From a virus: a stretch of DNA of 33,244 nt. The first letter of the stretch is position 1. Each line of letters opens with the position of its first letter. The notes under the pieces are model-generated. The model was given only the letters and a program-made list of their open reading frames with translations. It was not told the DNA's origin and ran no database searches. A program made the position numbers and the translations under genes. Positions 1 to 33,244 of the stretch are shown one piece after another. The stretch is from the IMG/VR virus record IMGVR_UViG_3300044949_000760, positions 1 through 33,244 of that record; one strand, written 5' to 3'.

Positions 1-491
1 AAGTTATTACTGATTTAAGAATAGTTTTAAAAACAAAACCTATTCCAAGAAAGTCGGTAAGATATGAGCAAGGCAAAAGAATTGAAAAAACTTTTTCAGC
101 TCCAGTAAGTGCAAGTGGAAGATTAGCGAATAGTTTACGTTATGAAATTACAGATACTCAATTAATAATTTGGGGTGAAGATTATATTTATTTTTCTATT
201 TATGGAAGAGCGCCAACAACAAAAGCTGGTTCTGGAACTGTAAAGGATAAAATAAAACAATGGATTAAAGACAAAGGAATTACAAGTGATATTTCAGAAA
301 ATCAATTAGCTTATTTAATTAGTCGCAAAATACATAGAGAAGGAAATTCAATTTATTTATTTAGTGGCAAAAAAAATACAGGATTATTAGATAATGTAAT
401 AACAAATGAAATGATTAAGGACTTTAATGATAAATTTACAAAACAAATAGAAGCGGATATTGCAGCGGAATTTAAAAAGGATTTAGGATAA
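1..491 (+). CDS. Putative tail completion / head-tail joining protein (5' partial)
   Basis: The reading frame is open from base 3 and ends with TAA at 489-491, so the first residues lie outside the window; about 162 residues are visible. The visible part has a basic start with a PIPRK motif, then an ASGRLANSLRYEI stretch, a YFSIYGRAP segment and a lysine-rich helix. The order 'GRLANS ... YG.aPt' is what I associate with small HK97 gp10-like or virion-morphogenesis proteins that finish the head-tail junction or tail end. Its place at the head of a run of tail genes agrees. The next gene starts at the base right after its stop. The family assignment is by pattern only; a generic minor structural protein is the alternative. 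Confidence 0.5.
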   Translation, partial: VITDLRIVLKTKPIPRKSVRYEQGKRIEKTFSAPVSASGRLANSLRYEITDTQLIIWGEDYIYFSIYGRAPTTKAGSGTVKDKIKQWIKDKGITSDISENQLAYLISRKIHREGNSIYLFSGKKNTGLLDNVITNEMIKDFNDKFTKQIEADIAAEFKKDLG

Positions 492-1295
492 ATGGCAACA
501 AACGTATATTTAACAGACGCACCTAATTATCTTTGGAATGCAGCATATTCCGATATTATTTTTTTATTTGATTTTAAGCAATATCAAGTATTTTCTGCAA
601 GTGAACAAATATCATCAAGTGTTGGAACTGGAAAAACACAAATCAATCTTTATTATACTTGGGATATAAATCCTTCAAAAAACGAATACGTTTGGATTGA
701 CACAGGAATTTATGCAGGAAAGCATAGAGTTATAACATCAACAAATAATTCAGTTGTAATTGATTTTCCTTTTGATGTTAATATAACAGGCGATGTATTT
801 ATAAAGTCTCTTAGGCTACCACAATTTGAATTATACAAAGGTTTTAATACTGGTGAACAATTTGATGCGGCTTTACCTTATACTTTAGTAACTTCATTTA
901 CTTATATATTTAATTCTAATTATCAATTAGAAATAAACATAAAAGGTATAGTACAAAAATGTTTCACTATTGAACCACCAGTATTAACACAGGATTATGA
1001 TTATAGCGTATTTAATGCATTTCGTTTAGTATGGGATGAGGAAATTACTGATTATGCTTTAGTTCTTAATTCAAGTATCTCAACAGATGAATTAAATGCT
1101 GTTTATTTATCAAATGGTTTACCATTGACAAATGTAGATGAGCAGCTTTTATGGGGATGTGGAAACACTTTTTACACTATATTTGATGGTGGTTATCCTA
1201 AATTAAAAGCTTTTAATGGTTATGACCAAGCGGTAGCAGGATTCAATAATGCATTTCAAACAAATCAATTTTCACAAGGTTTTGATATAAATTAA
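492..1295 (+). CDS. Unknown tail/baseplate structural protein
   Basis: 267 residues starting directly after the upstream stop. I do not recognise a named domain. The protein is rich in aromatic residues, Asn, Thr and Ser, with alternating hydrophobic segments typical of beta-rich virion proteins. It has no signal peptide or membrane segment. It sits between the tail-completion-like gene and a fibre-like gene and is followed 7 bases later by the next start, so it very probably belongs to the tail operon and the tail tip or baseplate. Function is inferred only from position and composition. Confidence 0.6.
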   Translation: MATNVYLTDAPNYLWNAAYSDIIFLFDFKQYQVFSASEQISSSVGTGKTQINLYYTWDINPSKNEYVWIDTGIYAGKHRVITSTNNSVVIDFPFDVNITGDVFIKSLRLPQFELYKGFNTGEQFDAALPYTLVTSFTYIFNSNYQLEINIKGIVQKCFTIEPPVLTQDYDYSVFNAFRLVWDEEITDYALVLNSSISTDELNAVYLSNGLPLTNVDEQLLWGCGNTFYTIFDGGYPKLKAFNGYDQAVAGFNNAFQTNQFSQGFDIN

Positions 1296-1302
1296 TTACA
1301 TA

Positions 1303-1881
1303 ATGGCGGTAAAAACAAAAGCACAGATATTAAGCGAAATTTCAACTTTATTAGCAGACAATACAAGTGGTGATATTTCAGCAAATGATGTAAGAACAGT
1401 TGTAAATGATATTACTGATTCATACGAAAATTTAATTACAGCAGGTACAACTTCACAATATTGGAGAGGTGATAAAACGTGGCAAACATTTCCTGTAACT
1501 GAATTAACAGGAAGTTTAACTGCAGCTCAAATTAATGCATTAGATACAACACCAATAACTTTATTGGCTGCTGCTGGTGCTAATAAGTATTATGTTATTG
1601 AAAATACATCATTTCATTATAAAGCTGGTACAACAGGATTTACAACCGCTGGAAATTTAAGACTAAAATATGTAACTGCTAATAGAAATATATTTACAAC
1701 TTTAAATACATCAACTTTAACAGGAACAACTGATAGAGTATATATTGGAGTGCCAGCGGCATTAGATTTAGAAAATACAATAATAAATGATTCAATTTCA
1801 GTTGATTGTTCAGCAGCTATTTCAGGCGGAGACGGAACAATTAATTATTCAATTAAATACAGAATAGTAACAACTTCATAA
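1303..1881 (+). CDS. Short tail-fibre-like protein
   Basis: 192 residues. The N-terminal 45 residues form a helical segment ending in a GDISANDVRTVVNDI pattern that I recognise from Bacteroidota phage virion proteins. Residues about 48-65 carry TTSQYWRGDKTWQTFP, the 'Q-Y-x-RGD-x-TW' motif repeated in many phage tail fibres. The rest is Thr/Ala/Asn-rich and probably beta-structured. It is likely a small fibre or tip component, perhaps trimeric. The stop and the next start overlap as TAATG, so the two genes are probably translationally coupled. Confidence 0.6.
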   Translation: MAVKTKAQILSEISTLLADNTSGDISANDVRTVVNDITDSYENLITAGTTSQYWRGDKTWQTFPVTELTGSLTAAQINALDTTPITLLAAAGANKYYVIENTSFHYKAGTTGFTTAGNLRLKYVTANRNIFTTLNTSTLTGTTDRVYIGVPAALDLENTIINDSISVDCSAAISGGDGTINYSIKYRIVTTS

Positions 1882-2993
1882 TGGCAACCCCAGCAAAAAC
1901 ATTCACATTAATTAAAGGTCAGGAAATAACAATTGATTTAAACCAAATTTATATCAATGATTATGAACCTATACGTGATGTTTATTTAAATTATGGAGAT
2001 AATTTTGTAATAGGAAATTTCAGTCCTTCATCTAATTTTAATTATTATGTACGCCCAAGTGATTTGACAATTACACAATCTGCAAATGTTAACACATTAA
2101 ATTATCCTTTGAGTTATACAACTGCTTTACAACCAACTAAATTATATAATGGTACAGATTATGTAACTCAAATAAAAGTTAAAATAAATACTGCAGGTAC
2201 TTTTGTATTGCCTTTTGATTCTTTTTTTTATAAAGGTTATCAAACAGGTGGCTATAATTTGAATTATATTTTTAATGTAGTTGAACCACCACCACCATTA
2301 GTTTATAATAATGCTGGAATAGTTTATAATAAATATGATAGAGTTATTAGAGTTGAAAAGAATAAAACAACCGAAGTATCTTTTGGAACGGATGGACTTT
2401 TTCCAAATGGTGAACAGCTTATAATTAATAGCACATTACCAGCTTGGATTACAAATAACACAATTGGTTCTTATACTCAATTTTGGACTTTATCACCAAC
2501 TTCAACAGGAACTTTTTATTATAATGCAAGTGCTTATTTAAGAAATACTTTTCAAGGGGATGCTGCAATTACAGTTATTGTAGTTGAATCTTTATTTGAA
2601 GAAATTGATAATTGCTGTTCAGATGAAAATGTTAATATAGTTTGGTTAAATAGACAAGGTGGAAGAGGTAATTTTATATTTACTCAAAGAAAAGATTTTA
2701 ACGTTGAAATAGGCAAAAAATCAACTTACTTAACAAATGATATTAAAAGGTATTCTGAAATAAAAAATGTTCATAATGGATTTAAAGTTTATTCAACTGG
2801 GTTAAGTTTAAATCAAATTGACTTTTTAGATACTTTAAGATATTCAATACAATGTTGGCAATATATTAATGGAGTTTTTATTCCATTAATTTTAGATATA
2901 GGTTCATTTGAAAAATATAATACAAAAGAAAATATGTATGAAATATCAATGAACTTTTTATATGCTGAAAGGTTAAACATACAAAGACAATAA
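1881..2993 (+). CDS. Tail/baseplate structural protein
   Basis: 370 residues, start ATG overlapping the upstream stop (TAATG). The N-terminal two thirds look like one or two beta-sandwich (Ig-like) segments separated by a short proline run (EPPPPLVY, near residue 137). The C-terminal third begins at a Cys pair (DNCCSDENVN) and contains VWLNRQGGRGNFIFTQRK, a 'W-x-N-x-x-GG' motif I associate with tail-tip proteins of Bacteroidota phages. No membrane segment. Context (between a fibre-like gene and a large tail protein) supports a tail-tip role; the exact function is unknown. Confidence 0.55.
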   Translation: MATPAKTFTLIKGQEITIDLNQIYINDYEPIRDVYLNYGDNFVIGNFSPSSNFNYYVRPSDLTITQSANVNTLNYPLSYTTALQPTKLYNGTDYVTQIKVKINTAGTFVLPFDSFFYKGYQTGGYNLNYIFNVVEPPPPLVYNNAGIVYNKYDRVIRVEKNKTTEVSFGTDGLFPNGEQLIINSTLPAWITNNTIGSYTQFWTLSPTSTGTFYYNASAYLRNTFQGDAAITVIVVESLFEEIDNCCSDENVNIVWLNRQGGRGNFIFTQRKDFNVEIGKKSTYLTNDIKRYSEIKNVHNGFKVYSTGLSLNQIDFLDTLRYSIQCWQYINGVFIPLILDIGSFEKYNTKENMYEISMNFLYAERLNIQRQ

Positions 2994-2995
2994 AT

Positions 2996-5092
2996 GTGGC
3001 TATTCTCGAAATTAAAATACAAGATAAAATCATTGATTTATACGATGAGGAAAAAATCGTGCAATCTTTTTCATTGATTAATATTGAAGATATTACCAAA
3101 CGAGAAAGCGAATATTCAAATACATTTAAAGTACCAAGAACCAATAATAATTTACAGGCTTTAGATTATATTGATTTTTTAAATTCAAACTCTTTACTTC
3201 CTTATTCTCGTTTAGATTGCCAAATATTAATTGATGGTTTTTTATTTAAAAATGGATTTGTTTCAATTGAAAGTATTGAAGAAGATATAACTTTACAATT
3301 TTATACAGGCAATGCAGGATTCTATGAAATAATTAAAACAAAAGAATTATCTGATATTAATACAGATAACACACCAAGTTTACAAACTACATGGAATTTA
3401 TCAAACGTTATTTCAAAGAGAGCTGCAAATGAAGGGATATTTTTTCCAATGATTGATTATAACGGAATGCCTACTTCAAGTACAAACGTTGATGTTCGAT
3501 TATTACTACCTTCTTTTTATCGTAAAACATTAATAGAAGCTATTATTGAAGATGCTGGCTATACTTTAATTAATAATATAGGTACGGATACAATTGATGC
3601 TTATAATCACGATATAATACCAACAGCAACAAATAAACTTTATAATGACCAAGATACAATTGATTCAAACTTTTATAAAGGTGTTGATAATTACAGAAAT
3701 AGAAATTTAAGTGTAGCAACAAAAGAGTTTACAGTGCCAGTTACAACTTTTGATTTATCTTATACAGGTTATGATGTATTTAAATATGATTTTGTAGAAG
3801 GAAATGAAAATACATTTACAAACGTACCAAATGGTAGAAGTTACTTTACTTCAAATGTTGCAGGTGACTATAATGTAAATATTAATTTTAATATTAGTGC
3901 AGTAAATACTTTTAGATGGGGCAACTATGCAAATACACAGGATATACCGAGATTCATTGCAAATACAACTATAAGATTTTATTTAAGAATAGGAAATAGA
4001 GAAGTTCAATTTCATCAAATAAATAACAACTTTGAAAATCCTGCTAATATAATAGCACCTTATATTAACTCATCTTTCAGTGATGTAATAAATTATTCAG
4101 GAAAAATAAATGTTAATCAAGGTGAACAAGTTAGTATTCGAGTAAATGTTTCATGTGTATTTGCTGATTCAAATGTAACTTACGCACCTGTTGGAAATGT
4201 ACGTTCAAATGTTTTAGTTCAATGTGCAAAAGGTGATACATTTGAAATAAAATTAGCTGATAGCTTAGCGTTTAATGGAATTGTTAACCCAGCAGGATGT
4301 TTAAGAGGAATAAAACAAAGCGAATTTTTAAAAGACACTTTGATTAGATATTGTTTAATTCCAATAGTTAACGAAGATAATAAAAAGGTTACTTTATTTG
4401 AGTTTAATCAAATTAAAGATAATATATCAAATGCAGTTGATTGGAGTGGAAAATTAGATGAAACAAATGAAAAAGAATTAACTTTTAAAATTGATACTTA
4501 CGGGCAAAACAATTACTTAAATCATAAAGAAGATAAATTTGTTTTACAATTACCACAGGGAAGTAATGGAATAATTACAATAGGAAATCAAAACTTAGAA
4601 TTAAATAAGGATTTATATGAAAGTCCATTTGCAGCAAGTGAAACTGTAACTCGTTTAAATGGAAAAAAAGTTATGTATATAAATTTACATGATGGTGTTT
4701 CTTTAACAACAACAGAAAGTTTTAAAAATGATGTTCAAGCGAGAACTGGTTACACATCAAGAGAAAATTTTACAGTTACTTATACCGATGGAATAACAAG
4801 CACAGTTGTTTCAAATGATATACCTTTAACTTGGTTTATTGATAGTGCTAAAAATTACAATGCAGGATTTCAATATTTATTAGATTTTTCAATTGATTTA
4901 ATAGCTATTTTACAAAATTTAAAATTAGTAAAAGCTGATATTAGATTAAATATTTTAGATATTATAAACCTTAATTATTTTTACCCAATATACATTTCAG
5001 AGTTCAATTCATATTTCTTTTTAAGCAAAATAAATCAATTTGACTATACTTCTAATGAAAGTACAAAAGTTGAATTAATTAAATTAAATTAA
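2996..5092 (+). CDS. Large tail tip/baseplate protein
   Basis: 698 residues. The only workable start is GTG at 2996; the ATG two bases upstream opens a different frame that ends quickly. The N-terminus (MAILEIKIQDK) runs into KRESEYSNTFKVPRTNNN, a stretch seen in large tail proteins of Bacteroidota siphophages. The middle is beta-rich and Asn-rich, and the C-terminus ends in a segment rich in Ile, Leu and Tyr. It is likely a hub or tip protein that connects tube to receptor-binding parts. In many siphophages such proteins are encoded after the tape measure gene; here the gene precedes it by one base. I cannot identify an enzyme domain in it. Confidence 0.6.
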   Translation: MAILEIKIQDKIIDLYDEEKIVQSFSLINIEDITKRESEYSNTFKVPRTNNNLQALDYIDFLNSNSLLPYSRLDCQILIDGFLFKNGFVSIESIEEDITLQFYTGNAGFYEIIKTKELSDINTDNTPSLQTTWNLSNVISKRAANEGIFFPMIDYNGMPTSSTNVDVRLLLPSFYRKTLIEAIIEDAGYTLINNIGTDTIDAYNHDIIPTATNKLYNDQDTIDSNFYKGVDNYRNRNLSVATKEFTVPVTTFDLSYTGYDVFKYDFVEGNENTFTNVPNGRSYFTSNVAGDYNVNINFNISAVNTFRWGNYANTQDIPRFIANTTIRFYLRIGNREVQFHQINNNFENPANIIAPYINSSFSDVINYSGKINVNQGEQVSIRVNVSCVFADSNVTYAPVGNVRSNVLVQCAKGDTFEIKLADSLAFNGIVNPAGCLRGIKQSEFLKDTLIRYCLIPIVNEDNKKVTLFEFNQIKDNISNAVDWSGKLDETNEKELTFKIDTYGQNNYLNHKEDKFVLQLPQGSNGIITIGNQNLELNKDLYESPFAASETVTRLNGKKVMYINLHDGVSLTTTESFKNDVQARTGYTSRENFTVTYTDGITSTVVSNDIPLTWFIDSAKNYNAGFQYLLDFSIDLIAILQNLKLVKADIRLNILDIINLNYFYPIYISEFNSYFFLSKINQFDYTSNESTKVELIKLN

Positions 5093-5093
5093 C

Positions 5094-7712
5094 ATGGCAG
5101 AGGTTAAACTATTTGAAGTAAATCTAAACGAAACTATTAATAACATTAAACGTTTAGAAAATGAATTAAAAGCAATTAAAAAAGTTTATAAGGAAGCTGC
5201 AATTGGTAGTGAAGAGTTTATAAAAGCGCAATCAGCAGGAAAAGAATTAACAGCTGAAATAAAGAAACAAAATGATGCATTAAAAGCAAATACAAATGCT
5301 TTAGGTGGTGTTAATAGTGCTGCAAAGTTTGCTGAAGGTTCTTACGGCAGATTAAAACAACAGATAAAAGAAAATAGGGATTTATTAGATAAACTTGTTA
5401 TTGGAAGTTCTGAATATGAAGATGCTTTAAAAGAACAATCAAGATTATCACAGCAAAGAATTGATATTGAAAAGCAATTGCCATCTTTATTTCAAGAAAG
5501 AATTAAAGGTGCTATTCAGGAAGCTAATACTATTCAAGAATTAAAACAGCAAATAAAAGAATATACAAATGCTGTTATAAGAGGTGAAGAAGGAGCTGCT
5601 GCAAAATTAGCTGAATTAAAAGATAAATTAGATGATGTTAAAGATGCAACAGAAACTTTTAAAGGTAGTGGAGTTGAGGCATTACAATCGTCTATGGGTA
5701 TGCTTCGTGAATCAATTGAAAATTTTGATTTAGATAAATTTAAAACAGGATTAGACGGTTTAGGAGCTTCAATGAAAGCTATTCCAATTTTTTTAATTAT
5801 AGAAGGGATTACTTTCTTACTTGAAAAGTTTGGAATAATGGATTTAATTGTTACCGCTTTAACAGATGCTTTTTATGCTTTAACTGATGCGTTAGGATTA
5901 ACTAATAAAGAGGCTGAAAAAGCTGCAAAATCCATGATTGAAGGCATGGAAAAAGCAAATGAAATAACACAGGCTAAATATGATGCTGAAATAAAACTTG
6001 CAAAAGCTGCTGCTAAAAATACTGAATCATTAGAGCTTGAAAAATTAAAAGAAGTTGAAAGAAATGCTTTTAATCAATTAAATATTTTAAAAATATTAGC
6101 AAATAAAAAAGGTGAATTAAATAAAGATGAACAAAAAGATTTTGAAAAATTACAACTTGATTTAATTGCTGCAAGTGCTGAAAGAGCTGTTAAAGAAGCT
6201 GAAATAAGTAAAAGAATTTCAGATGCTCGAAAAGATTATGCAACAACTGTAAAAAACAGTGAAGATGCATTAAGGAAAGTAAGACAAAGTGATTCTCAAA
6301 ATGCTATTGATGAAGCCAAAAAAAGTAGAGATGAACAATTAAAAATTTTAGAACAACAATTTCAGGACGGTAAGCTTTACAATGGTAACACAAAACAAAA
6401 CATTGCGGAGTTTGAAAAAGCAAAACAAAATATAATTCAGGCTTCAAATATTGAAGTTGCTAAAATAAATGCTGAAGCTGCAAAAGAAGCTAAAGCAAAA
6501 CGTGACAAGGTACATGAAGATGAATTAAAAAGACAAAAGGAATTATTAGAAGGTGTTAAAAGAAATCAGGAAGAGGAAATTTCTTTTTATGAAACTAAAA
6601 TTGCAGAAAAAAAATTATTAAATGAAAGTTCAGTTATAGATGAAATTGAACTTGAAAATTATAAATTAAGAATTGTTTTAGAAAATGAAAATTCAACTTA
6701 TGAACAAAGATATAAAGCTCAAGTTGAATTTGATACTAAAATGAAAGAACTTGAAAAGGCAAGAATTGAAGAACAATTAAAAGGTATTAAAAGAATTTAT
6801 GATATTGCAATTTCAACTAAACAAGCTGAAGAGGATGAGCTTAAAAAAATTGACCAAGGTGTATTTGAAAATCAAATTGATAATTTAAATGAAAGATATG
6901 ATTTAAAAAAAGAAATTATTAATTTACAAAGACAACAAGATTTAGTTGGTTTAGATGAATTTAGTGCAGAATATAGTGCTATAAATGCAAAATATGCTAA
7001 GCAAGAATTGGATTTAGAAAAAGAAAAGGCTAATGAAAAAAAACAAATTAGAGATGCTGATATTGTTGCAATAGGTGGTTATGCACAGGCAGCTATTAAT
7101 ATTGGCATGGCTTTAACTAAAGACCAAGAAAAACAAAAGCAATTACAAAAAATATCTACTTTATTAACTATCGGAACGAATACAGGTTTAGCAATTTCAA
7201 ATTTAGTTGCAACATCTTTTTCTTCATTATCACCTGATAATATATTAACTGGTGGGGTAGCTGCCTATGCTAAGTTAGCAGCTGGTTTAGTGGCTATTAC
7301 ATCAAATATGGCACAGGCAAGGCAAATAGTAAGTTCATTTGAGGAAGGTGGCTATACAGGTGAAGGAAATCCACATGAAGTATCTACTAACTTAGGAAGT
7401 AAATCATATACTTACCATAAAGATGAATATGTTGTGCCTTCAAGAGTTTTAAACACAAGTAAAGGTTCTGCACTTGCTGGGCAATTAGAAAACATGAGAT
7501 TAGGCATGAGCAATCCAATGCCACATATAAGCGGAATGTTTGATGGTGGGTTTACAGGAAGAAGTGCAGGAATGGAAACTTCAAACATGTTATCAAACCA
7601 AATAATGATGCAAAAATTTATTGAAAGTATGCCTAATCCAGTTGTAAGAGTAACTGATATAAATAAAACACAGAACAGTGTACAAAGGGCGGTAAACGTT
7701 AGTTCACTTTAA
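5094..7712 (+). CDS. Tail tape measure protein
   Basis: 872 residues. Residues 1-200 are charged heptad-like coiled coil. A hydrophobic helical segment lies at about 222-270 (KAIPIFLIIEGITFLLEKF). A second very long Lys/Glu coiled coil runs to about 650. Then follow an Ala/Gly/Ile-rich hydrophobic part and a C-terminal FEEGGYTGEGNP ... YHKDEYVVPSRV motif, which is characteristic of tape measure proteins in Bacteroidota phages. The protein sets tail length and is threaded through the tube; at the usual rough 0.15 nm per residue this would mean a tail of about 130 nm (inference). The gene end overlaps the end of the converging minus-strand gene by 9 bases. Confidence 0.85.
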   Translation: MAEVKLFEVNLNETINNIKRLENELKAIKKVYKEAAIGSEEFIKAQSAGKELTAEIKKQNDALKANTNALGGVNSAAKFAEGSYGRLKQQIKENRDLLDKLVIGSSEYEDALKEQSRLSQQRIDIEKQLPSLFQERIKGAIQEANTIQELKQQIKEYTNAVIRGEEGAAAKLAELKDKLDDVKDATETFKGSGVEALQSSMGMLRESIENFDLDKFKTGLDGLGASMKAIPIFLIIEGITFLLEKFGIMDLIVTALTDAFYALTDALGLTNKEAEKAAKSMIEGMEKANEITQAKYDAEIKLAKAAAKNTESLELEKLKEVERNAFNQLNILKILANKKGELNKDEQKDFEKLQLDLIAASAERAVKEAEISKRISDARKDYATTVKNSEDALRKVRQSDSQNAIDEAKKSRDEQLKILEQQFQDGKLYNGNTKQNIAEFEKAKQNIIQASNIEVAKINAEAAKEAKAKRDKVHEDELKRQKELLEGVKRNQEEEISFYETKIAEKKLLNESSVIDEIELENYKLRIVLENENSTYEQRYKAQVEFDTKMKELEKARIEEQLKGIKRIYDIAISTKQAEEDELKKIDQGVFENQIDNLNERYDLKKEIINLQRQQDLVGLDEFSAEYSAINAKYAKQELDLEKEKANEKKQIRDADIVAIGGYAQAAINIGMALTKDQEKQKQLQKISTLLTIGTNTGLAISNLVATSFSSLSPDNILTGGVAAYAKLAAGLVAITSNMAQARQIVSSFEEGGYTGEGNPHEVSTNLGSKSYTYHKDEYVVPSRVLNTSKGSALAGQLENMRLGMSNPMPHISGMFDGGFTGRSAGMETSNMLSNQIMMQKFIESMPNPVVRVTDINKTQNSVQRAVNVSSL

Positions 7713-7892
7713 CTTTTTAACATAATCTTTCCATCCAAAAGGTTCTTTGTCTTTATAATAATCTTTTAATATATCACGAATTTTTGCTGAAGCTCTTTGT
7801 TCACTATCTACTAAATCACATTCAAATTTATGCAAAGTAGTTGAGCCTAAACAAACTTGATACACTTTATAGTTCTTTGGTTTTTTTGACAT
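7704..7892 (-). CDS. Small minus-strand gene, moron-like
   Basis: 62 residues, the only minus-strand reading frame I accept. It starts MSKKPKNYKVYQVCLG and has a plausible soluble composition (LHKFECDLVDSEQRASAKIRDIL helix, basic C-terminus KKLK) with codon use like the rest of the phage. It fills the whole gap between tape measure and protease, converging with the former and divergent from the latter. A TAAATTTG box lies 24 bases upstream of its start on the minus strand. A lone inverted gene with its own promoter inside a structural operon fits the moron concept. Function unknown; no membrane segment. Confidence 0.6.
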   Translation of the reverse strand: MSKKPKNYKVYQVCLGSTTLHKFECDLVDSEQRASAKIRDILKDYYKDKEPFGWKDYVKKLK

Positions 7893-7916
7893 TTTATATT
7901 AACTAATAATAAAAAA

Positions 7917-7924
7917 CAAATTTA
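7917..7924 (-). promoter_or_regulatory. Candidate -7 box for the minus-strand gene
   Basis: Read on the minus strand this is TAAATTTG, a full match to the Bacteroidota TAnnTTTG -7 element. A TTTA lies about 17 bases further upstream, a weak -33 match. It would give a leader of roughly 15-20 bases before the ATG at 7892. Such boxes occur by chance in AT-rich DNA, so this is only suggestive. Confidence 0.4.
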
Positions 7925-7956
7925 ATTTTTTTCCTTTGAATAAATTTACTAATAAT

Positions 7957-9150
7957 ATGAAAATAGCTAAATTAAATATTGAAGGTTACATTGGAGGTAG
8001 TGATATGGTGTCATTATTTTCAGGTGCAGAAACCTTTAGTTTAGCAGCTTTAAAACGTTTTTTAGATACTTTAGAAAGCGATGTAACAGACATTCATGTT
8101 TACATTAATAGCGGTGGGGGTTCTGTTATTGAAGGGTGGGCTATTTATGATAAACTAAAAACAAGCGGTAAAAAAATTACTACAATAGGTGAAGGTATGG
8201 TTGGTTCAATTGCAACTATTATTTTTATGGCTGGTGATTATAGAAAGTTACATGAAAATTCACGTTTCTTCGTTCACAATCCATATTGGCAACCTGACTC
8301 ACCAACACCAATGGAAGCTGATGACTTAATTTCTTTAGGTGAAAGTTTACAAGCTGAACAAAAAAAGATTTTAGATTTCTATTCTACACAAACAGGAAAA
8401 GCAATTGAGGAATTAGAACCATTAATGCAAAAGGCAACTGATTTAACAAGCACACAGGCTATTGAATTAGGATTTGCAAATGAAATAATATCAACAAGTG
8501 TAAATTATACCCCTTATAAATTAGTTGCTTTTGTAGCAACAGAAAACAAACCAAAACAAATAAAAATGAACAAAAACGAACAATCAGTATCGTGGATTAA
8601 AAGAGGATTCACGAAGTTAGCTGCATTGATAAATGGTGTTACTTTGAACATGGAAATGCCAGTTAAAGATGCGGAAGGAAATGAAGTATTATTATACGTT
8701 GAATCTGAAACAGAGGATTTAACAGGCAAATCAGCTTATTTATTAGATGCTGATGGAAATGAAACTCCAGCACCTGATGGGGATTATACAGATGCAAATG
8801 GTCGTGTAATTAAAATAGCTGGTGGAGTGGTTGCTGAAGTTATTGAAGCTGAAGCTAAAAAGCATGAAGGTGAGGAAGAAACTAAAATGGAAGATTTAAT
8901 TGCAAAGATTGCTGAATTGGAATCAACAAAAGCAAATTTAACTTCTGAATTAGAATTAGTAAAAGCTGAAAAATCAAAAGCGGAAACAGAATTTAATGCA
9001 TTTAAAAACGAATTTGAATCACTAAAAAAAGTGGTTATTGGTAAGGGTTCAAGCTTTCAAGCAAGTGAACAGGACTTTACTAAAAAAGAGGCTACAAGCG
9101 ACAATTCATTTGGAGCATGGGCAATTAATAAAATAAAAAACAATAATTAA
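7957..9150 (+). CDS. Prohead protease (ClpP/S14 type) with C-terminal scaffold-like region
   Basis: 397 residues from ATG 7957; a TTG seven codons upstream (7936) is possible but MKIAKLNIEGYIG is the natural family start. Residues 1-180 are a ClpP-fold serine protease: INSGGGSVIEGWAIYD at 50-64, catalytic Ser84 in GMVGSIAT, His107 in FFVHNPYW, and Asp162 as candidate third residue in ATDLTSTQA. Residues about 205-397 form a separate acidic, Lys/Glu coiled-coil region ending in AWAINKIKNNN, like a scaffold. It would guide capsid assembly and then be cut out during maturation. The major capsid gene follows after 20 bases, the normal neighbour. The protease call is firm; the scaffold role is inference. 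Confidence 0.85.
   Translation: MKIAKLNIEGYIGGSDMVSLFSGAETFSLAALKRFLDTLESDVTDIHVYINSGGGSVIEGWAIYDKLKTSGKKITTIGEGMVGSIATIIFMAGDYRKLHENSRFFVHNPYWQPDSPTPMEADDLISLGESLQAEQKKILDFYSTQTGKAIEELEPLMQKATDLTSTQAIELGFANEIISTSVNYTPYKLVAFVATENKPKQIKMNKNEQSVSWIKRGFTKLAALINGVTLNMEMPVKDAEGNEVLLYVESETEDLTGKSAYLLDADGNETPAPDGDYTDANGRVIKIAGGVVAEVIEAEAKKHEGEEETKMEDLIAKIAELESTKANLTSELELVKAEKSKAETEFNAFKNEFESLKKVVIGKGSSFQASEQDFTKKEATSDNSFGAWAINKIKNNN
8566..9150 (+). CDS. Possible nested scaffold protein (internal in-frame start)
   Basis: An in-frame ATG at 8566 (residue 204 of the protease) lies exactly at the junction between protease and scaffold-like region. It is preceded by an A-rich run, CCAAAACAAATAAAA, which resembles the leaders before true starts in this phage. 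Use of this start would make a 194-residue scaffold on its own, as lambda Nu3 is made inside gene C. The product begins MNKNEQSVSWIKRG. The leader match is visible; actual use is an inference. Confidence 0.35.
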   Translation: MNKNEQSVSWIKRGFTKLAALINGVTLNMEMPVKDAEGNEVLLYVESETEDLTGKSAYLLDADGNETPAPDGDYTDANGRVIKIAGGVVAEVIEAEAKKHEGEEETKMEDLIAKIAELESTKANLTSELELVKAEKSKAETEFNAFKNEFESLKKVVIGKGSSFQASEQDFTKKEATSDNSFGAWAINKIKNNN

Positions 9151-9170
9151 AAACTAAAAATTAAAACAAA

Positions 9171-10187
9171 ATGGCAGTAGTTACTTCGTTTACAACTTAT
9201 ACAGGTAAACAATCAGAATTTAGAGAATTGGTTATGAAAAAACTTGCTGGTTATGCAAGAGTTGACCAATTAGGATTTCAATTAGTTGAGGATGTACAAT
9301 CTAATAAGATTATGTACAAGGATAACTATTTGGACAAAATCACAAAAAAATTTACAACTTGTCAAAATACAGAAACAGGAACTGGTATTGCAGTTTCATC
9401 TTTCACTTTGTCAGTTGCAAATATGCAAGCACAATTAGAGCAATGTGCAGCTGTATTTGATTCTACAATTGCAGAAATCGTACGTAAAAAAGGCGCTGAT
9501 ATTAATGACTTAACAGGAACTGAAATTGAAGCTTACGTTCTTGAAAAAGTTGCAGAAGCTGCGGCACGTGATTTATTTAGAGTAATGTTCTTAGGGGATA
9601 CAACTTTATCTAATAGCGATTACACTCAATTTGATGGTGTATTCAAAAAAATTAAAGCTGGTTATTTAGCAGGTGATGGTACTGTTTATGGTGGTACTGT
9701 TTCAGCAAGTGATATTAATACTTCTAACATTGTAAATACTTTAGATTCTAAAATTTATGATGTTCAACCATACGAATTAAAGTTTATTGAAGATTCTCAA
9801 AAAGTGTTATTAGTTACTGATAATATTTATAAAGCTTGGGTTAAATATCTTTCATCAACTGCATACGGAATTGTTGAGCAAAGAGCAGCATTAGTAAATG
9901 GTTTAACTGGTATTACTTACAGAGGTATTCCAATGGTGTCTTTAGGAGTTTTAGATAAATATATTGCAACTGATTTTGCAACTGGTTCACCAGCAGCAGC
10001 AGCAACACCTTATCGTGCTATCTTAACAAAAGCTGATAATCACTACTTAGCAACTGATACTTTGACTTCAACTTCACAAGTACAAATGTGGTATGACCAA
10101 ACAGATGACAAAAACTACACACGTTTACGTTACAAAGCTGGTTATAACTATGCATTCGGTGAATTAAACGTATTTGCAGGATTCTAA
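9171..10187 (+). CDS. Major capsid protein (HK97-like fold)
   Basis: 338 residues, preceded by an A-rich leader (AATTAAAACAAA-ATG) that suggests strong translation. Features of phage capsid proteins are visible: an N-terminal helix region, a DLFRVMFLGDTTLSN segment near residue 135-150 as in Bacteroidota capsid proteins, and a late YRGIPMVSLGVLDKY segment near 250. It is cysteine-poor and has no membrane segment. It follows the protease-scaffold gene directly and is followed by a 7-bp hairpin. It would form the icosahedral shell. There is no large N-terminal delta domain, which agrees with a scaffold supplied by the upstream gene. Confidence 0.85.
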   Translation: MAVVTSFTTYTGKQSEFRELVMKKLAGYARVDQLGFQLVEDVQSNKIMYKDNYLDKITKKFTTCQNTETGTGIAVSSFTLSVANMQAQLEQCAAVFDSTIAEIVRKKGADINDLTGTEIEAYVLEKVAEAAARDLFRVMFLGDTTLSNSDYTQFDGVFKKIKAGYLAGDGTVYGGTVSASDINTSNIVNTLDSKIYDVQPYELKFIEDSQKVLLVTDNIYKAWVKYLSSTAYGIVEQRAALVNGLTGITYRGIPMVSLGVLDKYIATDFATGSPAAAATPYRAILTKADNHYLATDTLTSTSQVQMWYDQTDDKNYTRLRYKAGYNYAFGELNVFAGF

Positions 10188-10193
10188 TTTAAT

Positions 10194-10211
10194 GGGAGTG
10201 GAAACACTCCC
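10194..10211 (+). terminator. Hairpin after the capsid gene (weak terminator or processing site)
   Basis: GGGAGTG at 10194-10200 pairs perfectly with CACTCCC at 10205-10211 around a GAAA tetraloop, a very stable hairpin. Only a weak T stretch follows (TTAACAATTT), so it may be a partial terminator or an RNA stabiliser that raises capsid mRNA levels over the downstream gene. Confidence 0.55.
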
Positions 10212-10234
10212 TTAACAATTTAAAATAAAAAAAA

Positions 10235-10801
10235 ATGCCAGTAAATTGTAATGACTTAATAAGCGGAATAAACCCAGCATGTGACGCACTTAATAAAGTA
10301 GGTGGCGTTAATAAGCGTGTTTGGATTGGGTTAAAAGGAAATATCACTTACACGAAAGATTCAAATGGTTATGTAAATACCATTTCAATGGGAACTGTAG
10401 GTTCTTTACCTTCTAAATTATATACATTCACAGGAAAGCGTGATAAAAATTCTTTTGCATTTCCTTTAACAGCAGGTGAAAACATTAATACATTTAACCA
10501 TCAAGCTATGATGGCATTGTATTATTCAACACCTTCAGAACTTGAAACACTTAATCAATTAGCAAATGCTGATGATGTTGTTGTTTTCATGGAAGGTAAT
10601 GATTCTAAAATCTATATTTTAGGTTTAGATAAGGGATTAAATGCAACAGCAGGTGAAGGCGGTTCAGGGATATTGTTAAATGATTCAACAGCTTACATGA
10701 TTACATTAAGCGGAGAACAAACAACTGCACCAAATATCTTTAGAGTAAATGCAGCTGCAAGTTTAGCAACAAACCAAGCTTACTTAGATGCTTTAACCTA
10801 A
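10235..10801 (+). CDS. Structural protein, candidate major tail tube protein
   Basis: 188 residues, preceded by an A-rich leader. The start MPVNCNDLISGINPACD, with two Cys, followed by GGVNKRVWIGL, is a pattern I know from conserved proteins encoded after the capsid gene in Bacteroidota phages. The rest looks beta-rich and ends in an Ala-rich helix (LATNQAYLDALT). A siphovirus needs an abundant tube protein and no other gene here fits better: it has its own leader and a strong terminator directly after it, as expected for a highly expressed gene. A head decoration protein is the alternative. Confidence 0.5.
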   Translation: MPVNCNDLISGINPACDALNKVGGVNKRVWIGLKGNITYTKDSNGYVNTISMGTVGSLPSKLYTFTGKRDKNSFAFPLTAGENINTFNHQAMMALYYSTPSELETLNQLANADDVVVFMEGNDSKIYILGLDKGLNATAGEGGSGILLNDSTAYMITLSGEQTTAPNIFRVNAAASLATNQAYLDALT

Positions 10802-10822
10802 TTAATAAAATTAATTATTAAG

Positions 10823-10847
10823 AGCCTCACATTAGTGGGGCTTTTTT
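10823..10847 (+). terminator. Rho-independent terminator
   Basis: AGCCTCAC at 10823-10830 pairs with GTGGGGCT at 10835-10842 (one G-T pair) around an ATTA loop, followed by six T residues (10842-10847). It closes the protease-capsid-tube transcription unit. Confidence 0.85.
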
Positions 10848-10850
10848 ATT

Positions 10851-10858
10851 TATATTTG
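10851..10858 (+). promoter_or_regulatory. Candidate promoter (-7 box) for the glycosylation operon
   Basis: TATATTTG matches the Bacteroidota TAnnTTTG -7 element. It lies just after the terminator and 18 bases before the ATG at 10877. No clear TTTG -33 element is seen at the expected distance. Its position between a terminator and a new gene run supports it. Confidence 0.5.
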
Positions 10859-10876
10859 TTGGTATAATTTATAGTA

Positions 10877-11335
10877 ATGCCAGATAAAAGACCAAATGAA
10901 AGTAGAGAAGATTTTTTAACTCGTTGTATGAGTGATTCAGAAATGAATAAAGAATTTCCTGACAATGAACAGCGATATGCTGTTTGCTTAACAAAAGCAA
11001 AGTTAAAAGAGGAATATTACGCACAAGAATCTTATAACGATTATCCTGATAGCGTGTCAAATAATGCTAAAAGAGGAATTGAATTAAATGAAGCTGTAAA
11101 TAATAAGTGCGCCACTTTGGTCGGGAAAAAAAGAGCGCAGCAACTCAGTCAAAAAGAAAAGATAAGTATAGATGTTATACAACGCATGTATTCTTATTTA
11201 AGTAGGGCAGAAGTTTATTATAATGAAAATGATACAAAGGCTTGTGGCACTATTTCATATTTATTGTGGGGTGGAAAATCAGGTTTAAGTTGGAGCAAAA
11301 GTAAATTAAAAGAATTGGATTTATTAGATGAATAG
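10877..11335 (+). CDS. Conserved phage protein of unknown function
   Basis: 152 residues. The N-terminus (MPDKRPNESREDFLTRCMSD) continues into SEMNKEFPDNEQRYAVC, the 'EFPD-x-x-QR-x-AVC' motif found near the ends of several phage head proteins. The C-terminal 90 residues (AKRGIELNEAVNNKCATLVG ... ACGTISYLLWGGKSG) are a module I recognise as widespread in Bacteroidota phages, sometimes attached to head or protease proteins. Four Cys are conserved-looking but no metal site is obvious. It is the first gene after the terminator and promoter-like box and overlaps the next gene by 8 bases. A virion-associated role is a guess. Confidence 0.55.
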   Translation: MPDKRPNESREDFLTRCMSDSEMNKEFPDNEQRYAVCLTKAKLKEEYYAQESYNDYPDSVSNNAKRGIELNEAVNNKCATLVGKKRAQQLSQKEKISIDVIQRMYSYLSRAEVYYNENDTKACGTISYLLWGGKSGLSWSKSKLKELDLLDE

Positions 11336-12113
11336 TGAATTAATAAATAAAGTTAAATCAGTTTTAGATAATCCAAAACAAAGATTAAATGAATTATTTG
11401 AATTATGTAAAACTTTATGCAATCATTCAGTGAATATAAATTGTTCATCATGCGTAACAGAGGGTGTTATGCTTTTGACAAATTGGATTAAAGAAAACAA
11501 CATAAAATTGGAAGCTCAAAACTATTTTAGAAAAGCAATAAATGGTGAATATGAATTTAAGCCACTTAATTTATTTGTTCAATACTACCAACAAGATAAT
11601 CCTGATAGACAAAAGGAAATTGATGCATGTTCTAAATTAAACCATTCTTTAAAGCATTTTAATAAGGTTTTTAGCTTAACAGAACGATTAACATATAAAC
11701 AGATATTTGAACTTACGAACGATTACGCAGATTGTATTAATGTAATAGCAAATAGTGATATTTATTTTAATGAAACAATTTTATTTTCTCGTTTTATGAG
11801 AGAAGATGACTGTTATGCTTTGAGTCGTTGGGATTATCAAGAAAATGGACTTGCAGTTTTATTTGATAGAAAAGATAGTCAGGATGCTTGGGTATTTAAT
11901 GGTGCAGTTAAAAAAATACAAGACGGTAATTATAATTTAGGAACTGCTGGTTGTGATAACCGAATTGCATGGGAATTAAAACAAGCTGGTTATAATGTTC
12001 TGAATCCTTCTAAAACCATACATTCAATTCATTTACATTTATCTAATCATAGAACATATAAATCAATAGATAGAATAAGCGAACCTTACCATTTTATATT
12101 TCCCCATCACTAA
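11328..12113 (+). CDS. Putative glycosyltransferase-like protein with a Cys-rich N-terminal domain
   Basis: 261 residues in two parts. Residues 1-75 form a small domain with a Cys cluster (CKTLCNHSVNINCSSC), possibly metal binding. From about 80 the sequence resembles a glycosyltransferase-like family: INVIANSDIYFNETILF, YALSRWD, DSQDAWVFNG, LGTAGCDNRIAWEL, and NPSKTIHSIHLHLSNHRTY are its hallmark blocks. The S-x-D and GCDN acidic motifs could bind a nucleotide sugar with metal. The gene opens the run of sugar-related genes and ends at the base where the next one starts (TAATG). The family call is moderate; the N-terminal domain looks like a separate module fused on. Confidence 0.55.
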   Translation: MNSELINKVKSVLDNPKQRLNELFELCKTLCNHSVNINCSSCVTEGVMLLTNWIKENNIKLEAQNYFRKAINGEYEFKPLNLFVQYYQQDNPDRQKEIDACSKLNHSLKHFNKVFSLTERLTYKQIFELTNDYADCINVIANSDIYFNETILFSRFMREDDCYALSRWDYQENGLAVLFDRKDSQDAWVFNGAVKKIQDGNYNLGTAGCDNRIAWELKQAGYNVLNPSKTIHSIHLHLSNHRTYKSIDRISEPYHFIFPHH

Positions 12114-13036
12114 TGAAATTATTACATATAGGACTTTGTGTTTCTGAAATAGAAAACGGATTTCAAAAAGCATTTAAAGATGTTTTAGGAAATGAAAATT
12201 ATTTTGAATTAAGTACAGTTGAACAGCATATAAATGTAAAGATTTTACAAAAGTTTAATGAATGTAAACCTGATATTGTATTTTTTCAAATACAAGCTGA
12301 AAATATAGTAGCAAATCAAACATTTGACTATTTAAAAAGTAATGGTGCTTTTATTATTAATTGGACTGGAGACAAAAGAAATAGTGTACCACAATGGATG
12401 ATTGATGCTGCACCTTTTGTTAGTTTAACAGCTTTTAGTAACATGGAAGATGTAAGAGAATTAAATAAATTAGGATATGACAGTAAATACTTGGAAATTG
12501 GTTATGATGAAAACATTTACAGTAATTTTGGCGATGCTTATACTGATTATGAGGTATTGTTTATGGCTAATAATTATGGCGCTGGTTATTTTCCATTTAG
12601 TCAATTTAGAATTGAAATAGCAGAAAACTTAAAAAATAAATTAAGTTCTTTTGGTTTATTTGGTAGTGGTTGGTTAAAAGGAAATGGTAATGTTAATCAC
12701 TCACAATATGAAGAAGCTAAATGGTATAGAGGATGTAAAATTGCAATTAATTGTAGCCATTATAATGTAGCTCGTTACAATTCAGATAGGCTTTTAAGAA
12801 TATTAGGAAGTGGTGCTTTTTGTTTATCTTATAAGCATCCTGAAATGGAAGAGGATTATGAAAATTATAAGCATTTAGTTTATTTTGATTCAATAGAAGA
12901 TTTAAACAACAAGATTGATTACTATTTACAAAATGAAGATGAAAGAAAACAAATTGCTTACAATGGGCAACAATTAGTTTTAAATAGAAATACATTTAAA
13001 AATCAAGTAGAAAATATTATAAAATTAGCACAATGA
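12113..13036 (+). CDS. CgeB-like (GT-B) glycosyltransferase
   Basis: 307 residues. The N-terminal half is a Rossmann-like segment starting MKLLHIGL, with PDIVFFQIQAENI and FIINWTGDKR; the C-terminal half holds the sugar-nucleotide side: RYNSDRLLRILGSGAFCLSY around 221-240, then HPEMEEDYE and HLVYFDSIEDLNNKIDYYL, the pattern of CgeB / group 1-like transferases ending in RKQIAYNGQQ. It should transfer a sugar from a nucleotide donor to an unknown acceptor in the cytoplasm. It starts on the stop of the upstream gene and overlaps the next gene by 4 bases, consistent with one operon. Confidence 0.75.
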   Translation: MKLLHIGLCVSEIENGFQKAFKDVLGNENYFELSTVEQHINVKILQKFNECKPDIVFFQIQAENIVANQTFDYLKSNGAFIINWTGDKRNSVPQWMIDAAPFVSLTAFSNMEDVRELNKLGYDSKYLEIGYDENIYSNFGDAYTDYEVLFMANNYGAGYFPFSQFRIEIAENLKNKLSSFGLFGSGWLKGNGNVNHSQYEEAKWYRGCKIAINCSHYNVARYNSDRLLRILGSGAFCLSYKHPEMEEDYENYKHLVYFDSIEDLNNKIDYYLQNEDERKQIAYNGQQLVLNRNTFKNQVENIIKLAQ

Positions 13037-13773
13037 AAGTTTTAGGATTTATGACCATTCATTATGGTTTAGAATATTTAAAAGAAAGTTTATTATCAAT
13101 TAAAGACCATGTAGATGGGATGGTAATAAGTTATGTTCATAAACCTTCACATGGATATAAAACTATTTTAGATTGCCCAGATAAAGCTGAAGATATTAGA
13201 AAAGTTTGTGAAGAAACTTTAGAAAATAAATTAATTTGGGATGAGGCTACATTTTACGGAGCTGAATGGCAGCATAGAGAAGTAAGATATAAGTATTCAC
13301 AGGGATTTGATTTAATACTAACAATTGATGCAGATGAGGTATTTGAGCCAAGCGAAATAGAAATAGCTTTAAAATACGCTTATACAAATCCTGAAAGGTA
13401 TTATGGGATAAAAGGTTACCTTAATTTTTGGCGGTCTTTTAATTATATTTGTTTAGATGGATTTAGGCCAATTAGAATAGAGAATTTAAATAATCATAAT
13501 AATTTACAGAATATAAATTGCCCTTTAACCATTTATCATTTTAGCACAGCTCAAAGTAAAGCGATTATGGAATATAAATATTCATGCTTTGGACATGCCA
13601 GTGAAATTAAAGCTGATTATTTAGAAAAGATATTTTATAAATGGACACCTGAAAACAATTTTGGTGATTTACATCCAGTTTCAATTAATCTTTGGAACGC
13701 TGTAAAATATAATAAAAATAATTTGCCTAACTTTATGCACTCACATCCAAACTTTAATAAATTATTGATATGA
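13033..13773 (+). CDS. GT-A fold glycosyltransferase (GT2-like)
   Basis: 246 residues, ATGA overlap with the gene before. The start MKVLGFMTIHYGLEYLKESL and the LILTIDADEVFEP block with the D-x-D motif at residues 99-101 are those of metal-dependent GT-A transferases. The usual core is otherwise compact, and the C-terminal part has several His (FGHASE, FMHSHPNF). Donor and acceptor cannot be told from the sequence. Lies between a GT-B enzyme and a DUF5672-like enzyme, so different linkages of one glycan may be made in turn. Confidence 0.7.
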   Translation: MKVLGFMTIHYGLEYLKESLLSIKDHVDGMVISYVHKPSHGYKTILDCPDKAEDIRKVCEETLENKLIWDEATFYGAEWQHREVRYKYSQGFDLILTIDADEVFEPSEIEIALKYAYTNPERYYGIKGYLNFWRSFNYICLDGFRPIRIENLNNHNNLQNINCPLTIYHFSTAQSKAIMEYKYSCFGHASEIKADYLEKIFYKWTPENNFGDLHPVSINLWNAVKYNKNNLPNFMHSHPNFNKLLI

Positions 13774-13850
13774 TAGTTTATCATTTTTATGATGGGATTT
13801 TTGAAGTTTGGAAATGTAAATTTTATACAATTGAATTATGCATGAATTAG
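13770..13850 (+). CDS. Possible 26-residue linking ORF
   Basis: An ATG at 13770 overlaps the upstream stop as ATGA, and the frame ends at TAG 13848-13850, inside the start of the next gene (ATG 13838). The peptide begins MIVYHFYDGIFEVWK and is rich in aromatic residues. It may be a real tiny gene, a remnant, or simply a device that carries ribosomes across the 64-base gap to the next start. I cannot decide between these. Confidence 0.3.
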   Translation: MIVYHFYDGIFEVWKCKFYTIELCMN

Positions 13851-14449
13851 CAGCTGTTATAGTAGATACGAGAAGATTAAGTTTATATCAAGTAATTACA
13901 GAACATTTATTTTATTTACCTAAGTACACAAAGCTTTACATATTTAGTTCTGAAGATAATAGGCATTTACAAGAAATGCTTAACTGTGAATTTCACGTAG
14001 TAGAAATAAATGATATTAAAGGATATAATAAGCTTTTAAAATCAAAAAACTTTTGGAATAAAATTAAAGAAGAAAATATATTAATTTTTCAAGAAGATAG
14101 CAGACTATTAAGAGAAGGAATTGAAGATTTTTATGAATATGATTATGTAGGTGCTGCATGGGATTTTTATCCTTTTGTTGGTAATGGTGGTTTAAGTTTT
14201 AGACACAAATCAGCAATGTTAAAAGTTTTAGAAGTTTGCAATCCTGAAAATGATATTAATGAGGATGTTTATTTTGCATGGGGATGTAATGTTTTAAAAT
14301 TAAATTTAGCACCAGTTCATGTAGCAAATAAATTTAGCTGTGAAACTCAATTTAATTTAGGAACTTTAGGTTATCATGCAATAGAAAAATATTTATCTTT
14401 AGAACAAGTAAATGAAATAAAAAAGCAATATGAATCAATTATTAATTAG
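13838..14449 (+). CDS. DUF5672-like glycosyltransferase-related protein
   Basis: 203 residues. It matches what I know of the DUF5672 family: a short N-terminal strand (LAAVIVDTRR), then ILIFQEDSRLLREGIEDFYE, YDYVGAAWDF, VGNGGLSFRHKSAMLKVLE, NEDVYFAWG and a final FSCETQFNLGTLGYHAI. The QED and NEDVYF acidic motifs would coordinate metal and nucleotide sugar. Function is sugar transfer by family context; substrate unknown. The start overlaps the small linking ORF; the end overlaps the following gene by 20 bases. Confidence 0.75.
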   Translation: MHELAAVIVDTRRLSLYQVITEHLFYLPKYTKLYIFSSEDNRHLQEMLNCEFHVVEINDIKGYNKLLKSKNFWNKIKEENILIFQEDSRLLREGIEDFYEYDYVGAAWDFYPFVGNGGLSFRHKSAMLKVLEVCNPENDINEDVYFAWGCNVLKLNLAPVHVANKFSCETQFNLGTLGYHAIEKYLSLEQVNEIKKQYESIIN

Positions 14450-15002
14450 AGACAATTTCCAACAAGCATGTAGAACTCCAAGTGATATAAATGAACATTT
14501 AGAGGTACTTTATGATTTAGCAAAAGAATGTTCACATATTACAGAAATGGGTGTTCGTTCTGTTGTAAGTACATGGGCTTTTATGTATAGAAATCCAAGT
14601 GTTTTAGTTGGAATTGATTTACATGTTCATCCAAATATTGATGAGGCTTTAAAAGTTTATCCTAATTGGAAATTTATTCAAGCTGATACGCTTAAAATTG
14701 AAATAGAGCCAACAGAATTACTTTTTATTGATACATTACATATTTACACTCAATTAAAAAAAGAATTGTTTAAACATGGGAAAAAAGCGAAAAAATATAT
14801 TGTATTACATGATACAACTACTTACGGGAAAATTGATGAACCGACTGATTGGCAAACTCCTGAAATCATGCAAAACTATAAGCAAGAAGAAAAACAAGGT
14901 TTAATTCCAGCAATTGAAGAGTTTTTAAATGAAAATAAAGAATGGTATATTTACAGACAATATACAAATAATAATGGTTTAACTATTTTAAAAAGAATAT
15001 GA
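14430..15002 (+). CDS. Class I methyltransferase-like protein
   Basis: 190 residues. SHITEMGVRSVVSTWAF at about 35-51 is a SAM-binding motif I variant (E-x-G), followed by VLVGIDLHVHP, an acidic strand end, FIQADTLKIE, and LLFIDTLHIYTQLKKEL near 97-113. KYIVLHDTTTYG resembles the Methyltransf_24 / cephalosporin hydroxylase-like group. It may methylate a sugar or a peptide in the glycan pathway. The metal or substrate residues cannot be assigned. The gene starts inside the end of the preceding one and shares an ATGA overlap with the following one. Confidence 0.65.
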   Translation: MNQLLIRDNFQQACRTPSDINEHLEVLYDLAKECSHITEMGVRSVVSTWAFMYRNPSVLVGIDLHVHPNIDEALKVYPNWKFIQADTLKIEIEPTELLFIDTLHIYTQLKKELFKHGKKAKKYIVLHDTTTYGKIDEPTDWQTPEIMQNYKQEEKQGLIPAIEEFLNENKEWYIYRQYTNNNGLTILKRI

Positions 15003-15331
15003 ATTTAAAATTTAGAATTAAGCAAGATTTTATTCATTGTGATATTATCACTAAGGATAAGTCAGGAAATGATGTTTTAGTAAATCATTTAAACTTTAAT
15101 GATTATTTTGCTAACTTAATGTTTATTGCTGGGCAAAGTCATTTAATTGAATTAAATCCTTTATATGACGCACAACTACAGGAAGAAAAAAAAACTTTCG
15201 AGCAAATATCGGAAAATGTTATTGCATTAACTTACAATCCTCTACAGATAGAAGAAAACAATTTAACAGAAATTCCAAAAGAGCAGGAATTAAAGCGCAA
15301 ACGTGGAAGGCAACCGAAAGTGAAAATATAA
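14999..15331 (+). CDS. Small unknown protein with slippery A tract; possible frameshift donor
   Basis: 110 residues, ATGA overlap with the methyltransferase-like gene. Residues 1-63 look like a folded beta-rich domain (LKFRIKQDFIHCDIITKD). After the A9 tract at 15186-15194 comes an acidic stretch and a very basic end (RKRGRQPKVKI), a tail style often seen in phage proteins. The region 15187-15331 also codes, one frame back, for the N-terminal half of a GT25 enzyme. So either two proteins overlap here, or ribosomes slip -1 at A AAA AAA to make a fusion. Function of the small protein itself is unknown. Confidence 0.6.
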   Translation: MNLKFRIKQDFIHCDIITKDKSGNDVLVNHLNFNDYFANLMFIAGQSHLIELNPLYDAQLQEEKKTFEQISENVIALTYNPLQIEENNLTEIPKEQELKRKRGRQPKVKI

Positions 15332-15348
15332 AACATAATGGATTTTTA
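15169..15348 (+). other. N-terminal half of GT25 in the -1 frame, without a start codon
   Basis: In the frame of the downstream GT25 gene, this stretch is open from 15169 (after TGA 15166-15168) but has no ATG, GTG or TTG. Yet it encodes GT25 hallmarks: KCYCINL at 15214-15234, TDRRKQF at 15244-15264, then AGIKAQTW. It joins directly to PTEIATLRSH downstream. The only way in is a -1 shift from the 14999 gene at A AAA AAA (15187-15193), a rare start such as ATT, or one more A in the tract. Both frames look protein-like, so the overlap may be genuine dual coding. Confidence 0.65.
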
Positions 15349-15798
15349 TTGCCGACTGAAATAGCAACCCTTCGCAGTCACATGGCAATACTTCAGCACT
15401 CTTTGAATGAAAATTTGGAGAGTGTTTTTATTTTAGAAGATGACGTTGATTTTACAGAAGATTTTATTAATAAATTAAATGATTGTTTAAAAGAATTGCC
15501 TGAAGACTGGGATGGTATTCACTTAGGTGGTTATTCACCAAATGGAAGCACAGTTAATTATTCAATAATGTTAAATAAATGCTTTGCAAGTTGGGGCGGT
15601 TATGGTTATATTGTAAATAAAAAAGCTATTCCAATAATTTTAGAAAAAATTGAAAAAGAGGAAAAACAAATTGATACTTATATTGCAGGTTTAATGCCAT
15701 CATTAAAATGGTTTAAAACAAAAGAAAAACTTGTTTTACATCCACCTAATCAAAGTACTATATTAAACAAGTGGGTTGATTATAAAGATTTATATTAA
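15349..15798 (+). CDS. GT25-family LPS-type glycosyltransferase (3' part with canonical start)
   Basis: 149 residues if read from the first canonical start, TTG 15349. The visible part has PTEIATLRSHMAILQ, VFILEDDVDF with the acidic EDD at residues 30-32, GIHLGGYSP, ASWGGYGYIVNKKA and a final LVLHPPNQST, all typical of GT25 (LPS galactosyltransferase-like) proteins. The family normally begins about 55-60 residues earlier with a v-I-N-L / DRR motif, and that is present upstream in the same frame (15169-15348) but without a start codon. The TTG product would lack the nucleotide-binding N-terminus and is probably not functional alone. Last gene of the glycosylation island. Confidence 0.7.
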   Translation: MPTEIATLRSHMAILQHSLNENLESVFILEDDVDFTEDFINKLNDCLKELPEDWDGIHLGGYSPNGSTVNYSIMLNKCFASWGGYGYIVNKKAIPIILEKIEKEEKQIDTYIAGLMPSLKWFKTKEKLVLHPPNQSTILNKWVDYKDLY

Positions 15799-15825
15799 CT
15801 ATCTTTAAAGAAATATATTAAAACT

Positions 15826-15833
15826 TAAATTTG
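15826..15833 (+). promoter_or_regulatory. Candidate promoter (-7 box) for the portal operon
   Basis: TAAATTTG matches TAnnTTTG and lies 5 bases before the portal ATG. A TTTA at 15804-15807, 18 bases upstream, could serve as a degenerate -33 element. The transcript would begin at or next to the ATG, so the message would be leaderless or nearly so. Confidence 0.45.
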
Positions 15834-15838
15834 AAATC

Positions 15839-17050
15839 ATGTTTAAACCACGCACTTTAACGTATAAAAATCGTGTTGTTAAAATCTATAAGGATAATAA
15901 CACCGACTTAATAAAATACGGTGCAGACAATGCTTTTCCACAAAAGTTAATAGCTCAATTAGATGAAAGCGGAACTGCAACAGCTTGTATTGATGTACTT
16001 AGTCAATATATTTATGCAGATGGCTTAGTTAATGAGCAATTAGGAAATTTTAAGATAAATGAAAAGCAAACATTTAATGAATTAATTGCTGAAATAACAA
16101 GTTACGTTGCACCTTTTCAGTCAGTATCACTTTATGTTATGCGTGGATTAAATGGAAAAGTAAGTGAATTAAAAATTGTACCTTTTGAGCAAATAAGAAA
16201 AACAGATAGAGGTACTTTTATTGTTAATAATACTTTTGGAACTGCAAAATATAAAAAGGAAAAAGACAAAGAATTTCCTGCATTTTATGGAGCTGAAATA
16301 AGCCCTGATGAATTACGTGAACATGTAATGGAATGGGGAGAAAATACTGGTGAAATCCTTTATTATTTTAGGAAAAAACCAATGAAAAACTATTATCCTA
16401 TTCCAACTTTTTATAGTGCAATAGAAGATATAAATACAGATAGTGAGAATAGTAAATATGAACTTGAATCAGTTACCAATTCATTTTTGCCAAGTGGTAT
16501 TTTAAACATAGTAGGAAACTATGATAACACACAGGAAGATGAAAACGGAATGACTCAACAAGATTATTTAGATGCTACTTTAGAACAATTTACAGGAAAT
16601 GTAAAAGATGAAATAGGAGCAAGTGGAAGACAAAAACTTTTAATATTACAAGCTAAAACAAAAGAAGAACTTGCTGTTTACCAGCCATTGAGTAATGAAG
16701 GAATTTTAAACGCAATTGAAAACAGTACAAAAAGAGTTGCTGAAAAAGTTGCAAGGGCTTTTGGTGTACCACCATTTTTAATTGGTTTAGGTGGTAATGT
16801 TGGCTTTTCAACTAATATAATAGCTGATAATATTGAACTATTTAATAATCGTGTAAAAGTTTTACAAAATCTAATTAGTGATGCATTACAACAGTGTTAC
16901 CCACAATTAGAATTTACTATGACACAATTAAAACCAATTAAATTTATTGATAGAGAAATTTTAAAAGATTTAACTATTGATGAACGTAGAGAAATAGCTG
17001 GTTATGAACCTTTAAATACAAACAATGGCATACAAACCACTAATAATTAA
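15839..17050 (+). CDS. Portal protein
   Basis: 403 residues. Blocks typical of phage portals are present in order: an N-terminal segment with YGADNAFPQKLIAQL, ACIDVLSQYIYADG, SELKIVPFEQIRKTDRG (the clip-side 'VPFE-x-IR' block), SNSFLPSGILN-like NSFLPSGILNIVG, and ARAFGVPPFLIGLGG near residue 310, the stem-region motif. It forms the dodecameric ring at one head vertex through which DNA passes. Its position about 5.7 kb downstream of the capsid gene and far from terminase is unusual. It overlaps the next gene by 26 bases. Confidence 0.85.
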   Translation: MFKPRTLTYKNRVVKIYKDNNTDLIKYGADNAFPQKLIAQLDESGTATACIDVLSQYIYADGLVNEQLGNFKINEKQTFNELIAEITSYVAPFQSVSLYVMRGLNGKVSELKIVPFEQIRKTDRGTFIVNNTFGTAKYKKEKDKEFPAFYGAEISPDELREHVMEWGENTGEILYYFRKKPMKNYYPIPTFYSAIEDINTDSENSKYELESVTNSFLPSGILNIVGNYDNTQEDENGMTQQDYLDATLEQFTGNVKDEIGASGRQKLLILQAKTKEELAVYQPLSNEGILNAIENSTKRVAEKVARAFGVPPFLIGLGGNVGFSTNIIADNIELFNNRVKVLQNLISDALQQCYPQLEFTMTQLKPIKFIDREILKDLTIDERREIAGYEPLNTNNGIQTTNN

Positions 17051-17579
17051 AAGCGACTTTGATACTTATTGCAGAATAAGTAAGAATATAAAAGATTCTG
17101 ACTTAGATATTCATATTCGTGATACACAGGAAGTAGAATTTGAATCATGGGTTACTGAACCTTTTTATAATGACTTAATGGATAATTTATCTACTAAGCC
17201 ACAATTAACAGCTTTATTTAATGAATATATAAAGCCATTTTTGGTTTTAGGTTCTTATTATCGTTTTTTATTATGGCATGGTGCGAATGTTAGTCAGTAT
17301 GGAATAAGACAAAACAATGAAGATACAAGCTCGGAAGTAAGTGATAAAAGACGAGCTGAATTGATGGGTGATGTTCAAAGCAAAAAAAATGCATATTTAA
17401 ATAAATTAAAAGATAAATTGTTTAATGACAATTATACTTTTGATGGGGTGCAATATAACTTTTATGACACTTACGATAAAAGAGAATTAATGCAAGAACA
17501 AAACATTAGACAATTAGGGCAAAGAAAAATAATTAAAAAAGGAAGGGGGTTCTGTGGTTATCCGAAGGATTGTTGGTGA
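17025..17579 (+). CDS. Head-tail connector-like protein (DUF6712-like)
   Basis: 184 residues. MAYKPLIIKSDFDTYCRISK, the VTEPFYNDLMDNL block and the FLVLGSYYRFLLWHGANVS block match a protein family (I recall it as DUF6712) encoded directly after portals in Bacteroidota phages. It is mostly helical, as are gp6-like connectors, which bind under the portal. The gene overlaps the portal by 26 bases and the next gene by 26 bases. The connector role is inferred from position. Confidence 0.6.
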   Translation: MAYKPLIIKSDFDTYCRISKNIKDSDLDIHIRDTQEVEFESWVTEPFYNDLMDNLSTKPQLTALFNEYIKPFLVLGSYYRFLLWHGANVSQYGIRQNNEDTSSEVSDKRRAELMGDVQSKKNAYLNKLKDKLFNDNYTFDGVQYNFYDTYDKRELMQEQNIRQLGQRKIIKKGRGFCGYPKDCW

Positions 17580-17889
17580 TACATATCCAGTAAAAATTCA
17601 GATATTTTCTGAAGATGGCACTGCGTTTAATTTAACTGGATGTACTTGCTTTTTTACTGTTAAAAAAAGATATGAAGATACAGACGCTCAAGCTATAATT
17701 AGTTTGAGTACAAGCTCACATGTAACAGCTTTAGAAGGTATTACAGAATTTAATATGACTTCTGCAAATGTTAGTTTAGTTGGTTCTTTTTTATATGATG
17801 TAAAAGTAAAAGATACAAATAACATTATTTATTCAGTAATTACTGATAAAATTATTTTTGAAAATCACGTTACAATTAGAACTTCATGA
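17554..17889 (+). CDS. BppU-like N-terminal domain protein
   Basis: 111 residues from GTG 17554, the only usable start in the frame. VGDTYPVKIQIFSEDGTAFN, LTGCTCFFTVKKR and FLYDVKVKDTNN follow the beta-sandwich layout of the BppU N-terminal domain, which anchors receptor-binding proteins to baseplates. It has no C-terminal extension, so it would act as an adaptor. It lies directly before the tail fibre gene, with an ATGA overlap, which supports an attachment role. Confidence 0.6.
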   Translation: MVIRRIVGDTYPVKIQIFSEDGTAFNLTGCTCFFTVKKRYEDTDAQAIISLSTSSHVTALEGITEFNMTSANVSLVGSFLYDVKVKDTNNIIYSVITDKIIFENHVTIRTS

Positions 17890-19550
17890 CACCTTATAAA
17901 CTTAAAATATTAAACGGAGTATTAAAGTTAAAATCATTTTCTGATGTGGTTTTAAATATCTTTGGAATTAAAGATTTAGGAACTCAAACAGGTAACGTTG
18001 ATAATGGTTTAGTAGATTGGAGTATTCAGCATTTAACTAAAACAACTGCAGAATGGAATGAATCAACTTATATATTATTAAAGGGACAAGCTGGTGTTGA
18101 AGACACTGGAACAACTACATTTAAATTAAAAGTCGGTGACGGAATTTCTACATGGCAACAATTAGGTTATATAAGTGGAGGAGGCGCAAATGATTTTCCT
18201 GAAAATCTTTTCTTAACAGTAGTAAATAAAACAGGAGATAATCTTTTAGCGACTGGTTACAAAGTTTTAAAAGTACAAACAGCACAAGGGCAAAGATTAG
18301 CCGTTGATTATGCTTTGGCTGATAGTGATGCAAATAGTGCTGATACTATTGGAGTAGTTTATGAAAATATAAATAATAACCAAACAGGAAAAATAGTTGT
18401 TATTGGAGAATTAACAGGGTTAAACACTACAGGAAGTTTACAAGGTGAAACATGGAATGATGGTGACTTATTATTTTTAAGTCCTTTTGTTGATGGTGGC
18501 ATAACTAATATAAGACCTACAGCACCTAATCATGGAGTTATAATTGGTTATGTAGTATATTCAAATTCTAACAATGGAAAAATTTATTGTAAGATAGATA
18601 ATGGATACGAAATTGGAGAATTACATAATTGTTATTTACCAAGTCCTTCAAATAATGACGGTATCTTTTGGAGTTCAGGAACAACTCGTTATGAAAATAA
18701 AAGCATTGCTAGTGTTTTAGGTTATACACCTGAAAATTCAGCAAAAAAAGGAATTGCAAATGGTTACGCTCCACTTGGAAATGATACTAAAATAGATGCG
18801 GCTTATTTACCAAGTTATGTAAGTGATATTTTAGAATATGCGAACCTTGCCGCTTTTCCTGCAACGGGGCAATCAGGAAAAATTTATGTAGCATTAGATA
18901 CAAATAAAGTTTACCGTTGGAGTGGAAGTATTTATATTGAAGTATCAGCAAATAGTGGTGTTTGGGGTTCTATAACGGGAACATTAGCAAATCAAACAGA
19001 CTTAATAAATTATTTAAATACTACAAGTTCAAGTATAGGAAACAACGCTGTAACATATAGCGGTCAATATAAATTGAATGGATTTCATGGAGCTAAGTCA
19101 ACAGCATCAGGATATAATGGTTATATTCATTTACAGCCTTATTTAATTAACAATCCGCATATAATAACTGAAATAGGTATAGAAGTTACAACAGCGGCAG
19201 CAGCTTCAAATATAAGAATAGCTGTTTACCAGGATAGTTCAGGAGAGCCAGGAGCATTAATAGAAGAAAGTTCAAATATATCTTCAGCAACAACAGGATT
19301 TAAAAGTTTTGTATTGGCAAGTCCTTTGTCATTAACATTATCACAGAAAGTTGTTTGGTTAGCTTTTCAAGTTTCAAGTGGTACAGTAGCATTAAGAACT
19401 GGTCAAGTATTTAACTTTATAGGGAAACAAACAACAGGAATAGGTGGCGACAATAGACAAAAGATTCAATCATTTGGGGCTTTTTCAAATCCAATTGGAG
19501 CAAATACGAATGTTAATTTTTCAGTTGGAATGTGGGTAAGAGTTCAATAA
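17886..19550 (+). CDS. Tail fibre / receptor-binding protein
   Basis: 554 residues. Residues about 55-100 carry ILLKGQAGVED and FKLKVGDGISTWQQLGY, the 'GDG-x-x-TW-x-x-L-Y' repeat of phage fibres. Later blocks include VLGYTPENSAKKGIANGYAPLG, DAAYLPSYVSDILEYAN and GKIYVALDTNKVYRWSG, typical of Bacteroidota phage fibres and their head domains. The last 170 residues are Gly/Ser/Thr-rich beta sequence, probably the receptor-binding end. It likely trimerises and determines host range. ATGA overlap with the adaptor-like gene before it. Confidence 0.75.
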   Translation: MTPYKLKILNGVLKLKSFSDVVLNIFGIKDLGTQTGNVDNGLVDWSIQHLTKTTAEWNESTYILLKGQAGVEDTGTTTFKLKVGDGISTWQQLGYISGGGANDFPENLFLTVVNKTGDNLLATGYKVLKVQTAQGQRLAVDYALADSDANSADTIGVVYENINNNQTGKIVVIGELTGLNTTGSLQGETWNDGDLLFLSPFVDGGITNIRPTAPNHGVIIGYVVYSNSNNGKIYCKIDNGYEIGELHNCYLPSPSNNDGIFWSSGTTRYENKSIASVLGYTPENSAKKGIANGYAPLGNDTKIDAAYLPSYVSDILEYANLAAFPATGQSGKIYVALDTNKVYRWSGSIYIEVSANSGVWGSITGTLANQTDLINYLNTTSSSIGNNAVTYSGQYKLNGFHGAKSTASGYNGYIHLQPYLINNPHIITEIGIEVTTAAAASNIRIAVYQDSSGEPGALIEESSNISSATTGFKSFVLASPLSLTLSQKVVWLAFQVSSGTVALRTGQVFNFIGKQTTGIGGDNRQKIQSFGAFSNPIGANTNVNFSVGMWVRVQ

Positions 19551-19632
19551 TTATAAATAATGGTACTTTAAAAAATAAAACACCTCAGGCAATAATTAGA
19601 TACGGTTATAAACAAAAAATAAATTAAATAAA

Positions 19633-19911
19633 ATGATTACATTTTCAAATAGAGCAGGAGTTTCGGGGGGTTCGGAACTAATAGCAGATACAGCTGCAAG
19701 AACAGGTGAACAAATATGTGCTTTTTATGTACGTGAAGATACTGTTGTAAGTGTTGCAACTGGTGGTGGTAAAAATTATGTTACCATATTTGGAATAAGT
19801 GGTAAAACATTAAAAGCTGGTGATTGGTTTTATGTACCTTATTTTGAATATATCACAGCAATTACTTTAACAAGCGGAAGTATAATTGCTTACCAAGAAA
19901 AGAATATATGA
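19633..19911 (+). CDS. Small virion-associated beta protein
   Basis: 92 residues with an A-rich leader. Pattern: GGSELIADTAARTGEQICAFYVREDT, then alternating beta strands with Gly, and LTSGSIIAYQEKN at the end. Similar short proteins occur near fibre genes in many phages, where they resemble capsid or tail decoration proteins. The 82 bases upstream contain no credible gene. It overlaps the following gene by 4 bases (ATGA). Confidence 0.5.
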   Translation: MITFSNRAGVSGGSELIADTAARTGEQICAFYVREDTVVSVATGGGKNYVTIFGISGKTLKAGDWFYVPYFEYITAITLTSGSIIAYQEKNI

Positions 19912-20714
19912 TAGGAATAGGTAAAAGTTTATTTAAGTCAAATGTAAAGGCTGTAAGTGGTGCTGCATTAGACCCATCTGCACAGGCTTTTATAACAGCA
20001 GCGGGAATAACTAATGCTACTCAACAAAGCGCAGTTAATCAACTTGTATTAGATTTAAAGAGTGCTAACATTTGGACTAAAATGAAAGCTATTTATCCAA
20101 TTGTTGGTGGAACTGCAGATACTCACAAATGGAATTTAAAAGACCCGAGAGATTTAGATGCTGCATTTAGGTTAACATTTAGTTTAGGTTGGACACATTC
20201 AAGTAATGGAATGACACCTTTAAACGCATACGCAAATACTAATTATACTCCTAATATTAATTTTAGCAATTATAATGTTCATTTAAGTTATTACTCAAGA
20301 ACTAATGCCTTAGATACTTCAGTTGATATTGGTTCTAGTAGTGGTTCAAATTATTTGCATATGCATTTAAGATATACAGGCAATATTTGGTATGCTTTAT
20401 TACAGCAAAATACAACTGACAGTGTAAGTAATAGCTCATCAACAGGCTTCTTTTTAGGAAATAGAACTGCAAATAACTCAAAAAAACATTTTAAAAATGG
20501 AACGAATTTAGGCACATCAACATCGACTGTGACAGCATCTTTAACGGCTGTTAATATTTTTTTAGGCGCATTAAATAATAACTTTATACCAGCAAATTAT
20601 TCAACAAGACAATGCTCCCTCGCTTCAATAGGTGACGGATTAACAGATACCGAAGCAGCTAACTTTTATACAGCGGTAAATACTTATCAAACAACTTTAG
20701 GAAGAAACGTATAA
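19908..20714 (+). CDS. Putative adhesin-like tail protein with a lectin-like domain
   Basis: 268 residues. DPSAQAFITAAGITNATQQ and IWTKMKAIYPIVGGTADTHKW are hallmark blocks of a family found in Bacteroidota phage tail modules, followed by a beta-rich middle that resembles a concanavalin/LamG-type sandwich and a final IGDGLTDTEAANFYTAV helix. It probably binds a glycan at the host surface. ATGA overlap with the gene before; the last base of its stop is the first base of the next start. Confidence 0.6.
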   Translation: MIGIGKSLFKSNVKAVSGAALDPSAQAFITAAGITNATQQSAVNQLVLDLKSANIWTKMKAIYPIVGGTADTHKWNLKDPRDLDAAFRLTFSLGWTHSSNGMTPLNAYANTNYTPNINFSNYNVHLSYYSRTNALDTSVDIGSSSGSNYLHMHLRYTGNIWYALLQQNTTDSVSNSSSTGFFLGNRTANNSKKHFKNGTNLGTSTSTVTASLTAVNIFLGALNNNFIPANYSTRQCSLASIGDGLTDTEAANFYTAVNTYQTTLGRNV

Positions 20715-20932
20715 TGGAAGGTAGAATAGTAACTAATCAACAAGCAAATGAATTACAAGGCGTATTCATTGATGCTGACACATTTTTCAACTTTGTTCAA
20801 GATATTGACGGAAAATACTTTATGTTTACAAGTGAACAGGATGAGGTTGAAATAGCAAATACTCAATACGCTTATTTATTGGATATTCCATTAAGTCCTT
20901 ATACACCACCACCAACACCACCAATACCATAA
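20714..20932 (+). CDS. Small unknown protein with Pro-rich end
   Basis: 72 residues, TAATG junction with the adhesin-like gene. Residues 1-60 are mixed acidic and aromatic (DADTFFNFVQDIDGKYFMFT). The end is a Pro/Thr run, SPYTPPPTPPIP, likely an unstructured linker or contact peptide. It probably assists the fibre proteins, by position only. Confidence 0.5.
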   Translation: MEGRIVTNQQANELQGVFIDADTFFNFVQDIDGKYFMFTSEQDEVEIANTQYAYLLDIPLSPYTPPPTPPIP

Positions 20933-20938
20933 TAATTT

Positions 20939-21145
20939 ATGAAAAATTTTTTAGAATATATTAAAAAGTACGGAGCGACTGCCGTATTAGTTGCATGGTT
21001 AATGCACACAAATTATAGAGTAGCTGTTTTAGAAAGCAAATTATATTCATGCTTAGAAAGAAATCAATTTATGCAGCAATATCAAAGACAAAATGCTTGT
21101 ATATTACCTAAAAAACTAAGTTATGAAACTGAAAGTAATTCGTGA
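20939..21145 (+). CDS. Small membrane protein in lysis region
   Basis: 68 residues. A single hydrophobic segment at about 11-25 (YGATAVLVAWLMHTNY) follows a basic N-terminal helix; the remainder is soluble and helical with two Cys. This layout, directly before a peptidoglycan-acting gene, suits a spanin-like or accessory lysis protein. It overlaps the next gene by 23 bases. Confidence 0.5.
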   Translation: MKNFLEYIKKYGATAVLVAWLMHTNYRVAVLESKLYSCLERNQFMQQYQRQNACILPKKLSYETESNS

Positions 21146-21548
21146 AACAAAAACCGATGTTTGCACTATTGGTAGTTTATTTATCAATGATGTTTTTTTT
21201 TGTTATACATTAGAAGATAAAGATAGAGGATTGAAACAAAGTGATTCTCTTTTATTTATTCAAGCAAAAAAGATTTTTGGGCTTACTGCAATACCTTCAG
21301 GATTCTATAAGTTAACAGTTAATCAATCGCCAAAGTTCAAAAGGATGTTACCTCGTATTCTTGAAATAAAAGGATTTGACGGTGTTTTATTGCACAGAGG
21401 TAACACAGCAGACCATTCATTAGGATGTATTCTTATAGGCTATAAAAAAGGGCATAATTCAATATTTGAAAGCACAAAAGCTGAAATGGATTTAGTAAAC
21501 AGATTATTGTTACATAATAACGAAGTCCATACAATAGAAATAGTATAA
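21123..21548 (+). CDS. DUF5675-like protein, putative endolysin
   Basis: 141 residues. The family signature is present: TIGSLFINDVFFCYTLED, AIPSGFYKL, and GVLLHRGNTADHSLGCILIG near residues 88-107 with candidate catalytic residues His91, His98 and Cys102. DUF5675 proteins are placed in phage lysis cassettes, and the His-to-Cys layout recalls L,D-transpeptidase-like cell-wall enzymes. It has no signal peptide, so it would need a holin to reach the wall. A membrane protein before it and a holin-like gene after it support a lysis role. Confidence 0.65.
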   Translation: MKLKVIRETKTDVCTIGSLFINDVFFCYTLEDKDRGLKQSDSLLFIQAKKIFGLTAIPSGFYKLTVNQSPKFKRMLPRILEIKGFDGVLLHRGNTADHSLGCILIGYKKGHNSIFESTKAEMDLVNRLLLHNNEVHTIEIV

Positions 21549-21553
21549 AAGAA

Positions 21554-21577
21554 AAAAGCACCTTACGGGGCGCTTTT
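21554..21577 (+). terminator. Terminator-like hairpin after the endolysin-like gene
   Basis: AAAAGC at 21554-21559 pairs with GCTTTT at 21572-21577; two further C-G pairs (21561-21562 with 21569-21570) follow after a mismatch, around a short loop. The A-rich left arm makes it potentially bidirectional. Confidence 0.55.
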
Positions 21578-21649
21578 AAGAGTTGAAATTTTTATGAAAA
21601 ACACAAAGAACGATGAGCACAAATATAAACAATTTAAAACAATATACAA

Positions 21650-21859
21650 ATGTTATTACAATTAGTAAATGATACACTAACAACAGTGGTTAGTGAAGTA
21701 GTTAATACAGCGGTGGCTGTACATGAAGTTACAGGTGGCGGTTCTTTCATTAATGGAGTTGATAATTCAGTAGTCGGATCAATAGTTACTTTATTAGTAG
21801 CTGCTATCATTCGCCATTGGGAAAAGAAAAAGATAAAAAAGAGAGCTAATAAAGATTAA
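21650..21859 (+). CDS. Holin-like small membrane protein
   Basis: 69 residues. An amphipathic N-terminal half (LVNDTLTTVVSEVVNTAVAV) is followed by a Gly-rich turn and one hydrophobic segment at about 41-55 (SVVGSIVTLLVAAIIRHW), then a strongly basic tail (EKKKIKKRANKD). This is the layout of a small class holin with a cytoplasmic charged end. Overlapping tiny frames upstream (from 21594 and 21613) are not in phase with it. A terminator follows. The holin call rests on topology and on the nearby endolysin-like gene. Confidence 0.6.
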   Translation: MLLQLVNDTLTTVVSEVVNTAVAVHEVTGGGSFINGVDNSVVGSIVTLLVAAIIRHWEKKKIKKRANKD

Positions 21860-21886
21860 AATATTCTTATTGATTTTCAATTAGTT

Positions 21887-21919
21887 AGCAATTATTATTA
21901 AAAATAGTTGCTTTTTTTT
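21887..21919 (+). terminator. Rho-independent terminator closing the late genes
   Basis: AGCAATTA at 21887-21894 pairs with TAGTTGCT at 21905-21912 (one G-T pair), and a run of eight T follows (21912-21919). It separates the lysis genes from the early block. Confidence 0.75.
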
Positions 21920-21957
21920 GTTGTTTATATTATAATTTGCTTTATATTTGCTTTATA
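21917..21957 (+). promoter_or_regulatory. Promoter of the early gene block with an 11-bp tandem repeat
   Basis: A TTTG at 21917-21920 is followed after 22 bases by TATATTTG at 21943-21950, the two Bacteroidota promoter elements. TTTGCTTTATA occurs twice in direct tandem (21936-21946 and 21947-21957) over the -7 box and start region. The repeat could give two overlapping start sites or bind a repressor. The leader before the ATG at 21974 is A-rich. Confidence 0.6.
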
Positions 21958-21973
21958 ATTAAAAACAAAGAAT

Positions 21974-22174
21974 ATGAAAACAACTAAAGAACAAATCAGA
22001 CAAAAGTATTCAATTTTAACTTCACAGCTTATTTATAACATTTATGAGCCAGTAGGTGGTTATGATGCTGAATGGAAAAAGTATTTAACCAACTTAAACA
22101 AAGTAACTAAGCAAACTAAAAAAAATAACTTAGAATATACTTTACAAGAAATGTATCTTAATTATACACGTTAA
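21974..22174 (+). CDS. Small unknown early protein
   Basis: 66 residues, first gene after the early promoter, with the leader AAAAACAAAGAAT-ATG. It is helical, with Lys, Asn and Tyr richness and no recognisable domain (MKTTKEQIRQKYSILTS start). As the first early product it may act on host takeover, but nothing in the sequence shows how. Confidence 0.55.
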   Translation: MKTTKEQIRQKYSILTSQLIYNIYEPVGGYDAEWKKYLTNLNKVTKQTKKNNLEYTLQEMYLNYTR

Positions 22175-22188
22175 AAAAAACAAAGAAC

Positions 22189-22434
22189 ATGAAAGTCACA
22201 ATCGAAAGAAAAGAAAAAGTACAAATGGAAGTACAACTTCCGTTATTTACTAAACAACACTACCATTATTACATGGTAGAAGAAACAAGAACTACCGTTT
22301 TATTTTTAGGGGAGTTTGAGCATTCAATTCAGGTTACTCAACACATGATGCAATATCCATGCAGTTATGAGCAAATTACAGAAAAAGAATATAACGAAGT
22401 ATATAACACAATTAAAAAACAGATTTATGAATAA
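22189..22434 (+). CDS. Small unknown early protein
   Basis: 81 residues with leader AAAAAAAACAAAGAAC-ATG, almost the same as the leader of the gene before. No domain recognised; a His/Tyr cluster (KQHYHYYMVEE) lies near residue 23-32. It overlaps the next gene's preferred start by 8 bases. Confidence 0.55.
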   Translation: MKVTIERKEKVQMEVQLPLFTKQHYHYYMVEETRTTVLFLGEFEHSIQVTQHMMQYPCSYEQITEKEYNEVYNTIKKQIYE

Positions 22435-22738
22435 CTCTAATCAAATAGAACTAAACAATAACCTAGAATACTGGTATGGTTATATAGATGCTAACTTAGT
22501 TAACTACAATAGAATTAATATAAGTAATGTAAGTTTAGATAATACAACAATGGAAATGTTTATTACAGATACTGAAACACAGTTTTGTTTTGACTTCTAC
22601 AAAAAAGGTCAAGTAGTTGGAAAGCATAAAATCTTTATTGGAAATAATCAATTAGAGTTTGATTGGAACTTACAGTTCAGTCAGGAACTAATTAAAATGT
22701 TTAAAAGCATAGATATTAAAAACCAAATAGCAATATGA
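22427..22738 (+). CDS. Small unknown early protein
   Basis: 103 residues from ATG 22427. An in-frame ATG at 22367 would make the protein 20 residues longer but would overlap the upstream gene by 68 bases; the later start, with an 8-base overlap, is more natural. The protein is mixed beta and helix with several aromatics (NNLEYWYGYI, CFDFYKKGQVVG) and no known motif. ATGA overlap with the next gene. Confidence 0.5.
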   Translation: MNNSNQIELNNNLEYWYGYIDANLVNYNRINISNVSLDNTTMEMFITDTETQFCFDFYKKGQVVGKHKIFIGNNQLEFDWNLQFSQELIKMFKSIDIKNQIAI

Positions 22739-22944
22739 AAATACCAGAAACAATTAAAACAAAAATGACAGAGTATTATACTCATGGAGACCACACAAAG
22801 CTAAAGCGTTATGGAATAACAAAGAAAAAGTATTTCAGCTTAGTTACAATCGGCAAGGCCTTTAAAGAAGGTGAATGTAAAGACGAACTTTTAGATATAA
22901 TTGATGAATTTTATAACTTAAAAATTAAAAAGTATGGAAAATAA
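22735..22944 (+). CDS. Small unknown early protein, possibly nucleic-acid binding
   Basis: 69 residues, basic, ATGA overlap with the gene before. The sequence HGDHTKLKRYGITKKKYFSL followed by IGKAFKEGECKDELLDII has a possible helix-turn-helix rhythm, but no family can be named. It shares 11 bases with the following start. Confidence 0.5.
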   Translation: MKIPETIKTKMTEYYTHGDHTKLKRYGITKKKYFSLVTIGKAFKEGECKDELLDIIDEFYNLKIKKYGK

Positions 22945-23158
22945 ATTTTATATAGATGGCTTAACAAAAAGAAGTTTACAAGCCTTAAATGACATTCAAA
23001 TAATTGAATCAGAGCTTTATGATACTGCAGAAAAATTAGCAGAATTAAAAAGATTAGAACTTTATGACCAAAATTTAACAGAAAAATACTATCTACTTCA
23101 AAATCAGATAGAAAGAATTACTGATAATTTTTTAAATTATAATTCAGTTAAAAATTAA
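22934..23158 (+). CDS. Small coiled-coil protein
   Basis: 74 residues, nearly all helical with Leu/Ile heptads (residues 10-60, e.g. LQALNDIQIIESELYDTAEK). Could be an oligomerisation or regulator subunit. Starts within the end of the gene before and is followed by a promoter-like box. Confidence 0.5.
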   Translation: MENKFYIDGLTKRSLQALNDIQIIESELYDTAEKLAELKRLELYDQNLTEKYYLLQNQIERITDNFLNYNSVKN

Positions 23159-23162
23159 TTAT

Positions 23163-23170
23163 TAAATTTG
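23163..23170 (+). promoter_or_regulatory. Candidate promoter (-7 box) for the recombination operon
   Basis: TAAATTTG matches TAnnTTTG and lies 5 bases before the ATG at 23176, the same spacing as at the portal gene. No clear -33 element. A leaderless transcript would follow. Confidence 0.4.
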
Positions 23171-23175
23171 TAACC

Positions 23176-23421
23176 ATGAAAACACAAGAACAAGCAATCC
23201 TAGATGCCTTATTAGGTGGGCAAGTTATTACAGGCTCAAATGCCTATCAAATAACTAAAAAAGAATGTGCCTGTGGCACTCTTAACCTTCACAAAGTATT
23301 AGCTAAAATTAGAAAGAAAGGTTACACTATTAATGAGCAATGGTGCATCAACTCTAAATCTAATACACGTTTTAAAGAATTTACAATAACAAATAAAAAA
23401 CAAAAGAAAAATGGAAACTAA
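23176..23421 (+). CDS. Helix-turn-helix protein
   Basis: 81 residues. MKTQEQAILDALLGGQVITG, then a Cys-containing turn (KKECACGTLNLHKVLAKI) and RKKGYTINEQW match the small winged-helix 'HTH_39' type seen before recombination genes in phages. It would bind DNA, perhaps regulating its own operon; the acidic-basic pattern is normal. The last residues (KKQKKNGN) are coded within the overlap with the next gene (11 bases). Confidence 0.6.
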   Translation: MKTQEQAILDALLGGQVITGSNAYQITKKECACGTLNLHKVLAKIRKKGYTINEQWCINSKSNTRFKEFTITNKKQKKNGN

Positions 23422-23668
23422 ATTAAACAGTGGCGCAATCTTCAAGAATGACAAAAAAACATCTGAAAAAGCCCCAGACTACAAAGGCAAAGTAAATGTA
23501 AATGGTAAAGAAATGGAAATATCTTTATGGTTTAAAGAAAGCCAAAAAGGTACTAAGTATTTCAGTGCATCATTTCAAGAACCATTTAAAAAAGAGAATG
23601 AGACAAAGACTTACTCAAATGAAACAAAGTACACACCTAAAATAGAAGATGATGGGCTACCATTTTAG
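23411..23668 (+). CDS. SSB-like single-strand DNA-binding protein
   Basis: 85 residues with an OB-like core (FKNDKKTSEKAPDYKGKVNV, then GKEMEISLWFKESQKGTKYF) and a charged, flexible end closing in DDGLPF. Such acidic tails ending in Pro-Phe are the partner-binding tail of SSB proteins. It sits next to an annealing protein, an exonuclease and a NinG-like nuclease, which supports a role in coating phage ssDNA. It is shorter than bacterial SSB, so the core assignment is tentative; a DUF736-like protein is the alternative. Confidence 0.5.
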   Translation: METKLNSGAIFKNDKKTSEKAPDYKGKVNVNGKEMEISLWFKESQKGTKYFSASFQEPFKKENETKTYSNETKYTPKIEDDGLPF

Positions 23669-23717
23669 TCTATTCAATACAAAAAAGTAAAAATAAAAAG
23701 AATTAAATCAATCTATT

Positions 23718-24248
23718 ATGAAAACACAGGAACAAAAATCACTATTCAAAAGTTTAGCAGCATTTCAACAAGAAGTGCCAGTTATCCACAAAGAAACAAA
23801 AGGTTACGGATATTCTTATGCAGACCTTCCAACTATCTTTGATAAAATCAATCCTTTATTAGCAAAACATAATTTAGGGTTTACTCAACCAATTATGGGC
23901 AATTGTGTAAAGACAATTATCTTCCATACAGAAACAGGAGAGACAATTGAATCATTAACTGAAATCCCACAAATACAACTTAAAGGAATGAATGAATACC
24001 AGTCATTTGGTAGTGGCGTGAGTTATTTTCGTAGGTATTGTTTAAGTTCAATTTTAGGTTTAGTTACAGACAAAGATACTGATGCAGCAGGAGAACAAGC
24101 AAAACCAAGTAAACCTATTTTAAAAGCCGATACAGAGCACTTTGGCAAGGCTGTTGAGTATTTAATGAAAGGTGGCTCAATAGATGCTATAAAAGCAAAA
24201 TATGAAGTTAGTCAAGAAGTAGAAACAAAACTAATAAAGTCAATTTAA
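23718..24248 (+). CDS. ERF-type ssDNA annealing protein
   Basis: 176 residues. The ERF signature is clear: GYGYSYADLPTIFDKINPLL near residues 28-47, FTQPIMGN, and QSFGSGVSYFRRYCLSSILG with GLVTDKDTDAAGE. ERF proteins anneal complementary single strands in phage recombination and replication. The C-terminus is a small helical domain. The next gene, an exonuclease, starts two bases after its stop, giving an exonuclease-annealer pair as in lambda Red. Confidence 0.85.
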   Translation: MKTQEQKSLFKSLAAFQQEVPVIHKETKGYGYSYADLPTIFDKINPLLAKHNLGFTQPIMGNCVKTIIFHTETGETIESLTEIPQIQLKGMNEYQSFGSGVSYFRRYCLSSILGLVTDKDTDAAGEQAKPSKPILKADTEHFGKAVEYLMKGGSIDAIKAKYEVSQEVETKLIKSI

Positions 24249-24249
24249 T

Positions 24250-24987
24250 ATGATAAATACTGAATTAAGAATAGCAAAGTTTTCCGCTTCTAATATCTCC
24301 CGCTTATTAGCGGGGGGTAGTGGAAAAACCTCACAAAGTTATATTTTAGAACTTGCTTTACAAGCTATTGGAATAAAAGATGACATTGATACTTCTGCAA
24401 CAAGACATGGTTTAAATAATCAATTTAATGCTTATCAAAAAGTTGTTTTACCATTATACCCTGAAGCTACATGGCTTGATGAATTTTTACCTATAAATGA
24501 ATTTTGCGGAGCAAGTCCAGATGTATTAATAGGTTATTCGCCAATGGATATTAAATGTCCTTATAACGTTGATGCTTATATTGAACAAATAAATAGTGTT
24601 CCAACTAAATACTATCAACAAGTTCAAATGCAAATGTTAGCTTGTAAGTCTGATACTGGTTATTTGTGTTTTTATTTAACCCGTCCTGAATTGTGGGGTG
24701 AAGAAGAATGGCAAGAATATCCTATTGAATTAGAAAAAAGATATAAGATATTTGAGTTAAAAACAGATGAAGAACTTCAAAATAATATACTAAAAAAAGT
24801 AGAAGAAAGTGAGCCTAAAAAACAATGGATAATTAATTTGCTTTTAAGTGCAAAAGAATTAAGTTTTGAAGAATATTTTCATTTACAATGGAACGGTAAT
24901 AAATTAAGGAATATTAAAGATTGCAACAACATTTATAAGCTAACAGATATATTTAGAGTTGGAAACAATTTTTATTATGAAGTTTAA
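24250..24987 (+). CDS. YqaJ-type phage exonuclease
   Basis: 245 residues. Order of motifs: a helix (SASNISRLLAGG), TRHGLNNQFNAYQ at 51-63, FCGASPDVLIG at 85-95 with Asp91, MDIKCPY at 99-105 with Asp100 and Lys102, and YYQQVQMQML at 121-130, as in lambda exonuclease / YqaJ family proteins. It would resect DNA ends for the ERF protein. One point stands out: the first-motif acidic residue (usually Glu in G-x-x-x-E-x-x-A) is Gln58 here. The rest of the active site is intact. Confidence 0.75.
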   Translation: MINTELRIAKFSASNISRLLAGGSGKTSQSYILELALQAIGIKDDIDTSATRHGLNNQFNAYQKVVLPLYPEATWLDEFLPINEFCGASPDVLIGYSPMDIKCPYNVDAYIEQINSVPTKYYQQVQMQMLACKSDTGYLCFYLTRPELWGEEEWQEYPIELEKRYKIFELKTDEELQNNILKKVEESEPKKQWIINLLLSAKELSFEEYFHLQWNGNKLRNIKDCNNIYKLTDIFRVGNNFYYEV

Positions 24988-25031
24988 ATCATTTAATGGA
25001 AAGAAATAAAAATAAATCAAATAAAACAAAC

Positions 25032-25781
25032 ATGAAAACAACAAACACAGAACCAATGGTGAAGTATAGTAACCACGTTCACACAACAACTGATTACTAT
25101 TTATTCAAGTCAATAGATGGTAATAGAAACAAAAATTTACTGCATATTAATAGATTAAAAAAATCAATGCAATCAAATTATTTATTTACTGTTATTATAG
25201 TAAATGAGAATTATGAAATAATAGATGGGCAGCATAGATTTGAAGTTATTAAAGAATTAAATCTTCCTCTTAGATATATTATTTGTGAAGGTTATGGATT
25301 AGATGAGGTTCATTTATTAAATGCAAATTCTAAAACGTGGAATAGCGATGACTATTTAGAAGGATATTGTAATTTAGGAAATAAAGATTATTTGATATAT
25401 AAAGAATTTAAACAAAGATATAATTTTGGGCATACTGAATGTTTGACTTTTTTATCAGGAAAAGCTTCTCAACAAAAAACTGATAAATTAAAAGAATTTT
25501 ATGAAGGAAAATTTAAAGTAGTTAATTATTTAGAAGCTTGTAATTTTGCTGATAAAATAGAAATAATAGGACAATATTATGCAGGTTATAAAAGACGTTC
25601 ATTTATTTTTGCTATTTATAGTTTATTAAATAATAAAAATTTTGAATTTACTGAATTTATACAGAAGCTTAAAATACAACAAGGAGCAATTGTTGACTGT
25701 GTGAATAGCACTCAGTATGTAGCATTAATAGAAGAAATTTACAACTATAAAAGAAGAGATAAGGTAAATTTAAGATATTAA
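25032..25781 (+). CDS. ParB-like domain protein
   Basis: 249 residues from ATG 25032; an earlier in-frame ATG (24996) exists, but the stretch between is A-rich like the leaders before other starts (AAATAAAACAAAC-ATG), so 25032 is preferred. LHINRLKKSMQSNYLFTVII, NYEIIDGQHRFEVIKELNLP and LDEVHLLNANSKTW form the ParB N-terminal-like fold with the IIDGQHR motif. The C-terminal half is helical and unrecognised. It lies in the recombination block, so it may be a DNA-binding or nicking factor rather than a partition protein. Confidence 0.6.
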   Translation: MKTTNTEPMVKYSNHVHTTTDYYLFKSIDGNRNKNLLHINRLKKSMQSNYLFTVIIVNENYEIIDGQHRFEVIKELNLPLRYIICEGYGLDEVHLLNANSKTWNSDDYLEGYCNLGNKDYLIYKEFKQRYNFGHTECLTFLSGKASQQKTDKLKEFYEGKFKVVNYLEACNFADKIEIIGQYYAGYKRRSFIFAIYSLLNNKNFEFTEFIQKLKIQQGAIVDCVNSTQYVALIEEIYNYKRRDKVNLRY

Positions 25782-26320
25782 TGAAGAAAATTAAAGATAA
25801 AAAATGTAAGGAGTGTGGTGGAAACTTCACTCCTTTTAAAACCACTCAAGTTGTTTGCGGTGCTAAATGTGCAGCTAAATTAGCAGAAACTAAAGTATGG
25901 AAGGAAAAGAAAAAGGTAATGATTGAGAATACCAGAACTCGCACAGAATGGCTTAGTTTACTTCAAATAGTCTTTAACAAGTATATTCGATTAAGAGATG
26001 CAGATAAACCATGTATTTCATGTGAAAGACCATTAACAACTAAATTTGATGCTGGACATTTTCTTAGTGTTGGCAGTTACCCAAACTTAAGGTTTAATGA
26101 AGATAACGTACATGGGCAATGTGTTTACTGCAATCAACATCAGCATGGCAATCAAATTGAATACGGGTTAAGATTACCTTTAAGAATAAGTCAGGATGCT
26201 TACAATAGACTAATGAATAAAAGAGGGGATACACTTAAAATAACCTTAGATGAAATTAAAGAATTAATTAAAATTTATAAAACAAAAATCAAAGAACATG
26301 GAAAAAGCACTAACAACTGA
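25781..26320 (+). CDS. NinG/Rap-like recombination nuclease
   Basis: 179 residues. N-terminal zinc-ribbon: Cys9, Cys12, Cys26, Cys30. Then the long basic helix, FNKYIRLRDADKPCISC with Cys78 and Cys81, FDAGHFLSVGSYPNLRFNEDN with His93, and VHGQCVYCNQHQHGN with Cys114 and Cys117, matching the lambda NinG (Rap) family, a structure-specific nuclease that resolves recombination intermediates. It fits directly after the ERF/exonuclease pair. It overlaps the following small gene by 23 bases. Confidence 0.8.
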   Translation: MKKIKDKKCKECGGNFTPFKTTQVVCGAKCAAKLAETKVWKEKKKVMIENTRTRTEWLSLLQIVFNKYIRLRDADKPCISCERPLTTKFDAGHFLSVGSYPNLRFNEDNVHGQCVYCNQHQHGNQIEYGLRLPLRISQDAYNRLMNKRGDTLKITLDEIKELIKIYKTKIKEHGKSTNN

Positions 26321-26582
26321 ACAGGCAAAAGTAGAATTTGAATCACATCTTCTAATTGGTTTATTCAAATCAACAGTTGAGCAATCAACACAATTAACTG
26401 GAAAATTTAAACATAAAATGAAAGCTGATTTTAATCTATGGCAAAAACAAGGTTTTAAAATAGTTGAAGAACTTGAAAAAAGAAATATAACAGATGTTGA
26501 GTATTTAGATAAAATTGGCGATATTTATCATACTATGAACTCAAATATGCGTGATGAATTTTACAAAGGTTTGGAATTATGA
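26298..26582 (+). CDS. Small helical protein of unknown function
   Basis: 94 residues with the leader AAAACAAAAATCAAAGAAC-ATG. All helical with mixed charge (VEEL, KMKADFNLWQKQGFKIVEEL); similar small proteins recur between NinG-type genes and later genes in Bacteroidota phages. No motif. ATGA overlap with the next gene. Confidence 0.5.
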   Translation: MEKALTTEQAKVEFESHLLIGLFKSTVEQSTQLTGKFKHKMKADFNLWQKQGFKIVEELEKRNITDVEYLDKIGDIYHTMNSNMRDEFYKGLEL

Positions 26583-27274
26583 AATTATTTACTCAAAATT
26601 CAGATTTAAAAAAGTCTAACATTTTTGGATGGACTTTACCAGCGCACTGGGTTACATTATCAAATGGAAAAAAATTTAATACTTGCCCAAACGCTGGAAT
26701 ATGTGCAGCTTTTTGTTATGCTAAAAATGGAACTTATATGTTTTCAAATGTAAGAAAAGCACATATTAAAAAACTTGAACTTGTTTTATTTAACCGTAAT
26801 AAATGGATTGAATTAATAAATGAGGAATTAAAACTTAAAAAGTATATTGATAAATATATTAGAATACATGACGCTGGGGATTTTTTTAGCTTAGATTATG
26901 CGATAGACTGGATTAACATAGCTAAGGAAAATCAACAATGTATTTTTTATACTTATACAAAAGAAGTTTCTTTATTTAAAAGTATTAATGATATTCCAAA
27001 CAACTTTATAATTATTTATTCATTTGGAGGTAATGAAGACTATTTAATTAATAAAGAAATTGATAGGCATTCAGATGTATTTCATAACTATAAAGAAATG
27101 ATTGAAGCTGGTTATAATGATATTGCTGAAGATGACAAACAGGCTGCAATTAATCCTAATTTTAAAGTTGGTTTATATAGAAATAATATAAAACATTTTA
27201 TTAAAAAAATGGGTAATAAAAAATTCTCTGATTGGCAAAAAGGCGATAGACCACAAAAAAATACTTTGTTTTAA
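26579..27274 (+). CDS. GP88-like protein
   Basis: 231 residues. The N-terminal TCPNAGICAAFCYAKNG at about 35-51 has Cys36, Cys42 and Cys46, and the later IRIHDAGDFFSLDYAIDWI block is the second hallmark of the 'gene product 88' phage family. The Cys triad could hold a metal or Fe-S cluster, but the biochemical role is not known to me. The last 24 bases of the gene include part of a promoter for the downstream RNA. Confidence 0.65.
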   Translation: MKLFTQNSDLKKSNIFGWTLPAHWVTLSNGKKFNTCPNAGICAAFCYAKNGTYMFSNVRKAHIKKLELVLFNRNKWIELINEELKLKKYIDKYIRIHDAGDFFSLDYAIDWINIAKENQQCIFYTYTKEVSLFKSINDIPNNFIIIYSFGGNEDYLINKEIDRHSDVFHNYKEMIEAGYNDIAEDDKQAAINPNFKVGLYRNNIKHFIKKMGNKKFSDWQKGDRPQKNTLF

Positions 27275-27294
27275 AAAAATAATTTGTATATTTG
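27265..27294 (+). promoter_or_regulatory. Strong promoter for the structured RNA
   Basis: TTTG at 27265-27268 and TATATTTG at 27287-27294 are separated by 18 bases, the best match to the Bacteroidota promoter in this window. The expected start, about 5 bases downstream (near 27299), is exactly where the first RNA hairpin begins. It overlaps the end of the GP88-like gene. Confidence 0.75.
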
Positions 27295-27298
27295 CACT

Positions 27299-27420
27299 AT
27301 CGGAGTAACGAACCGATTTCACATAACATCAACAATAAAACATTTAGACCTCTAAGTGTTCAGGTGCAGGGTTGATGCTGCATGGTTTCGTAAACCAACT
27401 GAACATTTAGGGGTTTTTTA
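27299..27420 (+). ncRNA. Structured leader RNA with two exclusive folds (attenuator/riboswitch-like)
   Basis: About 120 bases with no open frame. Fold B (terminator): ATCGG/CCGAT (27299-27303/27313-27317); a 16-bp stem 27348-27363/27399-27414 with two G-T pairs; inside it two hairpins, 27364-27369/27378-27383 and 27384-27388/27392-27396, making a near-perfect three-way junction; six T follow. Fold A (readthrough): 27308-27314 with 27384-27391 (one bulge), CATCAAC 27327-27333 with GTTGATG 27371-27377, and the 8-bp hairpin 27340-27347/27352-27359. Fold A uses the left arm of the terminator, so each fold excludes the other. CATCAAC may instead form a pseudoknot with the loop of fold B. The replication gene starts 13 bases after the T run. 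Confidence 0.75.
27348..27419 (+). terminator. Intrinsic terminator of the leader RNA
   Basis: The 16-bp arm pair 27348-27363 and 27399-27414 is followed by TTTTTT (27414-27419). The stem caps a two-hairpin junction instead of a simple loop. Its left arm overlaps the right arm of the alternative hairpin at 27340-27359. Confidence 0.75.
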
Positions 27421-27432
27421 ATTTATAAAATT

Positions 27433-28071
27433 GTGAGAAAATCATTTATATTACATATTGATAGTTTAGGTATTTTAAATGAATTAACTGATGAACAAGC
27501 TGGTCAATTATTTAAACTTATTTATAATTATTATAACCCAAACAAACCCATTGAAACCCAAATAACCCAATTGGTTAATTTGGCTTTTTATCCATTTAAA
27601 AGTCAATTTGAAAGAGACTTACAGGCATATAATAAAGTATGTGATAGGAATAAAAATAATGGTATGTTAGGAGGTAGACCTAAAAAAAATAACCCAAACA
27701 AACCCAAAAAACCCGATAATGATAATAAAAATAAAAATAATAATGATAATAATAATGATAATAAAAATAATAAGAATTTACCTGCTCTTAAAAATAAATA
27801 TTTAGATTCAATTACTCTTTCAGATATTGAATATAATAAATTATTATCTGAATATGCTCAGCATGAAGTTGATTGGATGATTGATTGTTTAAATAATTAT
27901 AAAATGAGTAGTGGTGTTAGATACAAATCAGATTATCATGCTATTTGCAAGTGGGTTAAAGATGCATTTAAAAAAGCAAAAGTTGATTTTGTAAAAAATA
28001 ACAATACATTTAACACTCGAATGCAAATAATACAAAACGAAATTAATAACACAGACTGGGAAAATCTATGA
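27433..28071 (+). CDS. Putative replication protein (DUF6291-like) with Asn/Lys linker
   Basis: 212 residues from GTG 27433, the only credible start, 13 bases after the RNA terminator. Residues 1-60 (RKSFILHIDSLGILNELTDE ... QAGQLFKLIYNYY) match the DUF6291-like N-terminus found in phage replication regions. Residues about 80-115 are a low-complexity Lys/Asn/Asp linker from AAT/GAT/AAA repeats. The C-terminal part (LSEYAQHEVDWMIDCLNNY, SDYHAICKWVKDAFKKA) looks like a DnaT- or helicase-loader-type helical domain. Its expression would depend on readthrough of the upstream terminator. ATGA overlap with the next gene. Confidence 0.55.
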   Translation: MRKSFILHIDSLGILNELTDEQAGQLFKLIYNYYNPNKPIETQITQLVNLAFYPFKSQFERDLQAYNKVCDRNKNNGMLGGRPKKNNPNKPKKPDNDNKNKNNNDNNNDNKNNKNLPALKNKYLDSITLSDIEYNKLLSEYAQHEVDWMIDCLNNYKMSSGVRYKSDYHAICKWVKDAFKKAKVDFVKNNNTFNTRMQIIQNEINNTDWENL

Positions 28072-28913
28072 GTAACATTACAACAACTGGCTTCAATAAC
28101 TTAGAGTTAATAGCCTTAAATAAATTACAGCCTTCACAAAAATTTTATGTTGAAGCTAAGAATGAACAAAAGTTAGTTAATATTGAACGTGGAGAAGCAT
28201 TAAGACTAATTTATACCGAAATAGCAAAAACAATAGAGTTAAGCGGAGAAAACAAAAAGTATATCTTAGAGAATGACCAATTAAAAAACGTTGCTAAATT
28301 CATTTATGACTACTCTTTAGAACACTATAAGGGTATAACTATATCTGAACTAAGAAACGCTTTTAAATTAGGAATAAGCAATGAATTTGGCGAATATGTT
28401 GGTTATGGTACTGTAACGTTTACAAAATTCATTAAAGGCTATATGATTTCTATTAAAAGAGAACAAGCAATGAAGGAATGGTTTAAATATCAAACACCAA
28501 CAACTGAAAAGCCAATGACTAAATTCTTTGAGCAAAATTTACAGATAGCTAAATACTTTTTTAATATATGTGAAGAAAAAAACTCTGAACGATTCCATAC
28601 AATAATTAACCATGAAGACAATGTAATTCATCTACCTTCTATTTATGAATTTCTTTATGCTAATTATCAAATTTCATTTTCAGATGAAAGCAAAGAAATA
28701 ATTAAGAAAAAAGCTAAGATTAAATACAATAATTATATTAAAAAGTCAGGATTAAAAGATGCTGATGCAAAAGGTTATCAAAACATAATTACTTCAGTAA
28801 TAGATAATCAAAATAAAACATTTGATAATTATGTTAAAACACAGGCTTTAATCTTCTTAACTTTAAAACTAAAGCAACAACGTAAAACATTTGATAATTT
28901 AAAAAGAATATGA
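28068..28913 (+). CDS. Conserved phage protein, probable replication partner
   Basis: 281 residues. Helical, with the block ITISELRNAFKLGISNEFGE and YVGYGTVTFTKFIKGYM, which I recognise as conserved in Bacteroidota phage replication regions but without a proven role. The C-terminus is a Lys-rich helix. It is translationally coupled (ATGA) to the DUF6291-like gene, so both may act together, for instance as initiator and loader. No Walker motif is present, so it is not a helicase itself. The structured RNA at 28935 follows 21 bases after its stop. Confidence 0.5.
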   Translation: MSNITTTGFNNLELIALNKLQPSQKFYVEAKNEQKLVNIERGEALRLIYTEIAKTIELSGENKKYILENDQLKNVAKFIYDYSLEHYKGITISELRNAFKLGISNEFGEYVGYGTVTFTKFIKGYMISIKREQAMKEWFKYQTPTTEKPMTKFFEQNLQIAKYFFNICEEKNSERFHTIINHEDNVIHLPSIYEFLYANYQISFSDESKEIIKKKAKIKYNNYIKKSGLKDADAKGYQNIITSVIDNQNKTFDNYVKTQALIFLTLKLKQQRKTFDNLKRI

Positions 28914-28934
28914 TGTTATGAATATAACGATATG

Positions 28935-29040
28935 GGTATAAACGCAGGCACACATCGAGGAAGTTGCTCTCATCGGTGGCACTCAGCGACCTTAGTGGTG
29001 GCGAGAGCAGGAGTGCTTTAATGTGCTTGCGTGTTATACC
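28935..29040 (+). ncRNA. GC-rich structured RNA with an H-type pseudoknot
   Basis: The 106 bases are about 53% G+C in an AT-rich genome and contain no gene. Arms 28935-28952 and 29022-29040 pair for 18 bp with one bulge (G29033) and one G-T pair. Inside, stem 1 is 28964-28971/29003-29010 (8 bp) and stem 2 is GCACTC 28979-28984 with GAGTGC 29011-29016 (6 bp). Stem 2 starts at the base right after stem 1, so the two stack as a classic pseudoknot. The loop between holds a possible small hairpin (28989-28991/28997-28999). An alternative hairpin 28975-28980/28986-28991 competes with stem 2. No promoter of its own is clear; it may be processed from the operon transcript. A DNA role (origin) is the other option. 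Confidence 0.7.
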
Positions 29041-29042
29041 TT

Positions 29043-29097
29043 GTTATAAAATCGTTTTAATGTTTTATAACTTACTTCTTTGCGCTATAAAGTAGCG
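29043..29097 (+). other. Two further hairpins after the structured RNA
   Basis: GTTATAAAA at 29043-29051 pairs perfectly with TTTTATAAC at 29063-29071. CGCTA at 29083-29087 pairs with TAGCG at 29093-29097. Neither is followed by a long T run, so they are weak terminators at most, or part of a larger control region between 28914 and 29130. No gene is seen in these 217 bases. Confidence 0.45.
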
Positions 29098-29130
29098 ACT
29101 TATTTAAAAATTAACTAAAAACAAATAAAC

Positions 29131-29280
29131 ATGAAAACAAACAATCAAAAAAATCTTTCACTTATTTCTAAAACAGAATGGTGGTTAAAAAAATTAGATG
29201 TAAACTCTATTCGTGGAACTTTCGATTGGAATCAATACATGAAATATTTAAAGGCTTTACAGAATAATGAAAAAAAATAA
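29131..29280 (+). CDS. Small unknown protein (49 residues)
   Basis: Start ATG 29131 behind the leader AAAAACAAATAAAC, the style of other confident starts here; stop at 29278-29280. The product begins MKTNNQKNLSLISKTEWWLK and is basic with paired Trp and a helical end. It overlaps the next gene by 14 bases, which supports real translation. No domain. Confidence 0.55.
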   Translation: MKTNNQKNLSLISKTEWWLKKLDVNSIRGTFDWNQYMKYLKALQNNEKK

Positions 29281-29551
29281 TATAACAGTTCTTTCATCAT
29301 TACTAAATAGTGGAGAAAGCTATCAAGAAAAAAAATCAAAAGAGTTTGCTAATATTTTAAAAGAAATAATTGAAAAACATATTATTCCAAAGTTTGGAAG
29401 TAAACTTACCATGTCAATAGAACAAGGTTTATTTACATCTGGTGAATATGGTAGTTACAGAATTCCTTTTATAGATAAATCAAAAAAAGAAGTATGCTAT
29501 ATTATAGCTGATACAATAATTGGAGAGTGGAAAGTTTATGAAAAAAAGTGA
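29267..29551 (+). CDS. Small unknown protein (94 residues)
   Basis: ATG 29267 lies inside the end of the preceding gene. A helical first half (KEFANILKEIIEKHIIPKFG) leads to a beta-rich end (YGSYRIPFIDKSKKEVCYII). No signal, no membrane part, no motif known to me. It overlaps the following tiny membrane ORF by 14 bases. Confidence 0.5.
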   Translation: MKKNNITVLSSLLNSGESYQEKKSKEFANILKEIIEKHIIPKFGSKLTMSIEQGLFTSGEYGSYRIPFIDKSKKEVCYIIADTIIGEWKVYEKK

Positions 29552-29609
29552 TTATCAATTTATTTGCTTTGCTATCTTTTTAATTATATCTTTGCTATTA
29601 AATAGCTGA
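29538..29609 (+). CDS. Tiny membrane protein (23 residues)
   Basis: The frame starts at ATG 29538 and ends at TGA 29607-29609, two bases before the ParB-like gene. After a short polar start (MKKSDYQF) the remaining residues form a single hydrophobic segment (ICFAIFLIISLLLNS). The pattern of overlaps on both sides argues for a translated small gene. Function unknown. Confidence 0.4.
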   Translation: MKKSDYQFICFAIFLIISLLLNS

Positions 29610-29611
29610 GA

Positions 29612-30121
29612 ATGAAAATCCAAAAAGTAAAAATTACTGCGATAAAAAGCAATCCAAACAATCCACGATTAATTAAGGATGACAAGTTCCATAAATTAGT
29701 CAAGTCAATTAAAGAATTTCCTCAAATGCTTGAATTAAGACCAATAGTCGTAAATGATGAAATGGTTATACTCGGTGGCAATATGAGACACAAAGCTTGT
29801 ATTGAAGCTGGATTAAAAGAAGTAACAATTGTTAAGGCAAGTGAATTAACCGAAGAACAACAAAAGGAATTTATAATTAAAGACAATGTAGGATTTGGTG
29901 AGTGGGATTTTGATATGTTGGCAAATGAATGGGACATTCAAAAATTAGATGAATGGGGTTTGGATATTCCAATATTTAAAAGTAATGAAGAAATTGAATC
30001 AAATGAATATGATGCAACACAAAAATGGTTTTTAAATATAGAATTTGAAAATGAACAGGAATGCGAAAAATGGTATAATTCATTAATACAAGAAGGTTTA
30101 ATTTGCAAAATAGTTCAATGA
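29612..30121 (+). CDS. ParB/Srx-like domain protein
   Basis: 169 residues. The ParB N-terminal fold is clear: IKSNPNNPRLIKDDKFHKLV near residues 11-30, MLELRPIVVNDEMVILGGN, and GGNMRHKACIEAG at about 55-67. It ends in an acidic helix region with WYNSL. Such proteins bind or nick DNA, and in phages they occur beside DNA-modification genes and terminases. ATGA overlap with the ABC-GNAT gene, so they are almost certainly made together. Confidence 0.75.
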   Translation: MKIQKVKITAIKSNPNNPRLIKDDKFHKLVKSIKEFPQMLELRPIVVNDEMVILGGNMRHKACIEAGLKEVTIVKASELTEEQQKEFIIKDNVGFGEWDFDMLANEWDIQKLDEWGLDIPIFKSNEEIESNEYDATQKWFLNIEFENEQECEKWYNSLIQEGLICKIVQ

Positions 30122-31227
30122 TACCAAAAAACATAAAATTCCAATTACAAAGTGAAGTATTTAATACTTTTCGTTGTCAAGCCGCTGCAAATAGTTTAGA
30201 TATTGATATAAAAAAAAAATCAATACATAAATTAGAAATAAATAATATTAATATACCTAATGAATGGAATATAGGATTAATTTATGGAGCATCAGGTAGT
30301 GGTAAAACAACATTAGCGAAACATTTATTTGGAAATAATATATTTGATTGTTCAATAGATGAAAACAAAAGTATAATTGACCAATTACCAAAAGAATTAT
30401 CTTATGAACAATGTGCTGATATTTTAAATGGCATTGGTTTAAATTCTGTTACTTGTTGGATAAGACCTATTAAAACACTTTCAAATGGACAAAAAGCGCG
30501 TGCTGAAGCCGCGTATTTAATGTGTAAAAATGATTTTATATTAATAGATGAATGGACAAGCGTTGTAGATAGAACAGTTGCAAAAGCAATGAGTGTTTGT
30601 ATTTATAAATTTGCTAAAAAACACAATAAAAAAATAATTCTTTTAAGTTGTCATTATGATATACTTGAATGGGTAAAACCTGATTGGTTAATTGATTGCA
30701 ATAAACAAATATTTGAGCTTCCAAAATCGGATGATTTTTTTTTTAACGAAAGAGAAAAACTTGAATTTACAATTAAAGAAGTCGGTAGAGAAACATGGAA
30801 ATATTTTAGCAAATATCATTATTTAAGTGAATTATTGCCAGGCGGTAAAATTTATTTGTATGGTATATTTCATAATGAAAATCAAATTGGTTTTCAATGT
30901 TTTGCTAATTATACACCACATAAACAAGGCACAAAAATAATTTATCATTCCAATAGAACGGTTATTCATCCTGATTATAATGGTTTAGGTTTAGGAATTA
31001 AATTAATTAATGAAACTTCAAAATTATTGCAATCAAAAATTAATTGTAGGATAATGGCTAAATTTTCAGCAATACCAGTTTTTAAAGCAATGAAAAAACA
31101 AAAAGAATGGGTATTTTTAGGAGAAAAAAGATTAATGGGTAAAATGAAAACTGGAGGTAATATGCTTAGACGTGGTGGATTTAGAGAAACTGGTGTAAAA
31201 ACATTTAATTTTGAATTTCGGGGATAA
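30118..31227 (+). CDS. ABC-type ATPase fused to a GNAT acyltransferase (COG2401-like)
   Basis: 369 residues from ATG 30118, which overlaps the ParB-like stop as ATGA; an in-frame ATG at 30103 is a less likely start. Walker A GASGSGKTT at 57-65, ABC signature LSNGQ at 121-125, Walker B FILIDEW at 140-146, and an H-loop His179 (LLSCHYD) define an ABC ATPase without membrane parts. Residues 217-340 form a GNAT domain: KYHYLSELLPGG, IGFQCF, and the acyl-CoA loop HPDYNGLGLG at 284-293. The whole resembles the COG2401 family. With ParB beside it, an acyl or Mom-like modification of phage DNA is possible, but this is inference. Confidence 0.8.
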   Translation: MIPKNIKFQLQSEVFNTFRCQAAANSLDIDIKKKSIHKLEINNINIPNEWNIGLIYGASGSGKTTLAKHLFGNNIFDCSIDENKSIIDQLPKELSYEQCADILNGIGLNSVTCWIRPIKTLSNGQKARAEAAYLMCKNDFILIDEWTSVVDRTVAKAMSVCIYKFAKKHNKKIILLSCHYDILEWVKPDWLIDCNKQIFELPKSDDFFFNEREKLEFTIKEVGRETWKYFSKYHYLSELLPGGKIYLYGIFHNENQIGFQCFANYTPHKQGTKIIYHSNRTVIHPDYNGLGLGIKLINETSKLLQSKINCRIMAKFSAIPVFKAMKKQKEWVFLGEKRLMGKMKTGGNMLRRGGFRETGVKTFNFEFRG

Positions 31228-31260
31228 AAATATATTCTTTATTTTTATAAAAAATCAATT

Positions 31261-31431
31261 ATGGAAATAGGACAAAAAGTAAAATGGATTGCATCAAATA
31301 AATTAATGAATGGTTTATTTGTTCAAATTACAGAAGATAATAAAGCTGAAATTATTTGTTATAAAATGAATAATACTCATTGTCATTTAACTGTTTTTGT
31401 TGAATTAAATTTAATAGAATTAGATAATTAA
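31261..31431 (+). CDS. Small unknown protein (56 residues)
   Basis: ATG 31261 to TAA 31429-31431. The sequence (MEIGQKVKWIASNKLMNGLF, then VQITEDNKAEIICYKMNN) suggests a small beta barrel such as an SH3-like fold. It lies three bases before the small terminase gene. Too short for firm assignment, but the position and codon pattern suggest a true gene. Confidence 0.5.
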   Translation: MEIGQKVKWIASNKLMNGLFVQITEDNKAEIICYKMNNTHCHLTVFVELNLIELDN

Positions 31432-31434
31432 ATT

Positions 31435-31770
31435 ATGCCAAGAAAGGGTGGAGTTCCTGAAAATCTTAAACCATTTAAGAAAGGACACGATGAAAGAAGA
31501 AACATGAAAGGAGCACCAGCTAAAATTCCTTCATTAGACCAATTACTTGCTGAAGTTTTAGGAGAAGAAAAAGAAGGTATCGAAGCTGCAAAAGCAATCT
31601 TAATGGCATTAAGAGCAAAGGCAGTTAAAGGTGATACAAAAGCCGCTGAAATTTTATTAGATAGAGCATACGGAAAAGCAAAACAAACAATTGACCAAAA
31701 TACAAACTTACAAGCCTTTACTATTAATTTAATCAATCCCGAAGATATTAATAAAGTAAATAATCTGTGA
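31435..31770 (+). CDS. Putative terminase small subunit (DUF5681-like)
   Basis: 111 residues. GGVPENLKPFKKGHDERR near the N-terminus is the DUF5681-type basic motif. A helical central part (LAEVLGEEKEGIEAAKAILM, LRAKAVKGDTKAAEILLDRA) follows, ending in YGKAKQ. Small terminase subunits recognise the packaging site and hand DNA to the large subunit, whose gene starts eight bases downstream. It is shorter than many small terminases, but the neighbour makes the call likely. Confidence 0.65.
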   Translation: MPRKGGVPENLKPFKKGHDERRNMKGAPAKIPSLDQLLAEVLGEEKEGIEAAKAILMALRAKAVKGDTKAAEILLDRAYGKAKQTIDQNTNLQAFTINLINPEDINKVNNL

Positions 31771-31777
31771 AAATTCA

Positions 31778-32938
31778 GTGAACACGACAAATGTATTTAG
31801 TAAACTTTTAACAGCAGATACAAGGCTTATAATTAGTCAGGGTGGAACTTCATCCAGTAAAACATACTCAACACTTCAATTACTTTATTTAATAGCTTAT
31901 AAAAGGCAAGGAACTCACATCTCAATAGTAAGTGAAACACTCCCACATTTAAAAAGAGGAGCAATGAGGGACTTTTTTAAAATATTAAAAGAAGATAACC
32001 TTTATTCAGAAAAAAATCATAACAAGTCAGGAAACATTTATAACATAGGGGATTCAATAATTGAATTTTTTAGTGCAGATAATGGAGACAAAGTAAGGGG
32101 AGCAAGAAGGGATTACTTATTTATAAATGAGTGCAATAATGTAAGTTTTGAAACTTATAACCAATTGGAAGTAAGAACAAAAAACCAAATTTATTTAGAT
32201 TACAATCCAAGCCATGAATTTTGGGTACATGAAAATCTTTTAAGAAATGAAGTTGAACACACATTTATTAAATCAACTTATAAAGACAATCCTTATTTAG
32301 ATAACAATATAGTTAAATCAATTGAAAGTAGAAGATTAACAGACCCAAACTGGTGGCGAGTATTTGGCGAAGGTGAACTTGGATTTGCTGAAAGCTTAAT
32401 TTTTACACATTGGAAACAAACAAAAAGTATTCCTGAAGGAAATGTAGCCTATGGACTTGACTTTGGTTATAACCACCCGACTGCATTAGTTAAGGTAACT
32501 GAACACGATGCAAAGTTTTATGCTGAACAATTAATTTATGAAAGCCACATGACTAATCAACAATTAATTGAAAGGCTTAAACAATTAAATATAAATCGCA
32601 AAGCAGAAATATTTGCGGACTATTCAAGACCTGAAAGCATACGTGAAATATATTTAGCTGGTTTCAATATAAAAGATGCTGTAAAGGATGTTAAAAAAGG
32701 AATTGATAGTGTTAAATCAAAGGAACTTTATATTCATGAAGGTAGCGTTGACTTAATTAAGGAGTTACGTTCTTATTCATGGAAAAAAGACCGAAACGAA
32801 AAACTACTTGAAGAACCAATTAAAATAAATGACGACGCCTGTGATGCTTTAAGATATTGCATCCATACATGGAAATCTCCACAAATTACATTTATGAAGC
32901 CGAAAATTACTAACTTTGGAAGCCGAAACAATTACTAA
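31778..32938 (+). CDS. Terminase large subunit
   Basis: 386 residues from GTG 31778; no ATG serves the frame near the start. Motor domain: Walker A GGTSSSKT at 22-29, Walker B DYLFINE at 112-118. Nuclease domain (RNase H-like): YGLDFGYNHPTAL with Asp228, IFADYSRPES with Asp281, and NDDACDALRY near 351-360 with acidic residues for metal binding. This is the Terminase_3 / PBSX-like type. It cuts and pumps DNA into the prohead through the portal. The stop overlaps the next start (TAATG). Confidence 0.85.
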   Translation: MNTTNVFSKLLTADTRLIISQGGTSSSKTYSTLQLLYLIAYKRQGTHISIVSETLPHLKRGAMRDFFKILKEDNLYSEKNHNKSGNIYNIGDSIIEFFSADNGDKVRGARRDYLFINECNNVSFETYNQLEVRTKNQIYLDYNPSHEFWVHENLLRNEVEHTFIKSTYKDNPYLDNNIVKSIESRRLTDPNWWRVFGEGELGFAESLIFTHWKQTKSIPEGNVAYGLDFGYNHPTALVKVTEHDAKFYAEQLIYESHMTNQQLIERLKQLNINRKAEIFADYSRPESIREIYLAGFNIKDAVKDVKKGIDSVKSKELYIHEGSVDLIKELRSYSWKKDRNEKLLEEPIKINDDACDALRYCIHTWKSPQITFMKPKITNFGSRNNY

Positions 32939-33244
32939 TGATAAAAGCGGATATTAAAGGAAAGGAATATGAAATTCCAACAAGCTGGGCAGATGTGCCT
33001 TATATTAAAGCAATTGAAGTAATAAAGATAAAAGAACCTGACTTAGCTTTATGTAAATTAATAGGAATTGAAATTGAAGAACTTAACAGCCTTCAAAATA
33101 AGTCAGTTGCTATTCTTTATAATTGTGTTCAATTTATTAGTGATGTTTCAATAATGGAATCAAATGAGCCAAAAGAAAAATACAAAGATTTTGACTATGG
33201 TTCTAAAAGTTATGGTGATACCGAAAAAGTAAGAAACATTATAA
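32938..33244 (+). CDS. Putative tail assembly chaperone (3' partial)
   Basis: The first 102 codons are visible, from ATG 32938, which overlaps the terminase stop. The sequence starts MIKADIKGKEYEIPTSWADV and continues with acidic helices (IKEPDLALCKLIGIEIEEL), the style of small tail assembly chaperones, 'EIPTSW' being the block I recognise. These proteins shield the tape measure protein before tail assembly. The gene is cut by the window end, so length and any frameshift product cannot be judged. Confidence 0.5.
   Translation, partial: MIKADIKGKEYEIPTSWADVPYIKAIEVIKIKEPDLALCKLIGIEIEELNSLQNKSVAILYNCVQFISDVSIMESNEPKEKYKDFDYGSKSYGDTEKVRNII

Follow-up and report, generated by a model that had tools for sequence, protein, structure and literature searches.

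A GC-rich, pseudoknotted element in the virus record IMGVR_UViG_3300044949_000760 (positions 1 to 33,244, the whole stretch analysed here and called the window) is very probably a cassette without an open reading frame (ORF), belonging to an integron-like system of Bacteroidota and inserted at an attI-like site of the phage. The first-pass annotation had proposed a functional RNA or an origin of replication at positions 28935-29040; the structure that it described is present, and its closing stem is better interpreted as a recombination hairpin belonging to a mobile cassette.

A structured GC-rich island

The G+C content of 28935-29040 is 52.8% vs 28.6% for the whole window, in agreement with the GC-rich island noticed in the first pass. 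Equally GC-rich segments of 106 nt number 6 of 33,139, every one of them at 28935-29040 with near-identical offsets, and no other place in the record is as rich over 106 nt. Folding of the whole element gives -49.4 kcal/mol (z -5.1), which none of 200 dinucleotide shuffles equalled. The closing stem of 18 bp (7 + 11) with a single bulged G in its 3' arm was confirmed from the sequence, as was the lack of an open frame. Inside it, two stems abut with no spacer and form the H-type pseudoknot that had been reported: stem 1 (TTGCTCTC/GAGAGCAG) has the 8 bp given before, and stem 2 (GGCACTC/GAGTGCT) has 7 bp instead of 6. Two crossing stems of equal strength were found in 1 of 300 dinucleotide shuffles of the window loop. 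The parts of the hairpin are as follows.

28935..28955, + strand: 5' arm of the attC-like stem (L box); covariation in alignment A1 and match to covariance model R1 (both described below)
28964..28971, + strand: pseudoknot stem 1, 5' side; pairs with 29003-29010
28978..28984, + strand: pseudoknot stem 2, 5' side; pairs with 29011-29017
29003..29010, + strand: pseudoknot stem 1, 3' side; pairs with 28964-28971
29011..29017, + strand: pseudoknot stem 2, 3' side; pairs with 28978-28984
29021..29040, + strand: 3' arm of the same attC-like stem, carrying a single extrahelical-base-like bulged G; from the sequence and the R1 alignment

A search of Rfam 15 returned no family above its gathering score for the element, and permissive E-values yielded chance matches only. 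ARAGORN found zero tRNA genes in the window. A broader pattern used to seek more variants of the window loop gave chance matches only, besides the known copies. The cumulative GC skew climbs almost throughout the window, with no reversal at the element.

A 143-bp unit at a recurrent phage site

A replisome-organizer-like gene (27433-28071) and then a 281-aa gene without a known family (28068-28913) precede the element, and it is followed by a ParB-like gene, an ABC ATPase-acetyltransferase fusion, and a terminase. The fusion protein (30103-31227), in which an ABC ATPase is joined to an acetyltransferase-like domain, belongs to phrog_11143, whose function is not assigned. The spot was compared across phages through relatives of the 281-aa gene. 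A sister phage without the unit (L056) has an empty site, ..TATAAC/TTAC (the slash marks the junction), and reads ..GAATATAACTTACATC..; at the corresponding positions, L056 carries TGATGTTATGAATATAACTTACATCTTTGCG and the window carries TGATGTTATGAATATAAC, the unit, and TTACTTCTTTGCG. This comparison delimits an apparent mobile unit of 143 bp at 28929-29071, with TATAAC immediately to its left and TATAAC also as its own right end. The limits first given to the element were too short, as the unit extends from G28929 to C29071 and includes a small AT-rich hairpin, GTTATAAAATCGTTTTAATGTTTTATAAC; these two end boxes are all that the window unit holds outside the main hairpin. The unit and its surroundings are composed of the following parts.

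28921..28928, + strand: R''-like box AATATAAC at the left junction, in the phage DNA flanking the insertion; common to the empty sites of L056, L060, and L064
28929..29071, + strand: putative mobile unit, an ORF-less cassette of 143 bp, built as G, hairpin, TTATAAAATCGTTTTAATGTTTTATAAC; absent from L056, exact in L019 and L043
29043..29071, + strand: minimal cassette body, R' box GTTATAAAA fused to R'' box TTTTATAAC with no ORF between; a 29-nt tail also found in other ORF-less cassettes
29072..29087, + strand: right half of the attI-like phage site, TTACTTCTTTGCGCTA; conserved to the right of TAAC in related phages whether or not the site is filled

The phage site sequence is TATAACTTACATCTTTGCG, and the half at 29072..29087 resembles the end of bacterial arrays beside the recombinase described below. 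One phage (L019) carries the identical unit in the same place as the window, and in another (L043) the unit has a different neighbour on its left, namely an ORF cassette ending in GCCTAAC. The same phage site holds other cargo elsewhere, namely one methyltransferase cassette in L059 and arrays in L055 and L077, and is empty in L056, L060, L062, L064, L066, and L083. Judged from these sequences, the unit appears to be mobile. At the same phage spot, comparison of L079 (5846-5960) with L083 (511-540) revealed a different GC-rich hairpin of ~80-90 bp, which sits between GGAT and ATAAC and is not of the TAACG..TGTTA form.

The stem belongs to a family of hairpins arranged in arrays

A scan for hairpins of the form TAACG-stem-TGTTA found 179 in the loci of the first searches and 0 in mononucleotide-shuffled sequence. 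Such hairpins have the attC-like layout of R and L stems with an unpaired spacer, and their commonest core length is 126 nt (128 of ~325 distinct hairpins). When bacterial genomes were scanned with the left-arm pattern alone, the matches fell almost all in Bacteroidota; among 94 hairpins chosen by the left arm, 67 paired with their own right arm, vs 30% with the right arms of other loci and none with shuffled sequence. Conservation and compensation of the stem, a check suggested by the first-pass annotation, were examined in an alignment (A1) of 67 hairpins, 66 relatives and the window, in which 18 of the 18 main-stem pairs change on both sides and stay paired. Because the hairpins were selected by pairing, the pairing percentage in A1 is partly built in, and its covariation is to be weighed together with the left-arm-only test. 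At A1 column 22/142, a C.A mismatch occurs in 29 of 67 hairpins and a standard pair in most others, and the window has its bulged G. A covariance model built without the window (R1) matched 28917-29054 over its full length at 25.5 bits with filters off, and missed the window hairpin when run over the whole window with default filters; the window hairpin is a weak member of the family, other ORF-less units scoring 35-55 bits with R1.

In Bacteroidota and their phages, these hairpins form arrays with short ORFs between them. Many of the ORFs begin in the hairpin loop, run across the right arm, and terminate at the TAA within the following TAAC. In 189 consecutive pairs, the sequence to the right of one hairpin paired with that to the left of the next over a mean of 4.66 contiguous bases beyond GTTA/TAAC, vs 0.90 inside a single hairpin and 0.73 +- 0.08 when the partners were shuffled. 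From this pairing of consecutive hairpins we conclude that the unit consists of a hairpin and a body with two mutually pairing ends, like integron cassettes. The R' boxes of the arrays have GTTA followed by variable bases (GTTATAA in the window) and depart from the GTTRRRY consensus.

Arrays lie beside a tyrosine recombinase

In 14 array-bearing genomes searched, 11 of 15 neighbourhoods have the array 3' of a tyrosine recombinase of ~320-590 aa; in those 11, the hairpins are all opposite in orientation to the recombinase, and none lies on its other side. Most arrays terminate at TAAC/T.. close to the recombinase, with the nearest ends reading TAAC/TTACTTATAGGCG, TAAC/TAGCTTATAGGAGC, TAAC/TATTCTCTTTACGC, etc., near the phage site, TAAC/TTACATCTTTGCG. 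This array end is a candidate for an attI-like insertion site. Among 80 genomes drawn from the phylum, hairpins were present in 47, a strong recombinase homologue in 32, and both in 29 (Fisher p=1.8e-6), and the recombinase was found in 19 of 20 genomes with at least five hairpins. Several of the 80 genomes have a shorter recombinase that points in the same direction as the array and is placed after it. Array and recombinase also occur together in viral contigs (L374, L373, L369, and L046), and lie side by side at 886-5810 of L374 and 89-4276 of L046.

The recombinase combines PF13495 and PF00589, and is nearest to archaeal XerA and to integron integrases. The IntI-specific region was not found in it: TIGR02249 matches only at ~2-180 and 238-315, and its region ~180-237 is taken to hold the IntI-specific domain. 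Five of seven proteins scored 199-222 bits with TIGR02249 and the other two 169-181, all under the integron-integrase cut-off of 265. A predicted structure (pLDDT 77.6, pTM 0.48) ranked XerA (Z 23.2), archaeal Xer (21.7), and IntI4 (19.9) as matches, with large rmsd of 8-12 A. The recombinase also carries an N-terminal domain (L359 9275-9450), ~60 residues long, which contains two invariant tryptophans and belongs to no Pfam family. A blastn search of a recombinase region against phage records gave no match. No tyrosine recombinase gene was found in the IMGVR_UViG_3300044949_000760 record, which is possibly incomplete; since this virus record has no completeness estimate, the result is not proof of absence.

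Content of ORF-less cassettes

The window unit has a pseudoknotted loop of ~65 nt, a body of 29 nt, and no ORF. A 29-nt tail of the same kind closes ~20 other distinct units, some of which recur at 98-99% identity with very different flanks (L014/L045/L048 and L020/L027/L044); the flank identities come from gapped alignments and show only that flanks differ far more than units. The window loop is itself 100% identical in three phages with different flanks. No pseudoknot signal was detected in ordinary ORF-type hairpins (mean z 0.33) or in several other ORF-less loops. A general class of 'RNA cassettes' was considered and is unsupported by folding energy, since trimmed ORF-less loops fold (nested) no more strongly than ORF-type ones (p=0.69).

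ORF-less cassettes at L009 3823-3946 and near L033 3524 (- strand) contain the tRNA T-arm-like GGTTCGATTCC; ARAGORN found no tRNA in either loop, and a tRNA identity was rejected. An AT-rich hairpin, TATAAAAACGTTTTAATGTTTTATA, stands alone between genes or at gene starts in many Cellulophaga phages (for example phi39:1, phi12:1, phi19:1, phi10:1, and phi19:3, our L004-L008), and its loop also caps short hairpins in Polaribacter phage P12002L.

Proposed mechanism and alternative explanations

We propose that the cassette is inserted at an attI-like site with TTACNTCTTTGCG as its right half, and that the GC-rich stem (TAAC G ... TG TTA) is a recombination hairpin of attC-like type. One cassette strand would be folded by a XerA/IntI-like tyrosine recombinase and joined by it at TAAC; because no such gene was found in the window record, the enzyme would come from the host or another phage and act in trans. 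The excised circle would join TTTTATAAC to GATATGGG. In ORF cassettes, the start codon often lies inside the hairpin loop and the stop codon in the next TAAC. As for the loop, we infer a possible RNA function at most: an RNA product is conceivable and somewhat doubtful, and the pseudoknot may be either RNA or mere compaction of the hairpin. The wider proposal, that phages of Bacteroidota collect mobile structured-RNA genes as RNA-only cassettes, with the product inside the recombination hairpin and exchange at attI-like sites by a Bacteroidota-wide integron-like recombinase without the IntI domain, is equally tentative, and we rate it below an even chance.

The strong fold, the pseudoknot beyond chance, the GC-rich island, and the identical sequence in three phages would all be expected of a structured or regulatory RNA resident in the phage, whose stem is simply an RNA fold and whose mobility is incidental. 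We consider this improbable, as the element is precisely absent from L056 and the other empty sites, its borders are the same as those of ORF cassettes, no Rfam family matches it, and its stem is common to >100 hairpins, the loops of which often contain start codons instead of the window sequence. Hairpin ends and a short motif beside the insertion also recall REP/MITE-like elements, for which the mobilizing enzyme is a hairpin-acting Y1 (IS200/IS605-type) transposase. This origin appears very improbable because units with ORFs stand head to tail in arrays, the ends of a unit pair, and the association with a tyrosine recombinase is fixed; in addition, a search of the record for the Y1 transposase PF01797 found none.

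A further explanation is compatible with an ORF-less cassette at an attI-like site, and concerns the pseudoknot alone: it may be a DNA device in a cassette without a product, the compacted loop letting the hairpin arms meet quickly in single-stranded DNA. The body outside the hairpin is just 29 nt, a shared RNA function is not evident given the ORF-less loops that lack a pseudoknot signal, and an ORF-less cassette need not encode an RNA, as those from oral metagenomes are reported to act as promoters (PMC6557892). Against this, the loop is 100% identical in three phages with differing flanks, and ORF-type hairpins do without a pseudoknot signal, which argues that recombination does not need one. 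We give the DNA device close to an even chance.

Relation to integrons and phage cassette arrays

Integrons have been reported from Bacteroidota (PMC8618304), and for Bacteroidetes proper IntegronFinder 2.0 names a single complete one, in Salinibacter (PMC9024848). The attC-like sites in a Bacteroidota phage are already known: Qi et al. 2023 describe a screen with IntegronFinder and HattCI that found 17 CALINs, and attC sites in P12002L, one of which recombined with IntI1 (PMC9892861). We found that P12002L hairpins resemble those of the window type and lie partly beside its methyltransferase genes. The phage CALINs are similar in combining hairpin sites with cassettes, some of them for methyltransferases, in phages that lack an integrase; unlike our analysis, the part of that paper available to us does not describe Bacteroidota arrays, the recombinase, the attI-like phage site, or in-hairpin content. 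The oral ORF-less cassettes likewise contain no protein gene, but are reported to act as promoters (PMC6557892), whereas the window content lies inside the recombination hairpin, with a pseudoknot. In literature from which most subscription journals and all preprints were outside scope, we found no account of the arrays across the phylum, the recombinase beside them, the attI-like site in phages, or cassettes that lack an ORF and have their content in the hairpin.

The system resembles integrons in its tandem units of one orientation, its hairpin sites with R and L stems, its complementary unit ends, its apparent insertion at one site beside a tyrosine recombinase, and the occurrence of the same unit in different contexts. 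It differs in that the recombinase lacks the IntI-specific region and often has a further N-terminal domain, that the R' box is GTTA plus variable bases and not GTTRRRY, that ORFs point to the attI-like end, often with their start in the hairpin, and that hairpins cluster at 126 nt. An IntI-specific additional domain around patch III is part of the definition of an integron (PMC9668308). Because neither this domain nor the GTTRRRY box is present, we class the system as an integron variant and not an integron; nor is it canonical, since its recombinase lacks the IntI-specific insertion and its hairpins often hold the start codon of the unit's ORF. Hairpins of the window type occur in 47 of 80 sampled Bacteroidota genomes and travel in phages, vs the one complete integron named. 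If recombination proceeds as we infer, a large system for exchanging genes between Bacteroidota and their phages has escaped counting, since its recombinase does not have the feature by which integrons are defined, and the system could show whether hairpin-folded single-strand recombination requires the IntI-specific domain.
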